DNA of 64,000 bases, taken from assembly GCF_964355755.1 (NCBI RefSeq), contig NC_092680.1, positions 8,657,001 to 8,721,000 of the forward strand. Reading direction: 5' to 3'. This document shows positions 1-64,000 of this stretch, one piece after another. The position numbers were made by a program, and so were the translations under genes. Numbering within the stretch: the stretch's first letter is position 1; each line of letters begins with the position of its first letter. The stretch is from Antedon mediterranea. Taxonomy: Eukaryota; Echinodermata; Crinoidea; Comatulida; Antedonidae. Below the pieces are notes generated by a model. It did no database searches. It was not told the origin of the DNA and saw only the letters and a list, made by a program, of their open reading frames with translations.

Positions 1-362
1 TACAAAGATCAAATAAAGATTTTTTTTTATGAAATTCTTGTTTTGTATTATTTGTTGTATAATGTGGAATTATTATTCTGAAATAAATCATTATTTGCCC
101 TTACAATTGTATGTGTTTTTTGCTATTACGGTTTGTTATTGTATTGGAAATAATATTTTATTTTCAACCAGGATACATTTTTGACGCAAAGTGTAGCAGA
201 GGCGAATCCAGGATATTGAATGAATTTATGTAAATTAATTATGTGCATTCTTTAAATGAGAAAGCGCCCTCTCTATGACAATAGTTTTTGATTTGTTTTT
301 GGTTCTCTATGAAAAAAAAATAAGGGAATGAAAACTGTTGTTAATTGTTTTTATTTCTAAGT

Positions 363-3300
363 ATGGCTTCTTTAATAAGGGTAGGATTTCGAAGATCTTT
401 GGCCATACGACAACTATCGAGGTATAGTTTGGTATATTTTTGTTGATTATTAATCTTTAATTATTCGGTTATTGCTAGCCACTACACTTTTGCCGGACCC
501 GGCCTAGCTAGTCTAGGTTAGGCCTAAAAAAGGCCTCCCAGCGCGCAGCCTAGCTGGCTACTGCAGATACTACAAGCCCGGGCTTAGCCTACATATATGC
601 CCATTCCCTTACGCCATTTAAAATTTATTTATGCATATGTATTATTATATTATTATTAATGCACATTTAAAAATTTGTGCAAGGAAGGTTTTGCTCAAAA
701 TTCATTATTAGACATTCCATAATAATGATTCATTTTATATATACAGTATTTTTTTTGTTACAATGTTGTACAACTACAATATATAGTTTTCTTTGTTTTC
801 AGACCAGCCTCCACAACTGTGCAGAACACAGGTCAAGATGAGTCAAGTATTAGTGAAGTTAAAGAACGTGTCGTAAGTAATGTATTGTAGTACTGTATTC
901 AGATCAGTGTTGTACAGTAGTAACACCCTCCCCTTGTTGTCAACAATTGTTTTTTGTGATAACAAATTCTACTGACTGATTTTCCAGCCGCATATTGCTT
1001 CCGGGACTGTGTGATGTACATACATGTACGTTATTGTGAAAACGAACATGATGAAGTGTATCGATTGAGAACTCTGTAATGACTTTTTTAAAGCATAAAA
1101 CAATGTTTTATTTATTTTTTTTTAAGGAGGCGGCAGCAGCGTCCAAAAAGGAAGCAGGCTGGGGCGCTAAATATTAATATTTTTTATTTTTCCTTACAGT
1201 TCAGTTACTTACACAAATCTTCACTATACTGTATATTGGAAAATAAAGTGTTCTTAAATTGTATTCTATATCCCTCTTGGAATTAAATTGATATTATTAC
1301 ATTTTGTTATAACCTAACCAATTATTTTATAACAATCAACAGACCGACATTCGTGCAGTATCTGGAATTCCTGAAGAGCATATAAAGACAAGAAGAGTGA
1401 GAATATTTGTACCGGCTAAGACAGCTACACAGTCAGGAACGAATGACGTCCATTGTTGGAAACTTGAATTTGAAACCAGGGAACGATGGGAGAATCCTTT
1501 AATGGGCTGGACTTCTACGTAAGTTCCATTTTTTATTCAAAGTTACAACATATACCGTAGGCCTTCACAATCACAACATTGTTATGTTGCCCATGCCAGA
1601 CTACTACTTTTTTCTTAAATTGCATGCATGAGTGAACTAACTTTGCATAGGTGCATTGTGGTACAGTGCATTTTTAGTATGAATTGATTCTGATAAATAT
1701 TGTATCATTTGTTTAACTTTTTTTCATTTCAGTGGTGATCCATTATCTAATGTAGGTCTGTTTTTTGATACTAAAGAACAAGCTGCAAGTTTTGCTGAGA
1801 AAAATGGTAATTACTAATTTTGTACGCATTATATTGTAGACTGTTTACTCACCTGGGAGTATTAGGGACACTAAACACGACGGTTAGAGGAGGACGACAA
1901 ATATTCTGTGTTCGTAAAATCATATACAGTCAACAGTAGCCGTTATTAGTTACGCACACTTGCGCGAAGACAGCAACGACCAACAGTATCTCTCTCCGAT
2001 CCCTGTCTGTCGTGGCGCGGGGTCCTTCTGAATCGCTTGGCTCTGGTGATACAGCATAGGCTTAGCCTTCCTAGCTTGAGGCTAACAACGCTTTTAACAC
2101 AGTCATTTTAACCCAATAAAATGTTATTTCATTAAACAATTAAATTAGAAGTTCAAATATTATTTAGCATTTAAGTGTAATTTGAACTGTATATTTAAGG
2201 TATACATTATTTCTAGTCGTTCTACATAAACAGGAAAATGGCAACTTTATTGTCCTCAAAAAGACGACAGAATTTCACGCTAAGCTCTATGGAACGCCTC
2301 CTCTGCCTTCAGTTCACAATGGTCATGCAGTACACACCAATGGTCATGCAGTACACACCAATGGTCATGCAGTACACACCAATGGTCATGCAGTACACAC
2401 CAATGGTCATGCAGTACACACCAATCGTCGTTCACATTTATCATGCAGTACACACCAATGGTCATGCAGTACACACCAATCGTCATGCAGTACACACCAA
2501 TGGTCATGCAGTACACACCAATCGTCATGCAGTACACACCAAACATCATGCAGTACACACCAATCGTCATGCAGTACACACCAAACATCATGCAGTACAC
2601 ACCAATGGTCATGCAGTACACACCAATTGTCATGCAGTACACACCAATCGTCATGCAGTACACACCAATCGTCATGCAGTGAAATATTGCGTAATTTATA
2701 CCGCCACCTATCGACAAAATCGAATATCACGTGACGTTTATTAGACGGCTGTAAAACTAGGCCATCGACTCTAAGATTTCTTTTATGTTTGACATACTGT
2801 ACTTATTTTAACCGCTACACATCTCTGTGAATGCTCTGTTTTTTATATATACAATAATTTATTATGCGAGACACAGGCGCGGCTAGGAGGCCATTGCAAT
2901 TATTGAATTCCATAAAAGAAGTTTAAATAGTCTTAGTTTTACAGCCGTCTAATAAAACTCACGTGATATTCGATTTTGTCGATAGGTGGCGGTATAAATT
3001 ACGCAATATTTGACTGCATGACGATTGGTGTGTACTGCATGACGATTGGTGTGTACTGCATGACAATTGGTGTGTACTGCATGACAATTGGTGTGTACTG
3101 CATGACGATTGGTGTGTACTGCATGACGATTGGTGTGTACTGCATGACGATTGGTGTGTACTGCATGATAAATGTGAACGACGATTGGTGTGTACTGCAT
3201 GACAATTGGTGTGTACTGCATGACCATTGGTGTGTACTGCATGACGATTGGTGTGTACTGCATGACGATTGGTGTGTACTGCATGATGTTTGGTGTGTAC

Positions 3301-3790
3301 TGCATGACGATTGGTGTGTACTGCATGACGATTGGTGTGTACTGCATGACGATTGGTGTGTACTGCATTACGATTGGTGTGTACTGCATGATAAATGTGA
3401 ACTGAAGGCAGAGGAGGCGTTCCATACAGCTCTGCCCACTTTGTTAAAGCTCATGCATAAATTATTCATGAGCACCGTCCTGTGGCTTTCCATCGTGTTT
3501 CGTAAAGTCCCTGTTGTAATTTCTAAACAAGGTTGTTAAATGAATATTTTTTTCTCTACCTATGTTTACATACTTTACAAACCTGGCAAGTTGTTTACTT
3601 TTAAAGGATGAAAAGGGTACAGTATACAAGATTTGTAGAAAGATAACAGTTAATTTGGAGTATTGCAATTTTATATATTTCAGGATGGTGGTATGAGATT
3701 GAAGAACCAGTAGGAAAGAAGCCAGTAAAACCAAAGTCTTACGGCGCTAATTTTTCATGGAGTAAACGTACGAGAACTAGTACAAAATAA
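363..3790 (+). CDS. NDUFS4: NDUFS4, complex I 18 kDa accessory subunit (5 exons)
   Basis: Coding exons 363-421, 803-872, 1343-1518, 1733-1806 and 3684-3790 join in frame through GT-AG introns to give 161 residues. The N-terminus ([20 protein letters not shown]) is Arg/Ser rich without acids, as expected of a mitochondrial presequence. Exon 3 carries [16 protein letters not shown] and [11 protein letters not shown], exon 4 [10 protein letters not shown] and AASFAEKNG, exon 5 [17 protein letters not shown]; these are hallmark NDUFS4 blocks, and the C-terminal basic-STK end matches the RVSTK end of the mammalian protein. The family subunit sits in the NADH-oxidising arm of respiratory complex I in the mitochondrial matrix and is needed for its late assembly. 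The 1.9-kb intron 4 holds a large foldback repeat. The start was chosen as the ATG giving the presequence and a good donor (AG/GTATAG); the 5' UTR was not resolved. Confidence 0.95.
482..600. repeat. GGCCTA-rich cluster in NDUFS4 intron 1
   Basis: A locally GC-rich run built from CTAG, AGGCCTA and GGCCTCC pieces in otherwise AT-rich intron sequence, starting about 60 bases after the first coding exon. Similar clusters occur near the 5' ends of other genes in the window (12500-12580, 13060-13460, 56690-56775, 62535-62620). No function is known. Confidence 0.6.
2281..3437. mobile_element. Foldback-like element with 21-bp minisatellite arms
   Basis: The left arm (about 2281-2760) and right arm (about 2930-3437) are inverted copies. 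Each arm has an outer unique part (TGGAACGCCTCCTCTGCC and its complement), an array of a 21-bp unit containing GTCATGCAGTACACACC, and an inner unique part with CGATAGGTGGCGGTATAAAT. The units run in one orientation on the left (2319-2681) and the opposite on the right (3010-3396). A variant unit carrying TCACATTTATCATGCAG occurs in both arrays. The spacer is about 170 bases and codes for nothing recognisable. It lies inside intron 4 of NDUFS4. The structure is like foldback or Galileo-type elements, but no transposase is present, so class is inference. Confidence 0.8.
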
Positions 3791-3931
3791 TTTTAGATTA
3801 TAATATTATTAATTTAGTAGAATGGTTGAATGCTTACTCACATAACCCAAGCAAATAACAGGAAATAGTAAGTGAGTGATGATGTGCTGAAATGACTTGT
3901 AAATGTTAGTGTTTCTAATGGAGTAAAAAAC

Positions 3932-3937
3932 ATTAAA
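3932..3937 (+). terminator. Candidate NDUFS4 polyadenylation signal
   Basis: An ATTAAA hexamer lies about 140 bases after the NDUFS4 stop and is followed by a T/G-rich stretch (ttattgtttgttgac), the usual arrangement of a metazoan poly(A) site. Assigned by position only. Confidence 0.4.
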
Positions 3938-4178
3938 ATATTATTGTTTGTTGACTTTTTCTAATTTCTTGATTCTTTATGCGTATTCGACTTGGCTATT
4001 TTGAGCAGATATAGCTTTTCAAATTCCTCGCTGTTTATATGTAAGCATTGGGAGTAGATCACCACAATATGTTTGTGAGTGACCACTCAAATTGAGTTAA
4101 ATAGTGAAATAGTTCGAATTGAGTGTTGCTACCTGGGAATCAGATACCTCACTACTAGTCGTTTATAATCAACCATCA

Positions 4179-4533
4179 CATTGGGCAATATCGATCGACG
4201 ATAATTAGATAAATAAGAATTTTTCACACCTGAAACAAAAGACATTTAAAAAGTTTTCATAGGATAGCCATCTATGCTGCCTTTGATGAAAATTATATTT
4301 TCATACGTCCAATCAAATGACGTTATGATTGGTAAGAGCAATAATATCATGACTATACAACGATGTTATTGTTTTACTGATCATGATGTCATTTGATAGG
4401 ATTTTTAAAAAAATCATTTTTATCAAGACAGCATAAATGATTTTCCTATAATTCTAGAACAAAAACTTATCTAATTTCTTTTGTTTTATTCAAGAAAAAT
4501 GTATGTTTATCGTCGATCGTTATCGTCCTAGTG
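4179..4533. mobile_element. Palindromic MITE, family A copy 1
   Basis: Inverted ends matching TCGATCGACGATAA on the left and TTATCGTCGATCG on the right, extending inward through related sequence such as ATCAAATGACGTTATGATTGG and its imperfect complement. The right end reads TATCGTCCTAGTG. A second copy is at 27864-28187 with the same ends and similar size. Non-coding. It lies in the NDUFS4-ARL15 intergenic space (3791-6377), where no gene was otherwise seen. Confidence 0.75.
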
Positions 4534-5355
4534 TAAATGGGCCTTAAGCCTACATTTGTCTAGAATACAACTGATTACCTCTAGTTGTAGTGATACAGCA
4601 TTGTGATTGCATCAGTTTCATTTAATTACTACTTATTGTATTATAAACTAGAGGCTCTAGAAAAATGTAAAATATTCATGCGATGACTTTGTTGCGTTTC
4701 TTCCAGGGTTGATTTAGGGTCACTAAAAATTCCTCTTTATAGTAATTTTCCAAACAACATGATTTAATATGTATTTCGAATAAACTACATAAGCACTTTG
4801 GTTTACATTATATTTAAAATCAAACAGTACAAGCATAAGTAACTAATAAATACTGTACAAAATATTACATATTAAAACATTCTAGTGTTTATAAAATGTA
4901 CAAAGGTATAATAACACAAGATAAAACACAAAGCACCATTTATAAATGGTTAATAAAATATGTTACAGTAGTGAGTACTGTAATGAAAATAGTGAATTCA
5001 TAGCATTAAAGCACATGCAAAAACTTGAACAACAGATTAACAATATACAGTAGTTTGAAATTGCACAAAAGAAATAATTAAGTAGAAAACATGATAAAAC
5101 TACTGTACTACTAATATATCTCAATATTAACAAATTATCTCATAAAAATGCTTTTAAACACATGCTTTGGCAGGACGATAGAAACAACCTAAATACTGAA
5201 AACACTTGGCGCGCACATCATATATTAAGTTTTCCTTTAAAAACAATTGATTCTATTGTTATTGGACTATCGCCATGATCACAGAATGTTGGAAAATGAA
5301 TTTAAATTTTTGGCAAGTTTAAATTGAGTCAAATTCCAGCCAATACATTAAGTTC

Positions 5356-5490
5356 ATTCAAGGTGTACAGTAGTTCTAGAACTATCTGGGTGCCCAGATG
5401 CAAGTTAAACAAGACATTTAAAGTATTCAAGGTGTACAGTAGTTCTAGAACTATCTGGCTGCCCAGATGCAAGTTGAACAAGACATTTAA
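5356..5490. repeat. Two tandem 69-bp repeats
   Basis: The unit ATTCAAGGTGTACAGTAGTT continuing through CTAGAACTATCTGG and GCCCAGATGCAAGTT occurs twice back to back with only a few differences. It lies in the 3' flanking or UTR region between NDUFS4 and ARL15. The short open frame across it is a by-product. Confidence 0.75.
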
Positions 5491-6377
5491 TGTAGAGCTT
5501 TATTACCGATACTTTTCTAGGCATATCAAGTGACGTGGTAATGACACAATTGAACTTGCATGTAAATATCTACAAAGTACAAGTCTAATGTAAAGTAACA
5601 TTGATGAATTACATGTACGGTTGTCCACACCAATAGCTTCATCCATTCACTAAGAGCCTACTGCTGTTAAATCATCTTCATACATACATCAGAATGTTAT
5701 CTTCATATTCAATTGGGTCATTCAATTATTTCAGCCTTGTATTTTGGAATGAACATTTGACATTCTTTATAATAAATTAATGATTAAATACTTGGTAGAA
5801 AGAATTTTAAAATAGAAGAAATTATGAAAATTTGTACAGCAGTAAATTAATTCGGTAAAATCTCCCAATATATACAAAAGCTCTTATATACAAGCACCAT
5901 TCAGGTAGTTAAAATTGATTTTTTTAAATTTTACACAGAAACAGGCAATCGTATCACTGACCTGCTGCTATTTCTCCTATTTCTCCTATTGAATGTTTCT
6001 ACAGAATACCAACGCTCTAAAATGTCAAATTGATAAGTGCAGCACGTATTTTATCCGACTGCATTTATGACTTTTATGTGTTTTAGAGATGAACTTAGAA
6101 AATTGACAATTTATAATGTTAGACTTGAGTTGGTATCTTTAACATTCTTAACACCATTGGTTCTCAATTACTGTAAGCATACATATTGATGCAATAATAA
6201 TCAAGTTGGTGCAGCCCTAGCACAATCTCTTATACTGTAGTATTCATAATTGCAAGAGGTTATTGCAGCCAATCAGTTCAATTATGAACATCCTGCACAA
6301 TTTACTGCAGCAACTTCAGGGAAAACCCTATATAAATAACTCAATTACTACTGTAATTAAAGTAGAATACAACTACT

Positions 6378-9300
6378 TCATATACGATTTGAATCTACCT
6401 CATCTACACCAATAAGTAATTGTATAAGCCTTGTAAAACCACTGCGAACTGTTGAACTGTCATTAATTGAACTAGCATGCACTATCCATGGACGACCATC
6501 TCCTATCATCTCAAGGTCCAGCAACTCAGTGATCTGAATAAAATGATAGCAATAGTTGATTGCAAATCAGCAGCCAGAACATTACAATTATATAAATCCA
6601 AAGGCAAATTTATTATTATCGGTGCTATATTTCAAAACGTTTTTAAAAAACACAAGTTATCAATATCAACTGTCATGTCTTGACATGGGATAAAAACCAT
6701 CTATAAATATTTACCTCTTCAATGCTCCTTGCTCCTTCTTTGTCCTGACAATGTGCCAACACCAGCAGTGGTAACCCTTTCAATGCATTGTTACAGAGAG
6801 CAGCCTTCATTTCATCACCTATCATCTGCAACTGGTCTTCAGTACTTGCAGAATCCACAACAAATATAACCGCTTCAGCTCCATCAAAGTAACGATTCCA
6901 ATACTGCCGTACTTTATCACCACCTGAAAACAAAATATGTGAAATATAAATTTGTTTGTATCTCTCTCTCCCATCCTCAGTAATGCACTATTCAATTGTA
7001 TGACCCACTATACGACCCCCGGGAGAGGTGCGTCATTTGAGTAAAAAAGTGACCTACTGAACCCAAAAGGGACCAAGACGGACTCATTATGACGCACTGT
7101 GACCATGTTGTTTATGATATTTAGGTGGTAAAGTGACGGACATTGACACACCATTGTTCATTGATGTGACGTACCTTCTAGGTTTTTTGACGCACCCCTG
7201 CGTCAGTAATTATTTGTAAATGACGCACCTCTCCCGAGGGACGTATAGTGGGTCATACAATTGACAAGTGCATAATGTATCTAAAACCTTATTGGTCAAG
7301 CTCATAGTCCAGACCTACAATACATTATGTCACAGTATGAAACAGATAATCTTTTGTTCAGACTCACTCACGGATGTAGTTACTGTACAAAATTTAAGGG
7401 TAGTTGGAACAATATTTTAAATATGAGTAACAACTACTGTACATTCGTGTTTATCACCATTTAAATTATATTTAGTAACAAGACTAGAATGACAAACCTC
7501 CAAGTTCTTTAATGCTTAAAATGGCATCATCAAATCCAATAGCCTTGATACTAAAACCTATTAAAAGTAAACAAATATTACACAATACATTTACACTTTA
7601 ATTGTTTTTATTGATAAGAATTACTGTAAAAGGTGCAAATAGTCAAATTTGCAAAATAAAAATGAAAATATACTGGCTGCAGGATATATGTTGTAGGGAC
7701 TCAACTTAAATTTTTTTTCTGTTTAAAACAAACTAATAGAGAGAAATGGCGAACCGACGTCTAAAATCCGAGTGGGTATAAAATCATAACAAACCGTTGA
7801 GGGCGACACATTTCCTATGTTTATACACGTGAATCATGGCGTTGTCTAACCAATGTTGTGGCTGTAACGCTCATAATTCTTGTTGTATTTGTGTATTTAC
7901 ACAATAAAACAATGAAATATGTATAAAAGTCATCCATCATTCACAATCATATTTCTAAAAATATCTCATATCTGTAAGTCTACATTAGACTAGGCCTATA
8001 GTATTATAGTAGAATGGTGTTATCAAGTATTCATTACTGGCGGTAGCCCCCCTGCAGGAAGCATCACTAGCCACATAACAAAATGTCAGTTGTCAAGCTG
8101 AAACTAATGCTAGGCCTACATCTACTAGAGATGCTCTATTTAGTCTTACTACCTAGCTAGGAGACGCCTAGCAGCACCCTAGCTAAAGTAGTAGTAGTAG
8201 TACAGTATGCAATAACGAATTTCCAATATTATTTAATATTATTATAATAACCGATAATCCGTGCTAGGCTCGAGGTACTACAGCATACAAGCCAACTATC
8301 TAGGGCCTAGAGCTGGGTACAGTATATAACAAAAACGCGTCTTAATTCAATCCAAATTAAAATAAAATATGTTAAGATTTGCCCATATAACATTAAAATT
8401 GTTAAGGGTGTTGCAAAAAAAAAAAGATACTGCTATTATGTGTGTTAAACGTTCTTTTCTACCTTCCTTTTTAACTCAACCCATCGGAATTTCCCATCAT
8501 ACAAAAACATGTGGCGAAATGGTTTGTTTACAATCTATACCCACTCGGTGAAATTTGAGTGACGTCATCGCGGTTTGCCATTTCTCTCTATTTAATCTCT
8601 CTCTTTTAAACTTTTATACATTATTTAATTTTTTTATTTTTTACATTTATTTTCTGTATTTTGTGTATGTAAACACGCTAGAGAATTAATATAATGAAAT
8701 AATATATTAAATGCTTAAACTTTCAATAATATTAATAATTCAGTAATTTTAAATTTTTTTACTATTAGTTTCTTAAATATTTTCAGGATACTACTACTGT
8801 ATAGTGTCTCTTACCTACAGTTGGTACAATTGAACTTTCATCTTCCCCACACAAGTTTGTTAAAATTGTTGTCTTGCCAACGTTAGACAAACCTAAACAC
8901 ACAGCTGAATATTCAGGTCTAGATACTGGTGGTTGCTTGCAACATAATGCCTGGCAGCACTAAATACAAATGGTTTAAAACTATAGTATTATATTGAATC
9001 AAAATATTTGTGTCAACTGGATGAACTTGAATTATTTTGTAGGCATTTGTAAATCTTAAATGTACTGTGACTCAAAGTAGGCCTGCAAGCAATATTTACT
9101 GTAGTAACTAATATTCACATTCGTATACTATTGTGCTTTACACACAATGCCTCTATCTCTTCACATTATTACCCCAATAATAATAAGTTTTTTATCAAAC
9201 ATGATGACGTATGACAACATATTCGCTCCCATAATGCAGCTAGTAATCCTGAAACGCAATTAATTAATTGTGTTTTGACCTTAATTAAATAATACTTTTT

Positions 9301-12300
9301 AAAAAACATTAACAATGAAACAATATTCAATAATTGAATTATTAATTATTAAACATATAAAATTACTTTAATTTAAAAAAAAGTTTATTTATTATACAAG
9401 CAGTAATAGATGCACGCCTAAATCCTCTCTTAAGTTGTAAATAAAGCCAGCCAGGGTCCAAAGATTTTAAATCAGGCATGCAATGGACAGTGTCCACCAT
9501 CCAGCTAGGCCTAGTGCCAGTGTGAGTGGTGTTGCAAGCTAGAGTACTGTAGAGCTAGTACTAGTAGGCCTACCTAGCTAGAGAGTAGAGATGAGATGAG
9601 CCATATGCAGGCCTCCTAGGCCTGGCCTATAGGCCTCTCTAGTCTACTTAGCCTAGACCTAGGCATAGTCTTTTTTTTTAGTCTTAGAATAGAGAGAGAG
9701 AGGCCTAGCCTACCTAGTAGTAGTAGGAGGAGCCTATTATTATGGGATCCAGTCAAGTCGCCCCATCGCAAAGTCGCCCCATCGCAAAGTCGCCCCATCG
9801 AAAAGTCGCCCCATCGAAAAGTCGCCCCATCGCAAAGTCGCCCCATCGCAAAGTCGCCCCAACGCAAAGTCGCCCACGGTTTATTTTGGTAGTTAGTACG
9901 CTGTTTTAATCATCGGTTGGGTTTGACATGGGTTGATTACTTTGGTCGCGCTAAAAGTCGTATACATTATAATGTTTATCCTATTATACATAATTTGTGT
10001 TTTAATTTTTATTTTACAGGTTTTAATGGAGTGATGTGCTTTTTAAAAATCATTAGAAAAATAGTTCCTTGTTTGAAAGTTCTAAAAAGATTATCCTTGA
10101 TTTATAGCTTCAAAAATTTTAATTTAATATGATTTTAAAATTAGTTACCAGAGCCACAATTACGAATCTTTCTTCAACCTACGCGTGGATACCAGCTCAT
10201 TTTTTAGGATAATATAATAAATGTATAAATGTGTAGTAGGCCTTCGTATAGATTACAATAACAGCGTTGTAAGAGTACAATGAGTGTTATAGGCTTATTG
10301 ATCATTTTGCATTTTTTTATTGACAAGTTATGTGTCTATTGTTATTTTATTTTATTTCATACTCATCCAACAGCGAGTAACCCGCCAATTACAGGATGGA
10401 TAAACTATTTAATAATTTCACAAGATGCTCTACATAAACAAAGACTTATTATTAAGTCTTAACCCTGACATATGACAGGACTTGAACCCAGGACCCTTAG
10501 ATTGGTAGCCAAGCATCATAACCACCAAGCCACTTTTCTAAATGAAGAAATAAAAAATACTCCAAAAAAAAAAAGGATTTCATCGCCGATATGATCGTTT
10601 TATACATGCAGGTATTTTAGCAAAATTAAAACGCTACATTTTGACCATGGAAAAACCATCGTAGAGTATCGTGTGCGTGTTTTTCAAAAAGGGGGCGTGT
10701 TTTTTAAAAAGGGGAATCCCCGACGGTCAGCAGAAAGACGTAGCAGCTGTGAGAAAACAGATACCAGAAGGCGCAGCTCTGATTGGTTTCAGATTGCGAG
10801 TCGCCTTTTATTCAACAGTACAGTGATCATATCATTTTACTGAAGAAATTCTTTTCAACCCTTTTGGTAATATATAGAACATTCTAATTATCATGCCTAA
10901 TAAATATCCTCATATCGGGTGTTTATTTAATTTTAAATTAAACAAGACAGTGAAGAGACACGGAATAATACATACACGGACGTACGACGAATACACACAC
11001 GCACGCCGTCATCATTTACGACATAAGTGGTTATTTGATGCAATTTTATAATGGATATAATGATGGGATTGCCTTTCAAGGATTATAATCAATGTTAATT
11101 GTAATACTAATAATAGTAAACTGAATATTTATAAATAAATTGTTTTACGTAATTTGTTGCATATAAAATAAAAGACACAGACGTAGCCTACGTTCCCTAT
11201 CAAATATTTCACATTTAAATAATTATGTACTGTTAAATGACATTATGCCGAATAATACTATAATCTTAAACTTATGTTTACAAATTGTCATTTTTTAAGG
11301 CACACATCTTTCTCATCATAAACCTGTAAAATAAAAAAAAACTCCGGTGGGGTTTCACCATCTTCAGATGGTGCGTTGCATAGTGCGACAACGGCTGAGT
11401 AATTACGGGGTTTCCCTCTGGTGAGCTCAGTGCGACCGCGGAGTGATTAGTCGGGGGCTTCCTCTCGGCGCTACTGCAGTTTCGCACCACACCGTTATAT
11501 CTTCGATTTCTCACCTAAATTTTTTTTGTTACACTCACAACATAATATTATGTAACATGTTTATACGATTCGACCACTTACGAAGTAATTTTTTTTAAAT
11601 AACAATACTTTTCAAACATTTTAAACAATACTGAACTCAATGTCAACACACTGCGAAATGTTCGCCATCTTATATTTATCACTTAATTGCCAGAATGTAT
11701 GCTTCATTTTCCCCAAAAAATGTAGAAACTATAGAGGCCAGTGTTATAAAATCCGATTACACATATATAGGCCTAGGCCTATTTAGTTTTGAAAGGCAAC
11801 AAATATTTTCAGCTGGCGAAAGAGAGGTTTAATTAATATTTCATTATTAATATTAGTATTATTATTCATATTAATAGGTCCTATCAATGTTTTATGTACA
11901 GACTCATATCGTCGCCGTTTTGATATGTACAGCTAGCTGGTTCTTTATAAAAACCACTCTTTGCAGTTTAAAAATAAAAACAGAAAATAAAATATACATT
12001 GATTTCTGGCAATTTTCTGATTCTAAAATGGCCACAGTTCGATCGAGGTATTCGCGGAAATGGAGCTGTTTTGAAAGGCATTTTTTATTGTGATAAAGGT
12101 AAATATAACGGTGGCTAAATCATGGAAACATGTTACATAATGGCCCAAAATTGTATGATGTGGGTGTGAGAAAAAAATTAAGCAATAAATCGAAGATTTA
12201 ACAGTGTGGTGCAAAACTGCAGTAGCGCCCTTCCTCTCTGCTGACGATCGTGTAACTGTCCTGAGACTACATGGCGGGGCTTCCCATTTTAGGCCTATGC

Positions 12301-12684
12301 CTACACGTTCCGTGTTATTTTGTGTATCATTGCGACATTTTACGCACTTGTAAACTATTTTAACGTTTTGGGGCGACTTTGCGATGGGGCGACTTTGCGA
12401 TGGGGCGACTTTGTTTTGGGGCGACTTTGCAATGGGGCGACTGTGTAAGGGGCGACTTTGTATGGGGCGACATTGCGATGGGGCGACTTGACTAGCGTCC
12501 ATTATTATATGCCTACTAGGCTAGGCCGCCTAGTATCTATATAGGCCTAGGCCTATAGGCTAGCTAGGGGCTAGGCCAACAACACTATAATGGTTTCTAT
12601 AGCTGTTTCAGTTATACTTACCGTGTAAAAACAAATCCTACATGCTCCTACTAGAAACCCACATGACTCACATAGATTAGGCAT
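6378..12684 (-). CDS. ARL15: ARL15, atypical ADP-ribosylation-factor-like GTPase (5 exons)
   Basis: Exons on the minus strand: 12684-12622, 8959-8815, 7557-7498, 6923-6715 and 6533-6378, total 210 residues (human ARL15 is 204). The P-loop is GLSNVGKT; the switch II block reads KELGGGDKVRQYWNRY where classical Arfs have WDxGGQ; the G4 position is AHCQD instead of NKQD. Blocks ALCCK-QPP-SRPEY, FSIKAI and VIFVVDSAS match vertebrate ARL15. The first exon starts with ATG, gives MPNLCESCGFLVGACRICFY, ends in phase at GTAAGT, and was found only by frame and splice logic, so it is the least certain part. With it, eight cysteines fall within the first 28 residues, suggesting S-acylated membrane attachment (inference). 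Known ARL15 binds CNNM magnesium transporters and is linked to vesicle traffic. Introns hold several transposons. Confidence 0.9.
6999..7257. mobile_element. Palindromic MITE flanked by TA, in ARL15 intron
   Basis: Ends are long inverted repeats: TGACCCACTATACG and GGGAGAGGTGCGTCATTT on the left, and their near-perfect complements on the right (AAATGACGCACCTCTCCCG, CGTATAGTGGGTCA). TA dinucleotides sit at both edges, compatible with Tc1/mariner-type target duplication. The interior is partly palindromic and non-coding. Confidence 0.8.
7736..8591. mobile_element. 0.85-kb terminal-inverted-repeat element in ARL15 intron
   Basis: The left end ATAGAGAGAAATGGCGAACC with GAGTGGGTATA further in is mirrored at the right end (TATACCCACTC, GGTTTGCCATTTCTCTCTAT). 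The arms are about 75 bases with small indels. The interior contains GGCCTA-rich DNA and no coding potential. Likely a non-autonomous DNA transposon; family not recognised. Confidence 0.7.
9165..9250 (-). mobile_element. Degenerate SINE fragment, family S1
   Basis: The stretch with CATTATTACCCC, ATCAAACATGATGACG and GCTCCCATAATGCAGCTAGT is a diverged piece of the SINE seen at 20546-20792 (minus) and 27040-27356 (plus). Only the central part is recognisable. Confidence 0.5.
9741..12508. mobile_element. 2.7-kb foldback-like element with AAGTCGCCCCATCGC arrays
   Basis: Both ends start with a shared edge (TATTATGG then AGTCAAGTCGCCCC) and carry six to seven tandem copies of a 15-17-bp unit AAGTCGCCCCATCGC; the left array (9751-9875) is forward and the right array (12365-12492) is inverted. 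A second inverted pair lies inside: CTGCAGTTTCGCACCACAC near 11480 and GTGTGGTGCAAAACTGCAG near 12205. The interior also holds a tRNA-like SINE piece. No transposase frame is visible. The whole element lies in intron 1 of ARL15, ending less than 200 bases from exon 1. Confidence 0.75.
10466..10536 (-). repeat. tRNA-like (SINE head) sequence
   Basis: On the minus strand an A-box-like TGGCTTGGTGGTTA and a B-box-like GGTTCAAGTCC are spaced as in a tRNA gene. The acceptor arms do not pair well, so a tRNA-derived SINE head or pseudogene is more likely than a working tRNA. Confidence 0.5.
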
Positions 12685-13059
12685 ATTGCTTTAATCTCCT
12701 TTTTAATATAAAGTTTAGAAAATTGGAAAAATCATTGCAAAATCAAGATACCGCCGCCGCCCCCAAACAATTTTTTCTCTCTATAGTTTTCTTTAATTCT
12801 TCTATCTGAATAGGTTAGTCTTTAAAGTACAGACTTTAAAAAGTGTCTTAAAATACGGCGGCTGTACACACCTTATTTTAATAATAAAAGATTCTCAATT
12901 ACGTCATAGTTTAATGAACCAATTGCAGAGGCTTAATTCTACGTCAAGTTGTGACATGTTTGTAACGCGCGGGACAAGCACATGCTCGTATTTTTGTTTA
13001 TTTTTGCTGTGCACGTCAGTCAACGTCATGTTCATAATATTTTGAGTATTTAGGGAGAG

Positions 13060-13460
13060 GCCTAGTAGGTTGAGGTAGGCAGAAGAGGGAAGGTTCTCTT
13101 TTACACCTAACTAGGCTGGGTTGTCTAGAAACCATTAATATTATTAGATTAGTTAGCCTATTCTATCAAATAGTTAGGCCTAGCCTTTAAACTTAGAGCT
13201 AGTAGGCCTAGGCCTAGTAGTAGTAGGCTAGGCCTTAGGGCCTAGCCTACTTTTAGGCGGTACTTTTACTTTTAGGCTACTAGGCTAGGCGGGCTCAGGT
13301 AGGCTAGCCTACTAGGCCCACTACTAGCCTAGGCTAGATAAGCCTCCTGACTGTAGAGGCTAGGCCTAGGTCTAGGTTACTACAAGCTAGCTATAGGGGT
13401 AAATAAATAGGCCTAGCCTATAGGGCCTAGCTAGTGTAGTAGTAGTAGATAGGCTAGGTA
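13060..13460. repeat. Long GGCCTAG-rich tract upstream of ARL15
   Basis: About 400 bases made largely of TAGGCCTA, CTAGGCCTAG, GTAGTAGTAG and CTAGCCTA pieces, the densest such tract in the window. It begins about 380 bases upstream of the ARL15 start codon on the minus strand, in the divergent interval shared with the TP53BP1 homologue. A smaller cluster is at 12500-12580. Role unknown. Confidence 0.65.
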
Positions 13461-13649
13461 TGCTGCATTCATTTTTTTTTCTGTAATTGTTGTGTCTTGC
13501 GTACGTATCTCTAAAACTTGCAAACATAACATTTCATAACTTTCTCAACATATTGTCATTTATGTTAAAGTTGTGCAGCTAACATATTCATGACGTTTAC
13601 AATTGTGCAACGTCACTTACGCACGATTTTATAAATTTCGCGTTTTTAA

Positions 13650-14215
13650 CATAGGTTGAAAAGGTAACGGGACGATTCGGCCCTGAGATGATTCGGCCCG
13701 GGACGATTCGGCCCTGGGACGATTCGGCACACTTAAATTTATCGCCTTTGATGCATTTTATAAGCATAAAATAAGCTTTTTTCCCCAAACTTTATTTTCA
13801 GAGAGACTGTGGGGTAGTACTACTAGGGATAAAGATGCAATAAAGCAAACATTTTGAAAACATTGTCGAAAATGATCATTTTTTAGTCACGCGAACGATG
13901 TAAACAAGTTACGCCCTCTGTTGGCCACTTGGCGAATGCAAGGTTTTCGAAGTAATAAATTGAATATAAAATTACGTTTTTTTAGTAATTTATTATGTAT
14001 ATTATATCAACATTGTCAATATCAATAAAATACGGATTGTTAAACACCTTTAAAAACTTGATAAATACCAAAAAAATAAATATGAATTTGGTCTAAAGTG
14101 AGACGTTTCGGCCCACAAAGTGGATGTTTCGGCCCAAAAGTGGGCCGAAACGTCTCACTAAAAGTGGGCAGAATAGTCCCGGGCCGAAACGTCCCTAAAC
14201 CGTTGAAAACAACGA
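13650..14215. mobile_element. Small foldback-like element with GACGTTTCGGCCC repeats
   Basis: The left side (13655-13730) has four copies of GGGACGATTCGGCCC-like units. The right side (14098-14210) has related units GACGTTTCGGCCC in both orientations, forming a nested hairpin around 14128-14156. Outer sequences GGTAACGGGACG and GGTTTAGGGACG (right, reverse strand) resemble each other. Same architecture as the larger foldback elements. Confidence 0.6.
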
Positions 14216-14689
14216 AATAACATTTTAAATTGAAACTTACCAAAAGTGTAATTTATATCATGCGCAAACTTTCTGATCTGTTGAGGGAAAAAATGGTATG
14301 TTTCACAGAAAGTTACACAAAAAAATCAACTTTCTACACGTTTCATGTCATTTTATGCATGTAAAAATGTCCATGCATGTGGTGTGCACGTAGCTTTAGC
14401 AACATAATTTTTTCATGTGAATTACTGTATTTTTTTCCAGCCTTTTCTAGTAATTTTACCAAATTTTAAACAATTTCGACTTAAAATAATGTTATACGCG
14501 CACGTCAAATTAGACAATTCGCGCACATTTTTACTCTACAGCTCACTATGATGCATGCGACTGTAGCCATGTAATGGCCTTGTTGATGAAAAAGTTCATA
14601 GTTTCCAAACTAAACAGTGAAGTTTATTTTTATATCATATTCTGGAAATTGATGAGTTGTATATCGGATCACGCATCAATATGGCTAAC

Positions 14690-15260
14690 CAGACATTGTG
14701 ACATCATCGTATTCCCACTCGAATATAAAATATAAGATTTTTGTCATAGCTCATCACATTTAATAGAGCGCATCTCCGCTATGTGTTCCATTGCCCCCCA
14801 GAATTTGATATTGTCTAAGTCAATCAATTATTTTCGCATGATTTACAATTTTAAAAATTGTTATGACATCATTATGTTTAAAAGCGTAAATAGCTAGGGT
14901 CACTTATTTTCATCATTCCAGTAAATTTCAATATCTTATAACTCCTCAGAATGAAAAGTGATACTTTTATTATTAAAACGTTTTTGTACAAATTTTGAGC
15001 ATAGGATGTTGTGACATCACCATATGGCCATTTGAATTATAAAAGCCGTATTTTCATATTTTGCGTCATAGTTCATAACATTTAAAAGAGCACTCATCCA
15101 TGTTCTACATATTCAAATTTCTTCAACACGTTAATATGTTGTTGCTCAGATAATTCCCTTCCAAAATTGCTATCTACGTGTTTTATTTTGATGACATCAT
15201 CATGTTAAAAATTGGAATAAAAGGTGGTTCCCGTTATTTTCACCTATTCTGCACTGTATG
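14690..15260. repeat. Diverged direct repeats of about 310 bp upstream of TP53BP1
   Basis: TGTGACATCATCGTATTCC followed by TTTGTCATAGCTCATCACAT and AGAGCGCATCTCC near 14697-14790 recurs as TGTGACATCACCATATGGCC, GCGTCATAGTTCATAACAT and AGAGCACTCATCC near 15010-15105. ATGACATCAT-type blocks recur between. Old duplication of unknown origin in the ARL15-TP53BP1 intergenic region (12685-15693); no gene seen there. Confidence 0.55.
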
Positions 15261-15693
15261 TAGTATATTGTGTACAGTATATACTGTATACTTAGACACA
15301 AAATAGAGAGCACACTAACATTTTATTTTCTTCAGGTCACAATGGCATTTTTTGTGCTCAATATTCTAACGTATGGCGTGCACATGGCATTTGCGCAGCA
15401 GATAACCTAACTCGTACATAGTGACGATTTCGAATCTAGTTAACTAACTAATTTGCGGTCTTGTCTTGTTTTAATTTGGTTACGATAAACTCAACTGGTA
15501 TTTACTAGACTTTGGAGCACCGCCAGCTAAAAGAACTTAAGCCAAAGAAGCTGTGGTTACGGTTCCGACGACGGAACGCAACTGCCCATTGTTAAAGATC
15601 CGACATTGAATTGGATACAGGCAAAGTTTAAGAATATAAACTTTACTCATTTGTTTTCAGATAATTGATCTACAGTACGAGTAGCCTACCATC

Positions 15694-18600
15694 ATGTTTA
15701 CAGGTAGGCCAACACCTGATTTAAATAAAGATGGTAATCGCACAAAGACAGAGAATAAAAATCCCACTTCTTCTAGTTCCTTGTCCAGCAGTAGTTCACT
15801 TTCAAGTAATGGTAGTATGAATGGTCGACTGAGATCAAGGTCATTTGTTGCCAATACAAGTACTTCTGATGCTTCTGATTGCATCATTGCACCATCTCCA
15901 GGAGCATATCATGTAGATGAAGTGATCATACCAGCTTCACAAGATGAGGACGTTGATATTGGTTAGTAAACAGTGTATATTTAAGATTATTGTTGCTGTT
16001 GTCCGATTTAAGAGACACTTTGTTGAGCTCAGAATTTATTCTGTTATTAAAATAGAAAAAGTATCTTTCAATAATAATAATAATAATAATAAAAACTTTA
16101 TTTAATCACGGTAACACTTGTTCACCTCAATGGCGTTTTTCGACAAGGCCGTAAGACAATATATACAAATCAAATTTAACAATTAAACAATTAACAACAA
16201 GAGTTTATCTTAATTTACACTTAAATTAGAAAGAATTAGAATTTTACAATAGATTGTAAAAGCCAAATTTACAAAAGAATAAACATCAAAATGAACAGAG
16301 CATAAGTCTATTTTTACTTAAATAATTAAACTTAATACTAAAGATATTAATTAAATTATTAATAAGAATTTAACTAAAAACAGAAAATCTTAATTTACAC
16401 ATCTACATTAATATTAAATTACAGTAAAATAAATTAGAAATTTTAAAATTTGTGAAATCCAAATCATACAATAAGTGAACACCAAGATTCATTAATTCTC
16501 AAGTGAGAATTCATTAAAACTCAAGTGAGTTTAGACCAGTATTTGCAAATGAAAACTACTTTACATTTTGCATTAATAGTCGAAAGCCAACCAATTATCT
16601 GCACACCATCAGAAACCATTGCGAGCCTTCATCTTTCTGGACAGAAATCTTCAAGAAAGGCAGCAGAGGAGGATTTTGAACCTGCAACCATTCATATCAG
16701 CTCCCCATCACAAACACTTGGTAGGTTTCCTTTAAGTACAATTCTAGACCCCTCTACACACTTCAACTTATTAATCTTAAAATACTACTGTAGAGTTGAG
16801 GTTTGAACCCCCGAACCATGACAATTTTAAGATATATATTATATATCTTAAAATTGTCATGGTTCAAAATAATCTATTTAAAAGTTTGGTTTTATATTAT
16901 AAAAACAAACTTTTAAATAGATTATTTTGTAATAATAAATAATGAGACAATTGAAATTAGTAAAATATGTCATTTTTTTATTTCGTGGCTGAAATCACCA
17001 TTAAAAATATTGGTTAAAGAAATTGAACTCTTGAAGTATTTGATTTCCTTTTTTTTTTTTAGAATCGAATGTTGAACCTTCTAATGTTCGGGTTAACTTG
17101 GAATTGGCGGAAACTGAACCATACTTTTCTAAAGAAACCAATAATGCCTTTGAGGTTTGTCTAATTATCTAATAATACTGAGATTAATATAGATCATTTT
17201 GTTTGACAAATCCAGTAAAGAATTTACTCACATTCTTTAGCTTTCGCCATCTTGGCTGATGGCTTGGATCACAAATGATCCGGTCCACTGCTACTTCCTG
17301 GAAATCTGTTGTCGTTTCTAGGTGACGTCATACTTTTTCGTAGCAATGATGTGTATACGTGATCAACCGCGACGAAGAGGCTGTATTTCTCAATCATGTA
17401 TATATCATTGCTACGAAAAAGTATGACGTCACCTAGAAACGACAACGACAGATTTCCAGGAAGTAGCAGTGGACCGGATCACTTGTGATCAAGTCATCAG
17501 CCAAGATGGCGAAAGCTAAAGAATGTGAGTAAAATTCTTTACTGGATTTGTCAAACAAAATGATATATATTAATATTATCTACAATCCTACACAATGCAC
17601 TTATTCACTAATAATGAGATTATTATGACTTGGACATCTGAATACAGTATTTACATCAATTGTATATTTTCAGATACCAATATGGCAGCAAGTTGTAAAT
17701 CAACAGCTGATGTCTGCAGAGATGACACAGAGCTCTGAAAACCACTCAAAATCATCAGATTCACCAGAAGAAATGGAAGCTGAATCTGTGGTGCAGTCTG
17801 CTCAGTTCCAGGTATTTAAGTTGCCCTCAATTTTTATATTAAACATTTTGAGACACAAATTACAATACAAGTAAAGAAATACCTGTAAATTGTGTATTTT
17901 CTATTTATTCTAGGCATGGCAAACGTCTGTTCGATCAAGTTCTACTGAGGGTACAAGAAGCCGAAACATTTCAGGAGGAAAAGATAATTTATCAGCTACT
18001 GGAAACCAAATAAGAAAATTGAAGAATTCAAGAGAAATATCCAGTGTACCATGTATGAAAATAGTGAATTTAAACTGACAAAAATTGAAACTGTTTGTTT
18101 GTTTGTTATCTGGGTCACATCCCTTCCTTAAAATAGTGGGGTAGATCATGTATTTATTAACCTAATCTATAATCAAGACAATGTGCTTTATAGCCAGACA
18201 AATATATCTCACCCAAAATAATTACAGTACAGTACTTCCATATTACGAGTTATCACTCATCTCATAAAGATATTATAATATCTCTATGTTCATCTTATGC
18301 TGTCAAATTGTTATCTTCTACTTACAGTAAAAATGATTGTTGAGAAAAGCACTGACAAGAGAAGAAGTGCTAGTGCTCCACCAAAGAAAACAACTCAACT
18401 GGACAATCCAGCTAGTACCCAGGTTAAATTTTAGCTTCATCATTTCCTTTTCCTAGTTGTGATTTCCTTGTTTCATTTAGTAATTTTTGGAAAGCTTGTT
18501 TTCATCTGTAACTTTGAAATTATTTATTCACATTTAAATGGATTCATTTTGAGCCAAATGTTTTTACAATTGATTTTTCTTTAAAGGATCTATTTAAGGA

Positions 18601-21600
18601 AGATGAGCATGATTTACCAAAGGGTAACAGTAATAAAGGTAAGAGCTGCACAAACAGTCGAGTTGTGTTATTAGATGTATTGTCCCACAAAAATAGAAAA
18701 TAAGATGAGTGTAAACTGATTTAAACCAAATTTACTATTCAAGCTGAAGATGTAATGTCTCAGGAAACTGAACAAGATTTATTTGACGATGACAGCAATG
18801 ATGATCCTCAGAATGATGAAGTTCAAACTAAATCTGATGAAAAAGATGTTAAAGTTAGCTTAGATGCTGATCAGGATAAAGCAGATGATGATGTCATAGC
18901 TACCTCGCAAGATTGGCATCTTCATTTCACACAGACCCAATGTGACACAGAGCCTGGGAAATCACAAGTTACCATCAGTAAACAAGGTATTATTTTACTC
19001 TTTTTAAAATGTATTGGTAATAATAAATACCTGAGGGTGAAAATGATAAAATGAAGAACATAATGTTGTAAAACAAATTTTCATTTCACTATTTAAATTA
19101 TGATTTCAATTTTGTTTCAGTGACTGAGAGTGAAGGTAAACATAAGGCAGTAGAAAGTGAACATGTTGCCAGTATTGTGGACTTGAGTCCTGTTGAGAAT
19201 TGCGAGCCTAATTCATTTGTTCAAAATACAAATGTTACTCAGTCTCCTAAAGACACATCAGGTATTTTGTTGTATTTATTAAAAGTTATGCCCTTGGTTT
19301 TATTGTGGCAAAAATATCTTGAAAACTATCTAGTACAATTTTTCTTCTTTTTTAGGAAATGGTTTCCATTTTAGTCTTCCAAAAGAAAACAGTATAAAAC
19401 CAGTTTCCGATGTAATTTCTGGAGTTGGAGAAATTATGAAAAAAGGCCCTCAACACAGCACCCCTATTTTGGAAAAGGAGGATACTGCTATAATTGAACA
19501 TACTGATAATCAGCAAAAAGACACTATGGTATCACTTATTGTTTATCTTAATAGCTATTCTGAAATTAAACATTTAGGTGTATTAATTAAGATTGCTAAT
19601 AACAATTATATAATCACTGGACCATATATTTGCCTAGGAATATAATTATATAGGTCAAGTAAATCTAGGTTAAGTCACGTCCATGATGGGCTTTAATGTA
19701 AAATTACTTTTAATCATTTTGCAGAAAGAAACCATAAAAGATCATGCCATTACTTCACCAGTAGAAACTGACAACAACACAGAAGGCACTCCGATATTTC
19801 ATGTTGCCAGACCAGCAGATAGTGGAACACTAATGAAAATTGCCAAAGAAAGCCCAACGAAGAAACCTTCAGTGTTCACTAAGGTACAAGAAGCCAATGA
19901 AACTGCAGAGAAAGTTAATGATGTCAGTAATGAGTCCAGCAGTAGCTTCAAGAATTTTCAGGGTGATATTCCTAGTAACAGCAATTCTTTTGATGTTGAA
20001 AGCTGCAGCAACCATGATAAGACATTTAACATTAGTGCAGATACTGAAATAATAGAAAATGAAATTTATAATGAAAATACTCAACAAATACAACCAGTAT
20101 CTTTTACTCGTCGCCAGTCACCAAGGAAACAAGCTAGTATGCAGAAAGAGAGAAGAGATCCCTTTGAATTTAGTGATTCCCAGTGCTATGGAACACCAGT
20201 TCAATCAAAACGGCAATCTGAAGTGCCTGGTGGGTCTGTCAGTATCAAACGGAGAAGGTTGGTTGATGTATCATCCGATCATCAGAGTGTAGTAACAAGG
20301 AAAAATTCTAGGAAAAAAGATGCGTCTTCTAAACAAAAGGTTGTAACTCCAAAAAGTTCAAGAAAAGTAAATAAGAAGAGAACTCCTGTAAGAGTGAGCA
20401 GTTTTAACAGAAGCAGTAGTTTGCAGGCTAAATCAAAACAAGGTACTGCAACCATACAGGAAAGAGTAAAGAAAAGAACTAGTCTTGAAAATGAACAGGT
20501 GGGTATTTATTTTCTAAAGACTTAGCTGTAACAACATACACACCCTTTTTATGAATGCTCAAAGGCGCTTTACATAGCATATTATTACCCCGTTCATTTT
20601 TTGGATCAAACATGTATGGAAACATACTCCCATAATGCAGCAAGTAATCAGCGCAAAGTTGTGTCTTGATCTAACCTGGTACCCATGTTGTACACCTGGG
20701 TGGAGAGAAGCAAATTAAGTAAAGCAATGCAGCAAGAGTTGGATTACTATCAGTAATCCAACGTCCAACACACTGCGCCACACGCCCTGTTGTTTTTATA
20801 ATAATCATATTACTATTTATCTGTGTTGTTTTTCTTAGATGGATACTGAAAGTATTGGCCAAGATCAGCCAACAACCAGTACTCAAAATGTAGAAAATCC
20901 TCTCGAAAAATCGGATAGCAAGAAGATTATTTGGTTTACAAAAATTACGACGACAACAACTACAATTGTCCAACGGTACATTCGCGAAGAAGGTACAAGA
21001 GATGGTGTTGTTGTAGAGGTTAAAGAAAGAACCGTAAGTGCACATTTGATGTTGGTAAATTTTCCTCAGCAATTGGAATCTATGTCCTGTCAACTAAATT
21101 GAACCATTGAGTCACAGTAACAAGGATGCTATGTGATATTGTGATGTCAGCACTGTGATACTCTATTTTATAGTGAATGATAATACTGTACATAATACTG
21201 TTTATTTCAGGAAGTTGATGTTCCAAATGTTAGAGTAACGGAACATCAAGATCCCACACCTGTATCTCCAAGTCGAACCACATCCTCTTTTACGTCAGGG
21301 GATCTAGGGGATGTCAGTTCTCTTTCAACATCAAAATCTTCTTTTAGTTCTGTAAGTAGTTCAGGATTAAAAGATACAATGTCAAGAACAAATCAAGATG
21401 GAATTCCACTCGAAAAATGTTTAAGGAAGGTGGCTTTTACAGAGCCATCACCCTCATCTCACATCACCAGATCGAGAAGGTTTAGCAGGCAATTGTCAAA
21501 CGAGTGTAACATATCTTCAATGTCTAAAAGCAATTCTGCATTACATAGAAATAGGGAAGGAGAACAAGACCAAGGAGCTTTAGGATCTTCAAGTTCATCA

Positions 21601-24600
21601 CCAAATACATCGATGACATCCTTAAAATCTCAGACGATGGTAAGCACAAAGAACAATGAAAAGGAAATTATAGAAGACACAAAAAGAGTACCACGGAGAT
21701 CTCCTAGGAAAATTAAGACAGTTCAGACAACTGATGAGAGTAGTGTCGATTTATCTGAACCTCCAGATCCTGAAATTGGACCATACCTAATTCCTGGTGT
21801 AAGAGTCTTGGCGAGGTGGCGTGATGGATTCTACTACCCAGGAGCTATAGATAAAGAGGATAGTCCTCAGAGGTAATTTAATCGCGCATTTTTATTAAAT
21901 TGGTCTTATTAGATCCTACCTGTATGTAATCTAATATGTAATCTAATATGTTATATTCCGAGATGACCTACCATACTTAACTCACTCAAAGACATAAAAT
22001 GACTCAGAGTGAAGACTAGAAAAATAAACAGCCTTTATATTGATAGAAATTGGTGTTTTTAAACACACTTATTTATTCGGATTTTGTTTTGAAATTGTAT
22101 TGACATAGATATTTATTTCATTTTGATGATGGGGATAAGCGTGTTGTGGCAATTAATGATATCTTGCATAAACGTTGGCTTCCAAAAGAACAAGTTGTAT
22201 TGGCAGAGTCTGCTAATGAATTCTATAGTCCAGGTAACATTTTGGGTTTTAATTTTGCTTCAATAGTTAGCATTTGAGTCCTTTGTCATATTAAAAAAAT
22301 GATAGGAATATGTGTTAAGGACCACTCAGACAGCATTGTACAACAAAGCCAAATGAGTACTGGTCGGGAGAGAATTAAACATGTTGAAAGTTCTCCCAAC
22401 GACCTAAAAATATGTGCGACGCTATCTCAAGATGCCTATGGTTTAAAAAAAAAAATGATACTGTCTGTATAATTTTATTTAATTCATTTTCTTTAGGAAA
22501 AATAATTGGTTATTATAGAGAAGATGATGATAACTGTGGCTACATTGTTGAGATTATTAACAGTGGTGAATCTCAGAGGTAATAATAATTATATTTATTT
22601 ATAACTTCTTTTTTTGTAGTGTTTTGTATTTATAGCATCTTGTAACATCAAGGGTGTTTTCCAACTCATATTCAGGGGACACTTCAATTAAAGGGACACT
22701 TTGTTACATCCCAAAGGTGTTCCTTTAGTAGTGGGATTTATGGTATTTATATATATATATAAACAAATATATAAAAGTATCTCTTTGGAGATCCCGCCTC
22801 GTGAATAAAAATACTGAAAGATGAGGGCGTATCAATTTGATCTCTGTTGCGAGTGCGTACAACTGAGGACTAGTGCTGTTCCGCCATACCACGCCGAGAA
22901 TGTTAAAGAGTCGCTATCCAATCGAGTTCGAACAATACCATGAAAGCCCCAGTGGTCTAATGGTTAGGACATCTGCATATCAAGCAGGCGGTCCGAGTTC
23001 GAGTCTCGGTTGGGGCGACTTTTTCTCATTCTCACAGATTTCCTCATCTTTATTGTATAAAATTAATTAATTAAATTTCAGTATATCACCGGGCGGTTTA
23101 GAATTACTGTTCTTTGCTTGATTTGTTTATATATATAAAAGTATCTCTTCGGAGATCCCGCCTCGTGAATAAAAATACTGAAAGATGAGGGCGTATCAAT
23201 TTGATCTCTGTTGCGAGTGCATACAACTGAGGACTAGTGCTGTTCTGCCGTACCACCCCGAGAATGTTAAAGAGTCACTATCCAATTGAGTTTGAACAAT
23301 ACCATGAAAGCCCCAGTGGTCTAATGGTTAGGACATCTGCATATCAAGCAGGCGGTCCGAGTTCGAGTCTCGGTTGGGGCGACTTTTTCTCATTCTCACA
23401 GATTTCCTCATCTTTACCGTATAAAATTTCAGTATATCACCGGGCGGTTTAGAATTACTGTTCTTTGCCTGATTTGTTTATATATATAAAAGTATCTCTT
23501 CGGAGATCCCGCCTCGCGAATAAAAATACTGAAAGATGAGGGCGTATCAATTTGATCTCTGTTGCGCGTGCGTACAACTGAGGACTAGTGCTGTTCCGCC
23601 GTACCACGCCGAGAATGTTAAAGAGTCGTTATCCAATCGAGTTCGAACAATACCATACTTTTATATATATAAACACAAGAGGCAAAGAACATTAATTCTA
23701 AACCGCCCGGTGATATACTGAAATTTAATTAATTAATTTGAAACGATAAAGATGAGGAAATCTGTGAGAATGAGAAAATATATATAGATTTGTTAATAAC
23801 ATATTGTATTTTTCTACAGATACCCACGAAGTAAAGTGATTCTAAATAAGGAGCAAGCTACACCACTTCTTCAGTTTTCAGCCAAAACCTATTTAAACAC
23901 AGGACTAAATTTAGGTAAAGGTAAACAAGATATCAGATAGAAAGCCTTTCCCCAATACCAGAATTTTCTTGAGGTCCAAACAGTCCCAAATTATTATTTT
24001 AATCTTCCATTATTTTATTTGCACATTTTGTTATGACCAAACAAATCATTGCGGTCCAAGTCATTTCAGTACTAGTAATGATAGTTAATGTTTTACCATT
24101 GCCTTTATAATGTATTTGTTTAGACAACATTGTATCTGGAAAAAGAGTACGAGGACGATTAGCAGCGAATGGTGGAATAGAAGGAGATAAAGTGCAAACA
24201 GTTAAAAAAGTAGCTTCGGAGAAGAAAATAAGAGAATCTCCTAATGTAACTCATCAGAAAAGAACGCCTATTAAAGGTTAGCAATGTAATTAATTTATTT
24301 ACAAAGAAGGTCCTTGTATTAAAGGACTTTGAATTCACAAACAAATTATTCAATAGACATTTTATTAGATTAAGAACCAACAATTAGTATTTTGCTTTGA
24401 GCGCAACGATATATGTGAAATAATTATTTGATAGATTTAGTGCACAACCTTATTTGTGTAGTGGTTGTTGCCTTGATATCTGGATTTCAAATTAGGCTTG
24501 GTAATTGGTGTATTCAAAATAAGAAACAAAATCTTTTTGATTGGCTGCAACCAAAAACATCACCATGATGATACGTCTGACAACATATTGAGTACAAGAA

Positions 24601-27600
24601 CTCGATTTCTAAAAAATTAGAGATACATCATAATTGTGAAAGAATGGTGACCCATAATAATTCAAGTTTATGTAGCACCCATATCAACAGAAGTGTTCAA
24701 GGCCTGAAGGAGTTTTTAGCAGGAAAAATGTGTTGTGCTATGATGTATGAATAATTAATATTGTAATGTTTTATCATAATTGTTCATGCAGATCGTGAAG
24801 AACACATTATTGAAAAGCCTTACACACCCACTGTTAAAAAAAGAAAAACAAAACTTGATGACGAAGAATCGACCAGCTCTGTGCCGGTGCACGCTTCATC
24901 GTACATGGGGCCATTACCAACAAATAAGAACCTGTTTAAGGGCATCCATTTCTTGATAACTCATGGAGATGTGATAAAGAAACCCAACTCTTCTTCTGAA
25001 TCAGCAACTGGATCCAACTTGGGTTAGATTGCAGTTACATTTTTATCAAATGAAATCTATTGTTTAATGACAAATGAATAATTTTCCAACATTTTCACGT
25101 ACGGCAATCATATAAAAAGACATTCTCACATTGATATGTTCTACATGATGGTGTGCGTGACTGATTAGTGAACATGGTCCCTCTCTATATATATATTTTT
25201 TTTATTACAGATGACATGCAAATGAGATTTAATCGCGACTATGCATACAAGCAGATAATGGTTGGTGGGGGCACTGTTCTAAAGAGCTACGACAGTTCTC
25301 AAGTAATAATTGATTTGTTTTTGTATATTAAAATGTAGTATGCATTTTTTAAATTTCTATGAATTAAACCCAAAATGCATCAGTCTTAAAGCAAATAATG
25401 GCTTATTTTAATGGTCTCTTAATTTAGTCTGCATACATGTTAAGTCTCACAGATCTGTCGTGAGGCTCAAATTTCACACACCTAAAATCTGACAATTTTT
25501 CACTGCTGGCTGTAACATTTCAGCCTGCTTTTGGGGGTTTAATATATTTAAATTAATTAAATATTATGTTCTTCTAGAAATGTTCAGGTAAGGTGTATCT
25601 TATTGCTAATACACATTGTCGCACCAAGAAGTACTTCCAAGCATTGGCAGCTGGATTGCCATGTATATCACATCAGTGGCTTCATCATAGCTGTAATAAG
25701 GTATGTTTTGTTCATTTTATATGTTAAAAATTAACATATTTACATATGCAGTATATCCTTATTTACATAATATGCAGTATATCCTCATTTGCATATGCAG
25801 TATATCCTTATTTGCATATGAAGTATATCCTCACTTAAATATGCAGTATATCCTCATTTGCATGCAGTAGTATATCTTCATTTACATATGCTGTAGTATA
25901 TCCTCATTTGCATACAAAGTAGTATATCCTCATTTGCATACAAAGTAGTATATCCTCATTTGCATACAAAGTAGTATATCCTCATTTGCATACAAAGTAG
26001 TATATCCTCATTTGCATACAAAGTAGTATATCCTCATTTGCATACAAAGTAGTATATCCTCATTTGCATACAAAGTAGTATATCCTCATTTGCATACAAA
26101 GTAGTATATCCTCATTTGCATACAAAGTATATCCTCACCAGAAAATGATTAATGTAGTAAGCAAGTAAAATTGTACTCGTACTACTAAGTTATTTTCTTG
26201 TTTCTTAAGAACACTCTTCAAGATATAGCAGCATATGTCCTTTATGCTGGTGAGAGCATGGAAGAAGAAGGCAAACTTATTGAATGGTAGGTTTCTGATA
26301 AATAATTGATAATATATACAAATTAAAAACCAAATTAGATACTAGCAAAATAAAAGAATGACATTTCAGTAGAGAACATACAATATAATAATAAAATTGA
26401 AATTAGTAACATTAGTACACATGAATATACAAGTATGTGTCTACTCCATTTCCCCCAGAAAGTGTGTGTGTATATGTACATAAACAGCATACCTACATTT
26501 GAAAGATTCACTCAAATAAGATAAAAGTTGTTGTTTCAATTTGTTATTTTTCTGACAGTAAAGCAAAAGTAATTTACTTTTTTCTCAGCACCAAGGAGCA
26601 ATCCGTTTTACGTGGGATGCATATCATGGTAGTGTCTGAACAGGAGGAGACAAAAAATACGTGGATTTCCATACTTCATGCTGCTAGATGCGATGTTGTC
26701 TCAAATCTTCCATGTAGTTCGGTCGATTCCAGTAAGTATTCATCTAATCAATTTGATTTATTTCTTCTTTGTACTACTGTGATAAATAGTTTGTTAAAAA
26801 AGTTAATTAAGGCAAGAGCCCTAGCTCCATTTCGATGAAAACTACAATGTTGTATAGATAGTGAAAGACTTTTGGAATTTTGTATTTGCCTTGGAATTTA
26901 TAATTTAATAAGTCTGTCAACGATGTCTGAGTTACCTTGTAATAAATTATTGTGTATATAGGTTGTTAGATTGCTATTCTATACTCCATATCTTTTTAAA
27001 GGGTACACACGGCATTAATAGTATGCCCTCACGCCGTACCACGTGAGGGCGTGTGGCGCACGGTGTTGGATGTTGGACTACTGATCGTGAGACCGAGGTT
27101 CGAATCCAACTCTCGCCGCATTGCTTGTATCCTTAGGCAAGATGCTTTACTTACGTTTGCCTCTCTCCACCCAGGTGTATAAATGGGTACCCGGTTAGAT
27201 CAAGACACAACTTTGCGCTGATTACTAGCTGCATTATGGGAGTATGTTTCCATACGTGTTTGATCCAAAAAATGACTGGGGTAATAATGTTCAGCGCTTA
27301 GAGAAGCTTGCTTGTAGAGCGCTATATAAGAATGAACTATTGTTATTATTATTGTATAAATTTTGTGTTTAATTAAACTAAATTTTTTAATTAAATCAAC
27401 TTCATGATTTTAAAGTCTTTAGAGCAAACATGTTATGAAAGTGATGCATAGAGTTTTATTATGATCATTTTGTTTGTTTGTCACTTCCAGCTGTTGCTTT
27501 TACGTGCAATGTTATCGTGACCGATCCAACTTGCCCAAAGAGTATCCGTGATAAAGCTGATGAACTAGCCATACCAGTAGTTTCAACTGAATGGGTTATA

Positions 27601-27678
27601 CAGTGTCTAATCAATGGTTACAAACCTGAGTATGACGGTCATGAAAGTTACAAGTGGAACTACAGAAGAAAACGCTGA
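15694..27678 (+). CDS. TP53BP1: TP53BP1 homologue, 53BP1-type DNA double-strand-break adaptor (23 coding exons)
   Basis: Exons 15694-15961, 16580-16720, 17063-17154, 17674-17811, 17914-18052, 18328-18422, 18587-18638, 18744-18986, 19121-19261, 19356-19528, 19725-20498, 20839-21033, 21211-21872, 22109-22233, 22497-22578, 23820-23914, 24124-24276, 24792-25022, 25211-25302, 25578-25700, 26210-26286, 26589-26731 and 27491-27678 keep one frame: about 1473 residues (human 1972). The N-terminal two thirds are disordered, with SQ/TQ sites and FTQTQ resembling a dynein-light-chain TQT motif. FHFSLPKE, SGDLGDVSSLS and the stretch before it match conserved human segments. Tandem Tudor is near 1003-1135 (W1020, Y1026, F1043, D1045), a UDR-like motif DNIVSGKRVRGR near 1139, BRCT repeats near 1240-1362 and 1369-1473. 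The family reads H4K20me2 and ubiquitylated H2A at breaks and favours end joining. An acceptor at 15660 shows an upstream non-coding exon. Confidence 0.93.
16062..16510 (-). mobile_element. LINE 3'-end fragment in TP53BP1 intron 1
   Basis: Read on the minus strand, sequence with GGCCTTGTCGAAAAACGCC, GGTGAACAAGTGTTACCGTG and AATAAAG leads into an (ATT)n tail. This is the usual look of a CR1/L2-type LINE 3' end with a microsatellite tail; the upstream part is too decayed to show protein. Strand and class are inferred from the tail. Confidence 0.55.
16814..16931. repeat. Two adjacent near-perfect hairpins
   Basis: The first hairpin folds AACCATGACAATTTTAAGAT onto ATCTTAAAATTGTCATGGTT around a short AT loop. 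The second, starting right after, folds AAAATAATCTATTTAAAAGT onto its complement near 16908-16929 around a 20-base loop. Both lie in TP53BP1 intron 2. They may be tiny MITEs. Confidence 0.8.
17197..17563. mobile_element. 367-bp nearly perfect palindromic element
   Basis: Left and right halves are complements over about 150 bases each, starting with TTTTGTTTGACAAATCCAGT and ending with ACTGGATTTGTCAAACAAAA. The halves include CATTCTTTAGCTTTCGCCAT, GGACCGGATCA and AAAAAGTATGACGTCACC. The high arm identity suggests a young MITE insertion in TP53BP1 intron 3. Non-coding. Confidence 0.85.
20546..20792 (-). mobile_element. tRNA-head SINE, family S1, minus strand
   Basis: Reading the minus strand: head GGCGTGTGGCGCAGTGTGTTG with GTTGGATTACTGAT, then a body with CCAGGTGTACAAC, GATCAAGACACAACTTTGCG, CTGCATTATGGGAGTATG and TTTGATCCAAAAAATG, and a tail GCGCCTTTGAGCATTC. 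The plus-strand copy at 27040-27356 shares all these parts. The head retains tRNA-like A- and B-box remnants. Located in TP53BP1 intron 11. Confidence 0.75.
22946..23017 (+). tRNA. tRNA-like gene, apparent anticodon AUC, copy 1
   Basis: Folds as a full 72-base cloverleaf: acceptor GCCCCAG with TTGGGGC, D arm GTCT-AATGGTTA-GGAC, anticodon stem TCTGC/GCAGG with loop ATATCAA, T arm CCGAG-TTCGAGT-CTCGG, discriminator G. A TTTTT Pol III terminator follows within a few bases. The anticodon AUC would read Asp codons, but eukaryotes use GUC there, so a tRNA-derived repeat (D arm is Glu/Asp-like) is as likely as a working gene. Confidence 0.55.
23310..23381 (+). tRNA. tRNA-like gene, apparent anticodon AUC, copy 2
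   Basis: Identical in sequence to the copy at 22946-23017, including anticodon loop and T-rich terminator, although flanking unit sequence has diverged at several positions. The same doubt about function applies. Confidence 0.55.
25741..26134. repeat. 26-bp minisatellite in TP53BP1 intron 20
   Basis: About nine clean copies of GTAGTATATCCTCATTTGCA plus TACAAA from 25905 onward, preceded by six or so diverged copies with GCAGTATATCCT. Typical intronic minisatellite; likely variable in length between individuals. Confidence 0.85.
27040..27356 (+). mobile_element. tRNA-head SINE, family S1, plus strand
   Basis: Head GTGTGGCGCACGGTGTTGG with B-box-like GAGGTTCGAATCC, then the shared body (CCAGGTGTATAAATGGGTAC, AGATCAAGACACAACTTTGC, CATTATGGGAGTATG), and a 3' end GCGCTATATAAGAATGAAC followed by (TTATTA). 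Located in the last intron of the TP53BP1 homologue. Confidence 0.8.
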
Positions 27679-27863
27679 AATAATAATAATTAGCCAAGCA
27701 TTTTAAGAGCCATTGGTGGCAGATGTAAAAAAGATTTTCTATAGTGAAAAAGTACAAACTTGTATACTTGTTTTAACCAAAAATACTTACAGTGTACAGT
27801 TTTTGTTTATATCAGTGTAAACAACTAAGTATTGAGTTCTAGTTTGACATAAAGCCTCCTACA

Positions 27864-28187
27864 CACTAGGATGATAACAATCGATGATAAATAGGTAAAC
27901 ATACATTTTTCTTACATAAAAGAAATTTAAAAAGTTTTCATCCTAGTATAGAGGATAACCATTTATGCTGTCTTTATAATATTTTTAAAAATCCAATCAA
28001 ATGTAGAAAATGACAAAATTAGATCATCACGATAATATTGCTCTTACTAATCATAACGTCATTTGATTCATATTATTTTCATGAAATGCAGCATAAATTG
28101 TTAACCTATAATGATTGAAAACTTTTCTAATTTCTCTTGTTTTATGTAAGAAAATATATATTTATCGTCGATTGTTATCGTCCTAGT
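27864..28187. mobile_element. Palindromic MITE, family A copy 2
   Basis: Starts CACTAGGATGATAACAATCG and ends CGATTGTTATCGTCCTAGTG; inner parts (AGTTTTCATCCTAGTATAG, ATCCAATCAAATG, CATAACGTCATTTGAT) match the copy at 4179-4533. Lies between the TP53BP1 and TFP-PAN genes; the rest of 27679-29139 shows no gene. Confidence 0.8.
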
Positions 28188-28223
28188 GGGCGTTCAAGCT
28201 TTTATTATTTTGTTGAGATTTTT

Positions 28224-28229
28224 AATAAA
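28224..28229 (+). terminator. Candidate TP53BP1 polyadenylation signal
   Basis: An AATAAA hexamer about 550 bases past the stop codon and just beyond a MITE; an earlier unrecognised signal is possible. Confidence 0.25.
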
Positions 28230-28359
28230 ATAAAATATACAATTACGTTATTGATATGTAGTCTATCTGTCAGAAAATGAATCGAAGTGAACCTCTTCTC
28301 CAGGCCATGACCATGTATACATAACTCTTCATAATATACATACATTGCTTGTGATTTGT

Positions 28360-28470
28360 TAAATCACTTGACTAGCGCGTACGTCCTTGCGTTGCGTCGT
28401 CCTAGTTGGAACCAACTTCCGACTCAGCGCAAGGACTTAACTGCACCGCAAGTGATTTGAACAATCGCTT
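28360..28470. mobile_element. MITE, family B copy 1 (diverged)
   Basis: Contains GCGTACGTCCTTGCGTTGCG, CCTAGTTGGAACCAA and GCGCAAGGACTTAA flanked by CAAGTGATTTG-type inverted pieces. Matches the palindromic copies at 36832-37008 and 41325-41464. Confidence 0.55.
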
Positions 28471-29139
28471 ATATATATATAATACGGGGACTACTGTATC
28501 TAAACTATCGTGTTTGTTTTTGTCTTGTTGCCACGACTGGTGACGATTTGTGTTTTTGGAAATGAAATAATAGAAAAAAAAAATAAACTATCGCTTGCAA
28601 CTGGCCAACTCATTTGGGTTGTGCCTACGTCATTGTAAAATGCAGATAATATGTACATCAATGTTGTGTCCTTTTTAGCAGATGATTGATTCTTTTCCTC
28701 CTATACCTACTTGGCATAATGACTTTCTTAGGTTTTTTTTTCTTCGTATGTCGCGTAGACTCTTCCATTTGATTCGGAAGAGCGATGGGTTACCTTAAAA
28801 GCACTTTTATTTTGAGTGGTTGCATTCGTTACACAATTCCAATGAGTATGACTCTTTTTTATCACGTGATTTTGAAAATGTTTTTGTCATTTCATATTAA
28901 GCAGTAACCAAATAATAAAGCTTACAAGGTCAAAATCTAACATAAAGGAATCGTTAAATGAATTAAGCTTTCATAGAATTTGAACAAAGTACCTACTACT
29001 TATTGATCATGCACGTTTTAAATTAAAATTATGTTAAATATAAAGTATATACCAATAGACACTTGTAGTGTTTGATTACATGTGATACCGGCCTTGTGAT
29101 ACCGTATACGATCGAAAGCTGTATAAACATTAATATAGA

Positions 29140-32100
29140 ATGTTATATTTTATCAAAGTATTTTTTCTGTTAAACATGTTTGTAGATAGTGTACAAGGTA
29201 AGTCAAAGTAAGTTTTTATTGGTCTTTTATTAACTAGGGAGTATACTATCATAGTTAAGAGGTACATCGGACAACGGGACGTTTTTCGAAGATTCCTTTT
29301 CGAATCTCGAGACCAATTCAAAATGACATACCCAACAACGTAAGTGTGTGCGGAAAGAAGATCCAGAGGCTTAGGCCTACTATATGAAAAGTAAAACCGT
29401 TATAAAAAGTTATAGGCCTTATAGAAGTGAAGATATGATGTATTGGCACCTTCGTAAAAGATGAACATTGGAATTCAATTTCAATTCGAACTTTTTGTGT
29501 TCTGTTATTGAGCTCTAATACCTGAATATCTCAAGTGATTGTAGGCCTACAATTAACAGAATACTTAAACGATAAAGTGTGCCCCCGTACAGCGTTTATT
29601 GATGTTAAATTTTTTTTTTATCTGCTATCCTGTATCTATTTCTACAAACTATACGAGACACTTTCTGGATCTCTAAAGTGCCCAGTTAATAGGCTCTGTG
29701 TAAAATAATCCGCAAAATTACTCATATTACATTGTAATTTAAATACCGTAGTGTTTGGCTTTCACACATGCTTACTGATATATAAAACGCACGTAAACGT
29801 TATAGTCTGAGAGATGAGTCGATTAAGTGGACATATTTTACTATTGGTCTTAATTTGATTTTTGTGTGGGACATAATTATTTTGGTACATCTGAAAACTC
29901 AATTCTTATATGATTTTGGTGATGTAATGTAAATCTGATGAATCATTCTACACATTGATTATCATTAAAAATCATTTAAGTCATATTATATTATATTATA
30001 TTGAAAATAATCTCACTTTTCCATTCTTTCGGTAAAATTTCATTTTGTTATTTTAATAAATAACAAATATTGTATGTCAAATATCTTCTGAAAACTGCCC
30101 TAACTATTTGTCAGTGAACTTGCAAGTTCACTAAATAGGCACTGGACAAGTTACTAATTACATTAGGCCTACTTGAATCAAAAGAAGCTTAAACATCAAT
30201 TTAGAAAATTGTTCAATTTAATATCACTTTGTTTTGAAGTTTTTGAATACGCTTATAATAGCGAAGTTACGCCCGTTGTCAGCTGTAATAATGATTACAA
30301 ATATTGCATCACTGAATTTAGATACCGGTGCATATTCACTAGGCCTATAAATAAGTGCATCTAACTAGAAAACTTCACACTAAAGATGGAAAAGAATTTT
30401 CAAAACAATAATTGTATAAAATAAACATGAGAGTACTATTCTACTACTACAGTAAATGTTTAATTAATTTGTCTAATTAGGATGACTTTATGACAAATTA
30501 ATTACAATGAATAAGATTGTCACTGGCTTTCATTTAATGTATGATTTAGCGTTTTTCGACAGTAGTTCACGAGGAATAGCATTTATTGTAAATGTTAACA
30601 AAAAAAATGAATGAAAATAAGTAACTGATGATAGGTTTATTACAAAAACCTCCATTAAAATGAATATAAACATTATCATTCATTTGATGTATGACCTAGC
30701 GTTCTACGAAACGTAGTTCAAAAGATAGCATATTTATTGTAATTTTTAACCAAAAATGAATGAAAATCAGTATTTTCTAAATTTATGATAACTTATTATA
30801 GGTTTATGACAAAAACTTCCATTACAATGAATATGAACATTATTATTGGCTTTCATTTAATATAGTATAGCTTTCATTTAGTATAGTAGCGTTCTACAAG
30901 TAGTTGCGATTTTTGACCCAAAAATGAATGAAAACAGAATTTTTCTTTTTGATGTCCACTCCCATATAATAGATAGGCAGTTTTTTTTTTTCATTTAAGA
31001 ATATAATATATGTTAAAAAATATTTGTTATTCATAAAAATAAAAAAATGAAATTTTACAGAAAAAAAGAGATTATTTTCCATATATTTTGAAAAATAATG
31101 ACTCAAATTTCTTTTGATGATAATCAATGTGTAGTATGATTAATCAGCTTTAAATTGAGTCTAATTCCTAAACAATTTCATCAAATGTACTGTGCCATAA
31201 AATAAAGTTATTGGTAAAATTGCGTGAAAAAATAGGTCATTGATCTCTGACCCGAAAGTGCATCAATCTCTTAAGAATTGGGTTTTCAGAAGTACCAAAG
31301 TATATCTCACACAAAATTCATATTAAGACCAACGGTAAATGTGCACTAAATCTACATATGTCTCCGATTATTATCCATTTTTATCTATTTAATATACGTT
31401 TATTTTTATTTTTTTTAGTTCATAGCTAGCTGTACTATCAAATATTATAAATATAACCTAAACAACCTGAATATTGCAGAACATTTTGTACTTATTTGTA
31501 ATTACTTTGTAAAAGAGGAAATTTGCTATCCTTTTGATAATACTCACCATGGCAATATTGAATTCTGATTAACAAGTCTATTGAACAATTTACAAGTTGC
31601 AGCACGTACAGATTTAATCAAAAGAAAGGGAATAATAACGTTCACAATAAGTGATAGTTTATAAACGAAATCAATTTTTTTTAAACAAAGTCAGGTCTGT
31701 TTAAAGCACCTTGATTGGTCCTAACATTGATCAAGGGCTTCTCTCGTCCAGTGCCCGCCTGGTCAAGCCATTACGTCTGAGGCATAATAACTAAGAGTCA
31801 GCAGTGCTGATTTCAAATGCCTAACGGTATCGACCCCAGCTCCATATACAGCACACGACATCACCAGATGGTCTCCCATCTAGGCTCTATAACCAGGCTT
31901 AACGTTGCTTAACTTCGACAGACTTCGGTGATCTGACGAGAACCAGTGTTTTTCAACGTGTAGAGCTGTATTAATACATAAGATTATGTTTTTTGTCATT
32001 ATGCAGACTGATCGATTTACTTTACCTAATGAGTGCCTACATTATACCCGCCCAGCAAAGCTCCTTATCCGTATAGTTTCCACTGGAGCGTCCACACCAC

Positions 32101-35100
32101 CAGAGGCCAACTGTTTTTAGGCCTCCTTCCCTGATAATATGTATATATATCTTAACTCTGTGACACTGTGATGTTTTCTTTGAAACTTACTTTAAAACAC
32201 ACTACAAATCGAATAAAGGTTTTTAGAAACAGTGATTAATTAATTATGTTCTCATTTCGTTGCAATAGGTGTAAATTGTTACGTATGTGACGGTATATAC
32301 ACGAACGCTCAATGTAATTCGGCGGGTTCCGTACAAACGTGCAGCAGTACTGATGAGGTAAGTATATACGTTTTACGTCAGAAATACGAAGAGTGATGTC
32401 TATCCGGAAATAAGAATATTACAACAAATAACAAAACTTTATTTGTTATAACAATTGGGTTTCATCAGGGTTTCAAAAATGTTTCCTTTAGGCCTACTAA
32501 TCGTTTATTATAAACCTCAGTGAAATAAAGAGTAAAATTGGGATAAAAAGAAATTGGATTAGTGAATACACTAACACTATACTATTGTTGAGGCAATTCC
32601 AAAAATGTGGATAAATGTAATCAAGAACAAAAATAAACAGGTAAATATGATTACAAAATGTGACGTAAGTATAGACGCAATTTTAGAAACTATACTATAT
32701 GAAAGATAAATATTTACACTTTGTCAAGAAAATTGTTATTCCTCCTCAATGTATATGCACGGGAGATGGTCAAAGGTTTGGAGACAAAAAAGTAGTGAAA
32801 ACGCGCCAAAACATAAGTTTTAATTTAATTTAATTTAAGTATAAATTGTTGAAAAGAACTGTGTTGTTGGAATAAGAGTACTAGCAAATGCATTAATTGT
32901 GACGACTATAAACATTTTTGAATTGATTGTATTAAAAGCTTTTTTAAAGAGCTCATTCTTGGCAGTGGAAATTATGCCTATACAAAAAAAAACGATTAGC
33001 CTATATACAATCGCTACTTATTCTATTTATAAATAAAAAAATATAATGAATCCATGGATGGTCTTTAAATCTAACGTTAGTTGCAGATTTTTTGGACCCA
33101 CATCAGTTCGCTTATCGGAGAAACAGGAACACTGAAGACGCATTAATATACAACCAGGCCAACAGCCATAAGTCGCGTGCTAAAACGCATAGTGATACCG
33201 GACCGACAGACAGACCGACAGACCGACATAGTGAACTATAGAGTCGTGTCCACGCGACTAAAAATGAAAAAATGTATGCACATCTTGGCAATTGGAGAAC
33301 ATCCCCGTCTGTTAGGATTATGTACTTCGACTTTAGTTCAGCTTTTAATACCATCCAACCACACATTTTAATTAATAAGTTGTTCGGCATGAATATCCCC
33401 AATTTACTAATTTCGTTCGTTTTTAACTTCCTTGTTGGACGTCTCCAGTTTGTTAGGCTAAATCAAAATGTCAGATCGGACATTATTCGGACAAATACGG
33501 GAGCCCTACTGTACTTGCACCGTTTCTGTTCAAATTGTATACGTCGGATTTCGAACCTAGGTTCCCGGACTGTCCAGTAATTAAATTTTCATTTTCATTT
33601 CATTTCATTTTATTGCATATCAAAATCGCAGCCAATGGCTGAATTACATGATACTTACAAATATAAAAACATTTAAAACAGGCATAAAACAGTATATAAA
33701 GTTCACATAGAAATCAAAGAACAAATAAAAGTGGAATCAAACATATTGCACAAGAAAAATACATAAAAATACAAATTTAGCTAAAATTTATCTACAAATT
33801 TAAAAATTTAATTAAATAAGGGAAATATGGAAATTGATTATTTATTTACAAGATTATGAAATTTGATAAAATTTGAAAATGTGAAAATTATGGAGTTATT
33901 AAGTTATTTACAGTAGCAGACGATTCTGCAATGATAGGTTTAATAAAAGAGGATGACGATACAAATTTCAAATCTGAAATAGTTAGGTTTACGAAATACT
34001 GTGATGAAAAATCATGGGGAGAACATGTAGATCAACTAATTAAAAAATTAAATACTAGACTGGTACTGTTTGAGGAAAATGAACGTTTTTAGGGTTAGGG
34101 AAGAGATACTTACTATGTTTTATTTATCTGTTATTTTTTCAATCTGGGATTATTGTCTATTAGGCTGGGGTGGGAATATAAACAAGGGAGATAAGGGCCG
34201 CACGTAAGGTGTTAGAAAGGGCATTAGGAGTGATTGGCTCGTCGGCGCTGACGGCGGACTCAGTCTACGATTTTCACTACGGAGAACGATTGAAAAATGG
34301 TTTACAGGCGATCATGGAGGAGGAAAGCCACCCCCTTCATTCGGATCTTCTTCGCTGCCACATTGGTAGAAGTGGTAGACTGAGGCCGGTGGTGGCGCGG
34401 ACGGGTCGACACTCAAATTCGTTTCTCCCAGCTGGGATTAAAAAATTTAACGATGACTTTAAGAGGTAACTACAATAATGTTGATAATAACAATAATAAT
34501 AATATAATATATTACTAATAATGAAATATAAGACACTTTTTAAACCGTTTTGTAATGATCTTTATTTTTAAATTAAATATTTATGAACTGTAATTTTATT
34601 ATGTACTATCTTAATCATTGTGTATTTTTATATTGTTGTTCTACATTTTATACTTTATTTTTATAGGATATTTTTATACGATATTTTTATGTGATAAGTG
34701 AGCAAATGCAATTTCCAGTTTATTTGGACAATAAAAGTTATCTGTATCTGTATCTGTATGATAGATAATTTTTTTTTATCGTAAAAGTGTTTCAAAAATC
34801 AAAATTAGCATTGCATGAATATACTACAACAAAAGTAAATTTTATATATACCAATGTATATACGGTACTACACTATAATATTGTAAACAATGCATTTTAT
34901 TGACTATAATTTTAAGTAGCTTAAATTCAAGAAAAAAAGAAAGTATTATGTATAACGAACATCTATTAATAATAAATATGTATTTGTAAAATTATGATGA
35001 ATGAATAAAAGTGGTATACCTCCGGTAGTTTGTGACACCATGAAGGAGAAAAAAAGTGATATCTATCAGCCGCGAATTGACATGGCGGATTGGGTTGGGG

Positions 35101-37484
35101 AGATAAGGAACAAACATATATGGAGTTTAAAAATACATTTTTAAAAATTCTTAAATTCTATATATAAATAGTAAAAGTAGCAAATTAGATAACAAAGTTC
35201 CCACAAAAAATTGAAAAAATATCAAAATCATTTAAAGAAAAAAAATGTAAATAAATAAAAATAAACAAAACGAATCCAAATATTACCACAATTGCGGAAA
35301 AGTAACTGTCATGTGTGAACAATATCGAGGTCATTTGTATGATTTAGGTTTCCGAAGCATTCGATTTATGTCCACTTTTTATTTTACCTATAGGTCAATA
35401 ATTAAAAACCAAAATATCAAATAATACACCACGAAAAAGTATATAGTTTGGTATGTTATACTTTCGTTAGTGTCTGCGCATCATCATCATCATCGACTCT
35501 CACCACTATGTGCTCTTTTTCGTTTGTTTTAGAGTCCATAAGCAGCTGTAGTTTTATTATTCCAATACTTCACATCTTATTTCTATAAATTACCAATTCA
35601 TATTTTATCATTGAAACTGCCCACTGATTGACCGAGTTCAACATGCATGTCCCTCTCATCTGTTTCTTACCCTCCTATTCAATATGTACATTCACGATGT
35701 CACTTTCTGATGCAAACCCTAGATTAATATTCACAAAACACAATATTTTTCTTTAGCTCTTTTATTTTCGTAAAGTCTTAACACAATAAAGTCTCCCGTA
35801 TCCAGTATTGCTTTTATTTTTTAGCTTACAGACATTTCAAAGTGAAGGAATATTTCGTGTATAACAAAACCAAGGCCGTAAATAGTTCCGAATTTTATTC
35901 TTGATACAATTTTTTTTAAATACTTTTGTACTTTTATCAGGCAACAGTGCGCTTTATTATACTTACTCCTTCCATGCGAATTGGTATATAACAACATATT
36001 AAGGCAGAAAAGGACGAGTAACTCCTAGTAATAATTATTATTATATTAATTTATGAAAGAAAAACAACTTATGAGGACGGAGAGCGGGTGGGGTTTTGTT
36101 TTGTTGCTTCCAGAATATTCTTTCCTCCTATCTTTCAAAACGGATACAGTAGGATTTAGTACAGCCAATCGTTTACAAATGTCGATCCATTTCTAACAGT
36201 TTTTAGTCGCATGCAAACGCGACTCTACAGTCCATGTTGATCGTTCGGCCGGCAAACACTAACCCAAATTTGAGCGCGCGACTTGCAGCCATATGTTCGT
36301 ACTATACACCACCCGTAAATGCGTCGAATTTGAGTGCGTTATAAATTGTTACCTTTTTTTCATGGTATTTTCCAATTAAGACTTACTTTCTTTAGTTTTG
36401 CCTCTTTCATTTATCATAATTTAATCACCATATTATTATGAATTATGAATTTTGTATAATTTCATCAAAAAAATATAAATCTGTTACATTGTAGTAATTG
36501 AAAGAAATCCAATATTTATTTGATTTGAATTGATACCTGTACACGTTTTTTTTTAATGAATTAGATCTGTCAAAATGAAATTCTTGATGATAACGGAATA
36601 CATTCGATAAAGAAGGCGTGCAAACAAGACGATTCCTGTTATAGTGAGGAAGATAAAAACGCCGATGAATGTGGTTTACACTTGCCAAAGTCTCATTGTC
36701 GATACTGTTGCACTACTAATTTGTGTAACCAGCCTGAAAATCCTTCTTCTAATGTGCCGACCACAATTCCTAATTCAGAAGTACAGACATCAACCATACA
36801 CCAGACGACAGGTAAGTTTTGATTGGTAATGCGTGGTTCCCACTGGCGACGCAACACAAGGACGTAACGCAACGCAAGTGAATTGACCAATCACAAGCGA
36901 TGGCTTATTCGCTTGTGATTGCTAACTGCCTATAACTTCGCTTGTCATTGGTTAAAACGCTTGCGTTGCGTTTACGTCCTTGCGTTACGTTCTAGTGGGA
37001 ACCAAGCTTTAAAGGAATAAAAACAGATTTATAATGTAACCAGCCGAAAACAATGATTACAGTAATCTCTAGTTACTTACCATATCCATTGGTGTTTCCC
37101 GGGGAATGTTTTTAAATTTGGTCATTGCAATTGATATGCTAATAGTCAAACTCTCTCTCAGAGCCACACTGGTAACTACATGTTTATTTGTTTATCTATT
37201 AATTCTTTTTTTCTACTGTAGAACTTGGAGAACTAAACTCCAGATCAAACTTATTAATGGTCGGCAAACATGATGCCGGGCTAATAATGCATCGAATGAT
37301 CCGGACACTTAGTAGCCAGTCCGCCATCAGATGTGCGCAGCAATGCATGATGGAACGCCAGTGCGTATCTATTTACTTCGGTAATAGTTTATGCCAGCTG
37401 AACACATATACTGAAGAAAGTTACGGAGAAAATATTAATTCAAATGTTAATATGAAATATTACACAATTAGCAATTGGCTCTAA
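29140..37484 (+). CDS. Secreted Ly6/three-finger plus PAN/apple domain protein (4 exons)
   Basis: Exons 29140-29197, 32269-32357, 36565-36811 and 37222-37484 join in frame to 218 residues. Exon 1 encodes a hydrophobic signal peptide (MLYFIKVFFLLNMFVDSVQ), with likely cleavage before GVNCYVCDG. Exons 2-3 form a Ly6/uPAR three-finger domain: CYVC at the start, spaced cysteines, and the terminal HCRYCCTTNLCN. A Ser/Thr/Pro linker follows (NPSSNVPTTIPNSEVQTS). Exon 4 gives a PAN/apple-like domain with SAIRCAQQCMMERQC, VSIYF and LCQLNTYTEE. It ends without a GPI-anchor-like hydrophobic tail, so secretion is predicted. Partner and role unknown; such domains bind proteins or carbohydrates in adhesion and innate immunity. 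Exon 1 rests on frame, donor (GTAAGT) and signal-peptide logic. Large introns hold SINE, LINE and MITE copies. Confidence 0.75.
30505..30940. repeat. Three diverged tandem units of about 150-180 bp
   Basis: Each unit has TTTCATTTAATGTATGA (or close), GCGTTCTACGA, CAAAAATGAATGAAAA and ATTACAATGAATAT. Located in intron 1 of the TFP-PAN gene. Origin not recognised. Confidence 0.65.
31685..31968 (-). mobile_element. 5S-rRNA-derived SINE
   Basis: On the minus strand, 31968-31845 reads like 5S rRNA: CACGTTGAAAAACACTGG, TTCTCGTCAGATCACCGAAG, GTTAAGCAACG, AAGCCTGG and GATGGGAGACC in the correct order, with a small insertion after CCGAAGT. It runs into a non-ribosomal body (CTTAGTTATTATGCCTCAGA, CCCTTGATCAATGTTAGGAC, CAATCAAGGTGCTTTAAACA). 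This is the SINE3/Deu-type design. The same 3' body is at 53345-53510. Confidence 0.8.
33150..33262. mobile_element. GACCGACA-family repeat, copy 1
   Basis: Contains GACAGACCGACAGACCGACA, TAGTGAACTATAGAGTCG and CGCGACTAAAAATG, shared with copies at 36200-36315, 49335-49450 and 60525-60655. Confidence 0.6.
33270..34762 (+). mobile_element. Degraded CR1/L2-type LINE, 5' truncated
   Basis: Frames on the plus strand encode reverse-transcriptase pieces: YFDFSSAFNTIQPHILINKL near 33322-33390, a VADDSAMIGLI block (palm ADD box) near 33920, DQLIKKLNTRL near 34030, and a C-terminal part SHPLHSDLLRC and NSFLPAGIKKFN ending at 34469. The 3' end is AATAAAAGTTATCTGTATC with a (TCTGTA)n tail, as in CR1/L2 LINEs. 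Frameshifts and an inserted repeat (33580-33900) break it; inactive. Sits in intron 2 of the TFP-PAN gene. Confidence 0.8.
33580..33900 (-). mobile_element. LINE 3'-end fragment inserted in the LINE
   Basis: On the minus strand, TCATTGGCTGCGATTTTGAT then GCAATAAAATGAAATGAAAA resembles another LINE 3' end with a simple tail. It splits the reverse transcriptase frame of the older plus-strand LINE. Confidence 0.5.
36200..36315. mobile_element. GACCGACA-family repeat, copy 2
   Basis: TTTTTAGTCGCATGCAAACG, GACTCTACAG, GGCAAACACTAACCCAAATT and TGAGCGCGCGACTTGCAGCC; a reverse-orientation relative of the copy at 33150. Confidence 0.65.
36832..37008. mobile_element. Palindromic MITE, family B copy 2
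   Basis: Left end GTGGTTCCCACTGGCGACGC, right end GTTCTAGTGGGAACCAAGC; inner arms carry AAGGACGTAACGCAACGCAA and its complement. It lies in the last intron of the TFP-PAN gene, starting about 20 bases after the donor of exon 3. Confidence 0.8.
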
Positions 37485-37721
37485 TTCTTTCTGCCGTAAA
37501 AGATGTAAAAAAATGCCTTGAATGAGAATGATGAGACTCTACTTTTGTATTTTTCAAATATTGTAAGATTATTATAATGATGATAATATTTATAATATAT
37601 ATCATCAAGCACAATCTTGTCAGGAGCAAGCAATAGGCATAGGCCTGAATAAATTTAACTGCTTTTGCTCCAACAGCAGTTAATTGGATTGGATTTTTTT
37701 AATCGTTATTGTGATCAATGT

Positions 37722-37727
37722 TTTATT
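37722..37727 (-). terminator. Candidate poly(A) signal of EPHX4-like gene 1
   Basis: TTTATT on the plus strand (AATAAA on minus), 130 bases downstream of the minus-strand stop codon. It would make the two convergent transcripts meet or overlap. Confidence 0.35.
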
Positions 37728-37748
37728 ACAAACCATGGATTAAGTTTG

Positions 37749-37754
37749 AATAAA
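37749..37754 (+). terminator. Candidate poly(A) signal of TFP-PAN gene
   Basis: AATAAA about 265 bases after the stop; another AATAAA is at 37648. Both lie in the 372-base gap facing the convergent EPHX4-like gene. Confidence 0.35.
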
Positions 37755-37856
37755 AGTACAATTCACAGTAATTTCAATTAATTGCATACTGTAGCTAAAA
37801 TCCTTTAGTTTTGATACGACTGAGCATTATAGTATATATAATTCAGTACACAACAT

Positions 37857-40800
37857 CTACTTTTCAAGAAACTCTAAAATTAATCTATTAACTTCTTCTG
37901 GTTTTTCTTGTTGAACACAATGTCCTGCATCAACGTACTGTTTCGAAACGTTTGTTAGGTATTTATCAAGTCCTTTAGTTATGTCCAATACCATGCCTAT
38001 ATCATTCACACCCCATATTAATAGCGTTGGCGTGTGGATTACTACATCTTCCTTAAGCCACGAGGATGATGGAGACCTAAGGAGGCATCGGTAATAGTTT
38101 ACTTGGCCTGAAACAGCTCCTAAGAATAAAATATGTATGTATAGTGTTTTTTACATTTACAATGGGTGTAATAAAATGATAAATTAGCATTATTTATTTA
38201 TACTCCACTCTACGGATTGAAAGAAAATAAATGTTTGAAATGAAAAATGCTGATTGCTACCTGGTCTAGACATACTGTATTTGTACACTTCAAGCTCTTC
38301 TTCGGTGAGATCCACATTTTTGAATAATTTCTTAAGGAACGGGTAGTCACCAACTGAAAGCATAAACTCTGGTAGGAAAGGAACTTGAAAGAAGAATATG
38401 TACCTAAATACAATCAAGATACTTGTTATTATTACACTACTTACAGAACAGTGTCAGGAATCATCAGGTGCGTTCATTTTGTAGTAAAATTGATAACTTT
38501 GGTTGGAAATAACATTTCTTACTTGTCAGAATACCGAATATAAAAATACAAATATTTAAATGGTGGACCCATTAAGTTAAAACAGCACTTTATTTTCCAA
38601 GTTTTAGGCCCAGGGCTACGCTATTTTAAACTATTACATGCAAATGTGACAGAATCAAATTGTTGTCACTACATTTGAAGCATTACTGTCTACAATGTAT
38701 GACTGGTTGATGAAGTAAACTTTAAAATGTGTGCTGCCCTCTCCTCATGTCATTGTTTTAAATTATACAGTAGCTATACATATAACAAAATGTACAGCCA
38801 CAGTTATTTGAAGCCATTATGCGTACAATCTGCCCCTTGTAATTATATTCAAACATTAGGGAAAATAGACTTGTATATTCTTCGGAGTTGCTGCCCATTT
38901 GCAAATTACTGATGAAATCAAATAATTGCTGCAGTACAATAAGAGATGTACAGATATACTGAAACCTCATAAGCACCAGCGATTGTCCAATACATTATGC
39001 TCCTTACCATGACATCATAAATTGCGTTAGATTTGTTTTCAAAACTTCAAAATATCTTGTAGGATGTGGTCCATTAGCAACGATCAGTTTGTCAACAATA
39101 TCAGGATACCAGCTAGAGCATGTATAGGCAATAATGCTTCCCCAGCCGTGACCAACTAACGTGCAAGAGCTATATCCAAGAGCTGATATCACTGCCTTAA
39201 CATCACCTGGAAAATGTTAAAATAGTAACAATAATTTTAAATTAAATATTATGTTCTTCCATATCTAATCTTTGATTTGAAACTTTGTGTATCCAGCTTT
39301 CCAGAAGTCCTTTAGTTGGTGGCTCAGAATGTTTCAAAATGCATTTTAAAATGTACGACAGATTTAGGAAAATAAATTTTCAGTTTACTACTTCTCCTTG
39401 TGTAAATGAAACTCACCAACCAACAGTTGCATTTTGTAAGATTCTCTGCCACTTGGACGATCTGATTCGCCAAACCCTCTCATGTCTATTGCCACACACC
39501 TGAGGTTTAGGATTAATAAAAAGTTGGAAGTAGAGATGCAAATAATATGGTTACTATATTAACCAAACTTTATGTTTCATGATCAAGTCACCAACCCTAT
39601 CTGAAATACACTTGTAAGTTAACTCATTTAGTCTTAAAATTTGAAAAAAACCCTAAATTATTATTATTTGCCTATTCAATTATGATACCTATAAATAATT
39701 TGTTTTTCTTGAGTCTAAATTGAGCTTGGACATTACAATTAAATAATATGTTCAGCAACCAAACTTTGAAGAAGTTAGTGTGGCACTTGATCAATCATCT
39801 TAATTAGGTTATATGCATTATCATGCATATAACCTCTTGATTCTGTCAAAATCTTTATTTATTTATTTATTTATTTATTCTTTCCTTAGCACTATTTTGT
39901 CCGTGAATTATCTTGATATCAGTTTCATCTATCTAAGTCAATTTTTCAGAGTATATTCCTTATGGCCAGGAATCGATGTGGTTATGTTTTCAGGGTGCGC
40001 AATCAAACATTACGCGGTGTAATCATATTCTTCACAAGCATGAATCACTTTTAAACAAAATTTGGTACTCATAAATTTCAGGTCATATTTCATCATATGG
40101 CAATACAATTACGTGCGTAGCGCATGTAACGCATGCGTACGCGCGCTTAAAATGTTGAAAATTGTCAGAATTTATTTTCGATGAAATTAGAGTAGGTTTC
40201 AGGCAATTTTAAGCGTTTAAAAAATTGCCATGAGTGCGCAGATTTTTGCACGCGCACTGCGCGTCAAACGTTAGTGCGCACTGTTTTTGTCCGATTACTG
40301 TTGTATAACCTTTCTTTAATAATATCATCATATTTCATTCACTTTTCAACGCGAAACAGCGTTATACGAGAACGTCAAAAGTGACAGGCTATGCACGTGT
40401 AAGTTAACAAAATGGTGAAAATATGCTAAATTTTAAAATTAATATATATCGTTAGAATGCTCGGGAACACCTATTTTTTATTTAATTTTCTTGAAGTGTA
40501 TGTATCATATGTATGATTTATTATGAAATTAGAAGAACAAAAGTTGATTAAGTCATCATTAATGGCATATTAAATTTAACAAAATTAATTTCGACAATCA
40601 AACAAATTATAACATTTTCTTAGGCCAAAATAACAAACTTAACATTAACTTTCTTCCTTAAGAAGTTCATATATTAAAGTTAAAAGTATATAGTTTGACA
40701 GTGCATCATTTTTTTAAATTTTTAAAGATGTCATCATAGTAAAACATTATAATTCATTGCGGTATGTAATAATCTATTTGCACCAAACTGGTTACTGCAT

Positions 40801-42189
40801 AGTAAATACACGGAGGAATCTTTCCATAACTTTTAGTCGGTTGTGTATGGCTCGGTGGTCTTTGCTCGTGTCTATAGCATTCAAGTACCGAGTTCGAGTC
40901 TCACCTTGGGAAACCAAACGAAATAAGATTTTTTTTATTATCCGTATTGGTTGTTCAATGTATTTCTTAGTGTATAGATTATACACATGATTTATAATGA
41001 AATCTAAATAAAAACACAAATGTGGTTTATGACATTATATACACAGAAAGATTTTTGATCGGATTATGATACCGGCTATTGTATTTGCGTTAGCAAGATC
41101 CTATCATATATTATAAATAACTAACGATTCTGAGAAAATCAATCAATCAATCAATATATCTTAAATCAATCAATTATCTTTATTTAAATCAATGCATATA
41201 ACCTATAATTCGTCATAGTGACGAATTAAATCTAGTTTAAAATTATCTTTGTTTGTGTGTACTGACGAAAGAATATAAACTAGAAATTATGGTGTGTACA
41301 ACAGCACTCCAGTTTAAATGCTTGGTTACCACTAGGACACAAGACCAACACAATTGATTTTTACCAATCACAAGCAATTTTATTATACAGTATGAACCAT
41401 TGTCATAAATAGTTCAAGTCACTTGTGTTGCGCTTACGTCCTTGTGTCATAGTGTGAACCAACCAAGATGTAGTAATGACTGGCCCAGCAGAATTCTTTT
41501 ACCTATATAAATGACAGAAAGCCTTCATCTGGTGTCGCCATGAGTACCAGCATTCTGGAAAGCCATGCAAGAACAACATCAAAGGCTTACTGCGATCTCC
41601 GGCTGCAACGTAATGAAGTTTCAGACCCTGTTTGAAAATGAAACAATATAGTTTACAATACAAAAATTTGTTTTTTTTTCTATCAATTGTTTAACTGTTC
41701 CTATTATAATTGGCAAAATCTTATAATTCTTGATAATGATAATAGTATGTATGTAGTATAGTTACAGTGTTACAATAAGCATGGAGGTACCTCTATGCAG
41801 CAAGTACTAGGCCTACTAACTAGGCCCTATATCATATGCTAGAAACTAAGAAAGAATTTTTCTAACAAAGTTGAGCTTCAATTCAACAGGGGAAAACCCA
41901 CGGATCTTGATACAGTTTTTTTTTTATATATGTCTAGGCGAAATACATTTTGTGACTGACTTACATTAACAGCCAGAAATCCGTGCTTTCCGTGCGATTC
42001 CTCGTCCATACAGCCAGGCCATGTCCCACGTCGTTTACGCTTGAAAAACCAACCAGGGCCGTTCATAATGAACGAGTACGCTAGTTTTAGAAGAACAAAG
42101 TATCCATATATAAGGCCTAGAATTAACGAGTAATAATAACCGGGAGTTTTTCCAATGAAAAACCCACAACTTCGCTTCAGAGACAACAT
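37857..42189 (-). CDS. EPHX4-like alpha/beta hydrolase 1, nucleophile Asp replaced by Gly
   Basis: Exons 42189-41965, 41627-41503, 39499-39417, 39206-39008, 38403-38261 and 38119-37857 give 345 residues (human EPHX4 is 362). One N-terminal membrane segment (YYYSLILGLIYGYFVLLKLA) precedes the hydrolase fold. HGFPECWYSW (oxyanion motif, H96) is intact, as are NYYR, the acid-side WGVND (D298) and His in DAGHCVQQE (H325). The nucleophile elbow, GHDWGG in epoxide hydrolases, reads GHGWGS here, so G165 stands where the attacking Asp should be. Family enzymes open epoxides by an Asp-ester intermediate; this protein is therefore predicted not to do so. All splice sites and the frame are intact, so it is not an obvious pseudogene. 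The exon 5 edge is accurate to one base. The neighbour at 48902-55346 is its paralogue. Confidence 0.9.
39806..41238 (-). mobile_element. 1.4-kb repeat family, copy A
   Basis: Inverted relative to the two copies at 42612-45514 and nearly identical to them. On its own strand it runs from CTAGATTTAATTCGTCACTA to AATCAAGAGGTTATATGCAT, with TAGGTTATATGCAT near one end and ATGCATATAACCT at the other. It contains a tRNA-like segment. It sits in intron 2 of EPHX4-like gene 1 and codes for no known protein. Confidence 0.8.
40843..40912 (+). repeat. tRNA-like segment in 1.4-kb repeat
   Basis: A-box-like TATGGCTCGGTGGTC and B-box-like GAGTTCGAGTCTC spaced as in a tRNA. Pairing of the acceptor ends is poor; probably a Pol III promoter relic. 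The same segment recurs in copies B and C on the other strand. Confidence 0.45.
41325..41464. mobile_element. MITE, family B copy 3
   Basis: Ends GGTTACCACTAGGACACAAG and CTTGTGTCATAGTGTGAACC; centre with ACCAATCACAAGCAATTTT and CAAGTCACTTGTGTTGCGCT. In intron 2 of EPHX4-like gene 1, about 40 bases from exon 2. Confidence 0.65.
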
Positions 42190-42611
42190 TTCAATTCAAT
42201 TTGTAAAAAAAATTTCAAATGTGAAGCAAACAGGGACCTAGAACGACGACAATTGAAAAGTTATCTAACTTTGTTTACGTACTTCCGCGCGAAACAATAC
42301 AATCAGCTGGACTCGATGAACCGTGACAACGACAACACGACATATTATCAAAGAATATTATCGGTGACTACTTCTTCTTCGCATGCAGCTAAAGTAAAAT
42401 GACGTCACGTTAAAGTGGGTCGTCACAGAGTCTCATGCATATTAATGAAGCAAACTTGCTGAGAGTTTTTTCACACACGCGACGCGAGATTTATCGAAAA
42501 ATAATAATTGTTTTCACTGCTGTGGATAATAAATAATATACTTTAATTTTAACATGACAGGAGAGCCTATATACTTCCAGTGCGAATAAAAAATAATAAT
42601 AATGTACAATA

Positions 42612-44024
42612 CTAGATTTAATTCGTCACTATGACGAATTATAGGTTATATGCATTGATTTTAATAAAGATAATTGATTTTTAAAAGATATTTTGATTCA
42701 TTGATTTTCTCAGATTCTTTAATTATTTATAATATATGATAGGACCTTGCTAACGCGAATACAATAGCCGGTATCACAATCCGATCAAAGATCCCTCTGC
42801 GTATAATGTCATAAACCACATTTGCTGTTACATAATAATAAAGACATAAGTTATTTTTTATCTAGATTTCATTATAAATCATGTGTATAATATATACACT
42901 AAGAAATAAATTTGAACAAACAATACGAATAATAAAAAAAAAATCTTATTTCGTTTCCAAAGGTGAGACTCGATCTCGGTACCTTGAGTGCCATAGACAC
43001 GAGCACACACCACCGAGCCATACACAACTGTCTAAAAATTGTAGAAAAATTCCTCCGTGTATTTACTATGCAGTAACCACTTTGGTGCAGATAGATTATT
43101 ACATACCGCAATGAATTATAATTTTTTACTATGATGACATCTCTAAAAATGTACAAAAATGATGCACTGTCAAACTATATACTTTTAACTTTAATATATG
43201 AACTTTTGGAGGAAGAAAGTTAATGTTAAGTTTGTTATTTTGGCCTAAGAAAATGTCATAATTTGTTTGATTGTCGAAATGAATTTTTTTTAATTTAATA
43301 TGCAATTAATTATGGCTTAATCAACTTTTGTTCTCTTAGTTTAATAATAAATCATACATAAGATACATACACTTCAAGAAAATGAAATAAAAAATATGTG
43401 TTCCCGAGCATTCTGACGATCTATATTAATTTTAAAATTTAGCATATTTTCACCATTTTGTTAACTTACACGTGCGTAGCCTGTCACTTTTGACGTGCTC
43501 GTATAAGGCAATTACGCGTTGAAAAGTGAATAAAATATGATGATATTATTAAAGAAAGGTTGTACAACCGAAATCGGACAAAAAGAGTGCGCATTAACGT
43601 ATAACGCGCAGTGCGCGTGCAAAAATCTGCGCACTCATGGCAATTTTTTAAACGCTTAAAATTGCCTGAAACGTACTCTAATTTCATCGAAAATAAATTT
43701 TGACAATTTTGAACATTTTAAGCGCGCGTACGCAAGCGTTATATGCGCTACGCACGTAATTGTATTGCCATATGATGAAATATGACCTGAAATTTATGAG
43801 TACCAAATTTTGTTTAATTGTGATTCATGCTTGTGAAGATATGATTACAAACGTGATTTCGTAAAATCGCGCGTAGACCGCGTAATTTTTGATTACGCAT
43901 CGTGAAAATATAACCACATCGATTCCTGGCCATAAGGAATATACTCTGAAAAATTGACTTAAATAGATGAAACTGATATCAAGATAATTCACGGACAAAA
44001 TAGTGCTAAGGAAAGAATAAATAA
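42612..44024 (+). mobile_element. 1.4-kb repeat family, copy B
   Basis: Head-to-tail with copy C and nearly identical to it; lacks the last 40 or so bases found at the end of copies A and C. Includes CACTATGACGAATTATAGGT, a tRNA-like segment near 42958-43027 (minus strand) and a CG-rich stretch GCGCGTACGCAAGCG. Confidence 0.8.
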
Positions 44025-45514
44025 ACTAGATTTAATTCGTCACTATGACGAATTATAGGTTATATGCATTGATTTTAATAAAGATAATTGATTTTTAAAA
44101 GATATTTTGATTCATTGATTTTCTCAGATTCTATAATTATTTATAATATATGATAGGACCTTGCTAACGCGAATACAATAGCCGGTATCACAATCCGATC
44201 AAAGATCCCTCTGCGTATAATGTCATAAACCACATTTGCTGTTACATAATAATAAAGACATAAGTTATTTTTTATCTAGATTTCATTATAAATCATGTGT
44301 ATAATATATACACTAAGAAATAAATTTGAACAAACAATACGGATAATAAAAAAAAAAATCTTACTTCGTTTCCCAAGGTGAGACTCGATCTCGGTACCTT
44401 GAGTGCCATAGACACGAGCACACACCACCGAGCCATACACAACTGTCTAAAAATTGTAGAAAAATTCCTCCGTGTATTTACTATGCAGTAACCACTTTGG
44501 TGCAGATAGATTATTAAATACCGCAATGAATTATAATTTTTTACTATGATGACATCTCTAAAAATGTACAAAAATGATGCACTGTCAAACTATATACTTT
44601 TAACTTTAATATATGAACTTTTGGAGGAAGAAAGTTAATGTTAAGTTTGTTATTTTGGCCTAAGAAAATGTCATAATTTGTTTGATTGTCGAAATGAATT
44701 TTTTTTAATTTAATATGCAATCAATTATGGCTTAATCAACTTTTGTTCCCTTAGTTTAATAATAAATCATACATAAGATACATACACTTCAAGAAAATGA
44801 AATAAAAAATATGTGTTCCCGAGCATTTTGACGATCTATATTAATTTTAAAATTTAGCATATTTTCACCATTTTGTTAACTTACACGTGCGTAGCCTGTC
44901 ACTTTTGACGTGCTCGTATAAGGCAATTACGCGTTGAAAAGTGAATAAAATATGATGATATTATTAAAGAAAGGTTGTACAACCGAAATCGGACAAAAAG
45001 AGTGCGCATTAACGTATAACGCGCAGTGCGCGTGCAAAAATCTGCGCACTCATGGCAATTTTTTAAACGCTTAAAATTGCCTGAAACGTACTCTAATTTC
45101 ATCGAAAATAAATTTTGACAATTTTGAACATTTTAAGCGCGCGTACGCAAGCGTTATATGCGCTACGCACGTAATTGTATTGCCATATGATGAAATATGA
45201 CCTGAAATTTATGAGTACCAAATTTTGTTTAATTGTGATTCATGCTTGTGAAGATATGATTACAAACGTGATTTCGTAAAATCGCGCGTAGACCGCGTAA
45301 TTTTTGATTACGCATCGTGAAAATATAACCACATCGATTCCTGGCCATAAGGAATATACTCTGAAAAATTGACTTAGATAGATGAAACTGATATCAAGAT
45401 AATTCACGGACAAAATAGTGCTAAGGAAAGAATAAATAAATAAATAAATAAATAAATAAAGATTTTGACAGAATCAAGAGGTTATATGCATATCATGCAT
45501 ATAACCTAATTAGT
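44025..45514 (+). mobile_element. 1.4-kb repeat family, copy C
   Basis: Second unit of the tandem dimer. It ends with (AAAT)n, AATCAAGAGGTTATATGCAT and a terminal hairpin GTTATATGCATATCATGCAT leading into ATAACCTAATTAG. Differences from copy B are few, so the duplication is recent. Confidence 0.8.
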
Positions 45515-45755
45515 CACGTATTTTCAAATGCTGCAAGACATGAGACCCGAAATAGGCTAGGCCTAGGCCTCCTACTGTAGTGGCAGCGCAGTGCATACCT
45601 GAGAGCTAGGGTGGGTGGGAAGTTAGCTAGAAGTGTACATCTGCACGATGCCACGCGGTAACGATGAAGGGGAGGATATGGATGGCCTGATAGTGGGCAG
45701 TGTATACTGTATTTTAATTTAGTTAGGCCCCCAGTTAGGCCGCTAGTGAGTGGAG

Positions 45756-46330
45756 GGCCGTAGCCAGGATCTGTCAAGGTGGGGTTCGGACACTAAATAT
45801 TTGGGTCAACCCCCCCCCCCCCCTCCCCCAGCCTGATGCGAAGCGAATTTTGTTAAATGACACCCCTAGATGGCCGGAAAGACACCCCTAGATGGCCGGA
45901 AAGACACTAGTGCAGCATGCTATATAACCAATGAGCAAAAAGATCGTACTTTTTTCCTCCTCCTCAAACACGTCGATAATTTAAATGACGATAACTATTT
46001 GTTGCCGTATGTTAGATGCGCGTGCTCTGTGCGGAACCGCCGATTGTTTGATCATTTACTCCGTATTTTGTTTTGCGTTCAAGTTCAATGCGAACGTATA
46101 TCTAGGAGCCGCCCCGAAAAAAGCACACTGGGTGAAGGCAAATGCTATTTGCTAGCTCTATCTATAATATTTATTTACAGCAATTTGTTGAGGAATATAA
46201 ATATGTAAATCAGGCCCGTAGCCAGGGGGGGTTTTTATGGTTCGGGCGAACCCCCCCCCCCCCCCCCTTTACAGCGAACCCCCCTTAACCGACTGCGAAC
46301 CCCCATCCCCGACATGCCCAATACCTCACC
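45756..46330. repeat. Poly-C/poly-G tracts with GCCCGTAGCCAGG motif
   Basis: Two places carry GGCCCGTAGCCAGG (or GGCCGTAGCCAGG) followed by G-rich and then C-rich runs: C14 near 45811 and C17 near 46251, with GTTCGGGCGAACC between. Probably ends of a transposon family; also candidate quadruplex-forming DNA. Confidence 0.6.
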
Positions 46331-47163
46331 CTCATCTCCGAAAATCGTCCAAATACGTGCCCCACAGTACAAAAAGTTGTTCGTAAATTAAAAAATTCGT
46401 AAACTCGTTCGGAATAACTCATACAGTACCTTCTTCCCTGTATGAGCGTACTTCGAGCGATATAGTCTGTAAATTTCTAGAGTTGCAAATGAATTGCCGA
46501 TTTTATCAACATGATATTGACGCGTCTCACAGCGAGCTGGGGGACGAACGATTCGTACAAAGGACACCGCCAGACAACTGCGTACCAATTGTTTAGATCA
46601 CTGGCAGTCAGGCAGCATGCATAAAGTATATAGCCTTCCGACATACATCAGTATTTATGTGTGGCTATGAAGTATAATGTATCATAGAGGATTATAGTGA
46701 ATATTAATATTTTACACTATAATATCTATGGTATCATGTACTGTAGTTCACATTATGGCATCCGATTATTTTTTTCTAGACCACCAGCCGATACGTACTC
46801 AAATGTATCAATATCACCTATTTACATTGGCATATTTAATTTCCTCAACAAATTGCTGTAAATAAATATTATAGATAGAGCCATAATAAGAATTGCATTT
46901 TCCTTCACCCAGTGTGCTTTTTTCGGGGCTTCTCCTAGACGTACGTTCGCATTGAACTTGAACGCAAAACAAAATATCGAATAAAATGATCTAACAATCG
47001 GCGGTTCCGCGCACAGAGCACGCGCATCTAACATACGGCAACAAATGTTATCGTTTAAATAGTCCACGAGTCCAAGTACGATCGTTTTGCTCATTGGTAG
47101 CATGCTGCATGAGAGTGTCTTTTCCGGCCATCTAGGGGTGTCATTTAACAAAATTTGCTTCGC
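45835..47163. repeat. 360-bp inverted repeat inside the composite element
   Basis: 45835-46215 (TGACACCCCTAGATGGCCGG ... GCAATTTGTTGAGGAA) reappears as its complement at about 46810-47163. Arms share TTGCGTTCAAGTTCAATGCG and GTTGCCGTATGTTAGATGCG. The open frames in the two arms differ in frame and are not conserved as protein. Confidence 0.75.
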
Positions 47164-47387
47164 CGATACGTACTCAAATGTATCAATATCACCTATTTAC
47201 ATTGGCATATTTAATTTCCGATCGCACCATCATTAATATCACTCTGAAAACATTTTGTAAAATCATGATGAGCGCACAAGAAGCAGAGACAAAACATTCT
47301 TTTGCATATGCATGAGACTCTGTGACGACACGCTTTAACGTGACGTCATTTTACTTTAGCTGCATGCGAAGAAGTAGTCACCGAATA

Positions 47388-48901
47388 TATCACTTGCATG
47401 AGAAATTTGTAACAGAGAGCTCCAGTGAGTGATGCCCGCCCTCATAAGGGCGGATGTATACATACTAAATAAGACTTGATTTAATAGATATTATACATGT
47501 CACATTAAATAGAATTATGATAATAGTTTTTGCAATTGTAAACTATTTTATAATACATATTTATTAACAAACTAGTGTACATTCACTTTTACATACAATT
47601 ATTTACTAACATGCTAAGTTAGTTCACAAAAAAGGCCTACCGTAACACAGCAACACCAAAAATCAACGAATCGTTACTCAGCACAGCCTATTCTTTACCA
47701 TTGCCGTGTGCTACTCTACGCCCGGTAAATTAAGTATTGTTTTTATGATATAAATTAGTATAAAATACATGTTATTAATAGGACAAAATGTTAAATGTCA
47801 TTAACATTTATTTGTTTTACCAGAAACAAGTTAAATATAGGAATATTATTAAACTATCCTTCGTGAAAACGCGTAAACACCAACACGCCCGGTCACGCTA
47901 TCGTAGCGCCCGGTTGATAAAGCAAACTGTTTATACGGCAGTTTTTACTAAATAAATTGCATAAAATGAACAATTAAATATCCAAATAGTATTTAACATG
48001 ATGTTGGCATGTAGTTGATAACATTTTTTATCATAAAAATACTACCGGTGGTCTAGCCTTTGATTATTGAAACCGTCACAAAAAGTTGTATACATCCCAG
48101 ATACATCCACACTTATGGCGGCGCCCTACCACATGGACAATATTACTGTTACTGGGAAAATCGCGGATTACTCATTCTTGTGATATATATTCTTTGATGA
48201 CATGTACAAAACTCCGACGAAAGTGCAAGCCAGTGAGGCACATGGATGTTAAAACGTTATTTTTAAATACTATACTGTATATTCAATTTAATACACATTA
48301 ACAATATTTAGGACTGTAATACTGTACTTTATTGATAATTTCTTTTACTCTAATAATTCTGCAAAACTTTTTTTAAAATCAATTTACTTATCACCGCGAA
48401 TAACATAATTAGTAACCAAAAAGTATATAAAATAATATATTTTACACTGTAAAGGTATAAAAATGTATATTACATTCACGTATATTAAGCATATCCCCTC
48501 CCCCTTGTAAAAATTTAAAGTCCATACATGTGACCATTAGAGGTTAAAATATCATAATTGCACCTATTTTAATCTATTTTTATTCTAGTTAATTACCAAT
48601 ACCTAATTCGATTAGAGGCTGCAACTAATCTCTTATAATAATTATTATGTAGACCTACATCATCTATGTCAGTAGCAAATTATATTAGTACAAAATGTAA
48701 ACAAATTTCATTAATTGTTATACATCATACCATGATATTTCCTCCATGATCATACAAATATAGGCTGCAACTTCTTAATCTCTCATAATAGTTATGTAGA
48801 CCTATATCTTTCAGCTATAAATTATATTAGTAATAAATTTAAACAAATTGCAATAATTATTATACATCATTATCATCATACATCAGCTCAATATCTCCTA
48901 T
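47388..48901. other. Intergenic, no gene seen
   Basis: AT-rich DNA between the composite element and the 3' end of EPHX4-like gene 2. A short duplicated motif occurs: TAATCTCTTATAATAATTAT near 48625 and TTAATCTCTCATAATAGTTA near 48777. Some of it will be 3' UTR of gene 2. No other feature recognised. Confidence 0.5.
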
Positions 48902-51900
48902 CTACCCTTTCAGAAATTCACTCATTATTCTATTCACTTCGTCTGGAAAGTCTTGTTGTACCCAATGACTGGCGCCCTCAACAATTTTCAAAGTGAAATT
49001 GTCTACATACTTGTCGTGTCCCTTGGTCATTTCTATTTCTAATGCGCCATCTTTGTCACCCCAGATAAGAATTGTTGGGCATTTAATTGGTTTAGATCGT
49101 AATGGCTTTGTTTGCAAGGCTGATCGATAATAGTTGATAGCACCAGTTATAGTACCTATAAAAAGGAAAATTTTAACAAAATTAGAATACAAAAATACAT
49201 CACTTTAAATGTAGAAATTCAATGTTTCATTGTTGTGAATGTGACTTTGTTGTGTCTAGTTACTCCTATATATAAATCAATAAATATCTAAATAATGTGA
49301 ATTTAAAACTAGATTTATTGTCCCTCCTTCGAGTAGAACAAGGCAATAAACATGACTGCAGTCGCATGCTCAAATTTGAGTTAATGTTTACCGACCGACC
49401 AACATAGTGAGCTGTAGAGTCGCGGCATTGCAAGCAACTAAAAAGTAGGATCTACAGCAGAAAAGTGATCTTTGAATAGGGGTTAGTCGTAATGTTTGAT
49501 TTTTACACAATTTATAAAATGAAATTGATGATAAATGTAGACCTTTTTGAGAGAATGAAAATTTCATAGCCTCCAAGTCCGTCAGTGTGAACATATCTGG
49601 AGTCCTGATTCCAAAAGACTTTCCCATGAAGGAACCCTTAAGGAAACTGTAGTCCTTTGCTCTCAGCATTAGCTCTGGCAAATAAGGAAGTTGAAACAAA
49701 AACATGTACCTGTAAAGAGAACACAAATTAAAATTTAATGTCCCAAAATAAAATACCATAATAACCCATAACTTATTCAATCAAAATATGTTTAAAAAAT
49801 CAAGAAAATAACAAACCATGATTTCCTAAATTGACTCCAATGAGATGACATGTGCTTTGAGAAACGATCAGGATGAGGAACATTGTTAATAATCAATTTA
49901 TCAACAAGTTCAGGATACTCCATCGCAACATACCATGCAATCGCACCTCCCCAGTCATGGGCAACTAACACACAAGAACTATACCCTAGTTCTGATATAA
50001 TGTCTCGTATATCATCTACAGTATAAAAAAAAAACAGAGAACAAAATGTTATTAGCCATGATCTGCTGGTGAAAACTGAAAGTATGAAACAAAGTAGTGG
50101 TTTTGTTAGTATTTAACATTATATTATGCAAATAAAACTTCACTGCCAAAGACTTTGAATTGTTTATGTAGAACGTCTCACATGTGCTTATCCTGTGGAC
50201 AGGGTTGTTACATTTAAGGAGGACAGTGATTAAATTTGCTTATTTGTTAGTCTTGCAATTTTCATAATATAGTAAAAAGAAAGAGGAAACAGTTATGCAT
50301 TAATTTTGTTTACTTACCAGTTAGAATTCTACTTGAGTAATTTTTCATGCCAACAGGGCAATCTGATTCACCATAACCACGCATGTCAACAGATACAACT
50401 CTATACAGTAAAAGAAATAGACAATTCATCAGTATTTGAGATGATATAATTTTGTTTATGATAATTTAACTGCATACGTAGGTAGTTTTGTGACAGAGAG
50501 GTATGTAAGTCAGATGCATGGTTGGTCCTATTCTGATGCAATTGTACTGAATTCTAAGTATATTGAGAACCGAAATAGTAATGCTCAGGTGAGAGTACAC
50601 AACCTCCGGATACTAAGTCAAGTAAGACAAGGAGATCCAGGAAGAGATAAATAAATGTAAATGGGTTGAGCATGGACAACAGGCCATAATACTGTATAAT
50701 GCTACACCAGAGGAAGTCTTTTGAGCCATCTTCTATTGATTCATTCATACAGTAAAGGCAATAAAAGCTATACCTATATTCACTCTTAAAAGCCTTCATC
50801 TGGTATCGCCATGAGTACCAGCATTCTGGGAACCCATGTAAGAACAACATCAAAGGTTTGTTTTCATCTCCAGCTGCAACATAATGGATACGAATGCCCT
50901 GAGGAAAAAGAGAATTATGAATATATTGAAAATTAATACTAGGCTATAGTAAATACATTTTTTTTAACTCCTTTTTACCACCACTACTTATTAAAATTCT
51001 GTTTTTTACAATTTTTAAAATTACTTCAGGATAAAACACAAAGGTAAGCTAAGTAATTGGATTGTTAATGATACAGTGATTTTAACATTTACAGTATAAA
51101 GAAATATTGTAGTATGTAGGCCTAAATACTACAGTACTACAGTCAGTAGTATATTCACTGTACTTATTGTTCTTAACTTGATAAAAAAGTTTTGTCAGAT
51201 ACAGAGGGCGCCTTTTGTCTTTAATATTTCATTCATCATCAAGATAGATAGGGCCTCCTACTAATTAGACCAAAGATTGTATAGCGCAAGATAGGTAACT
51301 GGGCGAGACGTTTGTAATCCATGGACGCCATTCCGGCGGACAAATTTGAACCGGAATAAAGTCGTTGTCAAGGCAATATCGTACGATGTTTCGGTCAAAG
51401 AACAAAGTTTTCTAACCAAGCATGTCAATGTAAACACACAGAATTAATCGGAAAGTGTCAAGTTCCCAAAGAAACTTTTATTTTACTTTGTTTACATAAT
51501 TTCTTCCCTTTTCCATGAATCAATCCTCAAGATGGTTAACCACAGATACTTCGAAATCACATTAATATACCTATCCGTCCGCGGTCAGTCTAATTACCGA
51601 AAACAACCGAAAACAACCATAAACAACTGAAAACAACCATAAACAACTGAAAACAACCATAAACAACCGAAAACAAACCGAAAACAAAATAACAATATCT
51701 AAATACCGAAAACAAATATGATGCAGCTACTACTAGATTGACCTCGCACGCCAAACAAATTTCTACAGTATATTTTTTAAATGTCGCCCTCTATTGATAG
51801 GTGTTTCTAAAGCCAACAAGACCGCGCGCGCAAAGCCAAGGAGACCATACGAAATGGAAGTGTGCACAAAATTTAACTCAATATCGTACAAACTCAATGA

Positions 51901-54900
51901 TAACACCGTGCATTTACTTACAGAATCTACAATATGTCTGTAGTCGTAAGACCCTTTGAAAAATAAAACATTATCATAAAGAAAAAAACATGAAATAAGG
52001 TTTTAAAGATACAAGTTGGAAAGTTAAAGTATTCCTACATATAATATAAAAGAAACTACATAATAGTAGCCTAACACTCACACGCACCACGCATAATATA
52101 TAAGCATTTTAATATATAAGCATTTTTAAGTACTGTAATTCGATATAATCACTTCTAAAATATTTTTTAGTATTTTATAACAATTTTAACACTTTGAAAC
52201 TCATAATCTACAATAATTACACTCTTGTTATTATAATATTGTTTGGTATATGTTTTTAACTTAATATCATTTATATTAAATCAGTATCTACTTGTATACA
52301 GTAATACAAAGATTTGAATGTGAAAAAAATAGTAGGCCTACCGTATTTATTCGAATAAATTGAATAAATGCAACCCAACCCCTCTAATTAGGGCGACAAT
52401 TACACAAACTAATTTTTACTCTATTTAACACGTCGTGATGTAATTGTATTGTAGGTTTCATATTGAAGAGGTTCCGATATATCTATTGCACCATTTTACA
52501 CTAACTCCCCACCCCATACCCCCCCCAACCCCCCACCCCGCATCCTCAAATAAACCATCCATAAAAAATAAAAAGTGCATTAAGCTTATTCAATCGGTTT
52601 CCCAAAATTTTGTTGAAGAACCCCATTATCCACGCCATCAATGTGCCAAAAGCTAGTAATTTGATTAAATGTTCTAAGTTGTGTTTTATGTCGCACATTT
52701 AATAATTCCACATCTCGTACGTTTTACTCTTACTTTAACAATGAAACGTTTAATATTAAAGGTACCTTAGTTTCTCGTGTTATTAATTCTGTTTGCACTT
52801 ATTAAGTCTATCTTTTTATATTAATTATTGTTAAAGTTAGTCGAATTTTAAAAATGTATTTACTCCAGTATTTGTCACAGTGTTAAATTTACTAGATAGC
52901 ATTTACAGATTATTATTGCAATTTTAAATATGTTTATATTGGTTTGTACATGGAGGTCCTCCATGGTTTGTATAAAACTATTTCCTAAAAACATACGTTC
53001 TCTGTCTAACAATTTTTAAAAGCAATGCAATCGTATCCGATTTAGATTGACAACTTAGCATTGTAAATATTCAGTTTTGCAATTAGCATTAAGTTATAAA
53101 ATTCGATAATTTGTATTTTTTCTCCATATAGAATATAAATCACTTTGCATTCAACAAACATGTGTATTAAGTTTGTTCTTTTTTAAAACAAAATTCACAA
53201 ATTGATATTTTATTGAGTTTCAACCTATACCTAAAAAAACAATAGATTTCAGTATGTTTTGTGTGGTTTTTTTTACAAATTAAATTTAGGTTGATAATAC
53301 ATTTGATATCTTGAATCAAGTTTGTATACTTCAAAAACATTATATTTAATGCCTTTCCTCGGGTCAAGAGACGAGATAAGCCCTTGACCAATGTTAGGAC
53401 CAATCAAGGTGTTTTAAACAGTCCTGGCTTTGTTTGTATCAAACCTGTTAGTGGCGGTAATTATCGCTGTTGGTTTTTATTTTAATAAAATAAAAAATAA
53501 AAAAATAAAAAACGAAATATGTTACAGATTTTCAGTTGTGTTCTCATGTATTATTTAAAACATGAAAAATGTTATTTATTTACTACACTATGTTATTTAA
53601 ATTTAGTTTGCTGTAGATAAACAAACATGGCTAGATGTTGATATCTACTGTAATATCTTGAATCGAGTTTGTACCTCAAAAACAAAATGAAATTTAGTAC
53701 TAAAAAGATGTTACAGACTTGAGTTGTGTTCTCATGTTCTCTCAATATGATTAGGCCTAAGGTTAATAAAGATTTACAAGTTAATGTAACATGTTTGTGT
53801 TTTCACTTCCTGTCATCATTTTTGTCAGACTATTATATATATATATATACAGTATATATATTTCAACGGAGAAAAACATTCATTACAGTAACTCATTAAT
53901 CAGGGGAAACAACATTACGTTTAATTTTTAAACAACTTAATCAAAATTAAGCTGTCGCTGCAAAAGGGCACTTAAAATGAATCCTCTCTAAAACGCACAT
54001 TTACGATTTGCACAAACTGTTTTACATATAAACACAATATACACAAATAAACGTCGTAGAAGTGGTGTATTATTGTCATGCGGTACGTACATTTGAAATC
54101 GCTGAAATTATACTATGTATTCGAGAACCATCCCTAGTTGTTAAAATTGTTATAAAATACTAAAAAATATTTTAGAAGTGATTTAATATCGAATTACAGT
54201 ACTTAAAAATGCTTATATATTAAAATGCTTATATATTAATTATTATGCGTGGTGCGTGTGAGTGTTAGGCTACTATTATGTAGTTTCTTTTATATTATAT
54301 GTAGGAATACTTTAACTTTCCAACTTGTATCTTTAAAACCTTATTTCATGTTTTTTTCTTTATGATAATGTTTTATTTTTCAAAGGGTCTTACGACTACA
54401 GACAATTCCTTGTCTCATTCATGTAACATATATATTAGATATCTAACATATTGTAGATTCTGTAAGTAAATGCACGGTGTTATCATTGAGTTTGTACGAT
54501 ATTGAGTTAAATTTTGTGCACACTTCCATTTCGTATGGTCTCTATCTCCTTGGCTTTGCGCGCGCGGTCTTGTTGGCTTTAGAAACACCTATCAATAGAG
54601 GGCGACATTTAAAAAATATACTGTAGAGATTTGTTTGGCGTGCGAGGTCAATATAGTAGCTGCATCAAATTTGTTTTCGGTATTTAGATATTGTTATTTT
54701 GTTTTCGGTTTGTTTTCGGTTGTTTATGGTTGTTTTCAGTTGTTTATGGTTGTTTTCGGTTGTTTTCGGTAATTAGACTGACAGAATACTTCTTATCATT
54801 TTATCAGAACTAAACTTACCCACCCACCCACAATGATCATCTCAGGCATTACAAATCTCTTAGTAGGCCTACTAGCTGTTATATGGCCACCGAATAACAA

Positions 54901-55346
54901 AGTTTAATAAATAATAGACTATTGAATTAATTTTCAGTGGATTATTTGTGGGGAGGGGGGCCGGGTATAGGCCTACTATAAAACAAAAATACACCTCTGA
55001 CGTATTTAGCTTTGCTTTTTGCTTCTCAGTTTGAAATGAACATGTCATAGGGGAAACCTTTGCTCCTCCAACTTCTACGAGACGACCTAATATTATAAGG
55101 TAGGCCAAAAGTGGTGGTTTAAATATCGTTCTTACTTACTGTTTGCAGGTTCAAAAAGCCGTGGATTCCAAGCGCTGGGTCGTTCATGCATTCTGGTCGA
55201 GACGTGCGTGTTTCACGATGAAAGAAAGTCTTCGGACCGCTTTTAATTATATCACACAATATAGCAAATGAAACAATTAACCCATAGTAAACAGCGAAAA
55301 TCCATTGAATTAACCACATTGTAAATAATTTTAATAACTTAGCCAT
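48902..55346 (-). CDS. EPHX4-like alpha/beta hydrolase 2, catalytic residues intact
   Basis: Exons 55346-55140, 50898-50774, 50400-50318, 50015-49817, 49709-49543 and 49155-48902 encode 344 residues. Exons 2, 3 and 4 are exactly as long as in the paralogue (125, 83 and 199 bases) and every intron phase agrees, showing tandem duplication. An N-terminal membrane segment (WIFAVYYGLIVSFAILCDI) is followed by CMNDPALGIHGFLNL, HGFPECWYSW, the nucleophile elbow AHDWGGAIAW (D159), NYYRSAL, WGDKD (D296) and GASHWVQQD (H324): the Asp-Asp-His triad of membrane epoxide hydrolases. Predicted to sit in the ER membrane and open lipid epoxides; substrate unknown, as for vertebrate EPHX4. The exon 5 donor GTCTAC is weak. 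Intron 1 is 4.2 kb and holds a large foldback element. Confidence 0.92.
49335..49450. mobile_element. GACCGACA-family repeat, copy 3
   Basis: GCAGTCGCATGCTCAAATTT, GTTTACCGACCGACCAACAT, AGTGAGCTGTAGAGTCGCGG; in intron 5 of EPHX4-like gene 2. Confidence 0.6.
51585..54781. mobile_element. 3.2-kb foldback-like element with 600-bp arms
   Basis: Starts TCAGTCTAATTACCGAAAAC and ends with the complement. The outermost 90 or so bases of each arm are tandem copies of ACAACCGAAAACAACCATAA-type units; the rest of the arms (to about 52192 and from about 54136) are near-perfect complements, e.g. CACACGCACCACGCATAATA. The right arm has a 40-base insertion near 54410. The core (52200-54130) has a SINE tail and no transposase. 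In intron 1 of EPHX4-like gene 2. Confidence 0.85.
53345..53510 (+). mobile_element. 3' body of the 5S-type SINE
   Basis: AAGCCCTTGACCAATGTTAG, GACCAATCAAGGTGTTTTAA and CAGTCCTGGCTTTGTTTGTA match the body of the 5S-derived SINE at 31685-31968 in opposite orientation, followed by an A-rich tail (AATAAAATAAAAAATAAA). The 5S head is missing. Confidence 0.65.
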
Positions 55347-55424
55347 TTTGTATGTGTTCTTCTGTTCTTTGCACTAATGACACGACAAAAAAGGTGGTTC
55401 GGCTATCGCTCCAAGTTCCAGGGG

Positions 55425-55680
55425 CAAAGAACTTATAACACAAGAAGAATCTCCTGTTCGTCCGAAGCGCGTAACAATTTCGAAAGGCATTGTGGGATAG
55501 AATAGAGCTATGGGTGGCGCCATTGTGAGCCATGGAGTAGGGCGCCCGCATCAAATTAGAAAGTCAAAATCATAGAGGGGTTCTGCTAATGCTCTAGGGG
55601 GTATAGAGTAATTGACTGAGGAGTAGGGCGCCCGCAAATTGAAGAACAGGAGATTCTTGTGTTATAAGTTCTTTGATAAA
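55425..55680. repeat. Short inverted and direct repeats upstream of EPHX4-like gene 2
   Basis: AACTTATAACACAAGAAGAA with TCTCCTGTTC (55430-55460) recurs as its complement at 55645-55672. GGAGTAGGGCGCCCGCA occurs directly at 55533 and 55620. This is the promoter side of the gene, so repeats may be regulatory or transposon ends. Confidence 0.6.
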
Positions 55681-57267
55681 ATATACCAAATTGACTACTG
55701 TATTGAGAATTCTCAACTATTACCACAGTACGACTGTACGATGAAGTCTACTGGTATAATCGGATATGCTGATGATTTCCTTGTTAACTTAAGGGGTTCA
55801 TTTAATTACTGAATTCTGATTGGTAGTAATGAAATACTGGAATCCTATTTGATGTAGGCATGGATAAAAAGAATTAGAAGGATATGCATCAACGGCGACA
55901 TCAAACGATTTTACAACGCGCTTGCCTATACTAAAGCACTGCTGCCAATCAAACATTGAACTCCGTGTCTCTAACCGCGGCCCTCTGTAGAACGCTGCGA
56001 ATCAACTGCTACATTTTTTTAGACCACGTTACCATGTAGAAATCGTATGCGCAGTCTGAATGTTCTATTGATATGTCTGCGTCGATGATTAATTGACAAC
56101 AAAAATGTATTGCTGAACAATTTTGTTTTAGTTTCATAACAATCGGACTACGAAAAGTTCACTTTCTTACGACTGGTAATTTTAAGTAGTTGGTAATATT
56201 AATAAAATATGCAATTTTTATATTTGAATTATCATTATTTGCCTGCCATCTTCTGTCATTAAAAATTGCGTTAATCTATAGAATATTAAATTATGCATTT
56301 GACCATGTATGTTGTTAGCGTGTCCGCCGGTGTCCACACATAGAACAATCGTGTTTTTAATATATGGCTAAGCAGTGGTTTCTTCATAAATCTCCTTAAT
56401 TATCGATGTAATTATATTTAAATTTTAGTTCCTGGTGATTGGCTAGTGGTTATGTCATCAACATCACATCCAATCACCCGGCCTAATTGAATGAAAACAG
56501 CGATCCCTGATCCGGGATTGGCTGGCTATGTATAGTTGCGATACGTTACCTAGCGGTCGTTTTGAAAAGTACACGCATGGCAAACTTAATCACGAACAAA
56601 CGAAGTATATATTATTATTCACACAAGAAGTAAGACAACGGTGAGTATATAGATCATGATTACACGTTGTATCTACTACACTTAATATTAGCCTAGGCCT
56701 ACCTAGGCAGTATCAATGTCGGCAAATCATATGGTTTACTAGTAAGCCTAGAAGCTAGAAGGCCTAGGCCTAGTATCCTTGCTGATTTTGTAATTTTACA
56801 TGTAGGCTGAGACAACAAATAGTTATTGTCTCAGATGTAGGGCTACTACAGGTCATAAAATGCTACTTTAATGTCATAAAAACATTAGCGTAGATCAATC
56901 GCGGCAGAAACCTATACTAATTACAATTATAATTATATAGCATCTACAATTCTAAGCCAATAACAATATAGTATTTTATCTGGTATATTGATGAAGTAAG
57001 CCTACACTAGGGTCTTCACAATAACGTACAATGTAGTTTAATAACTGTTTTCAATAAACATTATACTCAGCAGTGGCGTGAGGCAGAGGCCAAAAAGGTT
57101 AAATGTCGTTGCATATGTGCAGTAAACAATTATATTAGGCACGCGACCGTTTCGTTGTTACCATGCGGTTGATTAAACTGTAACATTGTGGGCGGTCCAC
57201 GCTCTGTCGGCGAGAGTCAAGGAACCCTTGATCTCACGTCGATGCATATCCTTCTATTCTTTAATCC
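55681..57267. other. Divergent intergenic region, largely unexplained
   Basis: Between EPHX4-like gene 2 (minus) and TM6SF (plus). Apart from the possible promoter at 56400-56650 and a GGCCTA cluster at 56690-56775, no gene or clear repeat was recognised. Confidence 0.4.
56400..56650 (+). promoter_or_regulatory. Possible promoter and 5' non-coding exon
   Basis: Several CCAAT/ATTGG boxes (GTGATTGGCTAG, CATCCAATCACC, GGATTGGCTGG) precede a stretch ending in a strong donor, AACG/GTGAGT, at 56640-56641, and a GGCCTA-rich cluster follows at 56690-56775. The same arrangement is seen downstream of the NDUFS4 first exon. It could be the untranslated first exon of the TM6SF gene at 62684 or an unknown transcript. 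Confidence 0.3.
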
Positions 57268-57869
57268 ATGATGTAGGTGACTACTTCGCATCATGGATTA
57301 AAGAATATTCTATTCTTTAATCCATGTTCGCATGCAGCTAAAGTAAAATGACGTCACGTTAAAGAGGGTCGTCACACAGAGTTCATGCATATTAAATTAA
57401 TGAAGCAAACTTGCTGAGAGTGTTTTCCACCAACCACACACGCGACGCGAGATTTATCGAAACTCCTGAGCCATCGACTGACGATCATGTTTTTGATAAT
57501 TAAAATAATAATATATACAACAAAATATAATTGTTTTCACTGCTGAGGATAATAAATAATATATTTAATTTTAACATAACAGGAAAGCCTAGATACTTCC
57601 TTCCAGTGCGAATAAAAAATATTAATGTACAGGATCTAAGCCAAATGGATCAAATAAACAACTATATATTTAATCTGCTTCTTTTGTTATCAGGAACAAT
57701 ATCGGAATTATTTTATTTTCTGTACCACCGATCGCACCACCATTATCACTCTGAAAACATTTTGTAAAATCATGAGCGCGCAAGAAGCAGAGACAAAACA
57801 TCCTTTTGCATATGCGCTGCATGAGACTCTGTGACGTTACTTTAGCTGCGTGCGAAGAAGTAGTCACCT
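57268..57869. mobile_element. 0.6-kb short relative of the Mutator-like element
   Basis: Ends GGTGACTACTTCGCATC and GAAGAAGTAGTCACC; inner parts GCTAAAGTAAAATGACGTCA, TGAAGCAAACTTGCTGAGAG and ATCACTCTGAAAACATTTTG match both ends of the 42367-47387 element. The flanks CATGATGTA and TTTGATGTA share seven of nine bases, a candidate 9-bp target duplication. Confidence 0.7.
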
Positions 57870-57973
57870 TTGATGTAAGGTGGTAGTAGGACTGTCACGC
57901 CAAAATTGGTCCGGCCGGATCGATTTTGGTCGTAATCAAGCACCAAAACTGGTCCGATCGGATTGATTTTGGC

Positions 57974-58483
57974 GTTGAAACAGTCGCTAAAACAGGTCCG
58001 ACTAGGCCAAAACTGGTCCGGCCTTTAAACGATCGCTTATTTATTCTTTAAAATGTGTTAAGAAGCCTCCTGCAATCAGTTCAAATGGGTAAAGTAAACT
58101 ATGCTTAAAGTAAATATACTAAATATTACCGTACAAACGAAAAGAAATTATCGAAACACTAATTAAAGAAACTTTAATCGGCTTTTGGGATATTCTATTG
58201 TTCAGTTCGTTTAAAACTAATTAGTAATAGCGCCCCCTAGTAATTTTATATTATGTCTAAGCAAAGAATATAAATAGGCTCCTTTTATTATCTTTGGTCT
58301 AAGCTAAGAACCGAACGCCGATTTATTTTTACCTTTTTAATCTCTCCGTTTCGATAATTCCTTTTCGATTTACTCTAAGCATAGTTTACTTCAACCATTT
58401 GGACTCTTGTAAGGATAAATAAGCGATTTTGAAGGCCGGACAAGTTTTAGCCTAGCCGGACCTGTTTTAGCGGCTGTTTCAAC
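57974..58483. mobile_element. 510-bp palindromic MITE with CTAAAACAGGTCCG arms
   Basis: Arms GTTGAAACAGTCGCTAAAAC with AGGTCCG and GATCGCTTATTTATTCTT on the left face AAGGATAAATAAGCG, CCGGACCTGTTTTAGCG and GCTGTTTCAAC on the right. Inner parts (GTAAACTATGCTTA) are also complementary. Preceding DNA (57900-57970) carries extra copies of AAACTGGTCCG-like units. Confidence 0.8.
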
Positions 58484-58839
58484 GCGTTACAGGACCATGT
58501 CCATCCCATTGTAGTAATAAATAAAGTTGAGCCACCTGCGACCATTATAATGTCCTACCATATGCTAATGTAGGGAAATGTTATGCTTACTATTGTTTCT
58601 TTTAATAATTTAGTTCAATTAATAAGAATAAAGAATATACTTAACAATATACAACAAATAACATCAATGTACGATGTAGTTTAACACTGCTCTCAACTAT
58701 ATGGTATACTTGAGCACATTGATAAAGAATTGGATAAACTTAACAATATACAACAAATAACATTAATGTACGATTCCGTTTAACACTGTTCTCAACAATA
58801 GTCATTTTGGTATACTTGAGCACAGTAATAATATGAAAA

Positions 58840-59310
58840 ACATAATAACACTATAATATTTGTAGATGATTATGACGAGGACACGTACATATGTTGATGA
58901 GTATAATTGATACAAATTGACTTTTAAAAGTGAAATAACACTAACATTTGTAGATGAATATGACGAGGACACGTACATAATGTTGATGAGTATATTGATA
59001 CAAATTGACTTTTAAAAGTGAAATAACACTATAAATGATTGTAGATGAATATGACGTGAATTGCACGTACATTATGTTGATGAGTATATTGATATAAATC
59101 GACTTTTATAAAAGTGAAATAACACTAATATTATTAGATGAATATGACGTGGACAAGTACATTTATTGATGAGTATATTGATATAAATCGACTTTTAAAA
59201 ATGAAATAACACTAATATTTGTATATGAATATGACGTGGACACGTACGTCATGTTGATGAGTAATTGATATAAATCGACTTTTAAAAGTGAAATAACACT
59301 ATCTTGTCCA
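58840..59310. repeat. 88-bp tandem array
   Basis: About five units with TAGATGAATATGACGTGGAC, ACGTACAT, TTGATGAGTATATTGATA and CGACTTTTAAAAGTGAAATA; isolated copies recur at 59515-59620 and 60195-60310. Non-coding. Confidence 0.8.
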
Positions 59311-59326
59311 AGTACCTTCACTTGCA

Positions 59327-59363
59327 CTGACGAAGGGCTAGTGTTGCCCGAAAGCTCTGCTAA
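59327..59363 (+). other. Hammerhead-like RNA core motif in a retroelement tail
   Basis: CTGACGA, an extra A, a GGGC-TAGTGTT-GCCC hairpin, GAAA, and a small AGC-TCT-GCT hairpin followed by A lie in the order of a hammerhead ribozyme (core, stem II, GAAA, stem III, UA site). No complementary stem I is seen and the extra A after CTGACGA is not canonical, so activity is doubtful. Confidence 0.3.
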
Positions 59364-59639
59364 CTTTTCTGGCTGTTTTACTTTATCGTTTTGATTTAGC
59401 TTTTCGCTTCTTTTTTGTATCACCATTGAAATCCAGCCACTGATACCCACAGCATTGTTATTATTTCAGTATTAATTTTGCCTTTGGATTTACAAATATT
59501 AAAAAAGTGAAATAACACTAATGACTGTAGATAATATGACATGTATATATTTTTGTATATTAATATGCACACGTACATACGTTGATGGGTATTGATATAA
59601 ATATACTTTTAAAAGTACCGTAATAATAGACACTTTATT

Positions 59640-60195
59640 ACCTCCAAGGAGGTTATATTTTCACCCCTGTATGGGTGTGTGTGTGTGTGTGTGTCTGTGA
59701 ACAGCCTGGAGACCACAGTTCTTATCCGATTCTCACCAAATTTGACAACAATGATCTATGCCTCAAAAGCTCGGACGAGTTCGAATTTGAGAGGAAAAGG
59801 TCATAGGTCAAGGTCACAACTAACAAAAAATTATTTTACTGCCTAGAGACCACAGTTTTTATCCGATTCTCACCAAACTTAGCCACAATGATCAATGACA
59901 CATCATATAATTGTGGTTAAATTTTGAAGGGTCAGGGTCAAAGATCAAGGTCCACAAAAAACTTTAAAAAAAGAAATAAACAAAATAATTTTAAAAAAAA
60001 ATCTCAGTGAGACTTGAACCAGCGATCTCAACTGTGAGAGGCTGGATACATAACCATTACACCACACTGTCACCCACATCTTTGTAGTGTGCAGTTAACA
60101 TATTTACACTTAGAACTAATAAAAAAAATGTTTAAAAAAATATTCAGGGGGAATTTTACAGTAGGCGGAGGTTTGTACTCTCGGAGTACCCTCTA
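59640..60195. mobile_element. Repeat with CCTCCAAGGAGG start and tRNA-like segment
   Basis: Begins ACCTCCAAGGAGGTTATATT and ends GGCGGAGGTTTGTACTCTCG GAGTACCCTCTAGT. Inside are two direct copies of AGACCACAGTT...TTATCCGATTCTCACCAAA and two of GGTCAAGGTCA-like text. Such elements are frequent in marine invertebrates as I recall; class not certain. Confidence 0.65.
60002..60073 (-). repeat. tRNA-like segment in that repeat
   Basis: On the minus strand TGTGGTGTAATGGTTA (A box) and CTGGTTCAAGTCTC (B box) are spaced as in a tRNA, with a recognisable anticodon arm. Acceptor pairing is weak; treated as SINE-like rather than a gene. Confidence 0.5.
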
Positions 60196-60524
60196 GTTTG
60201 TAGATGAATATGACATGGACACGCAATAAATATTATCGTTATATCGTATACATGTTGATGAGTATTGATATAAATCGACTTTTTAAAGTGGAATAACACT
60301 AAAATGTATAGATGGATATGGCCTCAACAAGTATTGTATTAATCGGTAGTGTATATTGATAGACTTCCAACCTGTAATGCCAATGAAAGCTGGAAACAAG
60401 AATTGTGATCCTAAATAGTATTCTTCTAATAATCTTGGTATGTAAAGGCATGCAAAATCCCAACGCAGCCAGGGGAGGGGTTGGAGTTTCGAACAAACTC
60501 CCCTGTCCCCGTCCTACGGTTTTT

Positions 60525-60655
60525 GTGAACTTTTTAGTAGCGTGCAAATGCGACTCTACAGCTCACTATGTCGGTCGGTCAGTCGGTTGGTCGGTCGGTC
60601 GGTAAACACTAACTCAAATTTGAGCACGCGACTGCAGCAATGTATATGGCCTTTT
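60525..60655. mobile_element. GACCGACA-family repeat, copy 4
   Basis: TTTAGTAGCGTGCAAATGCG, CTCTACAGCTCACTATGTCG, (GGTC)n, AAACACTAACTCAAATTTGA and GCACGCGACTGCAGC; the best preserved of the four copies. A partial relative is near 14535-14580. Confidence 0.7.
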
Positions 60656-61600
60656 AATAGAAATCAGCAGTGAAAGTATATGTAAATAAGTATGCGTTAA
60701 TATAGAATTAGTTTTTTTTTTCATTTAATTAATAGTATTAAAGTTATCTGTGCTTAATTATACTCAAATGACTATAGTTAAAAACAGTAAGTATTAAACG
60801 GCATCGTACATTAATGTTATTTGCTGTTTATTCAAAGTTTATTCTATTCTTTATCACTGTGCTCAAGTATACCAAAATGACTATAGTTGAGAACAGTGGT
60901 AAACAGGATCGTACATTGATGTTATTTGTTGTATATTGTTAAGCTTATCCTGTTCTTTATCACTGTGCTCAAGTATACCAAAATGACTATAGTTGAGAAC
61001 AGTGTTAAACTGGATCGTACATTAATGTTATTTGTTGTATATTGTTAAGTTTATCCTATTCTTTATCACTGTGCTCAAGTATACCAAAATGACTATAGTT
61101 GAGAACAGTGTTAAACTGGATCGTACATAATGCAATGTTGTATTGTTAAGTTTATCCTATTCTTTATCACTGTGCTCAAGTATACCAAAATGACTATAGT
61201 TGAGAACAGTGTTAAACTGGATCGTACATGCAATTTGTTGTATATTGTTAAGTTTATCCTATTCTTTATCACTGTGCTCAAGTATACCAAAATGACTATA
61301 GTTGAGAACAGTGTTAAACTGGATCGTACATTAATGTTATTTGTTGTATATTGTTAGTTTATCCTATTCTTTATCACTGTGCTCAAGTATACCAAAATGA
61401 CTATAGTTGAGAACAGTGTTTACCTGGATCGTACATTATATGTTATTTGTTGTATATTATTAAGTTTATCCTATTCGTTATCACTGTGTTCAAGTATACC
61501 AAAATGACTATAGTTGAGAACAGTGTTAAACTGGATCGTACATTAATGTTATTTGTTGTATATTGTTAAGTTTATTCTATTCTTTATAGTATATTGATGT

Positions 61601-62534
61601 TATTGAGTTTATCCTTTGCTTTACTGTGCTTTGATTTGCTGAGCAAGTTTGGTTGCCTGCCCCGCCCCCATATGCTGCCTACTAAATTAGGATGCCCTGG
61701 CTTTTCTATAAAAATTGAAGTACCCACAATGCACGTTATACGGAAGTCATAGTCTTGTGAAATACAGACACAATAGTTTTTATCGTATTGTTTTCATTTA
61801 AATATCAGTAAAATTGTCTTAAACTGTAAATAACTAAAATAAGCGAATGTATGCAAGTGTTCATAAATGTCACTACTGTTTAGTATTAATACAATTTGGA
61901 TTAGAACATTTACCAGAAAGGTAGAAAAAAACAAACCATTGAGAATTCTCAATAGCCAGAATGGTATATGTAATATACGTGGTGGTTTATGATTTTTCGT
62001 GGTGTCCAAAGGTTACGTATGGGACGTATGGTCGGTGGCGCCATTTACACATGGCCCAAAATTAAGCGTGCTCTTTTTTTTCCTCTTCCGTTTACGTGCT
62101 AGCTCATCATGCATTGACTTTCTCATAAAGTCCATTCACATAGCCCAAGAAGAAGCGTGCTCTTTGCCTCCGTTCTCATAAAGTCATGAAAAGCGTTCCA
62201 TAGTTTCTAATCTTGTAGAAATAGACAATTCCATTTTCGTTGGTATCATTTTAAAAAAAATAAAGTATATTTTCTGATTTAATTTGCACAAAATTATAAA
62301 ATATAATATAAAAATTATAAATATAAAGTATACCATCTTTATATATTTATTGTGATTAAAAATACCAAATACATTATTTCACGGTAGATACTATTTATCA
62401 ACTCGAAATTATTATTTACCTGTAGGAATAATGGGAATGTCCATTTTAGGTCGCCCCTGGTTTTTTGTTGTTGGTTCCCTAAGTGCAGTTTGTTTTTGTG
62501 TGTGTGTGCAGCACAATTTAAAACATCGACCCAT
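61601..62534. other. Upstream region of TM6SF, no gene seen
   Basis: Contains a short direct repeat: GCCCAAAATTAAGCGTGCTC near 62054 and GCCCAAGAAGAAGCGTGCTC near 62142, each near TCATAAAGTC motifs. Otherwise AT-rich and featureless. Confidence 0.4.
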
Positions 62535-62620
62535 ATCTAGGCCTAGTGTGCTGGAGAATTTTGGATTTCTGTAACAACAGTATATAAATAGGCCTAGGCT
62601 AGGCTTTTGGGCCTAGTTAT
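62535..62620. repeat. GGCCTA-rich cluster upstream of TM6SF start
   Basis: ATCTAGGCCTAGTG and ATAGGCCTAGGCTAGGC with GGGCCTAG lie 65-150 bases before the ATG, probably in the promoter or 5' UTR. Confidence 0.5.
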
Positions 62621-62683
62621 TACCTTTTCTTCACATATCTCCCGTGCTGGGTACAGTATACTGTATTAAGAAAGAGATACACT

Positions 62684-64000
<1,317 letters not shown>

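Follow-up and report, generated by a model that had tools for sequence, protein, structure and literature searches.

Epoxide hydrolysis in the alpha/beta-hydrolase fold proceeds by attack of an Asp on the epoxide, by which a covalent intermediate is formed. EPHX3 and EPHX4 have a hydrophobic N-terminal stretch ahead of the hydrolase domain, and the fold has also given rise to proteins with a broken triad, such as neuroligins, NDRG proteins and the gibberellin receptor GID1, which serve binding or signalling. The epoxide hydrolases of the fold use an Asp-His-Asp/Glu triad, usually together with a pair of tyrosines, and exchange of the nucleophile Asp for Ser in Cfl1 (Cfl1-D123S) sharply cut its activity (PMC8244358). 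Cfl2 of Burkholderia cenocepacia, a protein of the epoxide hydrolase family with its catalytic residues retained but little activity, has been suggested as a possible pseudoenzyme (PMC8244358), and among the mammalian epoxide hydrolases EPHX4 alone is described as never having been shown definitively to be active (PMC13162623). No EPHX protein lacking the nucleophile was described in the literature that we searched.

Here we describe gene A, located in a stretch of 64,000 nucleotides from the crinoid Antedon mediterranea (the window), in which this nucleophile is replaced by Gly. In contrast to Cfl2, gene A is without the nucleophile itself, and in contrast to neuroligins, NDRG proteins and GID1, which come from other branches of the fold, it retains all catalytic residues but one. 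With EPHX3/EPHX4 (ABHD9/ABHD7) it shares a length of about 345–360 amino acids, the N-terminal anchor, HGFP, the lid tyrosines, the Asp-His pair and the cap, whereas it differs in its Gly nucleophile position and in a Cys replacing the Trp that follows the catalytic His, as judged from a comparison with prokaryotic relatives and the paralogues of the same genome. Its fold, anchor and motifs would place gene A in the EPHX3/EPHX4 type; the original prediction had called it EPHX4-like, a label that is based on these features, by which EPHX4 is not separable from EPHX3 in the set compared.

Structure of gene A

Gene A (42189-37857, minus strand) consists of six exons with an unbroken frame of 345 codons plus a stop. 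All five introns are GT-AG, with phases 0, 2, 1, 2 and 1; the frame is free of stops and frameshifts and the splice sites are intact, as originally predicted. Exon 1 (41965-42189, donor GTAAGT) comprises codons 1–75 with the N-terminal hydrophobic anchor, exon 2 (41503-41627) carries the oxyanion motif HGFPECWYSW (residues 96–105), the HGFPE of which is invariant in 78 relatives (see below), and exon 3 (39417-39499) leads to exon 4, which occupies exactly the interval 39206-39008. The latter encodes the nucleophile elbow, LVGHGWGSIIAY, read as GHGWGS, together with Ser168 and Tyr172, which are likewise absent from the relatives. Codon 165, at the nucleophile position, is GGC (39147-39145), so that the predicted Gly165 is indeed present. 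Exon 5 (38261-38403) opens the cap with lid Tyr212 retained and is 24 bases (8 codons) shorter than the corresponding exon of the neighbouring gene B, and exon 6 (37857-38119) provides NYYR (Tyr268), the acid Asp298, the base His325 and the stop.

With regard to the protein, Pfam Abhydrolase_1 matched residues 90–332 over the full profile (97 bits), and the alpha/beta-hydrolase fold extends across the full domain in proteins A and B. The top PDB match was the prokaryotic epoxide hydrolase 5ng7 (E 9e-68, elbow GHDWGG), to which the whole catalytic domain aligns, while NCBIfam gave below-cut-off matches only, to other hydrolases, and no relative was found in viral contigs. A hydrophobic stretch precedes the domain in proteins A and B alike; in protein A the best 19-residue hydropathy value was 1.83, for residues 23–41, giving a membrane anchor positioned as in EPHX3/EPHX4. 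Protein A also has the acid and base of an epoxide hydrolase (Asp298 and His325), HGFP (96–99) and two lid tyrosines, but Gly165 takes the place of Asp in the G-x-D-x-G elbow. The alignment thus bears out the predicted retention of HGFP, Asp298 and His325. As for the tyrosines, the prediction had assigned them to NYYR; this motif is present and contains Tyr268, but the second one, Tyr212, lies outside it in SWY. We take Tyr212 and Tyr268 to be the lid pair from what is known of the family, and both fall in invariant columns.

The surroundings of the gene contain several other features. A unit of about 1.41 kb is repeated here: two near-identical copies lie in tandem about 420 bases ahead of the start codon (42611-45456), and a further copy, in inverted orientation and 93% identical, lies within intron 2 (39854-41189). 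The unit is probably a recent mobile element and could alter the expression of gene A. On the other side, the open frames at 36565-37484 seem to be exons of a different gene, encoded on the plus strand; one stretch in them is Ly6-like and rich in cysteine (CCTTNLCN), and another is PAN-like (CAQQCMMERQCVSIYF).

Paralogues and relatives of gene A

Gene B (48902-55346, minus strand), the canonical paralogue of 344 amino acids, also has six exons (55346-55140, 50898-50774, 50400-50318, 50015-49817, 49709-49543 and 49155-48902). As the original prediction held, it keeps the nucleophile: codon 159 is GAC (Asp; 49956-49954), a single transition apart from the GGC of gene A. A search of the organism's own genome (354 Mb, 18 contigs) revealed a third paralogue, gene C, on the plus strand of contig C11 at 9014392-9018439 (L027 1893-5940), 0.3 Mb from genes A and B. 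Gene C retains the nucleophile Asp, but the lid tyrosine, which is Tyr in 78/78 relatives, has become Phe and the conserved PHP reads AYP. Two of the three copies, A and C, have thus lost different catalytic residues.

Intron positions and phases are common to genes A, B and C, and a retrocopy origin of gene A was rejected on this ground. Identity is 47% between A and B, 43% between A and C and 61% between B and C, and in the tree B pairs with C (SH-aLRT 99), which leaves A as the outer branch of the three. Since A and B are only 47% identical and B is the sister of C, the duplication that gave rise to A must be old. The predicted origin by tandem duplication was therefore not upheld: A and B adjoin, but A represents an older lineage and is not a recent tandem twin of B, whose sister lies 0.3 Mb off.

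Intron 1 of gene B contains what appears by eye to be a large inverted repeat (51600-54790) with short repeats of the type AACAACCGAAA at its two outer ends, likely another mobile element. Contigs C3 and C4 of the genome also carry two single-exon genes (L014 1339-2337 and L023 1267-2304) that resemble Renilla-luciferase/haloalkane-dehalogenase proteins and have the motif CHDWGS.

Prokaryotic relatives were gathered by means of the patterns HGFPECW and [IL]HYVAAGD, neither of which includes the elbow; 80 were obtained, and the 78 with open frames were aligned. They are up to 45% identical to gene A (mean 39%). All 78, picked by patterns blind to the elbow, have Asp at the nucleophile position, so that the Gly165 of gene A is not a matter of chance; paralogues B and C have Asp there as well. 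Among the 40 columns conserved in at least 90% of the sequences, A differs at three (Y126F, D165G and W172Y), B at none and C at three; Phe126 occurs in two relatives as well.

Constraint on gene A and changes around its triad

Genes A and B are equally distant from the relatives in the tree (2.58 for both), which shows that there has been no overall speed-up in A. In a three-taxon codon model, omega was 0.19 on the A branch versus 0.17 elsewhere, although with a dS of about 2 on the A branch the absolute values are rough. Neutrality (omega = 1) on this branch was rejected at a cost of 15 log-likelihood units (lnL -3275.3 vs -3260.2). The dN/dS check that the original prediction called for places gene A close to B and C. 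Moreover, about 95% of simulations with about 0.05 neutral substitutions per site ended in a broken frame or splice site, which excludes neutral drift beyond roughly 0.05 substitutions per site for gene A at roughly the 5% level. Long neutral decay is rejected by these two results together. Gene A has been under long constraint; it should be underlined that the omega of the A branch covers the time both before and after the loss of the Asp.

We also examined residues of protein A unseen in the relatives at columns conserved in at least 70% of them, with distances counted along the sequence and not in the structure. There are nine such residues (165, 168, 172, 209, 247, 296, 300, 301 and 326), six of which lie no more than four residues from a triad position (P about 0.0006). 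The clustering persisted when residue 165 was left out (P about 0.003); P was 0.016 at a 50% cut-off and 0.15 at an 80% cut-off, where four residues are counted. The same count reached at most two in the 78 prokaryotic controls, zero in B and two in C. The changed residues beside the triad are Ser168, Tyr172, Val296, Gly300, Met301 and Cys326, and since most of these sites still have the usual residue of the family in B and C, the changes are assigned to the A lineage. Neither a single recent substitution nor a sequencing error is sufficient as the sole cause of such clustering, which points to an active site remodelled in a long-constrained gene as opposed to decay at random or one isolated error.

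Possible roles of protein A

The product of gene A is probably not a normal epoxide hydrolase but either a non-enzyme maintained by selection or an enzyme whose chemistry has changed. The original prediction had proposed the same pair of possibilities, and the missing nucleophile, the constraint and the remodelled triad agree with it, except that the constraint is not specific to the period after the loss. We consider it very probable, judging from the residues present, that protein A is without normal epoxide hydrolase activity: with Gly165 in place of the attacking Asp, the hydroxyalkyl-ester intermediate of the established mechanism could not form. The elbow residue normally adopts a strained backbone conformation that is well tolerated by Gly, so that the fold should survive D165G.

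The explanation that we prefer, and to which we give an even chance of being right, is a membrane-anchored pseudo-epoxide hydrolase that would bind a lipid or a partner without covalent turnover. An epoxy-lipid or another lipid may still be bound in the cavity via the lid tyrosines without being converted, and protein A may then serve as a sensor or a sink, or regulate the active paralogues as their partner. From the sequence data, it seems fairly likely that gene A is functional and under selection, while ligand binding or regulation as its actual function is put forward more tentatively, at somewhat less than an even chance. The retained acid, base and both tyrosines fit ligand binding, a nucleophile-free reaction or a very recent loss; the clustered changes on the side of the triad favour the former two over recent loss. 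Against the pseudo-epoxide hydrolase stands that D165G is one transition and that the constraint seen on the A branch could largely predate it.

The same one-base change underlies the alternative that codon 165 mutated lately and that gene A is either on its way to losing its function or polymorphic, its protein no longer being selected. The four other catalytic residues are intact, as expected after a very recent loss, and drift to about 0.03–0.05 substitutions per site often left the frame intact in the simulations. However, the absence of stops, frameshifts and broken splice sites excludes neutral change beyond about 0.05 substitutions per site at roughly the 5% level, and several triad-side changes found on the A lineage only imply a longer history than one hit, although these could have arisen while the Asp was still present. 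We regard a recent null as rather unlikely on balance.

Some enzymes of the alpha/beta-hydrolase fold operate without a covalent intermediate, and Asp298-His325 and the two lid tyrosines could conceivably run a nucleophile-free reaction in the space left by Gly165, through general-base activation of water or as a lyase or isomerase. The retention of Asp298, His325, Tyr212, Tyr268 and HGFP while the neighbours of the triad changed argues for such a reaction, as a purely structural protein would need no such full set of catalytic residues. On the other hand, the nucleophile site has no acidic, Ser or Cys substitute, and we know of no epoxide-hydrolase relative with nucleophile-free activity. We consider this alternative unlikely, and slightly more so in its specific form, in which Gly165 would admit water or a second substrate, with a new non-covalent reaction on lipid epoxides or peroxides catalysed by the Asp-His pair and the two tyrosines.

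If gene A were normal and codon 165 had been misassembled or miscalled, a single base would be at fault, but Ser168, Tyr172 and Cys326 would each need an error of their own in a six-exon frame that is otherwise clean, which makes this explanation highly improbable. Least probable is a second exon 4 that restores a canonical elbow by alternative splicing, an arrangement with counterparts in other genes, as six-frame reading of the gene A introns and the whole-genome search revealed no HDWG-coding exon belonging to gene A, and it is refuted within the assembled gene.

Gene A would extend the known non-enzymes of the alpha/beta-hydrolase fold to the epoxide hydrolases. The intact but nucleophile-less gene A, the canonical gene B and gene C, which has lost a lid tyrosine, make up a natural comparison set, which lets one ask whether this branch does more than covalent hydrolysis.
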